The notes under the pieces were generated by a model. The model did no database searches and was not told the origin of the DNA. It saw only the letters and a list, made by a program, of their open reading frames with translations. A DNA stretch of 64,000 nucleotides from Microcoleus sp. FACHB-672 (GTDB lineage: Bacteria > Cyanobacteriota > Cyanobacteriia > Cyanobacteriales > Oscillatoriaceae): positions 1 to 64,000 of the forward strand of contig NZ_JACJOU010000032.1 of assembly GCF_014695725.1 (NCBI RefSeq). Direction: 5' to 3'. This document shows positions 1 through 64,000 of this stretch, piece after piece (position 1 is the first letter of the stretch; each line of letters begins with the position of its first letter). Made by a program: the position numbers and the translations under genes.

Positions 1-173
1 ATCAAAATAGAATATTCATTGTTTTCGCTCATGGCTTCCAGCATCCGCTCAACTAATGCCCCAACGGGTGAAGTCATGCCGGCGTGAAATCGGGGGTTTT
101 GCCGCAATATTGCCGCTAGTAATGTGGAACCTGAACGCGGTAGTCCAGAAATAAAATGTATTTTATCAAGCAT
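1..173 (-). CDS. Sulfotransferase family protein (N-terminal part only)
   Basis: The reading frame starts with ATG at 173 and runs off the left edge of the window after 57 codons. The N-terminus reads MLDKIHFISGLPRSGSTLL, which is the PAPS 5'-phosphosulfate-binding P-loop (GLPRSGSTLL) of the sulfotransferase superfamily. Such enzymes move a sulfonate group from PAPS to a hydroxyl or amine acceptor. The acceptor and the catalytic region cannot be judged because the rest of the gene is outside the window. Confidence 0.8.
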   Translation of the reverse strand, partial: MLDKIHFISGLPRSGSTLLAAILRQNPRFHAGMTSPVGALVERMLEAMSENNEYSIL

Positions 174-685
174 TGTATAGAACAAAAATGGGCAAGTTGA
201 ACAGATGGGAAGTATCTCAACAATCGCTACAGCTAAAGCTTTGGAATCTGTCTGAACTTAATTTGACTAAAAATACTCGATTCGATTGATAAGGGGTAAA
301 AGCAAAGTTAATTTTCTGAGAACACATCCAGTCAAGGAAATCAGGAAAGCCACTAATTTTCATGGCTAAAGAAATTTTTGAGGTTGGACTTGGTTACTGC
401 ACTGCTGAAAACAATCTCCCTAAAGCGTGATGTACATTAATTTTTTTGCGATATGCGATGTCTACGTTAACTTATTAAAACCCGTATGTCCACTATTGAC
501 AAAATTAAAAAATATGTTAATAAAATAACAATTCTGTATTTTATGCTTTTATTTTTGGCTCTGTTTTATCACCAGCACTCAACCTCACCCATCAAGATCG
601 TAAAAACCCTGGCTGGGCGAGAGATTGTTTCATCTCCACTTCCCCAAACCAGGGTTTCTAAAGTTCTGCTAAAAAAGCTGATTAC
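174..685. other. Intergenic region, no convincing gene
   Basis: About 510 bases lie between the divergent sulfotransferase start and the 3' end of the methyltransferase. A 67-codon plus-strand frame (486-689) exists but overlaps the methyltransferase stop and contains its likely terminator, so I do not call it. I see no RNA gene. Confidence 0.5.
602..657 (-). terminator. Candidate terminator of the methyltransferase gene
   Basis: On the minus strand, AAACCCTGG (657-649) pairs with CCAGGGTTT (612-604), and the T run continues to 602. The 36-base loop can itself fold, with GAGAT pairing with ATCTC. It lies about 30 bases past the stop of the minus-strand methyltransferase at 686. The loop is long for a classical terminator. 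Confidence 0.45.
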
Positions 686-1600
686 TTAAGCTTTCGCAAT
701 GATAGTGCGGTGACGGGGACTGTTCGGTGTAATGGTTGGCGCTTCAAAACCGGCATCGATTAATGTTTGCTCAATGTCTAAAGCAAAATACTCATCCAAA
801 TAAGGTTCAGTGCTTTTGAGCAATGTCAAAATGTAAGGGGGCATTTTGGCATAGATTTCTGACTTTGGATTCATATCCATAATCGCCAAATGACCACCCG
901 GACGTAATAACCGGCGAGCTTCCTTGAAAATCTGCACGGTTGCGGTTTGCGGCAGTTCATGACACATTAAAAAGGTGGAAACGAGATCATAAGAAGCGGC
1001 GGGTAAGCCGGTAGTTTCTGCGGCAGCATGAACCCAATTAATATCAACATGGCGCTGCTGTGAACGCAAGTTTGCAACTGCTAAGAAATAAGGGGATAAA
1101 TCCACACCCGTAACATTTGCTTCCGGGTAAAATTCTTGCAGAGCAAACGAACTCATCCCCACACTGCAACCGAGATCCACAATATTCTGCGGTGGGTTTG
1201 GTAGATGGGTTTTGAGGATGTCATGATAACTTTGTCGCAGTTTGGCATCTCCCTCAGCACCGGCATCTGGCCAAATTTTGGCGTGGACTGCTTTTGCCGC
1301 TACTTCCACTTCAGTTGCCGCATCCCAGCTGAGGTTGCCGGTTTCGTAAGCGTGGAATGAACAGACGTAATACTCTGGATATTTCAGTTGAGGATTTTGC
1401 ACTTTAGCCAATTCTGCATCCAAGTCTTGCACTCTTAAGGCTTGTGCTTCCTGTCTCCAATGTACCCCAATGGTCTCTGCGCGATCAATCATCATCTTAC
1501 GCGCTTGGTGCTTGGCTAGATCTGCTAAAGGTTTGATGGAGAGGACACCATTAACCAGACGAGAAGCTAATCCTGGTCTTGTATTTGCAGCAACAGTCAT
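686..1600 (-). CDS. Class I SAM-dependent methyltransferase
   Basis: This 304-aa soluble protein has a Rossmann methyltransferase core. Motif I reads VDLGCSVG at about residues 141-148 and binds S-adenosylmethionine. An acidic residue closes strand 2 (VTGVDLSP), and the later strand has LLRPGGHLAIMDMNP, typical of methyltransf_11/25-type enzymes. About 130 residues precede the catalytic core, longer than in minimal members, and their role is unknown. No substrate signature was recognised and the neighbours do not suggest a pathway. The gene is followed by a structured hairpin that probably ends transcription. Confidence 0.85.
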   Translation of the reverse strand: MTVAANTRPGLASRLVNGVLSIKPLADLAKHQARKMMIDRAETIGVHWRQEAQALRVQDLDAELAKVQNPQLKYPEYYVCSFHAYETGNLSWDAATEVEVAAKAVHAKIWPDAGAEGDAKLRQSYHDILKTHLPNPPQNIVDLGCSVGMSSFALQEFYPEANVTGVDLSPYFLAVANLRSQQRHVDINWVHAAAETTGLPAASYDLVSTFLMCHELPQTATVQIFKEARRLLRPGGHLAIMDMNPKSEIYAKMPPYILTLLKSTEPYLDEYFALDIEQTLIDAGFEAPTITPNSPRHRTIIAKA

Positions 1601-1910
1601 AATAGGAGGTTGTTATTGTCAGTCTTTACTGGCCTGTTTCCAAATTTTATTTTAACGGTTAATAGTGCCGGCATGACTTATGCAGAATTGCGAAAACTTA
1701 TGGCTTTAGGGGCTATTTTGGCTTTGAGAGCATCTATAAGCTTTTTGTAAAACTTGAGTCTTTGGATTTTTTTAACCTCACAATAACGTAGGGAAGCGCA
1801 GATAAGGTTAAAGAATTTATAGGCTTTTATTTAGGGTTTATATATTCTCGAGAAAGCTTAATTTTATTTTTTAAATTAGTAATATTATTGATAACAACTA
1901 AAGAAAAAAT
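1601..1910. other. Intergenic region with one 25-codon ORF
   Basis: About 310 AT-rich bases upstream of the methyltransferase. A plus-strand micro-ORF (ATG 1673, stop 1748-1750) would encode a 25-residue peptide with a hydrophobic centre (LMALGAILAL). No convincing ribosome-binding site precedes it, so it is only noted. No RNA gene was recognised. Confidence 0.4.
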
Positions 1911-2357
1911 CTAAGTTTTATTTTTAACTAACATAGATTTAATCATTTGACAAGCACAAGCCTCTGGAATTTCCAGCACTTGCTCTAGCTGTCGTAAAAA
2001 TTCCCGTTCACTTTCGACAATTGTGCCATCTGCAATAACCATATTTATAGCAACCGCGAATGCAGTTTCTCGAAGCTTAGGAGGAAGGGCGTCTTTAGCC
2101 GAGTCAACCAGTGTAGGTGCCCCTTTTTGCCGGAGTAAATCAAAGAGCTTTTCTAAGAGTTTGAGTCGCTGCCGGCTTGAATATTTCTTAAAAACTTGCA
2201 GATTAGACATTACAGAAAAAATACTTTGCCTTTCTTCTTCGAGCAGATAACCGTCTGCTGCGATGGCCGCGACTGCAATTGCTGCCAAAGCTTCGGCTTG
2301 CGAGAGTGAATTGGGGTCTAATTTATTATCCCTGAACAGTTTTCTAAACAAACCCAC
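1911..2357 (-). CDS. TerB-like (tellurite resistance family) protein
   Basis: The 148-aa all-helical protein has the two-fold TerB arrangement. The first half contains AIAVAAIAADGYLLEEERQ and the second AINMVIADGTIVESEREF, each with the conserved xxADG-x(3)-EE/SE acidic pattern thought to bind metal. The start is GTG (GTG GGT TTG TTT), giving MGLFRKLF. TerB-like proteins in cyanobacteria are often stand-alone and their cellular role is poorly defined. Tellurite resistance itself is not implied, and no other ter genes are nearby. Confidence 0.75.
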   Translation of the reverse strand: MGLFRKLFRDNKLDPNSLSQAEALAAIAVAAIAADGYLLEEERQSIFSVMSNLQVFKKYSSRQRLKLLEKLFDLLRQKGAPTLVDSAKDALPPKLRETAFAVAINMVIADGTIVESEREFLRQLEQVLEIPEACACQMIKSMLVKNKT

Positions 2358-2466
2358 TGTATTTGTCCCTTTTTATAGCTTGATGTCTTAATGTCTCATT
2401 ATTGTTGTTTCTATTGCACTACACAATAAGGCTGCCGGTTTGTTTACAATAATTTTAAAAAAGCAA

Positions 2467-2578
2467 GGAAATAGGGAATAGGGCAAGACTGCGCCTATAA
2501 GAATGCGAAGGGGATGGAAGACGAGAAATACCTATTGTCGAATTTTTCATCCCCTTCCCCCTAGCCTCTAGTCCCTAT
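2467..2578. repeat. Heptad repeats and inverted repeat at the 3' end of the DUF3352 gene
   Basis: GGAAATA and GGGAATA lie in tandem at 2467-2480. The units CCCCTAG, CCTCTAG and TCCCTAT lie in tandem at 2558-2578, and the last supplies the TAG stop codon (2577-2575, minus strand) of the gene ending at 2575. Between them GAAGGGGATG (2507-2516) pairs with CATCCCCTTC (2548-2557). No T run follows on either strand, so this looks like a repeat element rather than a classical terminator. Confidence 0.6.
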
Positions 2579-4242
2579 TTACTGCTGCGTTTGAGAGAAA
2601 ACAACATTTCTAGCTGATTGGTTGTTTTATTTTCCCAAGCAGCCGTTACACCAACACCACGCATCGAGTTGAGGATGGCGGAGGCTTCCGGTGAGATGGG
2701 CTTACCAGATTGCTCGGTAAAGTTATTAACAACCGGCATGACTCGATCCATATCTAGGTAGAAATAGCCTTGATTGGACTTGGGTAAAGAGCCGGCAATT
2801 GCTTTAAAACTGGGGCTAGTGTCAAGAGGATTAGCCGGCTTATTGGCTATCACATCCACCAAGGGGCCAAGCGCCACAAAGAGGGAGTTGTCATCCAGCC
2901 AACCGTACCCTAATAAAGCACCTTGAGGGATTTTCCACTCGGTGATTTCTTTGTCTCCAATTTTTCGCTGATCAATGCTGAGAAATGGCAGATTTTGTTT
3001 AACCAATACCCCCAGTTTGTTAAAGGTACTTTCAGCGGTTTTGCGATCGCCGGTTTCTACAACCAAAGCACTGCCAAATCCAAACTGAGCTAAGATTCCC
3101 TGATTGGATGAAATCACACCCAGGCCAAATTCACCGTCCATCCAACCGAAAATTTCTTTATCAGCATCGAGATTAACGGTATTTTTGACCGACTGCCGCA
3201 CCTGATCCACAGATGCTTTAATTTCAGGCGAGTTTTTTGACTGGGCCACCATTTGAGACCAATACTCACTGATTTTGTGGCCGGTGACTAGGGCCATTGT
3301 TTCAGCGGGAAATTCAGAGACCACGGTGCCTGGAGCCGGTTTAAACTCTTGGGTGATAGCTTGCGGGTTCATCTGTGCGTCTGCTTTCAGCCGCAGACCT
3401 TCATTATCTACCCCAAGGCCCATTACGACAGATTTTACTTGCTCTAGCTGCTTGAGTGTGGTTGCCGGCAGTTGTGGTGCATTGGGGCTGTTCGTGGCGT
3501 ATTGCTTCACCACACTCGCCCAATCACTGACATAAACTTGAGCGATGGGATTTTGCACACCGGCACCTTTTTCCAACCCAGTTGCCACCTCACCTTTACT
3601 GGCAAAGGAAGGTTCCCCCTTAAATGTATCAATGGCGTTCTCTAGGATTTCTGGTTGAAAAGCCAACAGCAAATGATCTCCCAAGACAGTGGTGTGGTAA
3701 TTGGTGCCGTTTTCCTCTTTAACATTGGAGACGGTGATGCCTTTGTACTGCTTTTCTTCAATCTTTGCCTTTTCTTGGGCTTTCAAGCGGTTGGAAAATT
3801 CTAGGGCTTTCAGTTTATTTTGAATGCCTACAACCATGAGGAGGTTAGGTTCTTTACCGACAGCCTTTTCTGGTGAAGGCATGATAGCGAACATCACCCC
3901 ACCGATCCAAGGCTTCAAGTCCTTTTCATAATTAATGTTAGAGTCTGCCAGCATTTGAGCTTGGAAGTTCTGCAAGCCTTGAGTCACCAACTTTTGTGCT
4001 TCAGGGCTGCCAAACTGCTTCAATTTTGACCAACTTTGGGAATCGGTGGCGACAAAGGCTGTCATCAAGGCTTCATCTGGCACTAATTTGGCACTCTCAA
4101 GCGGAGTCGAACTTTTGCCGGGAAGTCCTTTAAAGTAAAGGTAGCCGGCCACACTTCCCGCTGCAACAACAGCCGCCGCAGCCACCAATAGCGGAGTTTT
4201 TTTCCCGGAAATTCTTTCTGTCATGGGATTCTTGTCAATCAT
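2575..4242 (-). CDS. DUF3352 domain protein, membrane anchored
   Basis: The 555-aa protein starts with a short basic segment, then one hydrophobic helix (about residues 17-38, VAAAAVVAAGSVAGYLYF). A long extracytoplasmic region follows that matches my recollection of the DUF3352 family, which is widespread in cyanobacteria. The pattern ESAKLVPDEALMTAFVATDSQSW near the start and WENKTTNQLEMLFSLKR at the end are typical. No catalytic motif is visible, and the family has no firmly established function. The stop codon lies in a heptad repeat. An alternative start at the internal ATG six codons in would leave the anchor intact. Confidence 0.7.
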   Translation of the reverse strand: MIDKNPMTERISGKKTPLLVAAAAVVAAGSVAGYLYFKGLPGKSSTPLESAKLVPDEALMTAFVATDSQSWSKLKQFGSPEAQKLVTQGLQNFQAQMLADSNINYEKDLKPWIGGVMFAIMPSPEKAVGKEPNLLMVVGIQNKLKALEFSNRLKAQEKAKIEEKQYKGITVSNVKEENGTNYHTTVLGDHLLLAFQPEILENAIDTFKGEPSFASKGEVATGLEKGAGVQNPIAQVYVSDWASVVKQYATNSPNAPQLPATTLKQLEQVKSVVMGLGVDNEGLRLKADAQMNPQAITQEFKPAPGTVVSEFPAETMALVTGHKISEYWSQMVAQSKNSPEIKASVDQVRQSVKNTVNLDADKEIFGWMDGEFGLGVISSNQGILAQFGFGSALVVETGDRKTAESTFNKLGVLVKQNLPFLSIDQRKIGDKEITEWKIPQGALLGYGWLDDNSLFVALGPLVDVIANKPANPLDTSPSFKAIAGSLPKSNQGYFYLDMDRVMPVVNNFTEQSGKPISPEASAILNSMRGVGVTAAWENKTTNQLEMLFSLKRSSK

Positions 4243-4278
4243 TTAAACGGTATCAACCTCAGTGATGGTGTCACTACA

Positions 4279-4300
4279 CACGCAAGCCGGTTGCTGCGTG
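4279..4300. repeat. GC-rich hairpin between divergent genes
   Basis: CACGCA (4279-4284) pairs with TGCGTG (4295-4300). It sits in a GC-rich patch between the divergent DUF3352 and aminopeptidase genes and resembles the small palindromic repeats common between cyanobacterial genes. Confidence 0.3.
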
Positions 4301-4409
4301 CGGGCTACGCAAGCCGCCAGACGCGCTAATCTGGTAAAGAAAAGCGCAACGCCGCCCAACATCTAACATAACTAGCAGTAATCGGCCATTACAGGCCCTG
4401 AAATTCCCC

Positions 4410-7061
4410 ATGTTGAACTCTTACTTTGATGCAGAAAATAACGGTAACAAATCCTTTGAGTTGCCAGGAGCTCATCCCCATTACAATCCCGATCGACCGG
4501 GCCAAGTAGAACATATTTTTCTTGACCTGATCCTGGAAATTCCCAAAAAAAGCTTCCACGGCAGTTGCACTATTCAGCTAATGCCTGTGCGTAGCGGGAT
4601 TGACCGGCTTACTTTGGATGCGGTCAACTTGAACATTAAAAAAGTGAAAGTTGATGAAACCAAACAGTCCTTTGACTATGATGGCGAAAAGTTGCATATC
4701 CAGCTAGAGCAACCGACCCAAGCCGGCCAGCAATTAACGCTGAAGATCACGTACAAGGTAGACAATCCCCAGCGCGGACTTTATTTCATTGCGCCAGACA
4801 AGCACTACCCCGACAAACCTGTGCAAGTCTGGACGCAAGGGGAAGATGAGGACTCACGCTTTTGGTTTCCCTGCTTCGACTACCCCGGACAACTGGCAAC
4901 CTCTGAAATTCGGGTGCAAGTGCCTAAGCAGTTCCTCGCCATTTCTAACGGGGAATTGATCGCCACAGAAGATGCCGGTGATGACAAAATTTACCACTGG
5001 TTGCAAAAACAGGTGCATCCCACTTACTTAATGACTTTGGCGGTGGGTGAGTTTGCGGAAATTAAGGATGAGTGGAACGGCTTGCCGGTTAACTACTATG
5101 TAGACAAAAGCCGGCAAGCAGACGCCCGTCGCAGCATGGGCAAAACACCCCGAATGATTGAGTTTTTCAGTCAAAAATTTGGCTATCCTTATCCGTTTCC
5201 CAAGTACGCCCAAGTTTGCGTAGATGATTTTATTTTTGGAGGAATGGAAAACACTTCAACCACGTTGCTAATGGATCGGTGTTTACTCGATGAACGGGCA
5301 GCGTTAGATAATCGCACCACTGAAAGTTTAGTTGCTCACGAATTGGCGCATCAGTGGTTTGGCGATTTGGTGGTGATCAAACATTGGTCACACGCCTGGA
5401 TTAAAGAAGGAATGGCTTCTTATACCGAGGTGATGTGGACGGAAGAAGAGTATGGGTTGCAAGAGGCTGCCTACTATCGGCTCAAAGAAGCCCGCAATTA
5501 TTTTGCGGAAGATAGCAGCCGGTATCGTCGTCCGATTGTTACCCATGTTTATCGCGAAGCAATTGAATTGTACGACCGGCACCTTTATGAAAAAGGCGCT
5601 TGTGTTTATCACATGATTCGGGCGGAATTAGGTGACGAACTGTTTTATAAGGCAATTCAAACCTTTGTTCAAGACAACGCCCACGCAACCGTTGAAACCA
5701 TTGACCTGTTAAGAGCGATTGAAAAAGCTACGGGTCGCAATTTGATGTTTTTGTTTGATCAATATGTTTACCGAGGTGGTCATCCAGATTATAAAGTTGC
5801 TTATTCTTGGGATGGAGATAGCAAACTCGCTAAAATAACAGTCACGCAAACCCAGGTTAAAGATAGCAGCAATGGGGGCGGAAAAGAGTTATTTGATCTA
5901 AGATTGCCGATTGCATTTGGTTATATAAAGACCGGCATTGAGGAACTGGAAGATGAGGAAAAAACGATTGCCGCTGCTTCGGATGCAGGCTCTCAAATTC
6001 CTGATGTTAAAACTTTTACGGTTCGCGTCCACGAACGAGAGCAAAGTTTTTATTTCCCGCTGTCAGAAAAGCCCCAATTTATCAGTTTTGATGCCGGCAA
6101 TCATTTCCTGAAAAAAGTCACGCTGGAGTATCCGGTTGCGGAATTAAAAGCGCAGTTAAAGTTCGATCCCGATCCACTTTCTCGCATTTACGCAGCAGCG
6201 GCGCTGGCCAAGAAAGGTGGTTTAGAAGTGGTGAAGGCACTATCGGAATCGCTTCAAAAAGAGGCGTTTTGGGGTGTGCGGGTGGAAGTGGCGAGACTGC
6301 TAGCTGGAATTAAGCTGGATCAAGCGTTTGATGCGTTAGTCGTTGGGTTGCAAGACAAAGATGCCGGTGTGCGTGAGGCGGTGGTGGAATCGCTAGCGAA
6401 AATTAAGACGCATGAGAGTTACAAGGCGCTTAAGCCAATCGTGGAAAAGGGCGATCCTAGTTATTATGTGGAGGCGGCGGCTATCCGGGCGATTGGGGCA
6501 ATTGCGGCGGCAAAGCTGAATGAGAAGCCGAAGGAAAGTCAGGTTCTGAAGCTGCTGAAGTCGGTTCTTAAGGAACGTGCCGGCTGGAATGAAGTGGTGA
6601 GATCGGGTGCAATTGGGGGTTTGAGCCGGCTGAAAACGTCGGAAGATGCCCTGGATCTGATTTTGGAATATACGGAAGCCGGTGTGCCGCAACCCCTGCG
6701 ATTGTCTGCGATTCGGGCTTTGGGCGCAATTTCGTCGGGGCAAACTGCGCTGAATCTAGAGCGGATTTTGGAACGACTGACTGAGTTATCTTGCGAAACG
6801 TTCTTTTTGACGCAAGTTTCCGTAGTGTCGGCGCTGGGGCAAATGGAGACAGCGAAGGCGATTGCAATCTTGAGTGCTTTAGCCGATCAAACGCCTGACG
6901 GGCGGGTGCGGCGCATTGCTGAGGAAGCGATTCAGAAGGTGCAAAAGAATGCCGGTTCCGATAAAGCGGTAAAGCAGATGCGGGAAGAACTTGATCAGCT
7001 CAAGAAGGAAAATCAGGAACTTAAGAGCCGGTTGGAGAATCTAGAAGCTAAGTCTAAATAG
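4410..7061 (+). CDS. M1 family aminopeptidase with C-terminal HEAT repeats and coiled coil
   Basis: This 883-aa zinc metallopeptidase removes N-terminal amino acids from peptides. The exopeptidase motif appears as GGMEN, and the zinc site is HELAH at residues 310-314 with the third ligand E333 18 residues on. N-terminal beta domains precede the catalytic domain. From about residue 590 the protein has alpha-helical HEAT-type repeats (for example KDAGVREAVVESLAKI and GRVRRIAEEAIQKV). It ends in a charged coiled coil (MREELDQLKKENQELKSRLENLEAK). No signal peptide is visible, so it is probably cytoplasmic. A strong terminator follows, so it is likely monocistronic. Confidence 0.93.
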   Translation: MLNSYFDAENNGNKSFELPGAHPHYNPDRPGQVEHIFLDLILEIPKKSFHGSCTIQLMPVRSGIDRLTLDAVNLNIKKVKVDETKQSFDYDGEKLHIQLEQPTQAGQQLTLKITYKVDNPQRGLYFIAPDKHYPDKPVQVWTQGEDEDSRFWFPCFDYPGQLATSEIRVQVPKQFLAISNGELIATEDAGDDKIYHWLQKQVHPTYLMTLAVGEFAEIKDEWNGLPVNYYVDKSRQADARRSMGKTPRMIEFFSQKFGYPYPFPKYAQVCVDDFIFGGMENTSTTLLMDRCLLDERAALDNRTTESLVAHELAHQWFGDLVVIKHWSHAWIKEGMASYTEVMWTEEEYGLQEAAYYRLKEARNYFAEDSSRYRRPIVTHVYREAIELYDRHLYEKGACVYHMIRAELGDELFYKAIQTFVQDNAHATVETIDLLRAIEKATGRNLMFLFDQYVYRGGHPDYKVAYSWDGDSKLAKITVTQTQVKDSSNGGGKELFDLRLPIAFGYIKTGIEELEDEEKTIAAASDAGSQIPDVKTFTVRVHEREQSFYFPLSEKPQFISFDAGNHFLKKVTLEYPVAELKAQLKFDPDPLSRIYAAAALAKKGGLEVVKALSESLQKEAFWGVRVEVARLLAGIKLDQAFDALVVGLQDKDAGVREAVVESLAKIKTHESYKALKPIVEKGDPSYYVEAAAIRAIGAIAAAKLNEKPKESQVLKLLKSVLKERAGWNEVVRSGAIGGLSRLKTSEDALDLILEYTEAGVPQPLRLSAIRALGAISSGQTALNLERILERLTELSCETFFLTQVSVVSALGQMETAKAIAILSALADQTPDGRVRRIAEEAIQKVQKNAGSDKAVKQMREELDQLKKENQELKSRLENLEAKSK

Positions 7062-7081
7062 TTGTTTGTTGTGAGTGGAAA

Positions 7082-7123
7082 GAAATCCGGTTATTTATAT
7101 AAACCGGGTTTCTTTTATTTTTT
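7082..7123 (+). terminator. Rho-independent terminator after the aminopeptidase
   Basis: GAAATCCGGTT (7082-7092) pairs with AACCGGGTTTC (7102-7112) with one wobble, closing a 9-base loop. The T-rich run TTTTATTTTTT (7113-7123) follows. It begins 21 bases after the stop. Confidence 0.85.
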
Positions 7124-7301
7124 GCAGCTATTAAGTCATAACCAATCTCTTGTTTAGAAAAACTGCATTTGTCAAAATTCCTCATATTACTCACTTCTAG
7201 GTTAAAATTATTTACGGCTAGTCTTTTTCTAATTTGCAGTCGCCCCTCTATTGCCGGAATGCTTCTATCAGAAAGGAAGTCAGTCGTTTAAATTAGTAAA
7301 G

Positions 7302-8102
7302 ATGCCTGCGAATATTCTCAAACGCCATAATGTAAAAGTCCTGGGAAAAGGCAATCAGACACTCATCTTCGCTCACGGTTTTGGCTCTAATCAAACCGCT
7401 TGGCGACATATTGTACCGGCTTTTGAGTCTGATTATCGCATCGTATTATTCGACCATGTGGGTGCCGGCAAGTCAGATTTGTCAGCTTACAACCCGCACC
7501 GCTACAACAGCCTTTCCGGATACGCACAAGATTTACTAGAGCTATGTGCTGAATTAAAATTGACTGGCTCGATTCTGGTCTGTCACTCAATTAGTGCGAT
7601 GATTGGCTTGCTGGCAGCCATAATTGAGCCACATTGCTTCAGCCGGCTCATCATGATTGGTGCCTCTCCCCGCTACCTCAACGATACGGGATATATTGGC
7701 GGTTTCGAGCAGTCCGATCTGGATGCCTTTTATGCTGCCATGTCTGCGAATTACAATGCCTGGGTTTGTGGCTTTGCACCTTTGGTGGTAGGCAACCCAG
7801 AACAACCAGAACTCGCCATTGAGTTTGCCCATACACTACAAGATATGCGCCCGGATATTGCTTCAGTTCTCGCACGCATCATTTTTCAGTCCGACTTCCG
7901 CGACGATTTACCGCGTTTAACTGTCCCTACATTGATTGTACAATCGAGTCACGATAACGCTGTACCTTTGGAGGTAGGCCGGTATCTGGCAGCAAAAATT
8001 CCCAATAATCAGTTTGTGAATATCAATGCGAAGGGTCATGTCCCTCACTGGAGTGCGCCAGAAGAAGTGATTAAAATCATTCGCGCTTATTTAGTTCAAT
8101 AG
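7302..8102 (+). CDS. RsbQ-like alpha/beta hydrolase
   Basis: The 266-aa protein resembles Bacillus RsbQ and the related KAI2/D14 hydrolases along its length, including MPANILKRHNVKVLGKG at the start. The nucleophile serine is in CHSISA, the acid is in SSHDNAV, and the histidine is in KGHVPHWS. I chose ATG 7302 because it matches the RsbQ N-terminus; an upstream TTG at 7251 would add 17 residues. In Bacillus, RsbQ works with the PAS-phosphatase RsbP, but no PP2C gene is nearby, so the partner or substrate here is unknown. It ends 5 bases from a convergent gene. Confidence 0.85.
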   Translation: MPANILKRHNVKVLGKGNQTLIFAHGFGSNQTAWRHIVPAFESDYRIVLFDHVGAGKSDLSAYNPHRYNSLSGYAQDLLELCAELKLTGSILVCHSISAMIGLLAAIIEPHCFSRLIMIGASPRYLNDTGYIGGFEQSDLDAFYAAMSANYNAWVCGFAPLVVGNPEQPELAIEFAHTLQDMRPDIASVLARIIFQSDFRDDLPRLTVPTLIVQSSHDNAVPLEVGRYLAAKIPNNQFVNINAKGHVPHWSAPEEVIKIIRAYLVQ

Positions 8103-8107
8103 AGCGT

Positions 8108-9055
8108 TTATTCCTCTGTTTGTGAGTGTTGGGAAGCCGGCAACCAAGTCACTAAATCCCCCTCATTTGTGAAATCTAACAACGCCTCTGCTAAATCCTC
8201 TAATTGAGGCAAAGATAACTGCTGAATTCGCGCTTGTAACTCAGGAGAAACCGTACCAATTCGCCTTGGAAGTAGGCGCAGAATGAGTGAGAGTGTTGCC
8301 TCGTGTTTTCCTTGCTGCAAACCCTGTTCTATTCCTTCTTCCATCCAGCTTGTGACAATTCGCATAACTTCCTCCTGCTGAACCGGCTCCATCTTAGCAA
8401 TTTCGTCCCGTAACAGCTTCTCCTCTTCTGCACCCAGGCGCAGATAGGTATCGATAAATCCAGAAATCAACTGCATCCGCGCTGGATCTAATCGCAAAGT
8501 TGCTAGCAATCGCAGACATTCAAATTTTACCTGCCGGCGCTCTGCCGGTGCTATGTTCATTTTTGCCATTAGCGCACTGGCAACCGGGTTGGGTTGCCGC
8601 AGAAAATCTCGCCAATTGAGGCGATTTAGCTGAATCACATCATAGTTGAACTGCAAAACCACTTTGTTTGGAAATGCCACTTGATGAACATTCGGTTCTG
8701 GGCGCGCGGGCGTCTCGTAAGAAAATAGCGCCACAGGATACACCGGCAGCCCAAATTTTTCATACAATCGCGCAAAATATCGAAACATTCGTTGATCGAA
8801 ATCCGCTTCTGTTCGCGCCTGATGTTCCAGATGAATCAGAAAAAATGACTCCTGCCCTCGAAATCTGGCTTTCACCACTAAATCTGCTTCATATTTTTCG
8901 CCGGCTGTGACATCGGTAAACACTTCCTTATCTATAAATTCTATCGAATCGCCTTCTAGATAAGCCGCCACCTCCGGTAGAAACAACTCGATAAACTCCA
9001 CAAAGAAAGTTGTTAGGAGTTCTTTAAACAATCGATCATGGTCAATCATTCGCAT
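8108..9055 (-). CDS. Rpn/YhgA-like nuclease-fold protein with DUF4351 tail
   Basis: The 315-aa protein starts with MRMIDHDRLFKELLTTFF, typical of the Rpn/transposase_31-like PD-(D/E)XK superfamily. The putative active site is spread over EADLVVKARF and FFLIHLEHQ at about residues 55-78. The C-terminus (LSLILRLLPRRIGTVSPELQARI through LEDLAEALLDF) is a DUF4351 domain. Cyanobacterial genomes carry many such paralogues. Some relatives promote recombination, but activity here is not established. The start is the ATG at 9055, overlapping the AT-rich hairpin that follows polA. Confidence 0.8.
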   Translation of the reverse strand: MRMIDHDRLFKELLTTFFVEFIELFLPEVAAYLEGDSIEFIDKEVFTDVTAGEKYEADLVVKARFRGQESFFLIHLEHQARTEADFDQRMFRYFARLYEKFGLPVYPVALFSYETPARPEPNVHQVAFPNKVVLQFNYDVIQLNRLNWRDFLRQPNPVASALMAKMNIAPAERRQVKFECLRLLATLRLDPARMQLISGFIDTYLRLGAEEEKLLRDEIAKMEPVQQEEVMRIVTSWMEEGIEQGLQQGKHEATLSLILRLLPRRIGTVSPELQARIQQLSLPQLEDLAEALLDFTNEGDLVTWLPASQHSQTEE

Positions 9056-9058
9056 CTA

Positions 9059-9081
9059 AAAATGATCAATTTTATCATTTT
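9059..9081 (-). terminator. Candidate AT-rich terminator of polA
   Basis: AAAATGAT (9059-9066) pairs with ATCATTTT (9074-9081) around a 7-base loop, 33 bases past the polA stop on the minus strand. The T run is short, so this is tentative. Confidence 0.35.
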
Positions 9082-9114
9082 GATCTCTCATTCTTTAGAT
9101 TTTAACAAACGCCG

Positions 9115-12048
9115 CTACTTCGTTTCCATCCAATTTTGCCCTGCATGAATATCAACCAATAGTGGCACACTCAGCGGCAGAGCATTTTCCATCGCAGATT
9201 TAATCTTAGGTTGCAATTCTTCCCACTCATCAGGTAGAACTTCTAAGACTAATTCATCGTGAACTTGCAACAGCATTCGCGATTTATAATCACGTAAAAC
9301 ATCATGCAATTTTACCATTGCCAACTTGATAATATCCGCGCTAGAACCTTGGATGGGAGCATTTGCAGCCGAACGTAAAGCATCTGCATCATTCCTGCTA
9401 TTCGCTTGAATTGCATCCAAATCGATTTCATCCCAAGGTGTTCCGAACTTGGCTCTCAAGCTAGAATTTTCAAACTTAACATATCGACGTCGGCCTAAAA
9501 TCGTTTCTACATAATTTTGTGAAATGGCTTGTCTCTGTACCCGTTGTAAAAAATCAAAAACTTTGGAATATCGCTGCTTAAACCGATTAATAAATTCCCT
9601 TCCTTCTGCTGAAGTTTTGCCAATAGAACGGGCAAATCGGGTTGAACCCATGCCGTAAATTACGCCAAAGTTAATTGTTTTGGCGATGCGGCGTTCATCT
9701 GATGTTATTTTTTCTCGATCAAATAATAGCTGTGCCGTTACAGTATGCACATCCTGATTATTCCTGTAAGCCTCAACTAACACCGGCTCTTCACTTAAAT
9801 GAGCCAAAATTCGCAACTCAATCTGTGAATAATCAGCAGAAACCATCAACCACCCGGATTCAGGGACAAACGCTTTGCGAATTTGCCGGGAAAATTCTGT
9901 TCGGATAGGAATATTCTGCAAATTCGGATTACTAGAAGACAGCCGGCCTGTAGTGGTTACCGCTTGATTAAAATCTGTATGCACTCGATGTGTATCTGTA
10001 CGAACTAGCTTTGGCAAAGAATCGACATAAGTAGATTTCAACTTATCTAAGGTGCGGTATTCTAAGATCGCATCAACAACTGGGTGAGTGCCTTGCAATC
10101 TTTCCAGTGTCGCGGCATCTGTTGAGTAACCCGTCTTCGTTTTGCGAGATTTGCCGACATCAAGCTGTAGCTTTTCAAACAATATTTGAGCCACCTGTTT
10201 TGGCGATCCGATATTGAATTCCTCGCCGGCAGCCTCATAAGTTTCTCTTTCAACAGCCTCTAAATCCTTCTGCATCTGTTGCGAAAGTTGCTTCAGATAA
10301 GCGGTATCAATGTGGATGCCGGTGTATTCCATCTGTGCTAAAACCGGCTCCAAAGGCTGTTCCACCTCTAACAGCAATTTATGCAGTTTAGCAGCCTTAT
10401 CCAACTCCGCTCGCAGCTTCGGCACCAATAAAAATGTTGTATATACGTCCATCCCACAATAATCAGCGACGGCTGCAATATCGATATCAGCCATCGTTTT
10501 ATTCTTGGGGACTAACTGATCGTAACTTTTCGCGACAATCCCTAAATATTTGCTCGACAATTCACTCAGGCTGTGATTGTTTTCTGGATTAATTAAATAA
10601 CTCGCCAGCATTGTTTCAAACACCACACCGGCAAGTTCAATTCCCTGACAGCGCAACACCAGCCGGTCAAATTTGGCATTCTGCAAAACTTTGGGATATT
10701 TTGCACTTTCCAAAATTGGACGTAGCGCATCTAAAACAAGCGATTTATCCAAATTCCCACCGGCAGCATGACTGATGGGAAGATAAGCCATATCCTCCGC
10801 ACCGGCACCCCAACAGCAGCCAATTCCCACTAATTCCGCATCTCGTGGTTCCAGATCCGTCGTTTCTGTATCCCACGCCACCGGCATTGTTGGATCAGTA
10901 TGAGTTTGCAGTCGTTGCACCAATTCTTTTAATTGTGCTTCAGTTTGAATGATGCGAGGCTCAATCAAACTCTTTTCCTGTTTCTTAGCCTTCTCTGTGT
11001 CAGCAGCAGTGAAAAACCACAGATCGTTATCCTCATTGCTGGCAGCAAATTCAAACTTTTGCTGTGCTTCTTTGCTGTCTTGTTCATCAGCACCGCCAAA
11101 CTGCCTTTGTAGTTGCTTGACTTTGGGTAAGAACGACTTGAATTCCAACTTTTCCAGCATCGGAGTTAACTTTGCCTCGTCAAACCCCTGGAGCTTGCAA
11201 TCTTCTATATCAATTTTCAAAGGCACATCTCTAATAATCTGCGCCATCATTTGAGAGTGATACGCCTCTGTTTTGCTTGTTTCTAACTTAGTTTTAACGG
11301 CACCCTTAAGTTGATCAATTGACGCATAAATCTCATCAAGAGAAGGGTAAGTAGTTAGGAGTTGCACCGCTGTTTTTTCACCAATGCCCCTAACTCCGGG
11401 AATATTATCAGATTTATCCCCGCACAAAGCTTTATAATCAACAACTTGTGCCGGCATAATGCCTAATTTTTCCTTAACCTGCTCTGGGCCATATTCCTTC
11501 GCTTTGCCGGTGCCAGAATAACCAAAACTATCTCGTCCCAAGCGCAGAACACTAATATTTTTTGAAGTATCAACCAGTTGAAATAAATCTTGATCGCCGG
11601 TAAGAATTTTAACCGTGTAACCGGCAGCACTCGCTTGCGTTGCCAACGTGCCTAAAACATCATCCGCCTCATAGCCGGGAGCGGTTACTATCTTGAGATT
11701 AAACGCTGCCAGCAATTCTTGTAAGTGCTTGAGATCGACGATAAAGTCTTCAGGTGTCTCCTCACGATCCGCTTTATAGGTATCGTCGGCTTCGTGGCGA
11801 AAAGTCGGCAACCCCAGATCAAACGCGATCACCAGAAATTGTGGGTTGTGCGCCGTCATCACCTCTAGCAGCGACTTGAGAAAGCCAAAACTGGCACTGG
11901 TGGGGATGCCGGTGGTTGTTCTTAACCCCCCATCCCGACTTTTGGCAAACGCAAAGTAAGACCGAAAGGCCAGCGAGTGGCCATCAACAAGGATAAAGGT
12001 CGAGTTAGAATTATCCGACACGTTCAAACCACTGGTAGAGTGTGACAT
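9115..12048 (-). CDS. polA: DNA polymerase I
   Basis: The 977-aa protein has all three Pol I parts. The N-terminal 5'-3' exonuclease carries FILVDGHSLAFRS, DDVLGTLA and GDKSDNIPGVRGIGEKTA. The central 3'-5' exonuclease keeps its first catalytic motif (AWDTETTDLEP, Asp and Glu present), so proofreading is probably active. The polymerase domain has TTGRLSSSNPNLQNIPIR, motif A SADYSQIELRILAHLS, the O-helix RRIAKTINFGVIYG, and motif C LLQVHDELVLEV. It repairs DNA and replaces RNA primers. It starts at ATG 12048 and appears monocistronic. Residues 320-365 are a low-conservation linker. Confidence 0.97.
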   Translation of the reverse strand: MSHSTSGLNVSDNSNSTFILVDGHSLAFRSYFAFAKSRDGGLRTTTGIPTSASFGFLKSLLEVMTAHNPQFLVIAFDLGLPTFRHEADDTYKADREETPEDFIVDLKHLQELLAAFNLKIVTAPGYEADDVLGTLATQASAAGYTVKILTGDQDLFQLVDTSKNISVLRLGRDSFGYSGTGKAKEYGPEQVKEKLGIMPAQVVDYKALCGDKSDNIPGVRGIGEKTAVQLLTTYPSLDEIYASIDQLKGAVKTKLETSKTEAYHSQMMAQIIRDVPLKIDIEDCKLQGFDEAKLTPMLEKLEFKSFLPKVKQLQRQFGGADEQDSKEAQQKFEFAASNEDNDLWFFTAADTEKAKKQEKSLIEPRIIQTEAQLKELVQRLQTHTDPTMPVAWDTETTDLEPRDAELVGIGCCWGAGAEDMAYLPISHAAGGNLDKSLVLDALRPILESAKYPKVLQNAKFDRLVLRCQGIELAGVVFETMLASYLINPENNHSLSELSSKYLGIVAKSYDQLVPKNKTMADIDIAAVADYCGMDVYTTFLLVPKLRAELDKAAKLHKLLLEVEQPLEPVLAQMEYTGIHIDTAYLKQLSQQMQKDLEAVERETYEAAGEEFNIGSPKQVAQILFEKLQLDVGKSRKTKTGYSTDAATLERLQGTHPVVDAILEYRTLDKLKSTYVDSLPKLVRTDTHRVHTDFNQAVTTTGRLSSSNPNLQNIPIRTEFSRQIRKAFVPESGWLMVSADYSQIELRILAHLSEEPVLVEAYRNNQDVHTVTAQLLFDREKITSDERRIAKTINFGVIYGMGSTRFARSIGKTSAEGREFINRFKQRYSKVFDFLQRVQRQAISQNYVETILGRRRYVKFENSSLRAKFGTPWDEIDLDAIQANSRNDADALRSAANAPIQGSSADIIKLAMVKLHDVLRDYKSRMLLQVHDELVLEVLPDEWEELQPKIKSAMENALPLSVPLLVDIHAGQNWMETK

Positions 12049-12185
12049 CGTCTCTATTTTAGCTAGTCACTAGGCCGGCACCATCAACCCTCAAGCCGGT
12101 GGCAGCCTCAACCTAATAGTGCTAGCTTGACAAAAACTATATAAATTAGCATAAAACCGAACCGGAGAACCATAGCCAAGCATCT

Positions 12186-12243
12186 AACGACGCCTAACGG
12201 CACGCTGCGCTATCATCTGTGTTTAATCTGTGGTTAAAAAAAA
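12186..12243. repeat. Small dispersed repeats upstream of yjbQ
   Basis: GCCTAACGGCA occurs here near 12191 and again on the opposite strand near 54459. Immediately after, 12215-12243 read on the minus strand is TTTTTTTTAACC-ACAGATTAA-ACACAGAT. This matches a second copy at 36151-36178 apart from two A/G changes and one indel. Similar AACCGCAGAT elements recur between genes in many cyanobacteria. Confidence 0.5.
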
Positions 12244-12284
12244 CAACCACTTTGGCAAAACCCACAATCCAAGCCTAAAATCAC

Positions 12285-12704
12285 ATGACCCACTATCAAC
12301 AACTCCTAAAAATTCAAACAGCCGGCAAATCCCTTTGTAAAATCACAAGCAAAGTGCAAGCCGTGGTTGCCGAATCAAGTGTTAAAATTGGACTTTGCAC
12401 AGTGTTTCTCCGCCACACATCAGCTAGCCTGGTAATCCAAGAAAATGCTGATCCCGATGTGCTCCGGGATCTGGAAAACTTCTTAGCAACATTGGTGCCA
12501 GAAGACAGCCGGCGGTATTATCATAATGATGAAGGGCCAGATGATATGCCGGCTCATATCCGCACGGCGCTGACGCAAACATCAGAACAGATTCCGATTT
12601 CTCAAGGTAAACTGATGTTAGGAACTTGGCAGGGAATTTACATTTGGGAACATCGGCAGCGCAGTCACGTTCGAGAAGTTGTCGTTCATATTGCCGGTGA
12701 GTGA
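12285..12704 (+). CDS. yjbQ: YjbQ/UPF0047 family protein
   Basis: The 139-aa length and motifs fit the YjbQ (UPF0047) family: LRHTSASLVIQENADP near residue 46, the acidic-histidine segment RYYHNDEGPDDMPAHIR, and the C-terminal LGTWQGIYIWEHR. The conserved His, Asp and Glu residues probably form a metal or phosphate site. Members have weak thiamine-phosphate synthase activity in vitro, but their physiological role is not settled. Several dispersed repeats lie just upstream, and no partner gene was recognised. Confidence 0.88.
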   Translation: MTHYQQLLKIQTAGKSLCKITSKVQAVVAESSVKIGLCTVFLRHTSASLVIQENADPDVLRDLENFLATLVPEDSRRYYHNDEGPDDMPAHIRTALTQTSEQIPISQGKLMLGTWQGIYIWEHRQRSHVREVVVHIAGE

Positions 12705-12791
12705 ATCCGCTCGTTCCGAAGGTTATAACTCGCACGATAATCAACGGTAAATCGATATAACAACTACTTAAAGAGAAGTTGAATACTGGGT

Positions 12792-13073
12792 TTAGTCCTT
12801 GCTGCTTAATTCGTTCCTTAAGTCTTCAAGAGTAGATACCATCTCTTGCAATATCTCACCAAAACCACTCATCTGTTCATCAAAGCTATCACCATTATTA
12901 ACATAGAGATCATTCCTTCGTTCAAGTTCAAGCACTCCTTTTGCTTTAATTACCTCAGCGACATTGATGCTGTGCTTCTTCGCAAGTTTAACGGCATCTG
13001 AAAGAAAAGCATCAAGTTCTGAATCTGTCACGCGGCGATGGTTACGTTCTGGTTGGTCAAATAAAGTTCCCAT
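12792..13073 (-). CDS. Conserved-looking small protein, function unknown
   Basis: A 93-aa, charged, mainly helical protein beginning MGTLFDQPERNHRRVTDSELDAF. It has no membrane segment, signal peptide or cysteine motif. The composition and the N-terminal pattern resemble a cyanobacterial hypothetical family I have seen, but I cannot name a domain. The 44-residue acidic C-terminus looks like a helix with glutamate-rich faces. It is convergent with yjbQ. I consider it a real gene of unknown role. Confidence 0.6.
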   Translation of the reverse strand: MGTLFDQPERNHRRVTDSELDAFLSDAVKLAKKHSINVAEVIKAKGVLELERRNDLYVNNGDSFDEQMSGFGEILQEMVSTLEDLRNELSSKD

Positions 13074-13766
13074 TCTGGCTCCGAAAATATAACGATTGCA
13101 CTCAGCGGCTGTAAATTACCTCTAAGCTATTTACGCTTACAATAAAACTAAGCATAATTTTTATTATATATCAGGCAAGTTACAGTCAAATCATTTGTCT
13201 CAAGCATTCGATCTCTGGCATATTAGATCCCAAATAGCTTTCCCACAGCCATTTTTGTCCAATGAATGCGAACACAATATCTCTATTGAGCCAGGAGTTG
13301 GCAGAATCTAGAGTATTCAAGTTTTCAATCCTCGTTAATTTACAAGAGGTCTATTGAGTAACTTGGCCATTCAAGTTTGGCATTTTCTGGGGGATCACCC
13401 CCAAAAAATAAAAAATAGAATCTGTGTGATAGTTTTTTTGATGAGCAGGGAAAAATATAGCATTACTGGCAGCTTTTGGGTAAACGATGAGGTGGAAACT
13501 TAAGGGGTTGCACAAAGAATAAGCTGTAGAGCCATTCACTTACGCTTGGGATCTGGGTTAGGGTTTTTCAAAAATTCTGAGCCAAACGCACGCACTTAAA
13601 AGGCAAAAAACTGCGTTTCAGTACACAAATTTAATGGTTTTCAGATAACTTTTAACAATGTTTTCAGATTCATTTTACACAAAATCATTTTGTATAGATG
13701 GGCACAAATTGCTCGGAAACATTAAAAATTAGCAGACAAATCCCAATCAAAAGCTGAGGCTAAGCG
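13074..13766. other. Intergenic region upstream of the 12-PAS kinase
   Basis: About 690 AT-rich bases without a supported gene. A palindromic stretch TGGGGGATCACCCCCA lies at about 13388-13403, flanked by A-rich sequence and without a T run. A 62-codon minus frame (13351-13539) has no ribosome-binding site or recognisable motif and is not called. The region may hold the promoter of the kinase gene, but no clear -35/-10 pair was found. Confidence 0.4.
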
Positions 13767-16700
13767 ATGCTCGTGAATATTACCGAAATAAATGGCGTTA
13801 GTAGCTACAAATGGGCAGAAATAGACCAGTTTTTCAATTTTTCCCTGGATTTGCTCTGTGTTGCCGGCCCAGACGGCTATTTTAAACACTTGAATCCCAC
13901 ATGGGAAAGAACCCTTGGCTTCACGCAGCAAGAACTTTTGGCCACACCATTTATCGAGTTGATTCACCCGGAAGATCAGCAAGCAACCCTTGCGGAAGCG
14001 CAAAAACTCAGAGCCGGTCTCAACACGATCATCTTTGAAAACCGCTACCTATGCAAAGATGGCTCTTACAAGTGGCTGAAATGGACAGATGCTCAGCACA
14101 CAGCAGACGGCTTGGTTTATGCCGTTGCCCATGACATCACCGAGCGCAAGCAGATGCAGAAGGCACTGCAAGAGAGCGAACAGCGCCATCAAAGCCTAGC
14201 AGAAATTGCGCCGGTGGGGATATTTCACACCGATGCTCAGGGAGAGTGTTTGTATGTTAACGAGCGATGGTGCGCGATCACCGGCTTGATGGTTCAAGAA
14301 GCAAAAGGAGCCGGTTGGATAAAAGCCATCCATCCTGACGATCAAGCTCGCGTCTTTGCAGAATGGTATCACTGTGCAAAGGAGAACTTGCCCTTTAAAT
14401 CAGAGTATCGTTTCCAACATCCCGCCGGCACCACAACCTGGGTACTTGGTGAAGCGGTCGCTCAGAAAAGCCATACAGGAGAATGTGTTGGTTATATTGG
14501 GGCGATCTCCGATATCAGCGAACACAAGCGAACTGAACAAGCGCTGCAAGAAAGTGAAGCACGGCTGCAAGCAATTATTGATAATTCACCGACTGTCATC
14601 TTCGTCAAAGACACTCAGGGCCGGTATATTCTAGTTAACCAACAGTACGAAAACCTCTTTCATATTCATCGAGAACAAATCAAAGGAAAGACAGACTTCG
14701 ATCTTTTTCCACGAGAAATGGCTGAAGCATTTTGTGCGAACGATCAAACAGTGATCGAAGCGGAAACACCTTTACAGTGGGAAGAAATTGTCCCTCAAGA
14801 CGACGGTTTACACACCTACATCTCCAGCAAATTTCCGATTTACGACGCTGCCGGTGTCCCGTATGCAACCTGCGGCATTGCCACTGACATCACCGAACGC
14901 AAGCGAACTGAACAAGAACAGTTGCGGCTCGCCAATCATATCCAATTATTACTAGATTCAACCGGCGAAGGAATCTACGGAATCGATTTACAAGGGTGCT
15001 GCACCTTCATGAACAAAACAGCCGCTCAAATGCTGGGATATCAGCCTGCTGAATTAATCGGCAAGAATATGCACGAGTTAATTCATCACAGTCGCAGTGA
15101 TGGCTCGTCTTATCCTAGTTGTGAGTGTCCCATCTTGTCTACCTTTCATAAAGGAATTAGTTCTCGGACAGACAACGAGGTTTTTTGGCGGCAGAATGGA
15201 ACAGCTTTTGCTGTGGAATATTCTTCTTATCCAATTATTGAAGGAGAAGATATTAAAGGGGCTGTTATCACCTTTGTTGATATTACCGAACGCAAGCAGG
15301 CAGAGGAAGCACTGCGGATAGAGACAGCTCACACCCTCTCTTTACAAGAACGGTTGCAATATTTGCTCAATGCCGGCCCAGCCGTGATTTATAGTTGCAA
15401 GGCTGATGGCGAGTTTGGCGTAACCTTCATCAGCGAAAATGTTAGAGCGCAGATGGGCTATGAAGCGAGAGAATTTCTAGAAGATTCAAACTTTTGGTCA
15501 CGTCACATTCACCCCGAAGATGCTGCCGATGTCTTAGCCAAAATTTCCCAGCTATTTGAGCGAGGGGAGGACTCCTTTGAATACCGTTTTCTCCACAAAG
15601 ATGGCACCTACCGATGGACGCAAGATTGCATCAAGTTGGTTCGAGATCAAGCGGGAAATGTCTTAGAATTCATCGGTAGCTGGCAAGACATTAGCGAGCG
15701 TAAGCAGACAGAAATAGCACTACAGAAATCGATTAAACAATTAGCACAGTTCAAATGGGGCTTAGATCAGTCTGCCATTGTCGCCATTGCCGACTGCCAG
15801 GGAGGGATTACTTATGTCAACAACAAATTCTGTGAAGTTTCTAAATATTCTCGCCAGGAACTATTAGGAGAAAACCACCGTCTCATCAACTCCGGTTATC
15901 ACCCTGTGGCATTTTTTAAGCAACTGTGGTCAACTATTTCCGCCGGCCAAGTGTGGCAAGGCGAAATTAAAAATCGCGCCAAAGATGGTTCATGCTATTG
16001 GGTAGATACCACAATTGTGCCAATTTTAAATAGTGCCGGCAAACTCGAGCAATATGTATCTATCCGATATGACATTAGCGAGCGCAAGCGGGTGGAAGAA
16101 GCCCTTAAACAAGCCAATGAAACTCTAGAAAGCCGAGTTGAAGAACGTACCGCTGAATTAAGGAATGCCATCCAACGACTGGAAGACGAAATGGCCGAGC
16201 GCCAGCAGGCAGAGTTATCGCTCAAACAAGCGACAGAAGAACTCGAAAAAAGCTATAGCCTCTTGCGAGGTGTGATTGAAGGAACCCCCGATCCCATTTT
16301 TGTTAAGGATATTCACGGTCGCTATGTGTTGGTTAACTCCGCGACTGCCCGCGCAATGGGAACAACCTGCGAGGAAATAATTGGCAAAGATGACAACGAG
16401 TTTGTTCCGCCTGAACTACTACCTCAAATTAAGGAAACTGACAACAGAATCCTGAGAACGGGCGTTTCTGAGACCTTAGAAGAAATTGTCCAAGCGCCAG
16501 ACAGGAAGCGGACGTATTTATCTACAAAAAGCGTCTACCGTGACAAAGAAGGAAATGTCATGGGTCTGATGGGAATTGCACGGGACATCACTGATCGCCA
16601 GAACACAGCAGCAGCTTTGCGCGAAAGCGAGTCACGACTCAACAGCATTCTCAATTCCATGAAAGATTTGGTGTGGTCGGTTTCAGCTACCACCTTTGAT

Positions 16701-19700
16701 TTGCTTTTCATGAATCCAGCGGTCGAGAAACTTTACCGACGCCCCCGCGCTGAGTTTTTTGAGAACAGGAACCTCTGGCTTGAGGTGATTCATCCAGAAG
16801 ACCGCGATCGCGCCCTTGAAAACAATCAGAAGGTGATGCAAGAGGGCAGCCATGAAATAGAGTACCGGATTATCCGAGCAGATGGCCAAGTGCGCTGGGT
16901 TCACAGCCGAGCGTGGATGATTTATGACGAAAGCGGTGCTCCCCTCCGCATGGATGGTTTGAATTCGGATATCACCGAACGCAAACAAGCCGAGAAAACT
17001 CAGGCAAGATTAACAGCAATCTTAGAAGCAACGCCAGACTTTGTCGGCAGCTCTGATGACCAAGGCAACGTACTCTACGTCAATGGTGCCGGTCGGAAAA
17101 TGCTAGGCATTAGTGAAGATGAAGACATCTCAAGCCTGCAAATTATGGAGTTCTGCGGCAAGAGTGCGGCTGAAATTATGATGGCTGAAGGAGTGCCGGC
17201 AGCCATCAAGGACGGGGTGTGGAGCGGCGAAACGGCTTTGCAGTACCGCAACAGCACAGAGATTCCTGTCTCCCAAGCAATCATGGCGCACAAGGGGGAA
17301 AACGGAGTGCTAGAGTTTATCTCCACCATCGCCCGCGACATCACTCCCGCCAAGCAAGCAGAGGAAGCTATCCGCCAAAGCGAAGCCAGACTTGCCGAAG
17401 CTCAAAAAGTCGCCCATGTCGGCAGTTGGGAATTCGATCTAGCAACTGGAGAAATTACTTGGTCGGAGGAACTGTTCCGTGTTTGGGGAATGGAACCGAG
17501 CCAACCTGTACCAACTTATGAAGAGTTGTTGCAAAAAATTCATCCCGATGACCGAGAAATTTTTGCATCAGCAGTTGGGCAGGCAATTACAGAAGGCGTG
17601 CCTTATGAATTTGACCACCGATTCTTTCGGCTTGACGGTTCGATCGCATATATGTTCACTAAAGGGCAGCCGGTTCGGAACTCAGAGGGTCAGGTCGTTA
17701 AATTATTGGGCGCGGGGCTAGATATCAGTGCTCGCAAGCACACAGAGGAAGCGCTACGCCAAAGCGAAGAACTGTACCGCGCCCTTGCCCGGAATTTTCC
17801 CAACGGTTCGGTGGCTTTATTTGACTCAGACTTGCGCTATGTGCTGGCGGACGGAAGCGAATTAGCAGCAATTGGACTTTCTAAGGAATTAATGGAAGGG
17901 AAAACGCTTTGGGAGGTTTTTCCACCGGAAACTTGCGAAGTTGTTGAGCCAATGTATCGAGCTGCCCTCGCCGGCAACAAGATGGTTTCGGAAATGCCTT
18001 ATGGCGATAGAGTCTATCTAACGCAAATTTTGCCAGTTACCAACCAGCAGGGAGAAATCTTCGCCGGCATGACTTTAGTGCAAAACATCACGGAGCGCAA
18101 ACTGGCAGAGGAAGCGTTGCAACAGCGCGAAGTACAACTGCGCCAGATCGTTGAGAATATGCCGGTGATGATGAATGCCTTTGATGCACAAGGGAGCATC
18201 ACTGTCTGGAACCGCGAGTGCGAAAGGGTTACCGGCTACAGTGAACAGGAGATTGTTGGCAATCCTAACGTTTTGGAGTTGATATATCCAGATCCCACCT
18301 ATCGTGCCTCAATACTGACCCTATGGGGTGAACTTGGCAATAACTACCGCAACTGGGAATGCGAAATCACGGCTAAAGATGGAAGTGTCAAAACCATCGC
18401 CTGGTCGAATATATCTGATGAATTCCCGATTCCCGGTTGGGGTACCTGGGGCATTGGTGTGGACGTTACTGATCGCAAGCGAGCACAAGAAGCTTTAGCC
18501 GAGAAAGCCCGCTTAGCAGCATTTCGTGCGGAGGTAGACACGGCTCTCACCCAGAGCGAGGGCTTGCCGGTGTTGCTGCAACGCTCTACTGAGGCTGTCG
18601 TTCAACATCTTGATGCTGCCTTCGCTCGCATTTGGACGCTCAACAACGAGGAGAAGGTACTAGAGTTGCAAGCGAGTGCAGGAATGTACACTCACCTTGA
18701 TGGCTCTCACAGCCGCGTGCCGGTTGGTCAATTCAAAATCGGTCTGATTGCCCAAGAGTGCAAGCCTCACCTAACCAACTCTGTTCAGGACGATCCGCGT
18801 GTCGCTGATAAAGATTGGGCAAAAAGAGAGGGCTTGATCGCCTTCGCCGGCTATCCCTTGATCATCGACGGCCAACTGTTAGGAGTTCTGGCCATGTTTT
18901 CCCGGAAACCGCTCACTGATTCTACGCTCAAGGCGCTGGAATTTGCAGCAGACGAAATTGCATTAGGCGTTAAGCGCAAGCAAGCAGAGGAGGCGCTGCG
19001 GCACTCGGAAGCCCGATTTAGGCAACTCGCGGGGCGAGAGGCACTGCTCAACCGTTTGTCGAGCGATATCCGGAACTCCCTTGATGTCAACACCATATTA
19101 GGAACGGCTGTGGGTGAGATCCACAATTTGTTGCAGATTGACCGATGCATCTTTACTTGGTATCAACCCTCAGCAGATCAACCCGCCTGGGAAGTGGTGA
19201 AAGAAGCGAAGAACCCTGCTGTGCCTAGCTTCCTGGGCCGGCATCCAGCTTCAGCAAATTCTATCACTCAAAAATTCATTCGCTTGGAAATGCTGCGTGC
19301 TGAGGATCTTGCGGCGGCGACTGATCCACAGGAACGGGAACTGTATACGACTGGCGGCTACACCGCGATACTGACGCTGCCGGTTCAGACGCCTTCTGGT
19401 GAGATTGGGGTTCTCAGTTGCGGCCATCATAGCGGTTCTCGGCTTTGGACTGACGCTGAAGTGGAACTGTTGCAAGCGGTGATGGATCAACTGGCGATCG
19501 CCCTTAGCCAAGCGGAACTTTACACACAAGCCCAAGATTCTGCCAAAATCGCTCAAGAAAAAGCCCAACAACTAGAGCAAACTCTGCATGAGTTAAAACG
19601 TACTCAAGCCCAGCTAATTCAAACTGAAAAGATGTCTTCTCTTGGTCAGATGGTTGCCGGTGTTGCTCACGAAATTAACAATCCGGTTAACTTTATTCAC

Positions 19701-20429
19701 GGCAATCTTTCTCACCTCAATGAGTACACGGCTGATTTAATCAATTTAATCAACCTTTATGGGGAATGCTACCCCCAGCCCAAACCTGAAGTGCAAGATT
19801 TACTGGCTGAACTTGACATGGAATTTATGAGTGAGGATTTGCCGAAGGTTTTATCCTCTATGAAAATGGGAACTGAACGTATTCGCAATATTGTGCTATC
19901 CCTGCGGAATTTCTCTCGGCTTGATGAAGCGGAGATGAAAGAAGTCAATATTCATGAAGGTTTGGATAATACGCTGCTGATTTTGCAAAGTCGGCTGAAA
20001 GCGAAATCTGACCAACCTGAGATTCAAATTATTAAAGAATATGGAGAGTTGCCTTTAGTTGATTGTTTTGCCGGCCAACTGAATCAGGTGTTTATGAATC
20101 TGCTGGCGAATGCCATTGATGCTTTAGAAACGATGCCCTGGCCTCGCACGATTACGATTCGTACTGGTGTGGTTCCGTCTCCTTTTGGACTAGGAAACCA
20201 TGCTGTGATTTGCATTGCTGACAATGGTACTGGCATGAGTGAGGACGTCAGGCGACGGTTATTTGATCCGTTTTTCACGACAAAGCCGGTGGGTAAAGGC
20301 ACGGGGTTGGGATTATCTATCAGTTATCAAATTGTGGTGGAAAAACATGGTGGTACTTTAACTTGCAGTTCACAGCCCGGTAAAGGGACTGAGTTTTCTA
20401 TTGAGATTCCGATTCATCAACTCCCGTGA
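13767..20429 (+). CDS. Giant soluble histidine kinase: 12 PAS, 2 GAF, HisKA, HATPase
   Basis: The 2220-aa protein has no membrane segment. By their recurring xxITERK or xxISERK ends I count twelve PAS/PAC units from residue 17 to about 1580. A coiled coil (TLESRVEERTAELRNAI) separates units 6 and 7. Two GAF domains follow (about 1580-1745 and 1760-1925). The kinase core has the H box AGVAHEINNPVNF with the phosphorylated H1968, the N box FMNLLANAIDAL, and the G boxes IADNGTGMS and GKGTGLGLSISY. There is no receiver domain and no adjacent response regulator, so the phosphoacceptor is unknown. Ligands cannot be predicted; GAF1 and GAF2 lack an obvious phytochrome chromophore cysteine motif. It is a paralogue of the next gene. 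Confidence 0.95.
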   Translation: MLVNITEINGVSSYKWAEIDQFFNFSLDLLCVAGPDGYFKHLNPTWERTLGFTQQELLATPFIELIHPEDQQATLAEAQKLRAGLNTIIFENRYLCKDGSYKWLKWTDAQHTADGLVYAVAHDITERKQMQKALQESEQRHQSLAEIAPVGIFHTDAQGECLYVNERWCAITGLMVQEAKGAGWIKAIHPDDQARVFAEWYHCAKENLPFKSEYRFQHPAGTTTWVLGEAVAQKSHTGECVGYIGAISDISEHKRTEQALQESEARLQAIIDNSPTVIFVKDTQGRYILVNQQYENLFHIHREQIKGKTDFDLFPREMAEAFCANDQTVIEAETPLQWEEIVPQDDGLHTYISSKFPIYDAAGVPYATCGIATDITERKRTEQEQLRLANHIQLLLDSTGEGIYGIDLQGCCTFMNKTAAQMLGYQPAELIGKNMHELIHHSRSDGSSYPSCECPILSTFHKGISSRTDNEVFWRQNGTAFAVEYSSYPIIEGEDIKGAVITFVDITERKQAEEALRIETAHTLSLQERLQYLLNAGPAVIYSCKADGEFGVTFISENVRAQMGYEAREFLEDSNFWSRHIHPEDAADVLAKISQLFERGEDSFEYRFLHKDGTYRWTQDCIKLVRDQAGNVLEFIGSWQDISERKQTEIALQKSIKQLAQFKWGLDQSAIVAIADCQGGITYVNNKFCEVSKYSRQELLGENHRLINSGYHPVAFFKQLWSTISAGQVWQGEIKNRAKDGSCYWVDTTIVPILNSAGKLEQYVSIRYDISERKRVEEALKQANETLESRVEERTAELRNAIQRLEDEMAERQQAELSLKQATEELEKSYSLLRGVIEGTPDPIFVKDIHGRYVLVNSATARAMGTTCEEIIGKDDNEFVPPELLPQIKETDNRILRTGVSETLEEIVQAPDRKRTYLSTKSVYRDKEGNVMGLMGIARDITDRQNTAAALRESESRLNSILNSMKDLVWSVSATTFDLLFMNPAVEKLYRRPRAEFFENRNLWLEVIHPEDRDRALENNQKVMQEGSHEIEYRIIRADGQVRWVHSRAWMIYDESGAPLRMDGLNSDITERKQAEKTQARLTAILEATPDFVGSSDDQGNVLYVNGAGRKMLGISEDEDISSLQIMEFCGKSAAEIMMAEGVPAAIKDGVWSGETALQYRNSTEIPVSQAIMAHKGENGVLEFISTIARDITPAKQAEEAIRQSEARLAEAQKVAHVGSWEFDLATGEITWSEELFRVWGMEPSQPVPTYEELLQKIHPDDREIFASAVGQAITEGVPYEFDHRFFRLDGSIAYMFTKGQPVRNSEGQVVKLLGAGLDISARKHTEEALRQSEELYRALARNFPNGSVALFDSDLRYVLADGSELAAIGLSKELMEGKTLWEVFPPETCEVVEPMYRAALAGNKMVSEMPYGDRVYLTQILPVTNQQGEIFAGMTLVQNITERKLAEEALQQREVQLRQIVENMPVMMNAFDAQGSITVWNRECERVTGYSEQEIVGNPNVLELIYPDPTYRASILTLWGELGNNYRNWECEITAKDGSVKTIAWSNISDEFPIPGWGTWGIGVDVTDRKRAQEALAEKARLAAFRAEVDTALTQSEGLPVLLQRSTEAVVQHLDAAFARIWTLNNEEKVLELQASAGMYTHLDGSHSRVPVGQFKIGLIAQECKPHLTNSVQDDPRVADKDWAKREGLIAFAGYPLIIDGQLLGVLAMFSRKPLTDSTLKALEFAADEIALGVKRKQAEEALRHSEARFRQLAGREALLNRLSSDIRNSLDVNTILGTAVGEIHNLLQIDRCIFTWYQPSADQPAWEVVKEAKNPAVPSFLGRHPASANSITQKFIRLEMLRAEDLAAATDPQERELYTTGGYTAILTLPVQTPSGEIGVLSCGHHSGSRLWTDAEVELLQAVMDQLAIALSQAELYTQAQDSAKIAQEKAQQLEQTLHELKRTQAQLIQTEKMSSLGQMVAGVAHEINNPVNFIHGNLSHLNEYTADLINLINLYGECYPQPKPEVQDLLAELDMEFMSEDLPKVLSSMKMGTERIRNIVLSLRNFSRLDEAEMKEVNIHEGLDNTLLILQSRLKAKSDQPEIQIIKEYGELPLVDCFAGQLNQVFMNLLANAIDALETMPWPRTITIRTGVVPSPFGLGNHAVICIADNGTGMSEDVRRRLFDPFFTTKPVGKGTGLGLSISYQIVVEKHGGTLTCSSQPGKGTEFSIEIPIHQLP
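20307..20420 (+). repeat. 114-bp segment identical to the downstream kinase gene
   Basis: The last 114 coding bases before the divergent C-termini (20307-20420) are identical to 25096-25209, covering the HATPase G2 box and the final strand. Flanking sequence differs at both ends. This points to recent duplication or gene conversion. Confidence 0.9.
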
Positions 20430-20943
20430 ATAGGATATATAGGCTAGTCTTTCATTAGATTAGGTTTCCACAACTCCTCCTCGTCAGGGTAATTTTAGAG
20501 TAAATCTAAAATTTAAAATCTGCACATCAAATAAAAATAGACTTCTGGCTTAAGAAGAAGCGCGGCGGAATTTTACTTAAATTTGACGTTCGCATTGGCA
20601 TACTTTGCTCCTAAACTTGCCCTTAAGCCAATTTTTCTACAAGTCTTATCTGGAGGCGGGCAGCCGGCATTGCCCCTAAACTCTCGTTTTTTGGAAATCA
20701 AGATTAAACTCTACAAAGTATCCCTTTGCTAGCAAGTGGTTCTTTATCGAAGATTTTATTGTCCTGTTAATAAATGGGTACAAATACGGAATTGCTATAA
20801 AACCTTGTGATTTTTAAGTTAGGTGCGTTAATATATCGCCATTAGTTTTCAATTTGAATGCAGAGAATTACCTGATCAAACTCTAACAATATCTTTTTGA
20901 TGGGTAACTGTGAATATTAGGAAGTTATAGGGAGACATTTTTT
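20430..20943. other. Spacer between the paralogous kinases
   Basis: About 514 AT-rich bases without an ORF of note. The length suggests that the second kinase has its own promoter, though no clear -35/-10 pair was found. GGGAG at about 20930-20934 is a possible ribosome-binding site for the ATG at 20944. Confidence 0.4.
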
Positions 20944-23900
20944 ATGAATTACCCACCTTCAAACAACAATTTAAAATCAACAAGTTCCCCTTCTTTGACC
21001 GATTGGAATAATAGTGCCCCTCAGCTTCCTAAAAATTGGTTAAATCGGCTGATCTGTCGCCTAGAAATTAGACAGAAAATTGGCTGGGGGTTTGCTTTAG
21101 CTTTGGGAGTAGCCATTGTCGGAGTAACCACAGGATTTCAGATCAGAAATTACTATGAACAACAAGCTGCAGAGCTTGAAAAGCACACCCAAGAAGAACT
21201 CAATCTTTTGCATCGCTTGCAAACCGCTGTATTGCAGTCACGGGGGCATCAACAACAATTCGCTGCTTTGATAGATAACCCTGATTCTTTGCAAGAAGAA
21301 TATAACCATTTTCTTGAACACGCTACTGAAGTGAATCAGGTGTGGTCGGAGTTCAAATCCTTAGCCGGCAGTGTCAGCTATGCCAACGAGATGCACACTG
21401 AAGAAATCCCAAACTTGTACCAAATTTACGAGGGGGTGCCAGAAGCATATTTTAAGCAAATTGAAGCACTGCTTCGGCAAATAAAATTACCTGTATTAAA
21501 CACGGAAGAAAGCGAGGCGGCACAACAACAGCTCTTAATTTTCAGCAAAAGCCCAACTGCGCTTAAATTTGATGGCATCTCAGACAATCTCACTGAACTT
21601 ATTCAATCCTCTTATGAAGAACAAAAACAAGCAAGGGCGCAGTTAATTGCAGCGCGGAGAACCGGCATAGAGATCAGTGCCGGCAGCCTGATGCTATCAG
21701 TTGTAATAGCAGTAGCCCTAGCTCTCTATACTAGCCGGTTGATCGCTGGCCCCCTAGAAGCTACCACTAAAGTCGCTCGGCGAGTCACTGAGGAAGCGGA
21801 TTTTAGTCTGCAAGCGCCAGTCACCACCCAAGATGAAGTAGGAAAGCTAACGCAGTCTTTAAACCTATTGATCCAGCGCGTCGCCACCTATACCCAGGAA
21901 CTGCAACAGGCACACGCAGAGCGTGATCGCTTCTTTAATTTATCCTTAGAAATGTTTTGCATTACCGGCTTTGATGGCTATTTCAAACAGCTAAATCCGG
22001 CATGGGAAAAAACCCTAGGCTTTACAAATGAAGAACTGTTAGCGAAACCATTAATTGAGCTTGTTCACCCAGAAGATCAAGAAGCAACCTTAGCCCAAAC
22101 ACGGAAGCTCACCCAAGGGATAGACACTATCTCATTTGTGAACCGTTATTTATGTAAGGATGGCTCTTATAAATGGCTGGAGTGGGCATCAAATCCTTCG
22201 GCAGAAGAAAATTTAATTTATACAGTGGCGCGAGACATTACCGAACGCAAGCTTTCAGAAGCAGCCTTGCACGAAAGTGAAAAGCGATTTCGGAATCTGC
22301 TTTCCTATAGTCCCGTTGTCGTTTACAGTTGCAAAGCATCTGGTGATTTTGGCGCAACCTTCATGAGTGAAAATGTGAAGGAACACATGGGTCATGAAGC
22401 GAGAGATTTTCTGGAAGATTCAAGCTTTTGGGCAAATCGAATTCACCCAGAAGACGCCGCCAAAACTTTGGCGGGAATGTCGGATCTGCTGGTAGCCGGC
22501 ACCCAGTTTCTTGAATACCGTTTCCTTTACAAAGATGGGCTGTATCACTGGATTCACGACGAACTGAAACTGGTGCGAGACGAAGCCGGCAACCCATTGG
22601 AGATTGTGGGCTGCTGGCGAGATATTACTGAACGAAAACAGATGGAATCAGCGCTAAAGGAGGCGAATGAAACGTTAGAAATTCGAGTGGAGGAGCGCAC
22701 AGCCCAATTAACAGAAACTATTGAGCAGCGCGAACAAGAAATGGCAGAACGTCGCCGAGCAGAGGAAGCTTTATACAAAGAACAAGAATTCTTAAGCGCA
22801 TTGCTCAATAACTTAGCCGATGGCATTGTTGCGTGTGATGCGAATGGAATTTTAACGCTGTTTAATCGAGCGACACAAGAGTTTCATGGGTTGCCGGCGC
22901 AACCGATCCCAGCAGGAGAATGGGCGCAACACTTTGACTTGTACCTGCCAGACGGGAAGACCCCAATGCAACGGGAAGACATTCCTCTGTTTCGCGCGTT
23001 GCAAGGAGAAGCGGTTCGGGATGTAGAGATGGTAATCGTGCCAAAACAAGGAAAAACGCGCATTCTCCTGGCAAATGGTCAAGCAATTATTGATGCAGCC
23101 GGCAAAAAATTGGGTGCGGTGGTGGCGATGCAGGACATCACAGATCGCAAGGAAGCTGAGGCCGCTTTAAGTAATAGTGAATCGCGGCTTAATAGTATTC
23201 TTAATTCTCTGAAAGATGTGGTGTGGTCAACTGCTTTTGACACCTTCGAGCTGCTTTACATGAACCCAGCAGCAGAAACGCTTTATGGACGCCCACAGTC
23301 TGAATTCTATAGCAAACCGTCTCTGTGGCTGGAGGTCGCTCATCCTGAAGATAGGGACAGAGTTGCCAAATCTGCGAGTGCATGGACAGAAGTTAACAGC
23401 CAAGAATTAGAGTACCGAATTATTCGAGCTGACGGGGACGTGCGGTGGATCAGAAGCAAGAGTTGGCTAATTTATGATGAAGCCGGTGTTGTTGTCCGCA
23501 TGGATGGTTTAACATCCGATATCACCGAGTATAAAGAAGCTCAGAAAGCTCAAGCAAGACTGACGGCAATTCTTGAGGCAACGACTGACTTTGTGGGCGT
23601 TGCTGATGCAAATGGCCGCGCTCTCTATATCAACAAGGCAGGTCGCCAAATGTTGGGATTTGGTGAGGATGAGGATGTTACATCCATGTTTATTCCTGAG
23701 TTCATGGCGGAGTCTGTCCTTGATCTCATTCTTAATGAAGCGTGGCAGACTGTTGTGCGCGACGGGGTGTGGAGTGGCGAGAGCGCTTTGCGACACCGCA
23801 CCGGCAGGGATATTCCTGTCTCGCAGGTTTGGATGAGCCATAAATCAGAAAATGGAGAGGTGGAGTTTTTCTCGACCGTAATCCGCGATATCAGCGAACG

Positions 23901-25215
23901 CAAGCAAGCAGAGGAAGCTTTGCAGCAGCGCGAAGAACAACTACGCCAAATTGTTCAGAATATGCCGGTGATGATGGATACTTTTGACGAACAAGGGAAC
24001 ATTACCGTCTGGAACCGAGAGTGCGAAAGGGTCACGGGTTTCAGTGCCGATGAGATTATTGGCAATTCCAAAGCAATTGAGTTGATGTATCCAGACCCAA
24101 CCTATCGAGCCTCAATGATGACTTTATGGGCAACACTTGGCAATGATTACCGCAGTTGGGAATGGGAGATCACGGCTAAGGATGGGAGTGTTAAAACAAT
24201 TGCCTGGTCGAATATCTCTGAGGAATTTCCAATTCCCGGATGGGCTAGTTGGGGGATTGGGGTGGATGTAACTGAGCGTAAGCAAGCAGAGGAGGCGTTG
24301 CGACACTCTGAAATCCAATCCAGACAACTTGCCCAACAAGCGCAAGAAAAAGCCCAACAGCTAGAGCAAACTTTGCACGAGTTAAAACGCACCCAAGCCC
24401 AGCTCATTCAAACTGAAAAGATGTCTTCTCTCGGTCAGATGGTTGCCGGTGTTGCTCACGAAATTAACAATCCTGTCAACTTTATTCACGGCAATCTTTC
24501 TCACCTGAATGACTATACGACTGATTTAGTGGATTTAATCAAGCTTTATAGCCAGTGTTATCCTAACCCGTTGCCGGCTGTGCAAGATTTACTTTCTCAA
24601 CTTGATTTGGAATTTGTGACTGAGGATCTGCCGAAGGTTTTATCCTCTATGAAAATGGGAACTGAACGCATTCGCGATATTGTGCTGTCCCTGCGGAATT
24701 TCTCTCGGCTTGATGAAGCGGAGATGAAAGAAGTCAATATTCATGAGGGTTTGGATAATACGCTGCTGATTTTGCAAAACCGGCTAAAAGCGAAATCTGA
24801 CCAACCTGAGATTCAAATCATTAAAGAGTATGGGGAATTACCTTTAGTTGATTGCTTTGCCGGCCAACTGAATCAAGTGTTTATGAATCTGCTGGCTAAT
24901 GCTATTGATGCTTTAGAAACTGTTCCCTTGCCTCGCACGATTACGATCCGCACTTATGCAGTCCCATCTGCTTCAGGAGGGGGGAACCGGGCTGTAATCT
25001 GCATTGCTGACAATGGCAGCGGCATGAGTAAAGAAACCCAAGAACGGTTATTTGACCCGTTTTTTACGACGAAGCCGATAGGTAAAGGCACAGGATTGGG
25101 ATTATCTATCAGTTATCAAATTGTGGTGGAAAAACATGGTGGTACTTTAACTTGCAGTTCACAGCCCGGTAAAGGGACTGAGTTTTCTATTGAGATTCCG
25201 ATTCATCAAGTCTAG
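20944..25215 (+). CDS. Membrane-bound histidine kinase: sensor loop, HAMP, 6 PAS, HisKA, HATPase
   Basis: The 1423-aa protein has a cytoplasmic basic N-terminus and a first membrane helix (about residues 47-67, GFALALGVAIVGVTTGF). A 170-residue helical extracytoplasmic sensor region follows, then a second helix (about 243-262) and a HAMP linker (ISAGPLEATTKVARRVTE-like). Six PAS/PAC units run to about residue 1135. A coiled coil with TLEIRVEERTAQLTETI lies between PAS 2 and PAS 3. The kinase core carries AGVAHEINNPVNF with H1172, FMNLLANAIDAL, IADNGSGMS and GKGTGLGLSISY. It lacks a receiver domain. Five of its PAS units are collinear with units 1, 5, 8, 9 and 12 of the upstream kinase. Confidence 0.95.
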   Translation: MNYPPSNNNLKSTSSPSLTDWNNSAPQLPKNWLNRLICRLEIRQKIGWGFALALGVAIVGVTTGFQIRNYYEQQAAELEKHTQEELNLLHRLQTAVLQSRGHQQQFAALIDNPDSLQEEYNHFLEHATEVNQVWSEFKSLAGSVSYANEMHTEEIPNLYQIYEGVPEAYFKQIEALLRQIKLPVLNTEESEAAQQQLLIFSKSPTALKFDGISDNLTELIQSSYEEQKQARAQLIAARRTGIEISAGSLMLSVVIAVALALYTSRLIAGPLEATTKVARRVTEEADFSLQAPVTTQDEVGKLTQSLNLLIQRVATYTQELQQAHAERDRFFNLSLEMFCITGFDGYFKQLNPAWEKTLGFTNEELLAKPLIELVHPEDQEATLAQTRKLTQGIDTISFVNRYLCKDGSYKWLEWASNPSAEENLIYTVARDITERKLSEAALHESEKRFRNLLSYSPVVVYSCKASGDFGATFMSENVKEHMGHEARDFLEDSSFWANRIHPEDAAKTLAGMSDLLVAGTQFLEYRFLYKDGLYHWIHDELKLVRDEAGNPLEIVGCWRDITERKQMESALKEANETLEIRVEERTAQLTETIEQREQEMAERRRAEEALYKEQEFLSALLNNLADGIVACDANGILTLFNRATQEFHGLPAQPIPAGEWAQHFDLYLPDGKTPMQREDIPLFRALQGEAVRDVEMVIVPKQGKTRILLANGQAIIDAAGKKLGAVVAMQDITDRKEAEAALSNSESRLNSILNSLKDVVWSTAFDTFELLYMNPAAETLYGRPQSEFYSKPSLWLEVAHPEDRDRVAKSASAWTEVNSQELEYRIIRADGDVRWIRSKSWLIYDEAGVVVRMDGLTSDITEYKEAQKAQARLTAILEATTDFVGVADANGRALYINKAGRQMLGFGEDEDVTSMFIPEFMAESVLDLILNEAWQTVVRDGVWSGESALRHRTGRDIPVSQVWMSHKSENGEVEFFSTVIRDISERKQAEEALQQREEQLRQIVQNMPVMMDTFDEQGNITVWNRECERVTGFSADEIIGNSKAIELMYPDPTYRASMMTLWATLGNDYRSWEWEITAKDGSVKTIAWSNISEEFPIPGWASWGIGVDVTERKQAEEALRHSEIQSRQLAQQAQEKAQQLEQTLHELKRTQAQLIQTEKMSSLGQMVAGVAHEINNPVNFIHGNLSHLNDYTTDLVDLIKLYSQCYPNPLPAVQDLLSQLDLEFVTEDLPKVLSSMKMGTERIRDIVLSLRNFSRLDEAEMKEVNIHEGLDNTLLILQNRLKAKSDQPEIQIIKEYGELPLVDCFAGQLNQVFMNLLANAIDALETVPLPRTITIRTYAVPSASGGGNRAVICIADNGSGMSKETQERLFDPFFTTKPIGKGTGLGLSISYQIVVEKHGGTLTCSSQPGKGTEFSIEIPIHQV

Positions 25216-25262
25216 TGAAAATAAAGTCAGGGGCATTGTTAACAAACCGAATGATCGCTCAC

Positions 25263-26024
25263 TTATTCCACGCTTAAATTCAGCCGGCTGAGAAAGCCAC
25301 GCAAACGCTCACTTTGGGGATTTGTCAAAACTTCTCGCGCAGAACCCGACTCTTCTACTTTACCCTGATGTAAAAATAACACTCGATGCGCGACTTCCCG
25401 CGCAAATAGCATTTCATGGGTGACAACAACCATTGTCATTCCCTCTTCGGCAAGTTGTTGCATAACTCGCAACACTTCTCCCACTAATTCCGGATCAAGG
25501 GCGCTGGTGGGTTCATCAAATAGCATCACTTTGGGATTTACACACAAGCTGCGGGCGATGGCAACTCGCTGTTTTTGTCCTCCGGAAAGTTGTTGGGGAT
25601 AGGCTTGGGCTTTTTCGGAAAGTCCAACTTTTTCTAAATAAAATCTTGCTTGCTGAATGCTTTCCTGACGCGATTTTCCTAAAACTTTTTGTGGGGCTAA
25701 AGTTAGATTTTCTAATACACTTAAATGCGGAAAAAGATTGAATTGCTGAAAAACCATCCCCACCTCAGTTCGTAACTGTCGTAGTCGGGTCCGGCTGAGG
25801 TTTGGGGGAGACAAATCGATGCCGCTAACAACCAACTGCCCGCCGTCAATTTTTTCCAGCCGGTTGAAACATCGCAGCAGGGTACTTTTGCCACAGCCCG
25901 AGGAACCGATGACGGCAACAACTTCACCTTGATTAACCGAGCCGGTGATTCCTTGCAACACTTGCAGAGAACCAAAGTTTTTCTGAAGATTTTCAAACGT
26001 GATCGTGGGAGTGGGATTTTCCAT
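25263..26024 (-). CDS. Polar amino-acid ABC transporter ATPase (GlnQ type)
   Basis: The 253-aa ATPase has Walker A GSSGCGKST, the Q loop MVFQQFNLFPHLSVLENL, the signature LSGGQKQRVAIARSL, Walker B VMLFDEPTSALDPE, and the H-loop VVVTHEM. These and the length fit the GlnQ/HisP polar amino-acid subfamily. It is divergent from the fused binding protein-permease at 26188, with 163 bases between them, so both are probably driven from one control region. Substrate choice lies with the partner protein. It is convergent with the membrane-bound kinase gene. Confidence 0.93.
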   Translation of the reverse strand: MENPTPTITFENLQKNFGSLQVLQGITGSVNQGEVVAVIGSSGCGKSTLLRCFNRLEKIDGGQLVVSGIDLSPPNLSRTRLRQLRTEVGMVFQQFNLFPHLSVLENLTLAPQKVLGKSRQESIQQARFYLEKVGLSEKAQAYPQQLSGGQKQRVAIARSLCVNPKVMLFDEPTSALDPELVGEVLRVMQQLAEEGMTMVVVTHEMLFAREVAHRVLFLHQGKVEESGSAREVLTNPQSERLRGFLSRLNLSVE

Positions 26025-26187
26025 AAATCACTCAGACCCTTTTAGCTTTTAAGGTTTAATGATCCGTTAAATCTTTTTAACAGAAAGTGTTTTTAGCTAA
26101 CATTTTAAAAAGTGAGCTGATATTAGCATAAAATTACTAAATTATCAATTCCTCAACCGATGGGTAATCCCAGCATTAAACATTAAA

Positions 26188-27744
26188 ATGCCAAAAGAGA
26201 ATTTATCGTTACCCCACCGGCACTTCCCTGGTTTGCCGGCAAAATCGCCAAAGTTGCTGCGCCGGCTCGCATTGGGTTTAAGCTGTCTACTGCTACTCGC
26301 CGGCTGCGTGTTAAACGCCAACCTTGCCGACACCCCCAAAACCCTCAAAGTTGCCACCGGCGCAGATTACCCTCCTTTTGAGTTTCAAGCACAAAATGGC
26401 GAATTAACCGGCTTTGATATTGATTTAATCCAAGCTATCGGCAAAGCCACGAACTTTAAAATTGAATTTCAAAGTATGCCCTTTGATGGCATTATTCCGG
26501 CATTGCAGTCAAGAACCGTGGATGCTGCTATTTGCGCCATGACGATTACGGCTGAACGCACTAAAACAATTTCTTTCTCCCGACCTTATTTTAAAGCCGG
26601 CATCGCAATTGCCATCAAAACGAACAACACAACTATTACTTCGTTTGATAGCCTCAAAAATAAAACAATTGCTGTGCAAATCGGCACAACCGGCGCTCAA
26701 AAAGCCAAAGAAATTCCTGGTGCAAAACTGCGAACTTATGATTCCGCCCCCCTGGCATTGCAAGCCTTGGTTAACGGGAATGTAGATGCTGCAATTAGTG
26801 ATGCCCCCGTCACCCTTTACGCCATCAAACAAAGTAATCTCAAAGGCATCAAAATTATCGACCAATTGATTACAGAAGAATTCTTTGGCATTCCGGCACC
26901 TAAAAATTCTCCTTCTCTCGCCGCTATTAATAAAGGTTTAACAGCGGTTTTGGATAATGGTACCTACACCAAAATTTATCAAAAATGGTTTAATGTTCAG
27001 CCACCGGAACTACCGACAACCTTACCTTTTTTAAACTCAGACAATGCTGATATCGACACCGGGGGTTCAACCGGCAGGATCGTCGCCGCCTTGCCCAACT
27101 TGCTGCGAGGCGCATTAATTACGTTGCAACTAACGGCTTTCTCCCTATTTTTAGGGGCGATCGCAGGTTCTTTGATTGCCCTCGCCCGTCTTTCTTCCTA
27201 TCGCCCTTTGAGTGTGCTGGCGCGGGTGTATATCGACTTTTTCCGAGGAACACCCTTGCTGGTGCAGATTTTTATGATTTATTATGGCTTGCCGGCGCTG
27301 GTGCAAGAGTTGGGATTGAGCTTTACCCTAGATCGCCTGCCGGCAGCCGTGATGGCGCTGAGTCTTAATAGTGCTGCTTACATTGCAGAAATTGTCCGCG
27401 CCGGCATTCAATCGATAGAACCCGGACAAGCCGAGGCTGCACAATCTTTAGGATTAGGGCCGGTGCAAACGCTGCAATATATTATATTTCCTCAAGCGTT
27501 GCGGCGAATGATCCCACCTTTAGGCAATGAATTCATCACCTTGCTTAAAGATACTAGCTTAGTTGCTGTGATCGGTTTTGAAGATTTATTCCGTCGCGGA
27601 CAGTTAATTGTGGCAGAAAATTATCGCACGTTTGAGATATACACGGCTGTCGCCTTAATTTACTTAGCTCTTACCCTCTTGTCCTCTCAAGCTTTTAGCT
27701 GGTTAGAACGTTGGATGAACCCTGTTAAACGGCAATTTAAATGA
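26188..27744 (+). CDS. Fused periplasmic binding protein and permease of a polar amino-acid ABC transporter
   Basis: The 518-aa protein has a lipoprotein-type signal ending in LLLLAGC near residue 40. A type 3 solute-binding domain follows (about 50-270; TLKVATGADYPPFEFQ, GFDIDLIQAI, AAISDAPVTLYAI). After a linker comes a HisM/GlnP permease (about 295-515) with several membrane helices and the ATPase-contacting EAA loop (EPGQAEAAQSLGLGP). Binding protein and permease are often separate; the fusion tethers them. With the divergent ATPase it should form a complete importer for glutamine, glutamate or another polar amino acid. The exact substrate is not predictable here. Confidence 0.93.
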   Translation: MPKENLSLPHRHFPGLPAKSPKLLRRLALGLSCLLLLAGCVLNANLADTPKTLKVATGADYPPFEFQAQNGELTGFDIDLIQAIGKATNFKIEFQSMPFDGIIPALQSRTVDAAICAMTITAERTKTISFSRPYFKAGIAIAIKTNNTTITSFDSLKNKTIAVQIGTTGAQKAKEIPGAKLRTYDSAPLALQALVNGNVDAAISDAPVTLYAIKQSNLKGIKIIDQLITEEFFGIPAPKNSPSLAAINKGLTAVLDNGTYTKIYQKWFNVQPPELPTTLPFLNSDNADIDTGGSTGRIVAALPNLLRGALITLQLTAFSLFLGAIAGSLIALARLSSYRPLSVLARVYIDFFRGTPLLVQIFMIYYGLPALVQELGLSFTLDRLPAAVMALSLNSAAYIAEIVRAGIQSIEPGQAEAAQSLGLGPVQTLQYIIFPQALRRMIPPLGNEFITLLKDTSLVAVIGFEDLFRRGQLIVAENYRTFEIYTAVALIYLALTLLSSQAFSWLERWMNPVKRQFK

Positions 27745-27845
27745 TATTCACCTTCTGGCTGCTCCATTACTACCCTTTTGGATAGATGAACTGCACTCGC
27801 GCGATCAGGCAAAGTAATTGAGTAATTCTCGCAGAGAATAAGTTT

Positions 27846-28076
27846 ATGGCCAGCAACGGAAATACAGTGATCAGCAACCTGGAGTACGACTTGCTCACAG
27901 TGCTGCAAAACAAGTCCGAAGCTCTCGAAGCCTACGAAGCTTATATCAAAGACGCACAGGAAACGGGATATCAGCCTTGTGTGGAACTCTTCTAGAAGTT
28001 ACAGCAGACAGAGATGCAGCAGGCGCAGGAGATCCGGCAGCATCTTCAGGAAGTGATGCAGAAGGGCAAAATGTAG
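27846..28076 (+). pseudogene. Small helical protein gene interrupted by one in-frame TAG
   Basis: From ATG 27846 the frame encodes 49 residues starting MASNGNTVISNLEYDLLTVL and ending CVELF. A TAG at 27993-27995 follows, after which 26 more codons continue in the same frame (KLQQTEMQQAQEIRQHLQEV...) to a second TAG at 28074. The two halves form one amphipathic, ferritin-like helical protein of about 76 residues. It resembles small cyanobacterial hypothetical proteins with a YDLLTVLQNK start and an ELFxxLQQxE centre. A CAG (Gln) to TAG change would explain the break. Readthrough is possible but unproven. Confidence 0.6.
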
Positions 28077-28842
28077 GACTTAGTTTGCCTTGCTTGAGCG
28101 ATGACCAGAGCCAGCCGGCTATATACTCCTCCCTGCTTAAACAGGCGGGCGAAAAGGTGAAATTATCAGGACATAAGTAACTTCTAAAAGCAGGCATCGG
28201 CAAGAGCAATAATGACAAAATTTACTGTCAAACTTGGAACTTCCCTAGGCCACCAGCTCCAGTCCTAATTTGCTCGGTCAGTCCTCACAATAAATGAGGC
28301 AAAACTAAACCAGAAAAAGGCAAAAATAAAACTAGGAAGTTTTTGTTTTTGTCTTTTATCCTGACTTTTAAATTCTCATTGTTTTATGCAAACTAAGTGC
28401 AAAATTATTTCTCCGTAACGGGTGATCGGGCAATGCCGGCCAATCAGGTACGGCCACGGATGCAATAAAGACGATCCAACGATAAAATCGTGGGGATCAT
28501 TAGCCGGTCTAACCCCCAATATGAACGCGGTTGTCGAGACGGGTGCTCTACTCAACAAAATAGTTCCACTATTGAACAAACTCCTGTATCGCTTAGCCTT
28601 AGGCAAATGCAATCAGAATTGCTCACACAATTTTAGTTGCACTGGCTCAAGGGCAGGAGTAGGGTGCATCACGACAAACACCTTGGGGAAGCCGAAAAGT
28701 AGAACCTAGGCGGGTTTTTGCAGCGGATTTTGCACCGGCAAATCCTCCCAATCGCAACCCCAATCTAATGGCTCACAAAAAAATTCAGAGCCGCCTTTGG
28801 TTCGCTAACGCGCTAGAAAAATGGGCCATCTAGAGGTAAGCG
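28077..28842. other. Long intergenic region with RNA-like structures
   Basis: About 765 bases with no supported protein gene. AACTTCCCTAG (28238-28248) pairs with CTAGGAAGTT (28332-28341), which is followed by TTTGTTTTTGTCTTTT. CCTCA and TGAGG form a small hairpin between them, so an RNA ending near 28357 is conceivable. Further on, GATCC..ACGAT AAA ATCGT..GGATC (28473-28498) is a compact two-part hairpin. A 95-codon plus frame (28422-28709) and a 78-codon minus frame lack motifs and ribosome-binding sites and are not called. Confidence 0.4.
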
Positions 28843-29847
28843 ATGTACACAGATCGACAATCATTCAGACACTGGAACGTCAGTAGTTCTGACAATGAGT
28901 TGATTCAACAGTGGGTGGGGTGCCAATCTCCCCGCCGACGGCGGTCTTCCTGGCGCTTGGCCAAACAGTTCCAAGCTTTTGCCGGCAAACCCTTCGCCCA
29001 AGTCACAAGAGCCGATATTCGGGCGTTTGGAACCGCTAAAGCGTCTGAGGGCGTTTCCCCCCAAAAAGTTGCACAGATGCTGTTGGGGATTAAGTCTTTG
29101 TTCACCTTGGGATACGAACTCGGTGTGCTGCCAGTGAACATCCCCCCAGAACGTTGGCCAAAAATTAGGCTCAAAAGGCGTTCTCGTCGTAAGAAACCTG
29201 CTCGGAAGTGGGGATTCGGTTTGGGGTTGAGTGTTTGTTGTTTAGCGCTGATAGTCCCAGGATTTCTTAACAACGTACAATCTACCCAACCGGCATTGAG
29301 TCTCACGGCGCGGGATTGGGACGAACCCAAAGTGTCGGGACAGTTAAGTGATTTATACGCCCAAACCGCAACACCCCTCAAAAGCGCTAACATCAAAGCT
29401 TTTCTAGACCTGATCGCTGTAGCGGAAGGAACGGCGGGATCAGATGGCTACCGCACTCAATTCACCGGCGTTAAATTTGATAGTTTCCGCACCCATCCTG
29501 ATCAGGTGAACTGCGCCTACTCTAACGGGCGGCGCATTTGCTCAAGTGCGGCGGGGAGATATCAATTTTTAAAGCCAACGTTTGACCGGCTCAAACGAAA
29601 ATTAGGATTGCCAGATTTTGGCCCCCGATCTCAAGATTTGGCAGCGATTGAATTAATTCGAGAACAAGGCGCGCTGGCAGATATTGAAGCTGGCAACATT
29701 AAAGCCGCTTTACGCAAAATCTCAGCCATTTGGGTTCATGTTGAAGGTGCCGGTTATGGGCAACCCGAACACCCTTTAGATAAGTTAGAGGCGATGTACT
29801 GGCGGGAGCGAAAAAAATATGAATCTCCCTCACAGGCACAGAAATAG
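28843..29847 (+). CDS. Chimeric protein: integrase SAM-like domain, membrane helix, lambda-R-type endolysin domain
   Basis: This 334-aa protein joins three parts. Residues about 18-110 look like the SAM-like core-binding domain of tyrosine recombinases (LAKQFQAFAGKPFAQVTRADIRAF, then a second helical pair). The recombinase catalytic domain is absent. A strongly basic stretch (KRRSRRKKPARK) and one hydrophobic helix (123-142) follow. Residues about 183-325 match the lambda R/GH104 lytic transglycosylase. This includes IKAFLDLIAVAEGT with the presumed catalytic E195, SSAAGRYQFLKPTFDRL, and VEGAGYGQPEHPLDKLEA. The positive charges suggest the DNA-binding-like part is cytoplasmic and the murein-cleaving part periplasmic. 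Its role is unknown. Confidence 0.8.
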   Translation: MYTDRQSFRHWNVSSSDNELIQQWVGCQSPRRRRSSWRLAKQFQAFAGKPFAQVTRADIRAFGTAKASEGVSPQKVAQMLLGIKSLFTLGYELGVLPVNIPPERWPKIRLKRRSRRKKPARKWGFGLGLSVCCLALIVPGFLNNVQSTQPALSLTARDWDEPKVSGQLSDLYAQTATPLKSANIKAFLDLIAVAEGTAGSDGYRTQFTGVKFDSFRTHPDQVNCAYSNGRRICSSAAGRYQFLKPTFDRLKRKLGLPDFGPRSQDLAAIELIREQGALADIEAGNIKAALRKISAIWVHVEGAGYGQPEHPLDKLEAMYWRERKKYESPSQAQK

Positions 29848-30068
29848 GGGAATAAGCCACCCATAAGCGAATACCCTTCTCATTCATTCTTTTAGGGGAT
29901 CACCTCAAAATCCCCCATTCCTCTCTACCCTTTAATCCAGCTTAATTGTCTTCCTTCCTTCCCTAAAAAAGTGGAAATTGAGAAGAGAGGGCAACGCATG
30001 AAATTCTCGCCCTTCGCCGGCTTTTTCCGCTCACCAAAGCGCTGTTATTTTTTACTTTTACGTTTATA

Positions 30069-30140
30069 TGGGTCGCCCGGGATTCGAACCCGGAACTATT
30101 CGGTTAAAAGCCGAGTACTCTACCGTTGAGTTAGCGACCC
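30069..30140 (-). tRNA. trnK: tRNA-Lys (UUU)
   Basis: Read on the minus strand from 30140, the 72-base sequence folds as a cloverleaf. The acceptor is GGGTCGC/GCGACCC with discriminator A at 30069. The anticodon stem ACTCGG/CCGAAT frames the loop CTTTTAA, giving anticodon UUU. The T arm carries the standard GTTCGAATC. CCA is not encoded. It lies 59 bases downstream of the mutarotase gene on the same strand. Confidence 0.96.
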
Positions 30141-30199
30141 AGTAAGTGTGCCTTTAAAACACCTTTACTAGATTAGCAGAGGTTTTTCTAAAAGACAAG

Positions 30200-31075
30200 T
30201 TATTTGTCTAAAAAACTTACCGTCATCCGAACGAGCGTCTCGCAACTGGCTCCGGGCTGTAAGCGAATCAGAGGTTTACCGACATTAAGGGCATTGCGGG
30301 GAGCGCTCCAAGGTTCAACACAGTAAAAGTCTTTACCCTTTACCGTCCAGAAAACCACCGTGGAATAGGTGCTGTTGTAGCTGAGGGTGATCCGCGTCTG
30401 CCGGCTGGCATCGGTGACACTGGTGGCTAAGCCCGTTAACTGGTTAAACGCCACATCAATTTCATCTTGCTCAAAGTCAAAGGTGCCGGTGAACGGGTGT
30501 TTCGTCTGTGCTCTTTGATCTTGGTATTGGACAGCAGGAATATTGAAACCCAACTGAGTTTTGTCAAGCGCCAAAAAGTAGGGATGCAAGCCGGTGGAAA
30601 AGGGCATTACCTCAGTCGAGCGATTTGTATAGCGCTGAAAAATTTCCAAGGCGTTACCTTTGATCTGGTAAGTAAAAGCCAGTTCAAAGTCAAAGGGGTA
30701 AACAGCGCGTGTTTGGTCATTGCTGGTCAAAACCAGCGTCATAGCGGCTCGCTCTTCAGTAATTTGCTCTCGCACTTCCCAAGGCAGATCGCGGGCAAAC
30801 CCATGCTGTTTGAGGGTGTATGGCTGGTCGTTGTGAGTGTAGGTGTTGTCTGGCAAGTTGCCACAGATCGGAAATAAAATCGGAATTCCACCTCGCACAC
30901 TCAAGTCTGGGTTGGCAAACCGGGCGGTATCTAAGTAAAGGATTTCTTGGCCTTTTACCCGCCAGCCGGTGATAATGCCACCCCGTTCTGGAACGACCTC
31001 TAGCCGAGATTCTGCGGCTTGGTCAGTGAGAATGTAGGTTTTATACTGCTGCTTTTTGACGGCGATCGCAAACAC
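30200..31075 (-). CDS. Aldose 1-epimerase / galactose mutarotase-like protein
   Basis: The 291-aa protein has the beta-sandwich mutarotase pattern: ERGGIITGWRVKGQEILY near the start, SVRGGIPILFPICGNLP, then LKQHGFARDLPWEV with a conserved His. STGLHPYF supplies the second His, and a late carboxylate lies around CVEPWSAPRNAL. It should interconvert alpha and beta sugar anomers or bind a related sugar phosphate; the exact sugar is not known. The start is GTG within a HIP1 octamer context (GTGTTTGCGATCGC); another start further in cannot be excluded. Confidence 0.85.
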   Translation of the reverse strand: MFAIAVKKQQYKTYILTDQAAESRLEVVPERGGIITGWRVKGQEILYLDTARFANPDLSVRGGIPILFPICGNLPDNTYTHNDQPYTLKQHGFARDLPWEVREQITEERAAMTLVLTSNDQTRAVYPFDFELAFTYQIKGNALEIFQRYTNRSTEVMPFSTGLHPYFLALDKTQLGFNIPAVQYQDQRAQTKHPFTGTFDFEQDEIDVAFNQLTGLATSVTDASRQTRITLSYNSTYSTVVFWTVKGKDFYCVEPWSAPRNALNVGKPLIRLQPGASCETLVRMTVSFLDK

Positions 31076-31083
31076 AGTGGTTA

Positions 31084-31160
31084 TTTGTTAGTTATCAGTT
31101 GTCAGTCGGTACAAGTCAGTTGTCAAATATCAGTAGCGACTAACATTTAACAACTGACTG
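31084..31160. repeat. Degenerate heptad-type repeat between the mutarotase and CapA genes
   Basis: The spacer contains TTATCAG, TTGTCAG and TCAGTTG units and their inverse CAACTGAC. It gives a repetitive, partly self-complementary stretch of the GTTATCAGTTGTCAG type common between cyanobacterial genes. No T run is attached. Confidence 0.5.
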
Positions 31161-31178
31161 CGAGGCGATTTATCTCGC

Positions 31179-33191
31179 CTAGGCGAACACCGGCAGTTGA
31201 ATCGTCTTGCGACGCATTTGCTCGGCTGCTAGGCTGAGAGTTTCCGCTTCTTTCTGCTTCCAATTCGACAGATTAAAAGAAGGCGGTGGAATTGCGGGTA
31301 GTTGACTTTGTTGATTTTCCGATGGCGGTGAGGGTAGGTTGGGAACGAACGGTTGTGTGATAAACGGCTGAGTGTTAATAAACTCATCCTCAGCAGCCGG
31401 TTCAGTTTCAGGAGAAGCCTCTAGCTGTTCCTTATTTTGAAGCACTTCAAGCTCCTCAGCATAGTTCCGCAGAATAATATCAGCGGGAAACACCGGCACT
31501 TTGATTGAAGAATTCGAGTTCTGGGCCGGCACTGGGGAAGAATTGGGTGCTGTTACAAGTGCCGGCGCAGAATTTGCGCCCCCTGTTGTAAATTGTGCAT
31601 TCTGTAAAGCCGGCCCAGAATTTGCACCCTCTGCTGCGGCAATTGATTCGGTTCGCCGAGTGTTCAAGATCATCGGTGATGTCATTGGCCGCTCAAAAAT
31701 ATGAGAAATTTCCTCAATGTGGTTGAGAATTTCGTCGCCTCGCTCATCCTTAACAACGCTTGGCTGATACTGCCTCACTTCCACCGGCAGAAACTCTACC
31801 TTCATTTTTTTCCCTTTCAGCGATACTTTCAGCACGGCTGTATCGTAATCGCTGCGAGAATTCCCCCCGAAGATAAAATTTCCTAACGAGTAGGCAATGG
31901 GCCGGCCCTTATAAATCTCTGCACCCTGCAAAACGTGGGGATGATGGCCAACTACCACATCGGCTCCCTGATCGATTGTGAAATGAGCCAATTCTCGCTG
32001 CCAATCAGCAGGATAATCGGCGAGTTCCTCACCCCAATGGTAGTTCACGATAATCCAGTCTACCTGGTTCCGGATCGCACTGATATCTTCAGCGATTTGA
32101 GCTTCGAGCAAAGGGTTGGTGCCGGCTACTTTATCGGCGGCAGCGTGAGATTCTGGATCGTAGTACCCCAGATAGGCGATACGCTGACCTTTGACTTCGA
32201 TAATTTCTGGGCGTCGTGCTTCTTTGATATCTCTGCCGGCACCCACGTAGCGAATTCCCGCCCCATCTAATGTTTGCAGCGTTTCCGCGAGTCCCGGTGC
32301 CTCATAATCCATCGTGTGGTTGTTGGCAAGGTTTACGATATCCACACCCCCCTCGGTCAGCGCTTGGACAGATTCGGGATCGGCTTTAAAATTAAATTCT
32401 TTACCGGGTCTAATCGTCTCGGATCGCGTCAGCGGATTTTCCAAATTGACCATCGCCACATCCACTTGCCGGTATAAATCCATTTGAGCGAAGGCCCATT
32501 TGTAATCCTTGCCGGCGACATCGGCAAAGGAATCTGATAGGGTAACATCGCCGGCAAACATCAGCGTCACAATCGGATCAGTCGGATCGGTTACCTGATT
32601 GTGATATTTCACGGGGATGGTTTCTAAAGCCGCCCGCACCTCTTTGGGGCGAGTTTGTTGGGTCAGCGTCACCGCCTCAGTCGGAATAGGAGTAGTAGCA
32701 ATTTTATTATTTAGAATGGCGCGGTAACCAAACCAGCAGCCAAAGGTAAAAGAAGCAACTGCTGTGCCTACCACTAACATGGCACGCAGCACCTTAAAAT
32801 TAATTTTCTCGCCCGGCAGCCAGCCAATCGAATGCCTTCTGGGCACCCCTTGTACGCGCCGTTGCTGGTTAGCTGGGGTGACGATGCGGACTGATTGTTT
32901 CCATACGATATCGGGTTGGCCGGCACAACGCGCCACAATCCGCACGCCATCTATTTCGTCAGAGTTCAGTTTCCAAATTTGGTGACAGATTGATTGCACA
33001 GTCCGCTGCTTGTCCACTGCTTGTCGGAACTCTACAAAGATTTGTAGACAGCCGGCCTGAGCGTTTTCTACACGGGCGTGAATGCCTTGAGGCAACAAAT
33101 ACGTGTTTATCCAATACGTCAGTGCCCGGAAATTCCCAGCCCGCGCTAAATCGATTACAGACGGTTGCCACACACTGTCTAGAGTCGTCAT
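31179..33191 (-). CDS. CapA-family protein with cytoplasmic N-terminal domain and membrane anchor
   Basis: From ATG 33191 (GAGG upstream) the protein has 670 residues. The first 140 form a soluble domain of unknown type. One membrane helix follows (about 145-165, AMLVVGTAVASFTFGCWFGY). The extracytoplasmic CapA/PgsA-type metallophosphatase-like domain follows, with MFAGDVTLSD, MVNLENPLT, DIVNLANNHTMDYE, IVNYHWGEEL and VVVGHHPHVLQG. Its Asp, Asn and His residues fit a metal site. A proline- and asparagine-rich tail of about 150 residues ends the protein. CapA proteins act in poly-gamma-glutamate capsule export or anchoring, but no other cap/pgs gene is nearby. An upstream TTG would add three residues. 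Confidence 0.85.
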   Translation of the reverse strand: MTTLDSVWQPSVIDLARAGNFRALTYWINTYLLPQGIHARVENAQAGCLQIFVEFRQAVDKQRTVQSICHQIWKLNSDEIDGVRIVARCAGQPDIVWKQSVRIVTPANQQRRVQGVPRRHSIGWLPGEKINFKVLRAMLVVGTAVASFTFGCWFGYRAILNNKIATTPIPTEAVTLTQQTRPKEVRAALETIPVKYHNQVTDPTDPIVTLMFAGDVTLSDSFADVAGKDYKWAFAQMDLYRQVDVAMVNLENPLTRSETIRPGKEFNFKADPESVQALTEGGVDIVNLANNHTMDYEAPGLAETLQTLDGAGIRYVGAGRDIKEARRPEIIEVKGQRIAYLGYYDPESHAAADKVAGTNPLLEAQIAEDISAIRNQVDWIIVNYHWGEELADYPADWQRELAHFTIDQGADVVVGHHPHVLQGAEIYKGRPIAYSLGNFIFGGNSRSDYDTAVLKVSLKGKKMKVEFLPVEVRQYQPSVVKDERGDEILNHIEEISHIFERPMTSPMILNTRRTESIAAAEGANSGPALQNAQFTTGGANSAPALVTAPNSSPVPAQNSNSSIKVPVFPADIILRNYAEELEVLQNKEQLEASPETEPAAEDEFINTQPFITQPFVPNLPSPPSENQQSQLPAIPPPSFNLSNWKQKEAETLSLAAEQMRRKTIQLPVFA

Positions 33192-33623
33192 CCTGTTCAA
33201 TCCTCAACACACGCTACGCTGCTTAAAACTAGCACCCTATTGAAAGTCAACTCAAGTATTCTCCGGCAATAGGAGGAGCTTGTTTAATGGCAGTTCAATC
33301 GTAGTTTACACCGGCACCTGTGATTCTACGGGCAGGTTTGATTAACCTAGCTGCAAGAAAGCGTATCGATCTCCACAGACACGACGTTGCCATCTTGCTC
33401 GCTCAACTCCCCCGTACCTGCCGGCGAAGGCATTTGCAGAACCCCAGCACCCTACAAGCTCGTTCCCAGACTGCAAAGATTGATACAAATTGTCAGTGAC
33501 TTCAGTCACTTTGACACAAGCTTCACAATCACAGCTATCGGGGATCGCTATCAACTGATCTCTCGCTAAAATCTAGGATATTTAAGGCTAAGGAATTCAC
33601 AGACTCAGGATGCTCATACTGCT
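33192..33623. other. Divergent intergenic region
   Basis: About 430 bases between the CapA-like gene and the small gene at 33624. Two 60-70-codon frames occur on opposite strands with no motif or ribosome-binding site. I see no RNA gene or clear promoter. Confidence 0.4.
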
Positions 33624-33863
33624 ATGATTCGCACCCTTGTAGAATCCGCATTTCAAACAGGTTGCCTCAGCGTCGAATCGGAAGGTCTTATCCGCCAAGT
33701 TTTAGCGCTCAAGGGCTATTGCTTAGACGATTTAGACGCACTTGCTAACCTTTGTGACGCTGTCAAGGCTGGTTACATTCAACGCGAAAGTCGGGGGAGA
33801 GTCTCGCTCTTTTTAGAGGAAGCTCGCAAACTCTCACAAAGTTTTCTTTTCGCCAACAGTTAA
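33624..33863 (+). CDS. Small conserved-looking protein, function unknown
   Basis: The 79-aa protein starts MIRTLVESAFQTGCLSVESEG and contains LIRQVLALKGYCLDDLDALANL. It is helical, without membrane segments. The sequence resembles a small cyanobacterial hypothetical family with the pattern SVESEGLIRQVLAxKGY, which I recall without a known function. The codon use is like that of its neighbours. A weak hairpin with a T run follows at 33928. Confidence 0.65.
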   Translation: MIRTLVESAFQTGCLSVESEGLIRQVLALKGYCLDDLDALANLCDAVKAGYIQRESRGRVSLFLEEARKLSQSFLFANS

Positions 33864-33927
33864 ACGAGAAAACTTCACTCTAACAATTTCTACTAAGCGC
33901 TGAGAGAGTGGTTTCTCGGCGTTTTGT

Positions 33928-33961
33928 GCCGATGAACGGCCTTAGTCTTATCGGCGTTTTT
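33928..33961 (+). terminator. Weak candidate terminator
   Basis: GCCGAT (33928-33933) pairs with ATCGGC (33950-33955), followed by GTTTTT. The stem is short and the loop is 16 bases. It lies between two plus-strand genes. Confidence 0.35.
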
Positions 33962-34084
33962 GAGAGCGCGAGAGTTATATAAGGTATAAAATCCTCCGGA
34001 AAAGCGGTTGTTTCAGTGCCTTTTTAAGCATTCAAACAGTGGTAGGATTGGCGAAGTCGTTCATTACTTGGCTGAAATATTGCG

Positions 34085-34549
34085 ATGGCAACTGCCACTT
34101 CCTATCCCAACGCACCTGATGTGTCAACCGAAGACTACCTGGTAGTAGGCTTAGCCACTTGCTTTATCAAAGAAGATGGCGAAGTCCATGAAGTTAAAAT
34201 TATCGAGCCTATCCCTTCGGCAGCTTTAGAAGCAATTCTCAAAGGAATTCCCACTTCTTACCAAATGGCTTTGAGCACAACTGTGGGGGCTGTGTTAGAT
34301 GGTGAAACCCCTCAAAAACCGGCCCAGTTTCCTGCAGAGGCTCAATTTTGCGATGAGTTTTCCTTCCGGACGATCGCGGCAACTCGCACCTACAAAAGCC
34401 GTACCAGCGCTCAATCACACCTTCCTTTGGGAACTGTGCGCGATGACTTTAATTATTCCCTGGATCGCAAGCGGGTGCTGAATTCCCAGCGAATTATTAA
34501 AACGGAAGACAATGTGAAGCAACACGAGTACACGCACAAGGTACTGTAG
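34085..34549 (+). CDS. Conserved-looking cyanobacterial protein, function unknown
   Basis: The 154-aa soluble protein starts MATATSYPNAPDVSTEDYLVVG and includes GLATCFIKEDGEVHEVKIIEPIPSAALEAIL. I recognise no domain, membrane segment or catalytic motif. The single cysteines at about residues 31 and 88 do not form a metal motif. The C-terminal half is rich in basic residues and threonine (AATRTYKSRTSAQSH). A near-perfect terminator follows 5 bases after the stop, which supports a real, discrete transcript. Confidence 0.75.
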   Translation: MATATSYPNAPDVSTEDYLVVGLATCFIKEDGEVHEVKIIEPIPSAALEAILKGIPTSYQMALSTTVGAVLDGETPQKPAQFPAEAQFCDEFSFRTIAATRTYKSRTSAQSHLPLGTVRDDFNYSLDRKRVLNSQRIIKTEDNVKQHEYTHKVL

Positions 34550-34554
34550 CAAGC

Positions 34555-34598
34555 ATCAGAATTCAGAACCTTGTCAACCTTCTGAATTCTGATTTTTT
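34555..34598 (+). terminator. Strong rho-independent terminator
   Basis: ATCAGAATTCAGAA (34555-34568) pairs perfectly with TTCTGAATTCTGAT (34580-34593) across an 11-base loop. T residues continue to 34598. It begins 5 bases after the stop at 34549. Confidence 0.9.
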
Positions 34599-35434
34599 AA
34601 GATTTTAATAGATTGTCGGCCTTGTCTCACCTCAAAGGTCAGCCAGCAGCTTCTCGGATGCTAAAAATACGCCGGCTTGAGTGATCAATGCTGAAGGCTC
34701 GTTTCGCCTGGAAATACAGTTTCCATTCCTCTGCCGGTTGAGGCAAAAAAGATAATTCACGATTAAATTAATTTAACCTTAAAGATAGAGGAAATTTTTC
34801 TCTATCTCAGACTTTGGAACACTTTAATAAAATTGAATGGAGTTATTTTGTATTCGCGCTTACTTGCTAAATTCACAGATAACTCTTTCTGTAGATACAA
34901 GTAAGAAACAAGATAAATTTGTTATTTTGAATATAAGTAATCATTAAATGCAAAGGCCAGCATGACTTGTTCAGCCTTGGCTGTTTCACCCTGGCTTTAT
35001 TGAAGCTTCGGACACTAAGGGATTCTATTTTAATGGGATAATTATGCACTGACTCCGTGAAACAAAGTTATGCAGAAAAGACTAAGTAGCTTTAGCAAAA
35101 AAATTATCTTTATGCGAAAAATTTCTAATCAATAGAAATCACAGTCAATACAGCCCCTTTTTGATGTCAATTCTTATAAAGAGAATAGCCATTAAAAACG
35201 GCTGGTGATTGTAAAAATAAAGATAAAATCAAGGTTTTATGTAAAAATATTTTATAAATTATAAAATATTTAACAAATTAAAAATTTAACTTATTATAGC
35301 AAAAATTTATATTTATTAAATTAAAGCCTATAAAAACCAAACAATATTTTTATAGCTGAGTGTCTGAAACCTCTTATTATTTTACGAAGAATGAATATTA
35401 TTTTGACTTTAAAATCCAAGAATAGGGGAAAAGA
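34599..35434. other. Very AT-rich upstream region of the terminal oxidase gene
   Basis: About 835 bases without an ORF worth calling. From about 35220 the sequence is extremely AT-rich (TAAAAATATTTTATAAATTATAAAATATTT), with many possible -10 elements. AGGGGAAAAG just before 35435 is the probable ribosome-binding site. A long leader or unannotated RNA is possible but nothing specific was recognised. Confidence 0.4.
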
Positions 35435-36133
35435 ATGATCCGCTTATTAGTTAGTATCTTAGAAATTACTTTGGGCACATTTTACGGAAAACGTTTTTAC
35501 GCCAAGTGCTTTGTGTTGGAGACGATCGCCCGTGTTCCTTACTTTGCTTATCTCTCAGTGCTTCACCTTTATGAAAGTTTTGGTATGTGGGATAAATCAG
35601 ATTGGCTGAAAATTCACTTCGCTGAAACGTGGAATGAATTGCACCACCTGCGAATTCTCGAGGCGCTGGGGGGAAATGAGCGTATGATTGACCGCTATAT
35701 CGCTCGAATTGGTGTTTTATTTTACTACTGGGTTCTTGTTTTTATTTATATGATTTCACCCAGATCGGCTTACTACTTTAACGAATTAGTGGAAGGAAAA
35801 GCCCACGACACCTATGATAAGTTTTTAAACGAGTTTGGGGCGGAACTTAAAACCCAGCCGGCACCGGCTGTGGCAATCACATATTACCGAGATGGCGATC
35901 TGTACATGTTTGATGAGTTTCAAACGTCTCATCTGCCGGCACAGCGCCGGCCAAAAATTGAAAATCTATACGATGTGTTTGTCGCTATCCGTAATGATGA
36001 AATGGAACACGTTATGACGATGAAGGCTTGTCAGAGATCGGATGCGAAGGAGATTATAAATAGCCCTCATAGTGCTGAGGCTAAAGCTCAATCTGAAGAA
36101 GATTCAGAGGTGTCCGATAAACATTTAGTTTAG
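35435..36133 (+). CDS. Plastoquinol terminal oxidase (alternative oxidase family)
   Basis: The 232-aa di-iron membrane protein oxidises plastoquinol and reduces oxygen to water, relieving over-reduction of the electron-transport chain. Conserved parts are LETIARVPYFAYLSVLHLYESFG with ligand E29, HFAETWNELHHLRILEALGG with Glu and His ligands, FNELVEGKAHDTYDKF, and the C-terminal DEMEHVMTM. It resembles plastid PTOX more than mitochondrial AOX. Two hydrophobic hairpin-like helices (about 30-50 and 90-112) suit a monotopic membrane protein. The last 25 residues are acidic and variable. It is flanked by a long AT-rich leader and probably monocistronic. Confidence 0.93.
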   Translation: MIRLLVSILEITLGTFYGKRFYAKCFVLETIARVPYFAYLSVLHLYESFGMWDKSDWLKIHFAETWNELHHLRILEALGGNERMIDRYIARIGVLFYYWVLVFIYMISPRSAYYFNELVEGKAHDTYDKFLNEFGAELKTQPAPAVAITYYRDGDLYMFDEFQTSHLPAQRRPKIENLYDVFVAIRNDEMEHVMTMKACQRSDAKEIINSPHSAEAKAQSEEDSEVSDKHLV

Positions 36134-36150
36134 TGGTTAGGGGAATTAGA

Positions 36151-36178
36151 TTTTTTTTAACCGCAGATTAACGCAGAT
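36151..36178. repeat. Dispersed repeat, second copy
   Basis: TTTTTTTTAACCGCAGATTA followed by ACGCAGAT. It matches the inverted copy at 12215-12243 apart from two A/G changes and one indel, and lies just after the oxidase stop. Confidence 0.55.
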
Positions 36179-36287
36179 GTGGGCGATAGTCTGCTATTAG
36201 GTATATCCAAACAAGCTGAGGATTGGATGCAGTTTATCTATAGTTTTTAAGATTTCACCGGCAGTCTTAAGTAAATGAGACGGCTGG

Positions 36288-36506
36288 TTATTTTCCTGCG
36301 TCTTCAATTAGTTTTTTGAAGCAGAGATAGGCTTGTTCGGGCGTAAGGGGGGGAGATTCTTTTTCGTTGGGGATGTAGTATTGCCGACTATCTGGAAAAT
36401 GACGGACGACAAAACTAGGAATTAGCCCTAATTGCATTGCTTTTTCCCCAAGGTTATCTGCGGTTTCTGAGAGAGTGTATTCATCGTGAAAAGGCGCTTC
36501 AGTCAT
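36288..36506 (-). CDS. Small protein, function unknown
   Basis: The 72-aa protein starts MTEAPFHDEYTLSETADNLG after a good ribosome-binding site (AGGAGAT). It has no membrane segment or recognised domain. The pattern FVVRHFPDSRQYYIPNEKESPPLTPEQAYLCF is reminiscent of small cyanobacterial hypothetical proteins. It is downstream of the 189-aa membrane protein on the same strand and may share its transcript. Confidence 0.6.
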   Translation of the reverse strand: MTEAPFHDEYTLSETADNLGEKAMQLGLIPSFVVRHFPDSRQYYIPNEKESPPLTPEQAYLCFKKLIEDAGK

Positions 36507-36595
36507 AGATGCTTATCTCCTAAGCTGATAGTGTGTGCAATCTATTCTGTTATAATCGGCCCTCTGCAATTTGAGGTGCCGGCAAGATTTCTGGA

Positions 36596-37165
36596 TCATC
36601 GTCCAGCGATAGCAAGAATTGTATTAACTGATGAATTGCTGGCCATTGCAATCAGCAGGCCGGCATTAAGGTCTGTATTCGTTGCGCCTTCTAGGATGCG
36701 CCCTGTATCTTCTTTAACGGCTGCATGACATAAGGCGTACGTCACACCGGCTATCACACCACCCAAAACGATATTGGTGCGAATTCCCAAGGGGATCAGG
36801 GAACTGGCTGCCACATCTAAGCCGATGTTAAGGAGGGTGCCGGCTTTAAAGGTTTTTCCGCCAACGGTAACATCCTTATCCAGGGGCACTTGCAGGTTTT
36901 GTGTCGGTTTTCCCTTGAGTGCCCAAATTGCTTTCGTTAGACTGCCCACATTAATCGGGCTATCAAGAATGCCACTGACATCATTGTATGAACCGATTTC
37001 TTTGGGTGCCGGTTTTTTGGAAGGAGTGTAGGTGAGGTATCCACTGGGCGGTCTTGCCGGCAAAGCCAGTTGAAGGCGGTAAGCCAGAAAGCCAATCACG
37101 AGGAGAATAAGTGACAGTAAAATAGCTGTACGCGATGATTTCCTTGTGGACTGTGTCTCACCCAT
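36596..37165 (-). CDS. Membrane-anchored protein, function unknown
   Basis: From ATG 37165 (AGGTGAGG upstream) the protein has 189 residues; a GTG four codons earlier is less likely. One helix (about residues 14-33, TAILLSLILLVIGFLAYRL) anchors it. A proline-rich linker (PARPPSGYLTYTPSKKPAPKE) follows. A small hydrophobic C-terminal part (residues 110-190) has alternating glycine and alanine and two more weakly hydrophobic stretches. I recognise no domain. Confidence 0.6.
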   Translation of the reverse strand: MGETQSTRKSSRTAILLSLILLVIGFLAYRLQLALPARPPSGYLTYTPSKKPAPKEIGSYNDVSGILDSPINVGSLTKAIWALKGKPTQNLQVPLDKDVTVGGKTFKAGTLLNIGLDVAASSLIPLGIRTNIVLGGVIAGVTYALCHAAVKEDTGRILEGATNTDLNAGLLIAMASNSSVNTILAIAGR

Positions 37166-37335
37166 AAGATGCCTCACCTACCACTTTTTTGGTTGTTCAA
37201 AGCCGGTTTTTCACCCACTCCAAGTACAAGGCAACTGAAGACAATTTGTCAGAAACTGTTGGGGCAAAAGTTGAGCGTTTAAATTTATCCTATTTTGCTC
37301 AAGACAGAGATATCTCTACCATCTAACTTCGCCCC

Positions 37336-37412
37336 ACTCAGCACTCAGGACTCAGCACTCTTTCTGAGACTTTGCCCCACTAAGAACTGAGAACTCAGGA
37401 CTCAGGACTCAT
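37336..37412. repeat. Tandem heptad repeats running into the Mn-catalase stop
   Basis: ACTCAGC, ACTCAGG, ACTCAGC and a partial unit lie in tandem at 37336-37360. AACTGAG, AACTCAG, GACTCAG and GACTCAT lie at 37385-37412. The second array, read on the minus strand, encodes the last five residues (MSPES) and the stop codon of the catalase gene at 37395. Confidence 0.8.
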
Positions 37413-38276
37413 TCTTACTTGCTTGCCGGTGGCGTGCAATTTTGGATCAGGTAGTGGTGCATCAGGACCCGGATCTGGGCCTAATGGCTGAGGATCTTCC
37501 ACATACTTGAACTCGCCTTTGCCATCCATTGATTCGCCTTTCGCCCAGCGGCCTTCTGCGCTGTCTGTACCATCAGAATGGTTCCAGAATTGATAAGAAA
37601 ACTCTGTCTTTTCCAACTCTTGTGGGAAAGAACTTGGCACCGGCGTTGTTTCCAGTCCGGAAGATTCCAAATCTTCAATCGCGGCTAACCACAGGTTTTG
37701 GTGCATGGTGTCGCGGGCGATCATAAAGCTGAGGGTATCTTTCACCCCTGGATCGTTTGACATTTCATACATCCGCACAGCCTGTAGCCGGCCTTGTGAT
37801 TCCGCATGAAGATTTGAGCGGAAGTCTGCCAGTAAGTTGCCGCTAGCAACGATGAAACGACCGTTCCACGGATAACCGACACTGTCAGCCGCTGTTGCAC
37901 CCCCACCTGTGACTATAGCGTGTTGGGGGTTCATGCTTCCCATGATCACATCGCGGGGGTTGCTGCCTCCCATCACCGCACCCACAACGGCATCTTTGAA
38001 GCCTTCTTCTTGCTGGGCAACCGGCGCTTTATCTAGCAAGTGGGCGATCATTGTCGCGAGCATTTCAATATGCCCAATTTCTTCTGTTCCCACATCAAGC
38101 AGCATATCGCGGTACTTAGCCGGCCCTCTACAGTTCCACCCTTGGAATAGGTACTGCATCATCACCGTCATTTCGCCAAAGGTGCCCCCGATCAATTCTT
38201 GAATTTTTTTGGCGTAGACTGGATCGGGATTTTCAGGCCGCTTGTAATACTGCAGTTGCTTTTTGTGATAAAACAT
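37395..38276 (-). CDS. Manganese catalase
   Basis: The 293-aa di-manganese enzyme dismutates hydrogen peroxide. The four-helix-bundle ligands appear as ELIGGTFGEMTVMMQYLFQ, LLDVGTEEIGHIEML, NLHAESQGRLQAVRMYEM, and FMIARDTMHQNLWL. Start ATG 38276 lies 6 bases after AGGAGTT; an upstream GTG is less likely. The acidic, proline-rich C-terminus (DPQPLGPDPGPDAPLPDP) ends in a heptad repeat. It heads the downstream part of a minus-strand stress block with a broken cupin, an alcohol dehydrogenase and an SRPBCC protein, which suggests an oxidative or desiccation stress role. Confidence 0.93.
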   Translation of the reverse strand: MFYHKKQLQYYKRPENPDPVYAKKIQELIGGTFGEMTVMMQYLFQGWNCRGPAKYRDMLLDVGTEEIGHIEMLATMIAHLLDKAPVAQQEEGFKDAVVGAVMGGSNPRDVIMGSMNPQHAIVTGGGATAADSVGYPWNGRFIVASGNLLADFRSNLHAESQGRLQAVRMYEMSNDPGVKDTLSFMIARDTMHQNLWLAAIEDLESSGLETTPVPSSFPQELEKTEFSYQFWNHSDGTDSAEGRWAKGESMDGKGEFKYVEDPQPLGPDPGPDAPLPDPKLHATGKQVRMSPES

Positions 38277-38478
38277 CACGAACTCCTATATTTGTGTTTG
38301 CTTGATTGATCGCACCGCACATTCTGCAACACAATCCTCAAAAGGTAGCAACACATTCACAACAAGTGATTGATGTATTGCTATTTAACTTTTAACGTTA
38401 TTGCGCGGCTAAGGTAATCGACCAATAGAAAGACAAAAATTTCAATAGGTGATTTTTTCTTATAACTTTGGATGAGGT

Positions 38479-38820
38479 TTATTCATCACGTCCATGAATT
38501 TGTGCCGGCAGACTGGTCGCTTCAATTGCTGTGAATGCTTCCAAAATTTTGTAGTGATGTTTAGCTGCTTTTGGCACAATCCAAGAATTACCAGGCTCAA
38601 GTAAAAGTGTCTGACCTTCTATGTGTAATTCAGCACGTCCTTCGATTACATAACCGACCTTTTCCTACTTACGTTGCGCTTCTGGTTTGGCTTCGCCTGG
38701 TTGCTCGCTTTCCCAAAGACGCATTGAAACACTTTTGCCTGAGGCAAGATATTTTTGCCCCATTTCCCCTTCTGGAGAATAAGCGGAGTCTACTTTTTTC
38801 ACACTGGTATCAGCCGTCAT
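38479..38820 (-). pseudogene. Cupin-fold protein gene interrupted by one in-frame TAG
   Basis: From ATG 38820 (another ATG at 38823; GGGAG just upstream) the frame reads MTADTSVKKVDSAYSPEGEM and continues to an in-frame TAG at 38667-38665. It then resumes with EKVGYVIEGRAELHIEGQTL, LLEPGNSWIVPKAAKHHYKI and LEAFTAIEATSLPAQIHGRD to a TAA at 38479. Together this is a normal 113-residue cupin_2 protein. In relatives the interrupted position is a tyrosine before ETVGYVI, so a TAC-to-TAG or TAT-to-TAG change is the simplest explanation. Confidence 0.8.
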
Positions 38821-38963
38821 CATCTCCCTGTTTTTAAAATGTGTCGATTAACACTAAATCTTGAAACATTCAGAGTCGGCAGTAGTGTGGCCTCCGGGCA
38901 AAGCATTCGGATAATCTTTAGTTTGTTCGCTTACTGATCGCCCAAATGCTTTGCCCCTACAGT

Positions 38964-39173
38964 TTATGCGGTTGTATAATCTGAATCCATCCAGCAGCGC
39001 GGCAGGCTTTCTCCGGAGGGGAAAATCAATTGACTCTTCTTAAATGAAGCTGTGCTTTGCTCTTCTTGTCCATCTTGATCGCGTCCTTGGATCTCCTGTT
39101 GAGTCGGCTTAAACAGCGCTTCAACATCTTCAATTTTAATTAAGCTGCCCGTTTCTTTGTCTTTCAAAAACAT
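38964..39173 (-). CDS. Small protein of the Mn-catalase block, function unknown
   Basis: The 69-aa protein starts MFLKDKETGSLIKIEDVEAL after a good ribosome-binding site (AAGGAGAAACC). It continues to SFKKSQLIFPSGESLPRCWMDSDY, a C-terminal pattern I associate with small cyanobacterial proteins near stress genes. It is charged, soluble and has one cysteine. It sits between the Zn dehydrogenase and the broken cupin on the same strand. Confidence 0.65.
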   Translation of the reverse strand: MFLKDKETGSLIKIEDVEALFKPTQQEIQGRDQDGQEEQSTASFKKSQLIFPSGESLPRCWMDSDYTTA

Positions 39174-39254
39174 GGTTTCTCCTTATTTTGTGAGTGAAAA
39201 AGATAAAATAAAGGCACGTCAACCTTTATTCTTTTGTGAGCCGGCACCCCCTCC

Positions 39255-39291
39255 CCGTGTTAAGAGAAATTTAACGCTTCTCTTAACACGG
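39255..39291. terminator. Strong hairpin between the Zn dehydrogenase and the 69-aa gene
   Basis: CCGTGTTAAGAGAA (39255-39268) pairs perfectly with TTCTCTTAACACGG (39278-39291) around a 9-base loop. It lies about 110 bases past the dehydrogenase stop and 82 bases before the 69-aa start, minus strand. There is no clean T run. It may be a terminator, a processing site or a transcript stabiliser. Confidence 0.55.
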
Positions 39292-39398
39292 AGGTTTGTT
39301 TGGTGGCACATCCATAATTCCTGACACTTTAATGAGTGCCGGCAGCCGGTAATTTTGGCATCAGCCATCCAAAATTTAAAATCTGCATCTCTAACGAA

Positions 39399-40592
39399 TT
39401 ACGGCTTCAGAACGATTTTGATGCAGTTGTCTTTTTTATTGCAGAAAATCTCATAGCCGTGCGGGGCTTGGTCTATTGGCAGACGATGGGTAATCACAAA
39501 CGATGGATCGATGTCGCCATTTTGAACGTGATCGAGTAACTTCTGCAAATACCGATGTACATGGGTCTGTCCGGTTTTCATGGTTAAGCCTTTGTTCATG
39601 AAGGCACCCATCGGCATCTTGTCTACAAAGCCGGTGTACACACCCGGAACCGATACAGTCCCGCCTTTGCGACAAGCCACAATCGCTTGACGTAATACAT
39701 TAGGTCGATCAGTTTCTAAACGGACTGCTTGCTTCGCTTTGTCATAGAAGCCCTCTAAACCGAGTCCGTGCGCTTCCATGCCGACCGCATCCATTACCGA
39801 ATCTGGCCCGCGCCCGCCGGTCATTTCTTTGAGGGCTTCCCCGACCTCAATTTCCTCATAGTTTAAGACTTCTGCCCCGCCGTCTTTGGCCATCTGGAGG
39901 CGTTCCGGAACGCGATCAATCGCAATCACTCGTCCCGCGCCTAGCATGAGGGCACTTCTAATCGCAAACTGCCCAACCGGCCCGCAACCCCAAATCGCAA
40001 CGGTATCTCCAGGTTCGATGTCGCAGTTTTCTGCGGCCATGTAGCCGGTGGGGAAAATATCTGTGAGAAATAGGACTTGGTCATCTGTCAGTCCATCGGG
40101 AATCTTGAACAACCCGACATCCGCAAAGGGAACGCGGGCATACTCTGCCTGACCGCCGGCATACCCGCCGGTTAGGTGGGAGTAGCCGAACAGACCGGAT
40201 GGGGAATGACCCAGCATTTTTTCCGCCATCCAAGCATTGGGATTGGAATTATCACATAATGACGATAAACTGCGGTTGCAAAAGAAGCAGTTACCGCAAG
40301 AAATGGTGAAGGGGACAACAACGCGATCACCAACAGCGAGGTGTTTGCCTTTGTCATGGATATTTCCATTCTTAAAAGCACTACCCAACTCAACAATTTC
40401 CCCCATGAATTCATGACCCAGGATGTCGCCTGGTTTCATAGTGGGGTTATAGCCGTTATAGAGGTGCAAATCAGAACCGCAGATTGCAGTTGATGTGATT
40501 TTGATAATCGCATCACGCGGATTAATGAGTTTGGGATCGGGAACTGTTTCAACTTTTATATTGTTTGTGCCTTCCCAGCAAACTGCTTTCAT
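39399..40592 (-). CDS. Zinc-dependent alcohol dehydrogenase (glutathione-independent formaldehyde dehydrogenase-like)
   Basis: From ATG 40592, 8 bases after AGGAGAA, the protein has 397 residues; a frame opening at 40646 lacks support. The catalytic zinc ligands are in [12 protein letters not shown] and LGHEFMGEI, and the structural zinc site is the four-cysteine loop [16 protein letters not shown]. The NAD-binding fold has [20 protein letters not shown]. The substrate may be formaldehyde or another short alcohol or aldehyde; this is not certain. It lies in a minus-strand stress block after an SRPBCC gene. Confidence 0.9.
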
Positions 40593-40750
40593 GGAATTAT
40601 TTCTCCTAAATATAAATGAGGTTGGCAAATCGTAAGTTCGCAACAAGCAAGCACAAGCTCGTTTGGTCAGAAAAAGTTGTAGCTTGTGCTTCTTGTTAAG
40701 TTGATCTTTTTAAACTCGCACTAGCCGATTTGATAAACGGTGTATCCCGT

Positions 40751-41452
40751 TTATTTGCGGCCAGATGTTTGGCCTTCTGTGGTTGCGAGTTCGCCAGTTT
40801 CCATGACTTGTTTGAACCGGCCCAAATCGTCGGCAACTTGCTGCGCGGGTTCTTCCCCAAAAAGTTTGGCAAATGCGGCGGCTAGTCCGCCCCCTGGCGG
40901 GTTATATTCCAGCACGACTTTTACTTCGGTGCCGCGATTTGCCGGTGCCGGTGTGAAGCGCACAAACCCAGAGTTGTCTATGTCTGCACCTTCTACAGAC
41001 GCCCAGGAAATCAATTCATTTTCTCGCTCATTGATAATTTCTGCATCCCATTCAACGCTGTTACCTAAAGGTGCGCTGGCAATCCAGTGTGAGCGCTTGT
41101 CACTACTAACAGTTACAGATTTGAGATGCTTCATAAAATGCGGCAGATTCTCAAAATTACGCCAGAAACGATACAGCTCATCTGCCGATCTATTAATCGT
41201 TACGGTTCTTTCTACTTTGATGCTTTGATTCATACCAATTGCTTCCTGCGCTTGCTGTACAGTGCTTTGTTTCGTTACACCTTGATAAATCAAACCGCTG
41301 CCAGCGACAGCCATCAAAGCACCTCTCAAAGAGCGTTCTTTTAATGCCATAAGGACTAAAGCCCCGCCGCCAATTAAGGACGCCCAGCGTTCTGTTTCGC
41401 CAGCTTCTGTTGGATTTTGTGGCTGGCTGCTTTCATTTGATATCTGTTCCAT
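40751..41452 (-). CDS. DUF2892-like membrane segment fused to an SRPBCC domain
   Basis: The 233-aa protein starts with ATG 41452 after AGGAGGAGA. Residues about 22-62 (RWASLIGGGALVLMALKERS through MAVAGSGLIYQGV) are the DUF2892-like hydrophobic hairpin. Residues about 75-215 are an SRPBCC/polyketide-cyclase-like fold (VTINRSADELYRFWRNFENL, PHFMKHLKSV, GTEVKVVLEYNPPGG). Such proteins bind hydrophobic ligands, but this one has no known ligand. It probably opens the operon with the Zn dehydrogenase. Confidence 0.85.
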   Translation of the reverse strand: MEQISNESSQPQNPTEAGETERWASLIGGGALVLMALKERSLRGALMAVAGSGLIYQGVTKQSTVQQAQEAIGMNQSIKVERTVTINRSADELYRFWRNFENLPHFMKHLKSVTVSSDKRSHWIASAPLGNSVEWDAEIINERENELISWASVEGADIDNSGFVRFTPAPANRGTEVKVVLEYNPPGGGLAAAFAKLFGEEPAQQVADDLGRFKQVMETGELATTEGQTSGRK

Positions 41453-42084
41453 CGATCTCCTCCTTTTACTTCAATTTATCTAAATAAGTTGATTGAGCTG
41501 ATTTTTATTAAATCCAATAATCCTTTAAAAACTTATCTGTACTAATTCCCTCAAAACTGGTTATACGCGGATAAGTTTTTGATTTTTGGAAATTTTAGAG
41601 ACTGAAGCCAACAGTAACGCCAGCAAACTTAAAGCGAACACATCCTTAAGAAAAACAGGTAAAATAAGGTATTTAGATAACCGACTCAGACATTCTGAGC
41701 TATCAGTTACTAAAGACATACTTTAAGGGTTTATCTAACGAGTCGTCGTCTATCTGAAGAAATAAAACGATTAATTATTAGCAAATACGAGGAGTGCAGG
41801 CTGAACATTGAGGGGCTGTTTTGTGGTTATGGATACATCTATTCTGCAAAACGATTGGCAATTGCAAGAGTAGTTAAGCATTTTTATGAAAAATTGTCGT
41901 TTTCTAAGCTTTAGTCATCCCCACAACGACACAAGTTTTGTGCAAAAGGTATCAGTCTTTTGTTAGAGTATATTCTTAATGAATTTCCTAAAATTAACAG
42001 CGGAGATTTATTATTGGCTACAAGAAATAATCTGAGAGCCGATTGATGCTGATTCGCTTTTACTTTCTGCTATTTTTGTGCTTT
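41453..42084. other. Intergenic region with one long-range inverted repeat
   Basis: About 630 AT-rich bases between the SRPBCC start and the NRPS stop. AAAAACTTATC (41527-41537) pairs with GATAAGTTTTT (41570-41580) over a 32-base loop, about 75 bases upstream of the SRPBCC gene. No gene was recognised. Confidence 0.45.
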
Positions 42085-45000
42085 TCAGTTAGACTTATCT
42101 TCTACTTCTTTAGACAGAGAAGAAAGTTTCATCCGACGACTTTCACGAGAAATCGGTACTAAGGCTGGGGCTTTATTGATAACATGGTTATTTTGAAAAT
42201 TTTCAATTAATTTTGAAAATTCTGTAATTGTTGGGGCTTCAAATACACTCCGCAAAGGTAATTCTATTTCAAAGGCATCACGCACTCTAGAAATTAGCTG
42301 CGTTGCTAATAAGGAGTGACCTCCTAATTCAAAGAAATTATCGTGAATGCCTAGGCGTTTGAGTCCCAAAATTTCAGCCCAAATTTTTACCAACCTTTCC
42401 TCAACCGGCGTACGAGGCGCGACATAAGAACCGGATAGTTCTGGTTTAATGGGTTCAGGTGCCGGCAGTGCACGGCGATCCACTTTTCCGTTGGGTGTGA
42501 TTGGCAGGGACTCTAACACGACAAATGCTGAGGGAACCATGTATTCAGGCAATTTTTCGGTTAAATAACTCTGTAATTGCGGTACTAATTTACGGGCAGC
42601 TTTTGCTTGCAGAGGATTGTTTGCATAAGAATGCAAATTACCTTTCTTTACCATCAAATCAGCATTATTTGTTCTGCCTTGGAAGCTCAAAGAAGTTCTT
42701 TGATTGTTTAGGACTTCTTTTCGGACAAAAATCGCGTCATAGCAATCATTACCACCGGCCTCTGACCAGCTAATATTAAGTACATAGGATAATTTCTCAC
42801 TCATCCCATACAAATCTTCTGGTTCAACTCCAAACTCTTGAAATTCTTGCAAAGCTCTCTGCAATTGACTTGCTGTTTTAAGTTTTCCGCCTTCTGACAG
42901 CCATTCTGCGGTTTTAACGGCTGCCATAACTCGCGCATTCGGTATCCGAGTAATACTGATAGCTTCGGGTTTAGTGGCAGTTAATAACTGGTGAATTTTA
43001 GAGAGTGTCAAATTATCTTCAATCCAGTCTAGACACTTTACTTCATCCCTAGTTTTGTTAACCGTTGCTTTTTCAGTCTTAATATGAAGTATGACATTAT
43101 AACGAAACTGAGTTAATTCATTATGATGCCGGCCTCGCATTAGCTGAATTTCGATATCGCTAATTTCTGGCAAATGTTCCTTTAATGCAGTAAAGAAACC
43201 TGGATCGATGACTAACTCAGTTTCTTGGAAAACTTGCATTTGCACTCGTTGTTGCAACTGTTCGCGGGTGAGAGAAGGTTCTGCCTGATAAAGCTGCACT
43301 GAGGCGTGAAAAGCTTCCAGTAAGGGAAGGCTACGCACATCTCCGATGAAGATAAACCCACCCGGTGCAGTTGCTTGCACGGCTCCTTTCAACACTTGCG
43401 CTAGATAGTCAATATTGGGGAAATATTGCACAACTGAGTTGAGAATGACTGTATCAAATGTTTCGGCTTCTATTCCGTTAAAATCTGTGGCTATTTTCTG
43501 AAGTAGCGTGACTTGTGGCATTTCTTGCTTTGCCACCTGCTGCTGAATATAATGGAGTGCCGGCGCAGAGAAATCTGTCCCACAATATTGTGTGCAATGA
43601 GGCGCAACTCTAAAGAGAACTAAACCTGTGCCGCAACCAATTTCTAATACTCGTTTCGGTTGCAAAGCTAAAATTTGCGCGACTTGATTATTAACCCATT
43701 CACGCACGTGTTCTGCTGGAATCGGTTGGTCAGTATAACTGCTATTCCATCCGATAATATTGAAGGTTGGATCTGCCTCGGCTGCCGGTTGCTGATAAGT
43801 TTCGTCGTAAAGCATTTGCCACTGCAAAACCTGTTCATCTTGCAATTGCACCGGCTCTATAGACTCCGGCTGTTCCTTGCCTTCAGCATTGAGCGTAAGA
43901 TAAGCAACTAAACGTTTTTCGCCGGCAGCATCCTCTCGCTCAACAGCCACTGTTTGCAATACGGCTGGATGCTGATTTAATACTGACTCAATTTCTCCCA
44001 ATTCAATGCGAAAACCGCGAATTTTTATTTGATCGTCACTACGTCCTAAAAATTCAAGGTTTCCATCACCTCGATAGCGAACTAAATCCCCGGTTTTATA
44101 AAGTCTTGATCCCGGTTTATCACTAAAAGGATTCGGAATAAATCTCTCTGCGGTTAAATCAGGTCGGTTAAAATATCCTCGCGCTAATCCATCACCGCTA
44201 ATATATAATTCCCCAGAAATTCCAATGGCTGCCGGCTGTAGATTGCTATCCAAAACGTAAACTTTAGTGTTGGCAATCGGACGACCAATCGGCGGCCCTA
44301 AATCCGCTTGATTTTCAATAGTAATCTGACCGGAAGTTGTGACTACTGTATTCTCAGCCGGCCCGTAATTATTCACGACCTGAAAAGGATATGAATTTAA
44401 AGGATATTCATGAAGTTTATCGCCGCCGGTGAGTAATAATCTTAATTGAGCATCTTTTGGCCATTCTATCTGCAAAACTTTCTCTGCCAGAGGAGTTGGT
44501 AAAAAGCTAATCGTAATTGCTTTTAACACTAACCAATCTCGCAATTTTTCCGGCGAGAGTCGAGTTTCATCTTCTGGGAAATAAATGCTCGCGCCGGCAG
44601 TCAAATAAGGCCAAATTTCCCACACGCAAGCATCAAAGGCAACACCGGCAATTTGTGTCACTCGATCAAGCGGTGAAACGCTAAAGGCTTGCTGATGCCA
44701 AAAGACGAGATTTAATAAGCCGCTGTGTTGAATTTGAACACCTTTTGGCTTGCCAGTTGAGCCAGAAGTGTAAATCACATAAGCCAGGTTGCCGGCGGTA
44801 ACGCTGCTAATAGGATTATCTTCACTTTCTTGGGCAATTTTCTCCCAATCCTGATCCAAGCAAATGATACACGATAAGTCTATAGATGCAAACTTTTCCT
44901 TCTCTACCCAATCAGAAGCAGTCAAGACAATCGGCACTTGAGCATCTTTTAGAATAAAATTCAACCGCTCAGAGGGATAAGTGGGATCTAAAGGTAGATA

Positions 45001-46854
45001 AGCGGCACCGGCTTTGAGGATGCCTAACATTCCCACAATTATTTCTATCGAACGCTCAACACAAATTCCGATTAAATCTTCTGCTTCAAAACCCTGCTTT
45101 TTCAAGTAATGGGCTAATTGGTTGCTGAGTGTGTTGAGCTGTCGGTAAGTGTATTTTTTATCTTCCAAAACAAGTGCGATAGCATCTGGGGTGCGTTCTA
45201 CTTGCGCTTCAAATAATTGATGGACGCACAATTTTTTAGGATAATTTGCTTCAGTGTTGTTCCACTCTACTAATAGCTGATCTAACTCAGATTCACTTAA
45301 AATCGGTAAGTCTGAGATTGGTTGTTCTGGATTACCAACAATGCCTTCTAAAAGTGTTTGAAAATGCCCCAGCATCCGTTCGATTGTCGCGTGATCAAAT
45401 AAATCGGTACTGTAAACAACTAACCCGCTGATTCCGTCTGAGCGATCCACCCACAAGTCATTACCGGCAGACTGTTGCCACAGGTGAAACTCTAGATCAA
45501 AGCGAGTTGTACCGCTATCAAATTGCTGCGGCCTTAATATTAATCCAGGCAGCTCTAATGCTTCTACAGGTGCATTTTGCAGCGCAAAAACTACTTGAAA
45601 CAAGGGATTTTGGTTCAAATTGCGCTCTGGATGCAACTCCTCTACCAGCTTCTCAAAAGGCAAGTCTTGATGGGCATAAGCGCCTAGGGCAACCTCTCGA
45701 ACTCGGCTCAACAATTCCTGAAAGGTTGGGTTTCCCGAAAAGTCAGCACGCAGCACCAAACTATTAACAAAAAAACCAATTAACGGTTCTATATCACTAC
45801 GGTTACGATTAGCAATGGGTGAACCCACTGCAATATCTTCAGCGCCGGTGTAGCGGTAGAGCAAAGTCTGAAATGCCGCTAATAAAGTCATGAATAAAGT
45901 CGCCCCTTCCTCCTGACTCAAAGCTTCTAGCGCTTCGCTCAAAGGTTTGGGTAAGCTGAGAGTTTGCGTTGCCCCTCGATAAGTTTGAATAGCAGGTCTC
46001 GGTCTGCTTGCCGACAAATTTAATATAGAAATATCGGATAATTGTTTTTGCCAATAAGCTAACTGAGTTTCTAACACTTTCCCTGGCAACCATTCACGCT
46101 GCCAAAGAGCAAAATCTGCATATTGAATGGGTAGCGCCGGCAGCGGAGAAGGCTTGCCGGTGACAAACGCGGCATAAAGCGCCCCCACCTCTCGAATTAA
46201 CACGCCAATTGACCAACCATCAGAGACTATGTGGTGTAAATTCAGCAGCAGAACGTGCTCCGTCTCACCGAATTGCAACAACTTCACGCGCAGCAAAGGG
46301 CCATTTGTCAGATCGAAAGGACAGTGAGCTTCCTCAGTGGCGACACGACGTGCTTCGGTTTCCCGTTTCTGTGCCGGCACTTCTCGTAAATTTATAACAG
46401 GTATCGATAGTATTAAACTGGGGGAAATTTTTTGTACCGGCTGTCCATCTACTAACTGAAATGTGGTGCGTAAAGCTTCATGCCGGCGTACAATTTCGTT
46501 AAAAGTTTGCTCTAAAGCTGTTAAATTTAGCGTGCCGGTTAGACGAAATGCTGTAGGAACATTATAGAAAGCACTCCCTGGAACTAATTGGTCAAGAAAC
46601 CACAGGCGTTGCTGAGCAAAAGAAAGCGGAAAATTTTTGTCATCCGCTCTAGAAACAGGGCTTATAGAAGTCGCATTTATATTAATATTAGCTTGGCGTA
46701 AAAATGAAATAATTTCTGCTTTGCGCTCAGCTAGCTGTGCCCGAATTTCTGGCGTTAGAGTTCCTTCCGGAGCATTACAGCGCAAACGATCTCCATCCAC
46801 AAAAACCTGAATATCCAAGCTCCGAAGCTCTGATAGAAACTCAACAATATTCAA
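42085..46854 (-). CDS. NRPS module: TubC-type docking, C, A (Leu code), N-methyltransferase, PCP
   Basis: The 1589-aa protein begins with a TubC-like docking domain (MNIVEFLSELRSLDIQVFVDG). Condensation follows with HHIVSDGWS near residue 208. Adenylation carries YTSGSTGKPKGV and YKTGDLVRYR. An N-methyltransferase (VLEIGCGTGLVL) is inserted before the A10 motif NGKVDRRALP, and the PCP has DNFFELGGHSLLA. By alignment to GrsA the A-domain pocket reads D-A-W-F-L-G-N-V-V-K, a known leucine code, so N-methyl-leucine is predicted. There is no epimerase, reductase or thioesterase. The start is TTG with GAGGTG upstream. Confidence 0.9.
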   Translation of the reverse strand: MNIVEFLSELRSLDIQVFVDGDRLRCNAPEGTLTPEIRAQLAERKAEIISFLRQANININATSISPVSRADDKNFPLSFAQQRLWFLDQLVPGSAFYNVPTAFRLTGTLNLTALEQTFNEIVRRHEALRTTFQLVDGQPVQKISPSLILSIPVINLREVPAQKRETEARRVATEEAHCPFDLTNGPLLRVKLLQFGETEHVLLLNLHHIVSDGWSIGVLIREVGALYAAFVTGKPSPLPALPIQYADFALWQREWLPGKVLETQLAYWQKQLSDISILNLSASRPRPAIQTYRGATQTLSLPKPLSEALEALSQEEGATLFMTLLAAFQTLLYRYTGAEDIAVGSPIANRNRSDIEPLIGFFVNSLVLRADFSGNPTFQELLSRVREVALGAYAHQDLPFEKLVEELHPERNLNQNPLFQVVFALQNAPVEALELPGLILRPQQFDSGTTRFDLEFHLWQQSAGNDLWVDRSDGISGLVVYSTDLFDHATIERMLGHFQTLLEGIVGNPEQPISDLPILSESELDQLLVEWNNTEANYPKKLCVHQLFEAQVERTPDAIALVLEDKKYTYRQLNTLSNQLAHYLKKQGFEAEDLIGICVERSIEIIVGMLGILKAGAAYLPLDPTYPSERLNFILKDAQVPIVLTASDWVEKEKFASIDLSCIICLDQDWEKIAQESEDNPISSVTAGNLAYVIYTSGSTGKPKGVQIQHSGLLNLVFWHQQAFSVSPLDRVTQIAGVAFDACVWEIWPYLTAGASIYFPEDETRLSPEKLRDWLVLKAITISFLPTPLAEKVLQIEWPKDAQLRLLLTGGDKLHEYPLNSYPFQVVNNYGPAENTVVTTSGQITIENQADLGPPIGRPIANTKVYVLDSNLQPAAIGISGELYISGDGLARGYFNRPDLTAERFIPNPFSDKPGSRLYKTGDLVRYRGDGNLEFLGRSDDQIKIRGFRIELGEIESVLNQHPAVLQTVAVEREDAAGEKRLVAYLTLNAEGKEQPESIEPVQLQDEQVLQWQMLYDETYQQPAAEADPTFNIIGWNSSYTDQPIPAEHVREWVNNQVAQILALQPKRVLEIGCGTGLVLFRVAPHCTQYCGTDFSAPALHYIQQQVAKQEMPQVTLLQKIATDFNGIEAETFDTVILNSVVQYFPNIDYLAQVLKGAVQATAPGGFIFIGDVRSLPLLEAFHASVQLYQAEPSLTREQLQQRVQMQVFQETELVIDPGFFTALKEHLPEISDIEIQLMRGRHHNELTQFRYNVILHIKTEKATVNKTRDEVKCLDWIEDNLTLSKIHQLLTATKPEAISITRIPNARVMAAVKTAEWLSEGGKLKTASQLQRALQEFQEFGVEPEDLYGMSEKLSYVLNISWSEAGGNDCYDAIFVRKEVLNNQRTSLSFQGRTNNADLMVKKGNLHSYANNPLQAKAARKLVPQLQSYLTEKLPEYMVPSAFVVLESLPITPNGKVDRRALPAPEPIKPELSGSYVAPRTPVEERLVKIWAEILGLKRLGIHDNFFELGGHSLLATQLISRVRDAFEIELPLRSVFEAPTITEFSKLIENFQNNHVINKAPALVPISRESRRMKLSSLSKEVEDKSN

Positions 46855-46977
46855 AATTACACCTCTGTTAGCTTATTCATCAAAGCCATCGCTCTTATCC
46901 TAAACCACCGAAAAGAAAGAGAGAAATTATTTGTGTATGTCTTCCGTATGCTGGGCTATCATCAATAGATATTAACA

Positions 46978-47610
46978 TTAAATACTCAGTGCCAATTGAC
47001 CTAAACCCTTCAACACACTCAAAACATCATACAAATCATTTCCCGGATTGAAAAGAGAAAACATTCTAGACATTGCATACTGCGGAGCCTGCCCTTTGAC
47101 TAATTTAATAGATAGGAAATTTGCCCCATTTGTAACCAGCCCAAAGGTAGATTTACCCGATTGAGGATTTGCCAGCATATAACCAAGTAACTGCGCTATC
47201 CCTGTTTCTACAGAGAAAGCGGCTTGTTTAGATTCAATGACCAGAATCCAAATCTGTTCCAATAAAGTTAATACATCCATCTGTCCTTTGTAGCTCACTC
47301 CTTCATCTTCAAGAGAAATCTCCACAGACTTTTCTGACGTGATATGAAAGGGAGGTAGATAGAAGCCGGCTAAGTCTAACTGGGGAGAAAGCACCACCAT
47401 TTTGACAGTATTTTCCAGCAGGGGCGGGTAATAAAGTAAATTAGTATAACTTGCCTTAACTCGGTCAAGCTGCTGCTTTTCTAACTCGGTAATTTCTGGC
47501 AAGTTATCTTGCCACTCTCGGAAAAATTGCTCATTTTCAATTAGCTGCAATCCAAATTTAGTTTTTAAGTCATGCAGGGTGACGTTTTTAATTGGAATTG
47601 TTTGAACCAT
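46978..47610 (-). CDS. Stand-alone HsdR_N-like (PD-(D/E)XK) protein
   Basis: The 210-aa protein has the pattern GQMDVLTLLEQIWILVIESKQA followed by IAQLLGYMLANP. It fits the nuclease core of type I restriction R-subunit N-termini (Asp, then Glu-x-Lys, then Gln and Tyr). No helicase domain follows, and no hsdM or hsdS is nearby. Such single-domain proteins are common in cyanobacteria and their activity is untested. It separates the two NRPS genes. Confidence 0.75.
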   Translation of the reverse strand: MVQTIPIKNVTLHDLKTKFGLQLIENEQFFREWQDNLPEITELEKQQLDRVKASYTNLLYYPPLLENTVKMVVLSPQLDLAGFYLPPFHITSEKSVEISLEDEGVSYKGQMDVLTLLEQIWILVIESKQAAFSVETGIAQLLGYMLANPQSGKSTFGLVTNGANFLSIKLVKGQAPQYAMSRMFSLFNPGNDLYDVLSVLKGLGQLALSI

Positions 47611-47798
47611 AAGTTTTGTTGGTAAAAACAGGGAACTAGGACTTGGGAATTGAAAATGACCACTGACTCAGCTTTCCTGGCTCATCCTTTAGGAGGACTT
47701 GTGGAGGCTAGCACTTGCTATTGAATTGAGTGTGGTCTAATTTCTAGTATGACGTTGAAAGACAACGCTGTGAACATCCTATCGTAAGGTTTAAGCTC

Positions 47799-48908
47799 AT
47801 GCTATTTATGCCTCTCAATATCCCGTTAATATGGCTGGTTGGACTGCTGTCCACCGGCATACTTGGCGGAGGAATCTACATTCTCTATGAGTGGTATGAA
47901 GGTGAACTGGTGGGAATGTCCTACTTATTGAGCGGACTGGCGATGGTTTTGTGGTCTTTTGGCGGTCGTTTTATTAGTTTGCCACTGTTACGCCGGCCTG
48001 GAAATGATGAACCTAAGCGAATGCGTTCTGAGACTGTAAAACGTGTGCAGAGACCTGATGGGAGTGTGCTTCAAGTAGAGTTTTATGGCCCTGAAGATGG
48101 TCAACCAATTATCCTGTCACACGGTTGGGGTCCTAACAGTAACGTCTGGTACTATGCCAAGCGACAATTGAGCAAACACTTCCGAGTCATTGTTTGGGAT
48201 ATGCCGGGTTTAGGAAAATCAACTAGGCCGAAAAATAAGGACTATTCGGTGGAAAAATTTGCTGGAGATTTGGAAGCTGTTGTTGCCATTGCAGGAGATA
48301 AGCCGGCGATTTTACTTGGACACAGCATGGGTGGCATGGTTGCCTTAACATTTTGCCGGCTGTTTCCTGAACTCTTGGGAAAAAGAGTTGCCGGTTTAAT
48401 TTTGGTTGATACCACTTATACTAATCCCATCAAAACTTCTATTTTGAGCCGGTTGTTACGCAAGTTGCAAAAGCCAGTTTTAGAACCGTTGCTCTACCTT
48501 GCTATTTTGATATCACCTATTTTTTGGTTAATGACTTGGCTGAGTTATCTCAACGGAACGCTTTATATTAGTGTAGAAATATCTGGATTCACCGGCACTG
48601 AAACACGCGGTCAACTCGATTTTTCTGCTTTATTATCTGCCTTCGCTTCGCCCGCTGTTCTCGCTCGTGGTACGTTGGGAATGTTCAACTACGATGAAAC
48701 CCAAACGCTGCCAACCATTAACGTGCCGGTGTTACTTGTTTGCGGCGCATCAGATATTGCTACGACTCCCCCAGCAAGCGTCCGCATGAACGCGGAATTA
48801 CCTCAATCTGAACTCGTCATTTTAAAGCCGGCTGGCCACATGAGTTTGATGGAGCAAAATTCACAGTTTTCTGAAGCGGTTAGTGCCTTTTGTGATACCC
48901 GCTTGTAA
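47799..48908 (+). CDS. Membrane-anchored alpha/beta hydrolase
   Basis: The 369-aa protein has two N-terminal membrane helices (about residues 7-29 and 41-63). An alpha/beta hydrolase domain follows with the oxyanion region LSHGWGPNSNVW, nucleophile elbow LGHSMGGMVA, acid near CGASDIATTP, and histidine in KPAGHMSLM. It is on the opposite strand to the NRPS genes. It could act on the peptide, or be unrelated lipase-like housekeeping; membrane anchoring argues against a typical type II thioesterase. Confidence 0.85.
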   Translation: MLFMPLNIPLIWLVGLLSTGILGGGIYILYEWYEGELVGMSYLLSGLAMVLWSFGGRFISLPLLRRPGNDEPKRMRSETVKRVQRPDGSVLQVEFYGPEDGQPIILSHGWGPNSNVWYYAKRQLSKHFRVIVWDMPGLGKSTRPKNKDYSVEKFAGDLEAVVAIAGDKPAILLGHSMGGMVALTFCRLFPELLGKRVAGLILVDTTYTNPIKTSILSRLLRKLQKPVLEPLLYLAILISPIFWLMTWLSYLNGTLYISVEISGFTGTETRGQLDFSALLSAFASPAVLARGTLGMFNYDETQTLPTINVPVLLVCGASDIATTPPASVRMNAELPQSELVILKPAGHMSLMEQNSQFSEAVSAFCDTRL

Positions 48909-48933
48909 TTCTAATTTTAAATAAGCCATCATA

Positions 48934-48979
48934 ATGATTTGTAGGTTAGATTCCAGCCTCAACCCAACCTACAAATCAT
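48934..48979. terminator. Bidirectional-type hairpin between convergent genes
   Basis: ATGATTTGTAGGTT (48934-48947) pairs perfectly with AACCTACAAATCAT (48966-48979), 18-base loop, followed by ATTTT. It lies between the convergent hydrolase and C-A-PCP NRPS stops. It resembles the GTAGGTTGGGTTGAGG-type intergenic repeat of cyanobacteria. Confidence 0.75.
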
Positions 48980-48982
48980 ATT

Positions 48983-51900
48983 TTAAAATTCGATTTCTTC
49001 TCGCTCATTTATCCCAGATTGGGTTAAATTCAAACCTTTTGCTGCCCAACAGACTGTTTCAATATACTTAGCAAGATGCGCCACAGTTGGGGCCTCAAAT
49101 AAATTGCGTAACGGCAATTCTACTTCAAAAGCGTCCCGCACTCGGGAGACTAGCTGAGTTGCCAGTAGAGAATGACCTCCTAATTCAAAGAAATTGTCGT
49201 GAATACTCACTTGTTTTAATCCTAGAATTTCGGCCCAAATGCCGGCTAATACTTCTTCAGCAGCAGTGCTAGGTGCAACATAATTTTCGTTAATGTTTTC
49301 AAGGATATCTATCACCGACAGGCGACGACGATCTATTTTCCCGTTGAATGTGAGGGGTAAAGACTCCAGTACCACAAAAGCTGAAGGCACCATATATTCT
49401 GGCAAATTTTCAGCTAAGAATTGACGCAGAGTAGAGATGAGGGATGAGGGATGAGAAATGAGAGATGAGTTAGAAGGAACAATGTAAGCCACGATGCGCT
49501 TGTTAGCAGAGATATCTTCTTTCGCAATTGCAACTATTTGTTTAATCGCTGGATGTTGACTGAGGGTTGCTTCAATTTCTCCCAATTCTATGCGGAAACC
49601 CCGAATTTTTACTTGTTCATCAATTCGACCTAAAAATTCAATATTGCCGTCGGGTAAATAGCGAGCTAAATCACCTGTTTTATAAACCCGGCTTGAAGAG
49701 TTAAGCGATGAAATTATCCCTCTCTCCTTCTCGTCCCCAAAGGGATTCGGAATAAATCGCTCAGCCGTTAAATCGGGCCGGTTGAGGTAGCCTCGTGCCA
49801 ATCTTTCACCACTAATATACAGTTCGCCGGCAACGCCAATGGGTGCCGGTTGTAGCTGTTGATCTAGCAGATAAATTTGCGTATCCGTAACAGGGCGACC
49901 AATGGGAATAGATGTAGCCGATTCTGGGATATCTCCTATGCAGTAAAAAGAAGAAAACGTAGTATTTTCTGTTGGCCCATACAGATGAATCAGTTGTTGC
50001 GGCGCACCTTTTTTAAGCACCTCTCGCACCCATTGCAGATCGGCCATTTCACCGCCAAATAGCAAATATATTAACTTATTGAAGGCTTGCGGAACAACGC
50101 TTGCCATTTGATTAAATAAAGCGGTCGTTAAAAACAAAATACTGATGTCATTATTTCTCAGTTGTCTTGCAAAGTTCTGAGGTGAAAGGATAACATTTCT
50201 ATTAATTAGAACAAGCTGAGCGCCATGAAGTAATGCGCCCCAAATCTCAAAAGCTGCGGCATCAAAAGAAGTATTGGAGACTTGAGCAATTTTATCTGTC
50301 GGTTCTATTTTAATATAGTTTGGGTTTAAGAACGTCCTGACAGCAGCTTTATGGGAAATCGCAACTCCCTTCGGTTTTCCTGTAGAACCCGACGTGTAGA
50401 TGACATAAGCTAAATTTTCTTCGTTTATGCTGTTTTTAAGATTTTCCCCGCTTTCTCGGTTAATAACTTCTTCATCTTTATCTAAGCAAACAAATTTTGT
50501 GTTTCCATAATCAATCTCTAATAATGAATGAGTGATTACTAAGGATACTTGAGCGTCTTCTAACATAAAACTCAAGCGTTCGCGAGGATAACTGGGATCT
50601 AAAGATAGATAAGCCCCACCGGCTTTCAAAATTGCCAGCATTGCCACGATGAGGCCGGCAGAAGGTTCTAGACAGATGCCGGTGACCACTTCCGAACCAA
50701 CGCCCAATTTTTGCAAGTAGTGGGCCAGTTTGTTGCTGCGAATGTTTAATTCGCCGTAGGTGAGTTTTTCGTCCTCAAAAATAACTGCTAATTTATCTGG
50801 ATTTTGCTCAACTTGTGCTTCAAATAGCTGAGGAATACTACCCTTTTGCTTAGAAATATAATTTTGATTATTTATTAAATTATTGTTGAACTCTACCAAA
50901 ATTTGATGCTGTTCTAGATCGCTTAAAATTGATAAATCACCAATACGCTGATCGGGATTGGCAACAATATTTTTTAATAGTATGCTGAAATGCTCGATCA
51001 TTCGGCTAATGGTAGCTTGATCGAATAAATCAGTGTTGTACACTACTATGCCTCTAAATCCTTCAGAATTCTGCCACTGCTCCCCATAAATGCTTCTAAA
51101 ATCTGATGAGGATTTCCACAGATGAAGTTCCAAATCAAAGCGCGTTGTTTGAGTTTCGATATTAACCGAACTTACCGCTAAACCGGGTAACTGTAGCCCT
51201 TCCATTGGGGCATTTTGGAGAGCAAACACAACTTGAAACAGGGGATGCCGGCTCAAATTTCGCTCTGGATGCAGTTCTTCAACTAGCTTTTCAAAAGGCA
51301 AATCTTGGTGGGCATAGGCTCCTAGAGTTACCTCGCGCACTCTGGCGAGTAATTCTCGAAATGTAGGATTTCCTGATAGATCGGTACGCAACACTAAAGT
51401 ATTGATAAAAAAACCAATGAGTTTTTCTATTTCGCTGCGATTGCGATTAGCGATGGGTGAACCAATTGCAATATCTTCTTGGTAGGTGTGGCGGTAAATT
51501 AGCGTCTGAAAAGCTGCCAAAAGAGTCATAAATAGGGTGACTTCTTCGTGCTGTGAAAGTTTTTCTAGTGACTCACTCAGCTCTTTTGAAATCTCCAAAT
51601 ATTGAGTAGCTCCCCGGTAAGTTTGGGTAGCCGGCCTTGGTCGATCAACCGGCAGGTTTAATACCTCGATGCCGGCTAATTGTTGCCGCCAGTAAGCCAA
51701 CTGGGTTTCTAACACGTCTCCTTGCAACCATTCGCGCTGCCATTCTGCAAAGTCGGCATACTGCAACGGTAACGCCGGCATCAATGCAGGCCGGTTTTCA
51801 GCAAACGCTGTGTAAAATATTCCTAATTCCCGAATCAGCACCCCGATAGACCAATCATCGGCGACAATATGGTGCATATTCAGCAATAAAATATGTTCCC

Positions 51901-52345
51901 TCTCGTCTAGCCGCAGCAGTGTCACTCGCAACAATGGCCCTTGAGACAGATTGAAAGGACGCTCACATTCTGCTGTAATTAATCGCTTTGCTTCCGCCTC
52001 TCGTTCTGTTGTCGGCAATTGTTGCAAATCTAACACTGGCACAGCTACATTTAAGCTCGGTGCAATCGCTTGGAAGGGTTGCCCCTCTACGATTACAAAT
52101 GCCGTGCGTAAGACTTCATGCCGGCGTACAATTTCGTTCAACGTCCGCTCTAGTGCCGTTAAATTTAGCGTGCCGGTTAAGCGAATCACGGTTGGCACAT
52201 TATAGGCAGCAGTTCCGGGAATTAATTGGTCAAAGAACCAAAGTCGCTGTTGTGAGAAAGAGGCTGGAAAGATAAAAACTTCCTCTTCAGGAAGATTGAC
52301 TTTTGTCTTTGCATCTGCAATAAAATTTTTAGAAATGTCCGGCAT
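48983..52345 (-). CDS. NRPS module: C-A-PCP, Ile/Val-like code
   Basis: The 1120-aa protein has an LCL-like condensation domain (FPASFSQQRLWFFDQLIPG, HHIVADDWS), adenylation (YTSGSTGKPKGV, YGPTENTTFSSF, YKTGDLARYL, NGKIDRRRL) and PCP (DNFFELGGHSLLA). The pocket by alignment to GrsA reads D-A-F-F-L-G-L-T-F-K, closest to Ile/Val codes. The A domain carries two short insertions: one after NPFGDEKERG, and one encoded by five tandem heptads. The acidic C-terminus (INEREEIEF) could be the partner of the TubC domain on the other NRPS. No thioesterase is present. Confidence 0.9.
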   Translation of the reverse strand: MPDISKNFIADAKTKVNLPEEEVFIFPASFSQQRLWFFDQLIPGTAAYNVPTVIRLTGTLNLTALERTLNEIVRRHEVLRTAFVIVEGQPFQAIAPSLNVAVPVLDLQQLPTTEREAEAKRLITAECERPFNLSQGPLLRVTLLRLDEREHILLLNMHHIVADDWSIGVLIRELGIFYTAFAENRPALMPALPLQYADFAEWQREWLQGDVLETQLAYWRQQLAGIEVLNLPVDRPRPATQTYRGATQYLEISKELSESLEKLSQHEEVTLFMTLLAAFQTLIYRHTYQEDIAIGSPIANRNRSEIEKLIGFFINTLVLRTDLSGNPTFRELLARVREVTLGAYAHQDLPFEKLVEELHPERNLSRHPLFQVVFALQNAPMEGLQLPGLAVSSVNIETQTTRFDLELHLWKSSSDFRSIYGEQWQNSEGFRGIVVYNTDLFDQATISRMIEHFSILLKNIVANPDQRIGDLSILSDLEQHQILVEFNNNLINNQNYISKQKGSIPQLFEAQVEQNPDKLAVIFEDEKLTYGELNIRSNKLAHYLQKLGVGSEVVTGICLEPSAGLIVAMLAILKAGGAYLSLDPSYPRERLSFMLEDAQVSLVITHSLLEIDYGNTKFVCLDKDEEVINRESGENLKNSINEENLAYVIYTSGSTGKPKGVAISHKAAVRTFLNPNYIKIEPTDKIAQVSNTSFDAAAFEIWGALLHGAQLVLINRNVILSPQNFARQLRNNDISILFLTTALFNQMASVVPQAFNKLIYLLFGGEMADLQWVREVLKKGAPQQLIHLYGPTENTTFSSFYCIGDIPESATSIPIGRPVTDTQIYLLDQQLQPAPIGVAGELYISGERLARGYLNRPDLTAERFIPNPFGDEKERGIISSLNSSSRVYKTGDLARYLPDGNIEFLGRIDEQVKIRGFRIELGEIEATLSQHPAIKQIVAIAKEDISANKRIVAYIVPSNSSLISHPSSLISTLRQFLAENLPEYMVPSAFVVLESLPLTFNGKIDRRRLSVIDILENINENYVAPSTAAEEVLAGIWAEILGLKQVSIHDNFFELGGHSLLATQLVSRVRDAFEVELPLRNLFEAPTVAHLAKYIETVCWAAKGLNLTQSGINEREEIEF
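49434..49468. repeat. Five tandem heptads inside an NRPS adenylation domain
   Basis: GAGATGA, GGGATGA, GGGATGA, GAAATGA and GAGATGA in tandem. On the coding strand they give a serine-rich insert (SLISHPSSLIS) between the A8 and A10 motifs while the frame stays open. Confidence 0.85.
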
Positions 52346-52779
52346 TATTTTTATTTCGTTTCACTGCTTTCTTGTCAAAAATTGTAGTGGTATAACTGTA
52401 ATTTTTCAAAGCAATTGAATTCAAATTCTCAAGCCAGTGAAACAACACCAAGCACAGCAGTTGAGATAATGTAATGTAAAAGGCGGTCAGTGACTCGCAC
52501 TAACCGCCAACGACAGAATATTCAAACCGGACTGATAGACATTTCCTAGTTCATAAGATCGGAAAAATGTACTTCCCACGCAAGATTGATTTTTTGAGGT
52601 GAGGGAGGGAGAGATAAGCGTTAGTCTGAAAAGAAATTTCTCTCGCTGGCATTTGCCGTAACTTTGCTTTGCCGGCACCGCAATCTATGCTCTATATCAA
52701 CTACCCTAAAACACCATAATTAATTTCTCTCCCTCTTTCTGCCTCAATTCTCATTAAAAATTATCAGCAGAACTTGATA
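52346..52779. other. Intergenic region upstream of NRPS gene
   Basis: About 430 bases without a supported gene. It contains a hairpin with a T run on the minus strand (52478-52508) and is otherwise AT-rich. Confidence 0.4.
52478..52508 (-). terminator. Candidate terminator downstream of the peptidoglycan-binding gene
   Basis: On the minus strand GGCGGT-TAGTG pairs with CACTG-ACCGCC (one mismatch) and TTTTA follows. It is about 270 bases after the stop at 52780, so the transcript would have a long 3' part. Confidence 0.5.
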
Positions 52780-53268
52780 TTAGTGCGGCTTCTTGCTCAA
52801 AGCGTGCCAAGTGCGAGAACCCACGATTCCATCAGCGAGCAAACCACTGTACTTTTGGAAAGCGCGCACCGCTTCTTCAGTTTTTAGCCCAAAGTTACCG
52901 TCAAGATTTCCGACATAAAAACCGGCAATGTGGAGAACCCGTTGCAGTGTGAAAACTGACTGTCCTAGGCTGCCTCTTTGCAACACCGGCATATTGACAG
53001 GCGCACCGCTATAAAGCGCTTGCCAAGTCACTGCCCCAACGATGCCATCTTCTTTCAGGAAAACACGGTGCTGGAAAGCTTTAACTGCTGTTTCCACCGG
53101 CAGATCAAAAATTCCATCTAGGCTATCAGTATAAATTTCCCAATGCCCTAGTAGTTTTTGTAATTCTACGACTGCTGTTCCTTTAGAACCGCGCTGAAGA
53201 ACTGGCTTGGTAGTTTTAGCTTGAGTTGTAGCGGTAGAGGTTGCTTTCGGATTAATTGGAGTTTGCAT
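52780..53268 (-). CDS. Protein with two peptidoglycan-binding (PG_binding_1) domains
   Basis: The 162-aa protein has a Thr/Gln-rich N-terminus without a signal peptide. Two tandem PG_binding_1 repeats follow: VLQRGSKGTAVVELQKLLGHW through DGIFDLPVETAVKAFQ, and VLQRGSLGQSVFTLQRVLHI through DGNFGLKTEEAVRAFQ, each ending DGIVG. It probably binds cell-wall peptides. No catalytic domain is attached. It has a good ribosome-binding site (AGGAAA) and two palindromes upstream. Confidence 0.9.
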   Translation of the reverse strand: MQTPINPKATSTATTQAKTTKPVLQRGSKGTAVVELQKLLGHWEIYTDSLDGIFDLPVETAVKAFQHRVFLKEDGIVGAVTWQALYSGAPVNMPVLQRGSLGQSVFTLQRVLHIAGFYVGNLDGNFGLKTEEAVRAFQKYSGLLADGIVGSRTWHALSKKPH

Positions 53269-53344
53269 TTGAGTTTCCTTGAATGTGTGTTCTTACCTTT
53301 TCAAGATACTCTGGGTTTCGCAGGGCCGGCTTCACCACATTGGC

Positions 53345-53452
53345 TCATCCAATGGGGTGATCTTGATCATAAATGCGTAGATTATTGAAATAAATTTAGA
53401 TACTTCAGTTTCAACAAATTTAAGTTGCTGCTGCCATCACCCCAATGGGTGA
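53345..53452. promoter_or_regulatory. Pair of imperfect palindromes upstream of the peptidoglycan-binding gene
   Basis: TCATCC-AATG-GGGTGA (53345-53360) and TCACCC-CAAT-GGGTGA (53437-53452) share the form TCAYCC-N4-GGGTGA, 92 bases apart, about 75-185 bases upstream of the start at 53268. They look like dimer-binding operator sites, but this is inference. Confidence 0.35.
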
Positions 53453-53580
53453 ATCCACAGGATGAGGTGCATTCGTATTTGCTGATTATCTTTCGATAAA
53501 AGGCGAATTTTATGAATAAATTATATTTCTGTAGCGTTCCCAAGCAGGAGCCTGGGAACTGAAAAAAGTTAACCCTGATT

Positions 53581-54258
53581 TCAAACAATGCCGGCACGAA
53601 GCGCCACCACAGCCGCCTGAACTCGATCATCGACCGCTAATTTGTTCATAATGCCACGGACGTGAGTTTTGACTGTGTTGGGACTGAGGTAAAGGTGAGT
53701 GGCAATTTCTGGATTGGTCAACCCTTCTACCATCAATTTCAGCACTTCTAACTCTCGTTGCGATAGCTGAGCGAAGTTGCCAGCGGGTGTTGGCGGTTTG
53801 AGATGATCGATGACTTTGCGAGCAATTTGGGGATCTAAATAGGTTGCTCCCTCATAAGCCGCTTCAATTGCCGTAAGGAGTCGGTCAACACTGGCTCCTT
53901 TAATACAATAAGCGTCTGCACCACTAGAAAGCGCTGCAATAATTTCTGTTTCTGTAGTGTGGGAAGTCAGCATAACCACTCGTACATTGGGAAGTGCTTC
54001 CTTAATTTTTTGAGTGGCGGCAATGCCATCAAGACGTGGCAAACCAATATCCATCACCACCACATCTGGCTGGAGTTCGAGTGCGGCTGCTACGCCTAAA
54101 TAACCATCTTCAGCCTGTCCTACGATAGTGAGTTGGGGGTAAGCGGCTAAGGACTGCTCTAAACCCAGCTGCATCATGGGATCATCTTCGACAATCAAAA
54201 CTCTTAGGACTAGAGTTTCAAGGGGAAGTTTCAGGGGAAATACAGTTTCGGGGGCCAT
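53581..54258 (-). CDS. NarL/FixJ-family response regulator
   Basis: From ATG 54258 the protein has 225 residues; a TTG 5 codons upstream is less likely. The receiver has VEDDPMMQLG, phosphoacceptor D in VVVMDIGLPRLDG, MLTSHTTE and the KGA lysine. The LuxR-type HTH is LSQRELEVLKLMVEGLTNPEIATHLYLSPNTVKTHV. It controls transcription after phosphorylation. No kinase is adjacent, so its partner is unknown; the two large kinases at 14-25 kb are candidates only because they also lack one. Confidence 0.93.
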   Translation of the reverse strand: MAPETVFPLKLPLETLVLRVLIVEDDPMMQLGLEQSLAAYPQLTIVGQAEDGYLGVAAALELQPDVVVMDIGLPRLDGIAATQKIKEALPNVRVVMLTSHTTETEIIAALSSGADAYCIKGASVDRLLTAIEAAYEGATYLDPQIARKVIDHLKPPTPAGNFAQLSQRELEVLKLMVEGLTNPEIATHLYLSPNTVKTHVRGIMNKLAVDDRVQAAVVALRAGIV

Positions 54259-54670
54259 AAGAATCGACAACAATTAAGGGTAAGACCGATAGCCAGATAA
54301 AAATAGGACTCGATGCTAACACAAGGAACAAACAAAGCAGTAGTGAGATCTAAGCTATAACCAATTCTTCCGGAACATAAAAGATCGATGTAACAAAAGT
54401 TATTGTGTACTTGCCGGTAACTGCCATTAGAGGGATCTTAGCGTTAGTGTAGCCTGCCGTTAGGCATAGCGGTGCGTCAGCCCTAGCATTCAGATGATAA
54501 TGTATGGCTCGAATTACAGATTTATTGGCCGAATGCTATGCCCTCTGGGCCGGCTGCGTACCGTTCCTGCACCCAGCCAAAATTAATCTCCGGTTATCCT
54601 ATCGGGATTATGTTGTATGCTTGAGCGAATTCTGCTACAATTTGTTTCAAAATAAAATTTATAGCAGTAT
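54259..54670. other. Divergent intergenic region
   Basis: About 410 bases between the response regulator and the gamma-glutamylcyclotransferase-like gene. It holds a small dispersed repeat (GCCTGCCGTTAGGC, about 54456-54469), whose GCCTAACGGCA core is also found near 12191. No promoter pair is clear. Confidence 0.4.
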
Positions 54671-55255
54671 ATGACTGTTCAGCCTGGACATCTTCAAGCA
54701 ATCCGGACACAATCTTTTACTCACTCCTCACAACAGCCGGCCCAAAGCGAACCAATGTTTTACTACTTTGCCTACGGTTCTTGTATGTGTCCTGTGGATT
54801 TGAAGCGTTCACTAGGCGAACACACTCATCCCTATGTCATCGGGCCGGCCACGCTTCAAGGCTACCGGCTGGGTTTTTACTGCCGATCGCGCCGGCGTAA
54901 CTGTGGCGTCCTAGACGTGGTAAAAGACGCAGCAGCCTCAGTGGAAGGCGTCCTCTACCAATTGCCTTGGCGCTTGAGTGAACTGCTAGATGATCGCGAA
55001 GACGTTCCCCGTGGCGGCTACCGGCATGAAATGGTAGAGATTAACTGCCGTAACCAGGTATACGCCAACGTGCGTACCTATGTCGTGGTCGATAAATTAG
55101 CCGAAGAACTCGCCCCCAACGATTGGTACTTTAACGTCGTTCTGCGAGGTGCATTAACCTGCGGACTCCCCGAACAGTATTGCTGGCGCTTGTTCAATCA
55201 CATGCACCAGCTACAGCAACGGGAATGGCAAACCCCCGTCCGACGCTCCGCGTAA
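54671..55255 (+). CDS. Gamma-glutamylcyclotransferase-like protein
   Basis: The 194-aa protein has a 28-residue low-complexity N-terminus, then FYYFAYGSCMCPVDLKR, the glycine-rich substrate loop of the GGCT/AIG2 fold. LLDDREDVPRGGYRHEMVEI carries the conserved acidic residue. Family members cyclise gamma-glutamyl groups to 5-oxoproline. An ATG at the MFYYF position would give a core-length protein and is a possible alternative start. Confidence 0.8.
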   Translation: MTVQPGHLQAIRTQSFTHSSQQPAQSEPMFYYFAYGSCMCPVDLKRSLGEHTHPYVIGPATLQGYRLGFYCRSRRRNCGVLDVVKDAAASVEGVLYQLPWRLSELLDDREDVPRGGYRHEMVEINCRNQVYANVRTYVVVDKLAEELAPNDWYFNVVLRGALTCGLPEQYCWRLFNHMHQLQQREWQTPVRRSA

Positions 55256-55272
55256 GCCGGTTTTAAACTCCC

Positions 55273-55944
55273 CTAATCCCCATTTGGAAACACTTCAGCT
55301 AAGCGCTGCTGTAACATTTGGGGAAATTTCGCGTAATATTTCTGATTCAGCGGTGAAGGGTGCGGCAGCGGTTGCAGCGTTACTTGCCGCTGGCTATCCC
55401 CCGATTTCAGGGTAATTTGAATGCTGCCGGTGTAGCGATCGCTTTGCTCAAAAAAATCCTTCATCGCTCCTCTTTCACCATAAGGCAAAAACCATTTTAA
55501 AGCTTCATTTCCTAATGTAATTATCCGATTTCCTTGCCAATGAAAAACAAGAAATTGCTCTAAAAACGGACGAAAGCGCTTTTTGATAGCTTCTGAATAA
55601 GCTTTATTTCCAGGGGGTTTGTAAGGCACCGTGTTAGTAAATAAAACCTTATCTAGAACAGAATTTAAATCGGTTGTTTTGTCTGGTTCTTGATGATAAA
55701 TCGCCCGATAAAGACCTTTACGAACATGGGTGCCGGCGGCTCCACGAAGCGGTTGTTTGGCGTGAACTTCATCCTTGCCTAGGTCACGGGCAAAAAAGCA
55801 TAAATTGCTGTTAAGATTGCCGGCATATAAAATTGGCAGGGTTGGTTCGATGCCGGCAGCTTGATAAACCGGCTCATCGATAGGAAATGTTTCCCGTTGC
55901 GCTTCTTGCTGAATTTTGGCAATTAATTCTTGAATGTCTGACAT
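55273..55944 (-). CDS. Uracil-DNA glycosylase superfamily protein
   Basis: The 223-aa protein has LYAGNLNSNLCFFARDLGKDEV, a variant of the UDG motif 1 region, and LPHPSPLN near residue 196 as motif 2. Family members remove uracil or related bases from DNA. Sequence variation in motif 1 leaves the exact substrate open. It is convergent with the gene at 54671, 17 bases away. Confidence 0.75.
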   Translation of the reverse strand: MSDIQELIAKIQQEAQRETFPIDEPVYQAAGIEPTLPILYAGNLNSNLCFFARDLGKDEVHAKQPLRGAAGTHVRKGLYRAIYHQEPDKTTDLNSVLDKVLFTNTVPYKPPGNKAYSEAIKKRFRPFLEQFLVFHWQGNRIITLGNEALKWFLPYGERGAMKDFFEQSDRYTGSIQITLKSGDSQRQVTLQPLPHPSPLNQKYYAKFPQMLQQRLAEVFPNGD

Positions 55945-56041
55945 AGTTGTTGATGTTTATTGCAACCGCTGACAGCCGATGTGTCAAAAGCTAGAGTAGC
56001 TTTGTGCCAAAATAACGGCAAGTGCGCGAGAGGCATGAGGG

Positions 56042-57898
56042 ATGGTTTGGCCGGCAGGATACAAATTGCAAGGTGGTCAGTACACCATAGAAAAAGAACT
56101 GGGAGAGGGAGGCTTTGGTGTCGCCTATCTTGCTAGAAACGCCAAGGGCGAACGTGTTGTCATCAAAACGTTGAATGACACCGTACAACAACGCCCCGAT
56201 TTTGACAAATTTCAGCAGGATTTCCTCAATGAGGCGCTACGACTAGCAAAATGCAACCATCCCCATATCGTGCCGATTCACCAAGTCTTCCAAGAGGGGA
56301 GGCTGTGGTGCATGGTGATGGAATACATCGAGGGGGAAGATTTAGCCACTCACCTTGAGAAGCAGGGTGTTTTGCCAGAAGCTGAGGCGTTGCGCTACAT
56401 TCAGCAAGTTGGTGAAGCGCTGACGGTTATTCACAATAACAATTTGCTGCATCGAGATGTGAAGCCAAATAACATCCTTGTGCGTGCCGGCACTTCGGAA
56501 GCCATCTTGATTGATTTTGGCATTGCCCGTGAGTTTACCCCCGATCTGACTCAAACTCATACGCAATTTTTCTCTTCTGGCTTTGCACCAATTGAGCAGT
56601 ATGACAGACTTGCAAAACGTGGCGCTTATACGGATGTTTATGCTTTGGCTGCGACACTGTATGTGATTTTAACAGGCCAGATGCCTGAGCCGGCCCCAGT
56701 CAGGGCTGCCGGTACGCCGTTAACGTCACCCAAGCAGCACAAATCCAGTATTAGCGACAATGTGAATCGGGCAATTCTCAAGGGGATGGCCCTAAAGGCA
56801 AAAGATCGGCCCCAGTCTGTGTCAGACTGGTTGAAATTGCTGGGCTTGGGTAGTAGTCCCACAAAAACTATTATTCAGAACCAACCACATCGCCGACAGT
56901 GGCCTGCTTATATTGCACTCGCAGGGGTGGTAGTTGCTATCTTCATCGCACTAACTCTGCAACCTGCGCCATCCGTTGTCGTATCACCTCCTAAGACTTC
57001 CTCACCCGAAACATTTGCTCTAGTCAATACTTTCACCGCTGGCCGCCATTCCGCCTCATTTAGTGATGTTGCATTCAGCCCAGACGGTCAAACTCTTGCT
57101 TCTGGTAGAGACAACATCAAACTGTGGAATATCCCCACCGGCCAATTAAAAACAACCCTCACGGGCCATGCCGACTGGGTTGATTCTGTTGCATTCAGCC
57201 CAGACGGTCAGACTCTTGCTTCTGGTAGCTCTGACAAGACTATCAAACTGTGGAATATCCCCACTGGCGAATTAAAAATGACCCTCACCGGCCATTTCAA
57301 GTGTGTTAATTCTGTCGCATTCAGCCCAGACGGTCAGACTCTTGCTTCTGGCAGTTGGGACGACACTATCAAACTGTGGAATATTCCCACTGGCGAATTA
57401 AAAACGACCCTCACCGACCATTCCAACGTTGTTGATTCTGTCGCATTCAGCCCAGACGGTCAGACTCTTGCTTCTAGCAGTTGGGACGGTACTATCAAAC
57501 TGTGGAGTATCCCCACCGGCCAATTAAAAACGACCCTCAGCGGCGGTTTTTGGTTTGTTAGGTCTGTCGTATTCAGCCCAGATGGACAGACTCTTGCTTC
57601 TATTGGCGGAGGCAAGACTATCAAACTGTGGAATCTCCGCACCGACGAAATAGAAAGGACTCTCACCGGCCATTCCGACTGGGTTTTTTCTGTCGCATTC
57701 AGCCCAGACGGCCAGACTCTTGCTTCTGGTAGCTCTGACAAGACTATCAAACTGTGGAACCTCCACACTGGCGAATTAAAAACGACCCTCACCGGCCATT
57801 CCGACTCAGTTAATTCTGTCGCATTCAGCCCGGACGGGCAGACTCTTGCTTCTGGCAGTTGGGACGACACTATCAAACTGTGGCAGGCTTCTCCTTGA
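56042..57898 (+). CDS. Ser/Thr protein kinase with seven WD40 repeats
   Basis: The 618-aa protein has a Hanks-type kinase (LGEGGFGVAYLAR, VVIKTL, HRDVKPNN, IDFGIAREF) to about residue 270. One membrane helix follows (about 283-304), then seven WD40 repeats from about residue 335. The kinase is cytoplasmic and the propeller extracytoplasmic. Each repeat has FSPDGQTLASGS and IKLWN. Repeats 2-7 are spaced exactly 126 bases and very alike, while repeat 1 is two codons shorter. Such kinases probably sense protein partners; the substrate is unknown. Confidence 0.95.
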   Translation: MVWPAGYKLQGGQYTIEKELGEGGFGVAYLARNAKGERVVIKTLNDTVQQRPDFDKFQQDFLNEALRLAKCNHPHIVPIHQVFQEGRLWCMVMEYIEGEDLATHLEKQGVLPEAEALRYIQQVGEALTVIHNNNLLHRDVKPNNILVRAGTSEAILIDFGIAREFTPDLTQTHTQFFSSGFAPIEQYDRLAKRGAYTDVYALAATLYVILTGQMPEPAPVRAAGTPLTSPKQHKSSISDNVNRAILKGMALKAKDRPQSVSDWLKLLGLGSSPTKTIIQNQPHRRQWPAYIALAGVVVAIFIALTLQPAPSVVVSPPKTSSPETFALVNTFTAGRHSASFSDVAFSPDGQTLASGRDNIKLWNIPTGQLKTTLTGHADWVDSVAFSPDGQTLASGSSDKTIKLWNIPTGELKMTLTGHFKCVNSVAFSPDGQTLASGSWDDTIKLWNIPTGELKTTLTDHSNVVDSVAFSPDGQTLASSSWDGTIKLWSIPTGQLKTTLSGGFWFVRSVVFSPDGQTLASIGGGKTIKLWNLRTDEIERTLTGHSDWVFSVAFSPDGQTLASGSSDKTIKLWNLHTGELKTTLTGHSDSVNSVAFSPDGQTLASGSWDDTIKLWQASP

Positions 57899-57940
57899 GC
57901 AATTTTAGATTTTGTATTTTGCATTGAGGATGATCAAATT

Positions 57941-58582
57941 ATGAATTTAAATTTGAAGCAAATAATGGTTCCCCCCGGCAACATTTTACACCTGAAAGAT
58001 ATCTCTTGGAAAATGTTTGAAACCCTATTAGAAGAATTAGGAGAAAGTCGGGCGGCAAAACTTTCTTACAGTAAAGGCATCTTGGAAATTATGACACCTC
58101 TGCTAGAGCATGAGTTTGACAAAAAAATTATTGGCAGATTAGTAGAGATTCTTCTTGAAGAACTTAACATCGAATTTGTGCCGGCAGGTTCTACGACGCT
58201 CAAAAATGAAGCAATGCAGCAGGGGGTAGAACCTGATGAATGTTTTTACATCCAGAATGAAGCGGTAATGAGAGGAAAAAAGCGAATAGATTTAACGATA
58301 GATCCGCCGCCAGATTTAGCCATAGAAATTGAGATTACTTCCCGCACTCATTTAAATAACTATGAAGCCTTGGGCGTTCCTGAATTGTGGCGATATAATG
58401 GAAGCCGGCTGCAAATCAATGTATTGCAAGCGGGAAAATATACTGAATCTGAAATTAGCTTTAACTTCCCCCAAATCCCACAGATAAAATCTGCAATTCC
58501 CCAGTATGTTGAACAAAGTAAAACGGCTGGAAGAAACGCGAGTGTAAAAGCATTCCGAAATTGGGTGCGGGAGCAATTATAA
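57941..58582 (+). CDS. Uma2 family (DUF820) nuclease-like protein
   Basis: The 213-aa protein has the Uma2 pattern: YSKGILEIMTPLLEHEF, the acidic EPDECFYIQNE, and PPDLAIEIEITSRT, where Asp and Glu form a PD-(D/E)XK-like site. Very common in cyanobacteria, often in multiple copies, with no established function. It starts 42 bases after the WD40 kinase on the same strand and could be co-transcribed. Confidence 0.88.
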   Translation: MNLNLKQIMVPPGNILHLKDISWKMFETLLEELGESRAAKLSYSKGILEIMTPLLEHEFDKKIIGRLVEILLEELNIEFVPAGSTTLKNEAMQQGVEPDECFYIQNEAVMRGKKRIDLTIDPPPDLAIEIEITSRTHLNNYEALGVPELWRYNGSRLQINVLQAGKYTESEISFNFPQIPQIKSAIPQYVEQSKTAGRNASVKAFRNWVREQL

Positions 58583-58635
58583 TCAAGTTGAATTAATTTT
58601 GTGAAACCGGCAAGATGCCGGCCCCATTATTTTTC

Positions 58636-58941
58636 CTACTTGCCGCCGTAATAAAAAGCGATTTCCTTCTCTTTAAGCGGTGCGAAATCGGCATCGGCAA
58701 GCATTTTGTTAAGTTCTTCCTGAGAAATGTGCTTTGCGCCAATCCGCACAATTCTCGAACGCATGGTATTGGATACACCACTGCGTTGCCGACCGGCTTC
58801 CAGCCCCATTACTTTGTGATACAGTTCTAGTTTGGCAGCAGGAATCGGAGAGCCATCAAAATCAGTTCCCTTTGCGATCGCTACATCAATCGCATCAGCG
58901 CCGGTGGTTGTTTGAGTTTCTGGATTGGTTTCGGGGGACAT
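58636..58941 (-). CDS. Conserved-looking cyanobacterial protein, function unknown
   Basis: The 101-aa protein contains TDFDGSPIPAAKLELYHKVMG and continues MGLEAGRQRSGVSNTMRSRI and LKEKEIAFYYGGK. It strongly resembles a cyanobacterial hypothetical family I remember but cannot name. The arginine-rich centre and the C-terminal EKEIAFYYGG are its most recognisable parts. It is soluble, without cysteines. It lies between Uma2 (convergent) and UspA (same strand). Confidence 0.7.
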   Translation of the reverse strand: MSPETNPETQTTTGADAIDVAIAKGTDFDGSPIPAAKLELYHKVMGLEAGRQRSGVSNTMRSRIVRIGAKHISQEELNKMLADADFAPLKEKEIAFYYGGK

Positions 58942-59008
58942 AGCAAAAAGGTAAACGGTAAAAGCAAATACATATTACCCGTTTACTCGCCCCTTTAAAA
59001 ACTGCTGG

Positions 59009-59428
59009 CTATCTCGGCTTGACGACGAGAACCGAACAGGGTGCATCCGCGACAACCTGACTGCTGACTGATCCTTGCAAAATCCGATCCATGCCGGTTA
59101 ATCCCCGGCTACCGAGTACAATCAGGTCGGCTTGGTAAATATTTGCCAAACGGATAATTTCTTCGGCGGGATCGCCGGTAACAATTTCCAATTCACTCTG
59201 ACAAGGTAAATCCGCTTGGTACACTTGTAGCTGTTTTTCAATTTGTCGGTAGGGTTCCTCTGCAAATCTTGGCCGATCTGCCTCTATTTCCAGATCAGGG
59301 CTTCGTGGAGGTATCACATTGCTGAGGATGATTTTGGTTGCCGGCTGGAGTTGGAGTTCACGTAGCGTCTGAATAACTTCCTCTGATAAGTCTGAACTGT
59401 CAAGGGCCACCAAAATTGTCTTGAGCAC
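59009..59428 (-). CDS. Universal stress protein (UspA family)
   Basis: The 139-aa protein starts MLKTILVALDSSDLSEEV with a GTG codon after AGGAGA. The ATP-binding loop GSRGLTGMDRILQGSVSSQV matches the G-2x-G-9x-G-(S/T) pattern, so it probably binds ATP. Members help cells survive stress; the specific role is unknown. Confidence 0.92.
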   Translation of the reverse strand: MLKTILVALDSSDLSEEVIQTLRELQLQPATKIILSNVIPPRSPDLEIEADRPRFAEEPYRQIEKQLQVYQADLPCQSELEIVTGDPAEEIIRLANIYQADLIVLGSRGLTGMDRILQGSVSSQVVADAPCSVLVVKPR

Positions 59429-59886
59429 TGCTCAAATCTCCTGAAAAGTGAAATGATTGCAGCCTGAATTTTACCCAAACCTCGTTTCAGATACAGCGCA
59501 GCAGTGTAAGCTCTGCTCGTTCACCTGAGTAGAGGATATTGAGAGACTTGTTACCCCAATCAGTTTAGCGGCATTTTGGTGTTGAATTTTTTGCGCCGGC
59601 AGATCCAACATCTCCGCGCACTTTCTCACTAATGTGAGGTTTGAGCGAGTCATGTGAGGAATGAAACCAAACATCTTGCACCCTTCTCACTCAGGCCCTC
59701 TCACCGCAAAAGCCCATTATAGTCGGCTAAATTTCCGGTTTTTGAAGGATTGAGTCCTCTTAAGGAGGGCTTTCGCTATTCGCCAAGAATTGGAGTCCCT
59801 GACGGTTAGTGAGATGGTTGCAAGATGTGAGGAGAAAAAGTGCTGATTCCTTTTCCCCTCTAATTTCCCATCCTACTCGTCATGCT
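59429..59886. other. Intergenic region with possible heptad-repeat tail
   Basis: About 460 bases without a supported gene. A 67-codon minus frame lacks a ribosome-binding site. CCTC-TTAA-GGAGG near 59756 is a short hairpin with weak T support. Confidence 0.35.
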
Positions 59887-59901
59887 TCATTCTTCATCCT
59901 G
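59881..59901. repeat. Heptad repeats across the hisD stop
   Basis: CATGCTT, CATTCTT and CATCCTG in tandem. The second carries the hisD stop (59887-59889, minus strand), and the heptad-like sequence continues into the last codons. Confidence 0.55.
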
Positions 59902-61233
59902 CGTCCGATCCCCGTCCCCTAACTCCCAAGTTCCATCCTTGTTTTGGGTTCTCAGTCGCACCGAGTCGGCGTGAGAGGAAAGCCCTTCAGCATTGGCTAA
60001 TAGCTGGATGGCACTCGCTACCTTTTGCAAGGCTGTCGGTGAATACTGAATTAGGCTGGAATGTTTCATAAACGTTTCCACCCCCAGCGCTGAGGCATAA
60101 CGCGCCGCCCCGGAAGTCGGCAACGTGTGGTTGGGACCGGCAAGATAATCTCCCACCGCTTCCGGCGTCGAATTACCCAAGAAAATCGCCCCAGCATGGC
60201 GAATTGATTCTAGCAGTGCCCAAGGATCGGCAACTTCTAGCTCTAAGTGTTCGGGAGCAAACTCGTTAGAGAGTTCTGCCGCCACTGTCAGCGACTCCAC
60301 AATCACCACTAAGCCGTAATGGGCGATTGCTTTTTCCGTCAAGGTGCGACGGGGGTGTTCTGCCAGTTGCCGATCAACTTCCGCCACAACTTGCCTTGCC
60401 AGTTGAGAATCGGTTGTCAGTAAGATCGCCGCCGCCATTGGGTCGTGCTCTGCTTGGGCCAATAAGTCGGCTGCGACGTGTGCGGGCTTTGCCGCCCCAT
60501 CGGCAATGATCAGCACTTCTGATGGCCCCGCTAAGGAATCAATTCCCACGGTGCCGTAAACCAGCTTTTTGGCCAACGTCACGTAGATGTTACCAGGGCC
60601 GGTGATCACATCTACGTTCGGAATAGTTTCGGTGCCGTAAGCCAAGGCGGCAATCGCTTGCGCGCCGCCCACCCGATAAATTTCGTGGACGCCGGCTTCC
60701 TGGGCCGCTACCAGCACCGATGAGTTGATCGTTTTCTCTGAACCCGGTGGCGTACACATAATAATGCGCGGCACACCGACCACTTTCGCTGGGATGGCAT
60801 TCATCAACACTGAACTGGGGTAGGCGGCCCTGCCCCCAGGAATATACAGTCCAGCTTTATCGACGGGCGTATATCGCTTGCCGAGGACGATTTCATCGTC
60901 GCCAAACTTTACCCAAGATTTAGGGACGCGCTGCCGGTGAAATGCTTCGATCTGTCTTGCGGCTAACCGTATTGCTTCTAATAACTCTTTCGAGACTTGT
61001 TGATAGGCTGCATCTAATTCTGAGCCGCTGACACGCAGCTGCTCGGCATTGAGCGTTTGCCCATCAAATTCTTCTGTGTAATGCAGGATAGCTCGATCGC
61101 CTTGACGCTTCACGGCTTGGAGCACCTCCCGAACCGTTGCCTCTTTATGAACGACAGCGTCGTCATGGGTGCGATCGCAGATCCGCCGCAGTTCAGCCTC
61201 TGCCTCAGCCCGCTGAGTAATGATTCGCAGCAT
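59887..61233 (-). CDS. hisD: Histidinol dehydrogenase
   Basis: The 448-aa enzyme makes histidine from histidinol in two NAD-dependent steps. Motifs are PGGRAAYPSSVLMNAIPAKVVG, GGAQAIAALAYGTETIP, the signature IDSLAGPSEVLIIAD, LLAQAEHDP with a zinc ligand, and EHLEL and PNHTLPTSGAARY. About 20 C-terminal residues (TQNKDGTWELGDGDRTQDEE) extend beyond the usual end and run into a heptad-type repeat. It is divergent from rpsT. Confidence 0.97.
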   Translation of the reverse strand: MLRIITQRAEAEAELRRICDRTHDDAVVHKEATVREVLQAVKRQGDRAILHYTEEFDGQTLNAEQLRVSGSELDAAYQQVSKELLEAIRLAARQIEAFHRQRVPKSWVKFGDDEIVLGKRYTPVDKAGLYIPGGRAAYPSSVLMNAIPAKVVGVPRIIMCTPPGSEKTINSSVLVAAQEAGVHEIYRVGGAQAIAALAYGTETIPNVDVITGPGNIYVTLAKKLVYGTVGIDSLAGPSEVLIIADGAAKPAHVAADLLAQAEHDPMAAAILLTTDSQLARQVVAEVDRQLAEHPRRTLTEKAIAHYGLVVIVESLTVAAELSNEFAPEHLELEVADPWALLESIRHAGAIFLGNSTPEAVGDYLAGPNHTLPTSGAARYASALGVETFMKHSSLIQYSPTALQKVASAIQLLANAEGLSSHADSVRLRTQNKDGTWELGDGDRTQDEE

Positions 61234-61599
61234 GGAGTAGGAATGCCAATCTAGGACTTACCCGTGAGAACGATTGGTCTAACATCGTGAATGAACTTTC
61301 AGCTGGCTGCCAGATGTTCGGCGGTCAGTTGTTTGCCCAAAGACCGCTGTATGGCTGGTTTGCGTCCCAATAAGTTAGTGAAGCTTACCGCCCTTACTGA
61401 CCCCCGCCCGAAGTTGAGGGCCAAACATAACTGATGCCGGCTAAGTGTCCTTCCGATCCCAGACGAACCTTTGCTCGTTGTTTCTATAAGCTTAACTCGG
61501 ATTTTCCGCCTGGTGCGCGATCTTGTCCGAGTTGATGTTATAGTAGTTTGTCCAGAGTTAAAATGTTCGTGCACTAATAGAGCTGTTTCAGGATCGACT
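61234..61599. other. Divergent region between hisD and rpsT
   Basis: About 365 bases. It holds the probable rpsT promoter near 61536. Open frames here are 5' extensions of rpsT or shadows. No leader RNA structure was recognised. Confidence 0.4.
61536..61544 (+). promoter_or_regulatory. Possible extended -10 promoter of rpsT
   Basis: TG-T-TATAGT is an extended -10-type sequence about 55 bases before the rpsT start. No good -35 lies at the right spacing. Confidence 0.35.
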
Positions 61600-61932
61600 G
61601 TGGCCAATATTAAGTCTGCCGTTAAACGCGTCAAAATTGCCGAACGCAATCGGCTACGCAACAAATCGTACACATCAGCTGTCAAAACGCTGATCAAGAA
61701 GTATTTTGCATCTGTGGATGAGTACGCTGCCAATCCGACTCCAGAGTTAATGCAACAGGTGCAAACTCGCATGGCAGATACTTACAGCAAAATTGACAAA
61801 GCGGTGAAAAAAGGTGTTTTGCATCCCAATAATGGGGCGCGGAAAAAATCCCGCTTGGCGAGAGTTCTCAAGCAACATACACCAAGCCAGCAGCCTGCCG
61901 GCACCTCGACAGAGGCAGCCCAAGCTTCCTAG
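61600..61932 (+). CDS. rpsT: 30S ribosomal protein S20
   Basis: From GTG 61600 the protein is [22 protein letters not shown], the standard S20 start, and then helical and basic to [12 protein letters not shown]. It binds 16S rRNA. The 110-residue length includes a Ser/Gln/Ala-rich C-terminal tail of about 20 residues beyond the usual core. The GTG start has only a weak ribosome-binding site (AGGA). It is followed by heptad repeats and then tatD, a common cyanobacterial order. Confidence 0.96.
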
Positions 61933-61956
61933 GCGACCGCATAATCAGTGTTCAAA

Positions 61957-61984
61957 GTGAGAAGTGAGACGTGGGAAGTGAGAA
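61957..61984. repeat. Tandem heptads between rpsT and tatD
   Basis: GTGAGAA, GTGAGAC, GTGGGAA and GTGAGAA in perfect 7-base register, 25 bases after the rpsT stop. Confidence 0.85.
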
Positions 61985-62043
61985 TTATTCCCCAGTCTCT
62001 CGCTTCTCAATTTTGTCTTTTTCCCCATTTCGTCTTTTCGCTC

Positions 62044-62841
62044 ATGCAGTTGATCGATACCCACGTCCATATCAACTTTGACCTGTTTCAGCCCGATCTG
62101 GAGGCCGCAGCTGGACGGTGGCGGGAGGCAGGCGTTGTCCGCCTGATCCATTCCTGTGTCGAACCGGCTGAGTTTGCCGGCATTCAAGAACTGGCCAACC
62201 GTTTCCCGGAACTGGCCTTTGCCGTTGGTCTCCACCCCCTCGACGCTCACAAGTGGACGCCGGCAACCCAAACCGAAATTCTGGAGTTGGCAAGTTCCGA
62301 TCCCAGAGTCGTGGCCATTGGGGAAACCGGCTTAGACTTTTATAAAGCAGACAATCACGATCTGCAACAAACCGCGTTTGAGGCGCAGCTAACCATCGCC
62401 CAGCAGTTGCAGTTGCCGGTGATTATTCACTGTCGAGACGCGGCAGAAGCGATGGCGAAGTTGCTGCAAGATTTTACAGATCGTCAAGGTTCGGTACGTG
62501 GGGTGATGCACTGCTGGGGCGGAACTCCTGAAGAAACCCAATGGTTTCTCAATTTGGGCTTCTATATCAGCTTTAGCGGCATTGTCACCTTTAAAAATGC
62601 CACTCAAATCCACGCATCTGCGGCGATGGTTCCGGGCGATCGCCTGTTAATTGAAACCGATTGTCCGTTCCTCGCCCCAGTTCCAAAAAGGGGTAAACGC
62701 AACGAACCGGCTTATGTACGCTATGTCGCCGAACAAGTGGCCCAAATCAGGAATGTTTCCCTAGACACCCTAGCGGCACAAACAACTGAGAATGCGTGCA
62801 ATTTGTTTGGCCTTTCAGTCGCGCTGCCGGTGTCGGCATAG
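62044..62841 (+). CDS. tatD: TatD-family metal-dependent hydrolase
   Basis: The 265-aa protein has [13 protein letters not shown] with the first two histidine ligands, [33 protein letters not shown] and [11 protein letters not shown], a complete TIM-barrel metal site. TatD proteins are DNases or related hydrolases. ATG 62044 was chosen because the DTHVH motif lies at its usual place; a longer frame to 61948 would run through the heptad repeats. Confidence 0.92.
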
Positions 62842-63364
62842 AAGGCAAAAGGTCGGGCAAAAAACTCCCGTATCCTTTCCCTGTGGCAAGCGACCTAGAT
62901 GGTTACTTTGCCCCACAAATGCAGCAAGCTTGCGCCATAATGTATAGGAGGGAGAAATGGAATGAATAAATTGGTACGCTCAGTCTGTACGGTCAATACG
63001 TGGAAACCTCGAACTCCCCACATAAAGCGTGAAAAGTGAGTCAGGGGGAGGCAGCGAGTCAACCCTATACAAAAGTGCCAAGCACATCTATTTTTGCTTG
63101 TGCGATTGATTTATCCTTGCTTGACTTTTCACCTTGAAGCTTTCTAATAAACGTCGTTAAAGCCAAATAATCAGCCTCCAGAGATTGAAAAATCCCAGAA
63201 ATTCCTGCCAAAACCATCTCTGTCTTGACGCACTAGGGCGCGTCTGGAATCTGCTATTAGGCGCTTTTCAACTCAGACTCCCAGATGGGAGTTAGTTGAC
63301 ATAATTGTGTAAATAATGTAAAGTACGGGGTTCGCGATCTCGCTAACCCGATCCTAGGAGACGC
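62842..63364. other. Long rpoB upstream region
   Basis: About 520 bases without a gene. It carries the likely rpoB promoter (63296-63324). No ribosomal-protein gene is found here. Confidence 0.45.
63296..63324 (+). promoter_or_regulatory. Probable sigma70-type promoter of rpoB
   Basis: TTGACA (63296-63301), a 17-base spacer, and TAAAGT (63319-63324). The predicted start would leave a leader of about 35 bases. The ribosome-binding site TAGGAG is at 63355-63360. Confidence 0.6.
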
Positions 63365-64000
63365 ATGACTACTCAGACTCCCACCGCACCAGCCTTCGTC
63401 CTGCCAGACCTCGTGGAAATCCAGCGCTCTAGCTTCCGCTGGTTTCTGGAAGAGGGACTTATTGAAGAACTCAATAGCTTCTCGCCGATCACAGACTACA
63501 CCGGCAAGCTAGAACTGCATTTCCTGGGCAAAGACTACAAACTCAAGCGCCCTAAGTACGACGTTGACGAAGCCAAACGCAGGGACAGCACCTACGCCGT
63601 TCAAATGTATGTGCCCACCCGCCTCATCAACAAAGAAACCGGCGAAATCAAAGAACAAGAAGTCTTCATCGGCGACCTGCCCCTGATGACAGACCGAGGC
63701 ACTTTCATCATCAACGGTGCCGAACGAGTTATCGTTAACCAGATCGTCCGCTCTCCCGGAGTCTACTACAAATCTGACACCGACAAGAACGGACGTCGTA
63801 CCTATAACGCCAGCCTCATCCCCAACCGAGGCGCATGGCTGAAATTTGAAACCGACAAAAACGACCTCGTTTGGGTGCGGATTGACAAAACCCGCAAACT
63901 CAGCGCCCAAGTGCTGCTCAAAGCTTTGGGACTGACTGACAACGAAATTTACGACGCCCTGCGCCACCCGGAATACTTCCAAAAAACCATTGAAAAAGAA
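63365..64000 (+). CDS. rpoB: RNA polymerase beta subunit (N-terminal part)
   Basis: The frame opens with ATG 63365 and leaves the right edge after 212 codons. [51 protein letters not shown] and [12 protein letters not shown] are hallmarks of RpoB. It catalyses RNA synthesis with alpha, beta' and, in cyanobacteria, gamma subunits. TAGGAG sits 4 bases before the start. Confidence 0.98.

Follow-up and report, generated by a model that had tools for sequence, protein, structure and literature searches.

A recombinase-type core-binding domain joined through a predicted membrane helix to a lambda-R-type murein hydrolase in Microcoleus and other cyanobacteria

In the 64,000-nucleotide stretch of Microcoleus sp. 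FACHB-672 DNA analyzed here (the window), a 334-aa open reading frame (28843..29847, + strand; ATG at 28843, stop codon ending at 29847) encodes a single protein in which a tyrosine-recombinase-type core-binding (CB) domain is followed by a predicted membrane helix and then by a murein hydrolase of the lambda-R type (GH104); full-length homologs exist. Our preferred reading, to which we assign a probability of about 0.55, is that of a chromosomal lytic transglycosylase anchored in the inner membrane, whose repurposed CB domain serves on the cytoplasmic side as a handle for positioning or regulation. The GH104 part and the N-terminal fold are each ordinary; what is new to us is that they are combined across a membrane, as seen in 12 genera. 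Among the best titles in the open-access literature there was no prior description of a layout of recombinase CB domain, membrane segment and GH104.

Results

The CB domain, a SAM-like domain, spans residues 14–110 (28882..29172, + strand) as judged from Pfam, profiles and AlphaFold. Against Pfam Phage_int_SAM_4 the whole window protein gave an E value of 4e-4 and 21.2 bits, and its CB part alone 23.9 bits; both scores lie under the curated cut-off of 27, and the window protein on its own therefore misses the curated Pfam score. Its relatives score better, which removes the doubt over the assignment: the homolog L007 exceeds the cut-off with 30.9 bits, and among 26 non-redundant CB domains, 22 give E ≤ 0.1, with 9.8e-9 as the best value. 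A profile built from the 26 CB domains retrieved intact tyrosine recombinases in other cyanobacterial genomes, with E values down to 2.5e-20. An HxxR motif was present in 26 of the 29 listed recombinase frames found in this way, and both of the two frames that were scanned contained the Phage_integrase catalytic domain. Solved recombinases were matched only weakly by the profile at the sequence level (XerA, E 0.0059).

Structure prediction points to the same domain type. For residues 1–118, AlphaFold placed helices at 17–27, 30–47, 56–68 and 73–93, with a block-mean pLDDT of 87–94 across residues 21–90, from an alignment that included recombinase rows. When the full-length protein was modeled from an alignment without recombinase rows, four helices were again obtained (15–25, 30–47, 56–67 and 73–92), at lower confidence. 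All 13 best PDB matches in a fold search with the 1–118 model were recombinases or integrase domains, none of them at E ≤ 0.001 (best 0.047, probability 1.00). Profiles and models together confirm the N-terminal part as a CB domain of tyrosine-recombinase type with four predicted helices. A recombinase catalytic domain does not follow: the window protein has no Phage_integrase match at E ≤ 1, and the position of the Arg/His/Tyr domain is taken, with the frame running on into the membrane helix and the hydrolase. Homology to the recombinases stops between their Pfam-placed CB and catalytic domains.

Residues that are conserved in recombinases and residues of the fold core have fared differently in the fused proteins. 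Position 32 is Thr in 18 and Ser in two of 20 recombinases, against no Thr and 14 Ser in 42 fused proteins; position 36 is Tyr in 20/20 recombinases and in 1/42 fused proteins; position 75 is Thr (14) or Ser (6) in the recombinases, against three Thr and six Ser in the 42. The window protein carries Arg, Ser and Lys at these three positions, and Trp occupies position 37 in 33 of the 42 fused proteins. From the structures of Cre and Xer proteins, we take the lost positions to be ones that touch the DNA backbone in recombinases. Kept, in contrast, are W24, F43 and K49 (42/42 each), F46 and D58 (41/42 each), K84 (36/42), and S85 and L86 (42/42). Alignment and model thus suggest that the core of the CB fold is retained while the recombinase-conserved residues are mostly lost. 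Over the columns common to both groups (window residues 17–100), the net charge of 26 fused CB domains ranges from −2 to +11 with a mean of +8.0, compared with −2 to +7 and a mean of +3.3 in the 20 recombinases.

The CB domain is followed by a basic juxtamembrane stretch (residues 111–123; 29173..29211, + strand), evident from sequence and charge, and by a predicted membrane helix whose best hydropathy window covers residues 125–143 (29215..29271, + strand; Kyte–Doolittle mean 2.12 over 19 residues). The charge is +10 over the 15 residues preceding the helix and +1 over the 15 that follow, and it is higher before than after the helix in 25 of 26 relatives, with one tie. Hydropathy of the helix falls below 1.6 in 13 of the 26 relatives; since 12 of these 13 belong to genus g5, we judge the helix to be weak in this genus. 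AlphaFold gave no confident helix at the membrane segment, with pLDDT < 50 over residues 107–165. On charge and hydropathy, the predicted topology is that of a cytoplasmic CB domain and a periplasmic hydrolase. Alignment and dN/dS delimit a variable linker to the hydrolase (residues 144–180; 29272..29382, + strand), and dN/dS is highest in the linker and membrane region in three of five groups.

By sequence and fold, the C-terminal part (residues 181–326; 29383..29820, + strand) is a GH104 lytic transglycosylase domain, from which its activity is predicted. Lambda lysozyme is the best match both by sequence (E 2.3e-24) and by fold (E 6e-10, TM 0.85 on target). E195 (29425..29427, + strand) is the presumed catalytic Glu: it corresponds in the alignment to E19, which we take to be the catalytic Glu of lambda R, and occurs in 42 of 42 distinct proteins. 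A beta hairpin (29512..29541, + strand), located by conservation and the model, carries C224 and C233, which are likewise present in 42/42. From residue 150 on, 41 of the 42 proteins have exactly two Cys and the remaining one has four, and the model sets C224 and C233 on the adjacent strands 223–227 and 230–234. A structural disulfide between them is therefore possible from the model and, if formed, would fit a periplasmic location of the hydrolase. The catalytic domain is thus alike to that of phage lambda endolysin R (GH104; PDB 1AM7, 3D3D), with the catalytic Glu aligned. Lambda R is soluble and stays cytoplasmic until holin release; the window protein differs from it by a predicted membrane anchor, two invariant Cys and an additional N-terminal domain.

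A preliminary description of this frame, made from its letters, had read it as an integrase-type CB domain that lost the recombinase catalytic half and is linked, by a membrane segment with a basic stretch on the CB side, to a lambda-R-like hydrolase with intact E195. This reading was borne out by the analyses above: an integrase-like fold is present within residues 18–110 in the AlphaFold models and the PDB matches, Phage_int_SAM_4 is recognized in relatives, the profile leads to recombinases, and the charge asymmetry, the catalytic Glu and the missing Phage_integrase match are all as described. The architecture is also found in relatives, in 56 of 388 genomes of the order. These carry the full layout in differing neighborhoods, and the fused layout is therefore no assembly artifact.

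A full-length profile matched 74 of the 388 genomes at E ≤ 1e-45, and the 56 that cover both ends, a row count in which the rows of G003 and G006 extend a codon or two beyond their stop, represent 12 genera in three families. In the window's own family (f1), all eight genomes have one place each that covers both ends. One fragmented genome, G007 (L009:1069-2208, + strand, and L066), has a C-terminus that diverges after about residue 311 in a frameshift-like manner. In family f2, 43 of 61 genomes match at E ≤ 1e-60, 41 of them including the CB part; 18 genomes have no match at this threshold, among them every genome of genus g63 (10) and of g223 (two). The f2 genus g5 has the layout in 27 of 29 genomes by row count. 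Median dN/dS of the CB part was 0.10 in g1 (one pair), 0.29 in g5 (187 pairs), 0.26 in g194 (six pairs), 0.52 in g2 (one pair) and 0.90 in g235 (two pairs), with corresponding hydrolase values of 0.11, 0.15, 0.18, 0.21 and 0.03. The CB domain is hence constrained in g1, g5 and g194 and weakly so in g2, and constraint is not evident in g235. It is about as constrained as the hydrolase in g1 and more loosely so in the other four groups, where it must be noted that three of the five groups rest on one or two CB pairs.

In its own genome the 334-aa protein has no second match at E ≤ 0.001, and the GH104 profile found one additional, weaker place besides the frame. The one named relative in the genome collection, with 93% identity along its full length, comes from a cyanobacterial genome that was assembled from a metagenome and deposited under the name Microcoleus vaginatus WJT46-NPBG5. 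On the 5′ side, the end of a long frame containing transporter domains lies 1.1 kb away; on the 3′ side, a tRNA-Lys and an epimerase-like gene lie on the opposite strand. The neighboring genes that were scanned comprise an ABC-transporter pair, the epimerase-like gene and a capsule-synthesis-like gene. Positions 26188–27744 (+ strand) hold family-3 solute-binding and ABC-transporter permease domains within a single frame, and an ABC ATPase is encoded at 25263–26024 on the strand opposite to it. The 1423-residue frame at 20944–25215 (+ strand) resembles a multi-PAS sensor histidine kinase by eye. A putative frame of 95 residues with a GTG start is located upstream at 28422–28709 (+ strand) and has a 103-residue counterpart in a congener. 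The region directly upstream (28701..28842, + strand) shares 94–98% identity with two congeners over the 100-base blocks containing it, a conservation similar to that of the coding region, and is possibly a promoter or leader. Searches for regulatory RNA near the frame with Rfam returned the tRNA-Lys and two matches far below gathering scores. Conserved neighbors of the architecture, which the preliminary description had suggested surveying, did not emerge: across 21 loci compared, no neighbor or operon partner was common to several genera. Since neighborhoods vary between genera, the frame seems to stand alone, with no fixed gene neighborhood.

We traced the source of the CB domain in plasmid, phage and viral-contig collections. 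A search of 72,556 plasmid records with the N-terminal part gave 12 matches at E ≤ 0.01. Ten of these come from cyanobacteria, on records 10 to 77 kb long; the other two are labeled Bacillus safensis (without annotation) and Rubrobacter. Eleven of the 12 fall inside an annotated recombinase or integrase, and the Bacillus-labeled match lies in a frame of 309 residues that resembles a recombinase and contains an HxxR motif. The latter record, L230 (NZ_CP015609.1, labeled Bacillus safensis U14-5 plasmid unnamed2), is 22 kb long; its recombinase is the closest plasmid match to the window CB domain (39% over 98 residues), and its label or transfer history merits checking. Among 50,697 phage records there was no match to the CB half at E ≤ 0.1. 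Contigs classed as viral in IMG/VR hold related recombinases, with three loci in one search and eight in another, both with recombinase domains as queries, and two contigs common to the two. The named relatives of the CB domain hence point to plasmids; a phage or provirus source for the CB half alone is conceivable in view of these IMG/VR recombinases and a weak integrase match of the window protein in PHROGs (E 0.017).

The recombinase relatives look Xer-like: one of them, L021, matches archaeal Xer, E. coli XerD and XerA over most of its length, and a distinction between simple and arm-binding recombinases is drawn in PMC8138268. The Xer-like, simple recombinases of cyanobacterial plasmids, as in Gloeothece citriformis PCC 7424 and Cyanobacterium sp. 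Dongsha4, share the CB domain with residues 14–110 of the window protein; the latter differs from them in having no catalytic domain, in the loss of most of the conserved T/S, Y and T/S residues and in being more basic. In a tree with the 20 recombinases, all 26 fused CB domains fall into one group (support 97/94). In the GH104 tree, support for a single origin is weak (77/67; recovered in 74% of bootstrap trees); the tree agrees with one fusion event but does not prove it. None of 553 matched phage records and none of 116 matched plasmid records covered ≥80% of the query, and the best 80 of 452 viral-contig relatives align within residues 105–333 only, that is, without the CB part. On these grounds a phage origin of the whole fusion is not supported. 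Nor is the earlier view of a domesticated phage fusion supported in the form given: hydrolases of this type are common among phages, but for the CB half there are 12 matches in plasmid records and none in the phage records.

GH104 domains were found in 262 of the 388 genomes at E ≤ 1e-10, and some have other partners. Two genomes, from two different further families, encode a fusion that starts with an IS240-type transposase N-terminal half and continues with a basic stretch, a hydrophobic segment and the same hydrolase (L018:1492-2628 and L019:1501-2622, both − strand; Pfam DDE_Tnp_IS240 with E 3.5e-12 and 5.9e-11). Hydropathy of the segment is 2.03 and 1.51, and the charges before and after it are +7/+1 and +3/0, respectively. 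This fusion, confined to 2/388 genomes of the order, is a parallel design whose N-terminal DNA-enzyme half is unrelated to the CB domain; judged by the IS6/IS240 motif, its transposase part presumably is catalytically broken. Two further proteins, L012 and L013, show a basic stretch, a hydrophobic helix (2.6) and GH104 as in the window protein. However, only about 50 residues separate their first Met from the helix, which is too short for a CB domain, and a Pfam scan of L012 gave nothing at E ≤ 1. We also observed a caspase domain (Peptidase_C14) with GH104 and Peptidase_M23 in one frame (L052:520-2403, + strand), which combines two wall-cutting domains. In another single frame (L059:28-1980, + strand), AAA_35, a hydrophobic segment (Kyte–Doolittle 2.5) and GH104 follow each other, apparently an NTPase wired across the membrane to a murein hydrolase. 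Further GH104 partners are TPR repeats and, by eye, phage-tail-like proteins. Ten further regions, inspected by eye over their 40 N-terminal residues and the 120 residues that precede the hydrolase, contained no more recognizable DNA-binding GH104 fusions.

Discussion

As we picture it, the CB domain of an Xer-like (arm-domain-free) recombinase was separated from the catalytic half close to the interdomain linker and joined to the front of a membrane-anchored lambda-R-type hydrolase that would face the periplasm. The CB domain would reside in the cytoplasm, its role in site-specific recombination gone, and could localize or switch the wall-cutting domain, either via a protein partner or via sequence-non-specific DNA binding near the membrane. 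The enzyme might then open peptidoglycan locally, most plausibly in growth, division or trichome (septal) remodeling. In Anabaena, septal nanopores depend on AmiC-type amidases, as stated in PMC10653889, and by analogy a septal or trichome remodeling role of the window protein is plausible. No sign of a part in DNA uptake or release, which the preliminary description had named as examples, came up in the analyses.

What the handle binds is the point at which the readings part. Binding of a recombination site is unlikely, because the recombinase-conserved residues are mostly lost and the catalytic domain wholly so; non-specific DNA binding, lipid binding and protein binding are each possible. 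The CB domain may be a protein–protein interaction or dimerization module with no nucleic-acid role, an alternative that we regard as tentative yet well worth keeping in sight. Loss of the recombinase-conserved residues next to a preserved core (W24, F43, F46, S85, L86) and the relaxed constraint on the CB domain in some groups speak for such a module, although a net positive charge above that of the recombinases, and the lack of a nearby partner gene common across genera, do not. If the CB domain instead still binds DNA, the protein would be a DNA-tethered murein hydrolase that couples the position of the nucleoid, or of incoming DNA, to wall cutting. The retained fold, the more basic character of the fused domains and the second DNA-enzyme half, the IS240 transposase N-terminus on the same hydrolase in two other genomes, argue for this, whereas the residues at positions 32, 36 and 75 are mostly lost and a basic surface beside the membrane could equally bind phospholipid head groups; on balance we hold DNA tethering to be rather unlikely. 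More speculative still, and in our eyes doubtful, is the broader idea that on at least two occasions in cyanobacteria the DNA-binding half of a mobile-element enzyme, once a Xer-like CB domain and once the IS240 transposase N-terminus, was linked across the inner membrane to a murein hydrolase, so that DNA on the cytoplasmic side places or triggers cutting.

Two readings in which the enzyme lyses the cell carry less weight. A defense or suicide device, in which recognition of mobile DNA by the cytoplasmic domain would lead the hydrolase to lyse the cell, is brought to mind by the other cyanobacterial GH104 domains joined to AAA_35 with a hydrophobic segment and to caspase with M23, the latter protein matching the PADLOC caspase model at 3.1e-10. 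However, the occurrence in 8/8 genomes of f1 and 27/29 of g5 is unlike the patchy spread expected for defense genes, and we consider such a device improbable. Membership in a defense system was rejected, as the window protein matches no PADLOC family at E ≤ 0.01. A SAR-endolysin-like lysis gene of a prophage remnant would share the lambda-R-type enzyme and, in genus g5, a weakly hydrophobic helix. SAR endolysins have a short N-terminal signal-anchor that is able to exit the membrane; in the window protein, by contrast, a folded domain of about 80–90 residues precedes the helix, and release from the membrane in the manner of SAR endolysins would hence not be expected. Moreover, coverage of the protein stays below 80% in every matched phage record, and the scanned neighbors are the transporter pair and the epimerase-like and capsule-synthesis-like genes, which together make a prophage lysis gene hardly credible. 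We thus return to the membrane-anchored lytic transglycosylase with a repurposed CB handle as the reading that we favor. Against it weigh the low hydropathy of the helix in 13 of 26 relatives and its unconfident model, the weak CB constraint in g2 and g235, the weakly supported GH104 tree, neighborhoods that offer no functional clue across genera, and the 18 f2 genomes that have no match at the threshold.

In general, murein hydrolases need to be confined in space and time. A recombinase-derived cytoplasmic module that is fused to such an enzyme through the membrane would offer a route by which the inside of the cell controls wall cutting outside. It would also be a case of exaptation, with the DNA-binding domain of a recombinase put to use in the absence of the catalytic half. 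Were the CB domain still able to bind DNA, the position of DNA would be tied to the opening of the cell wall.
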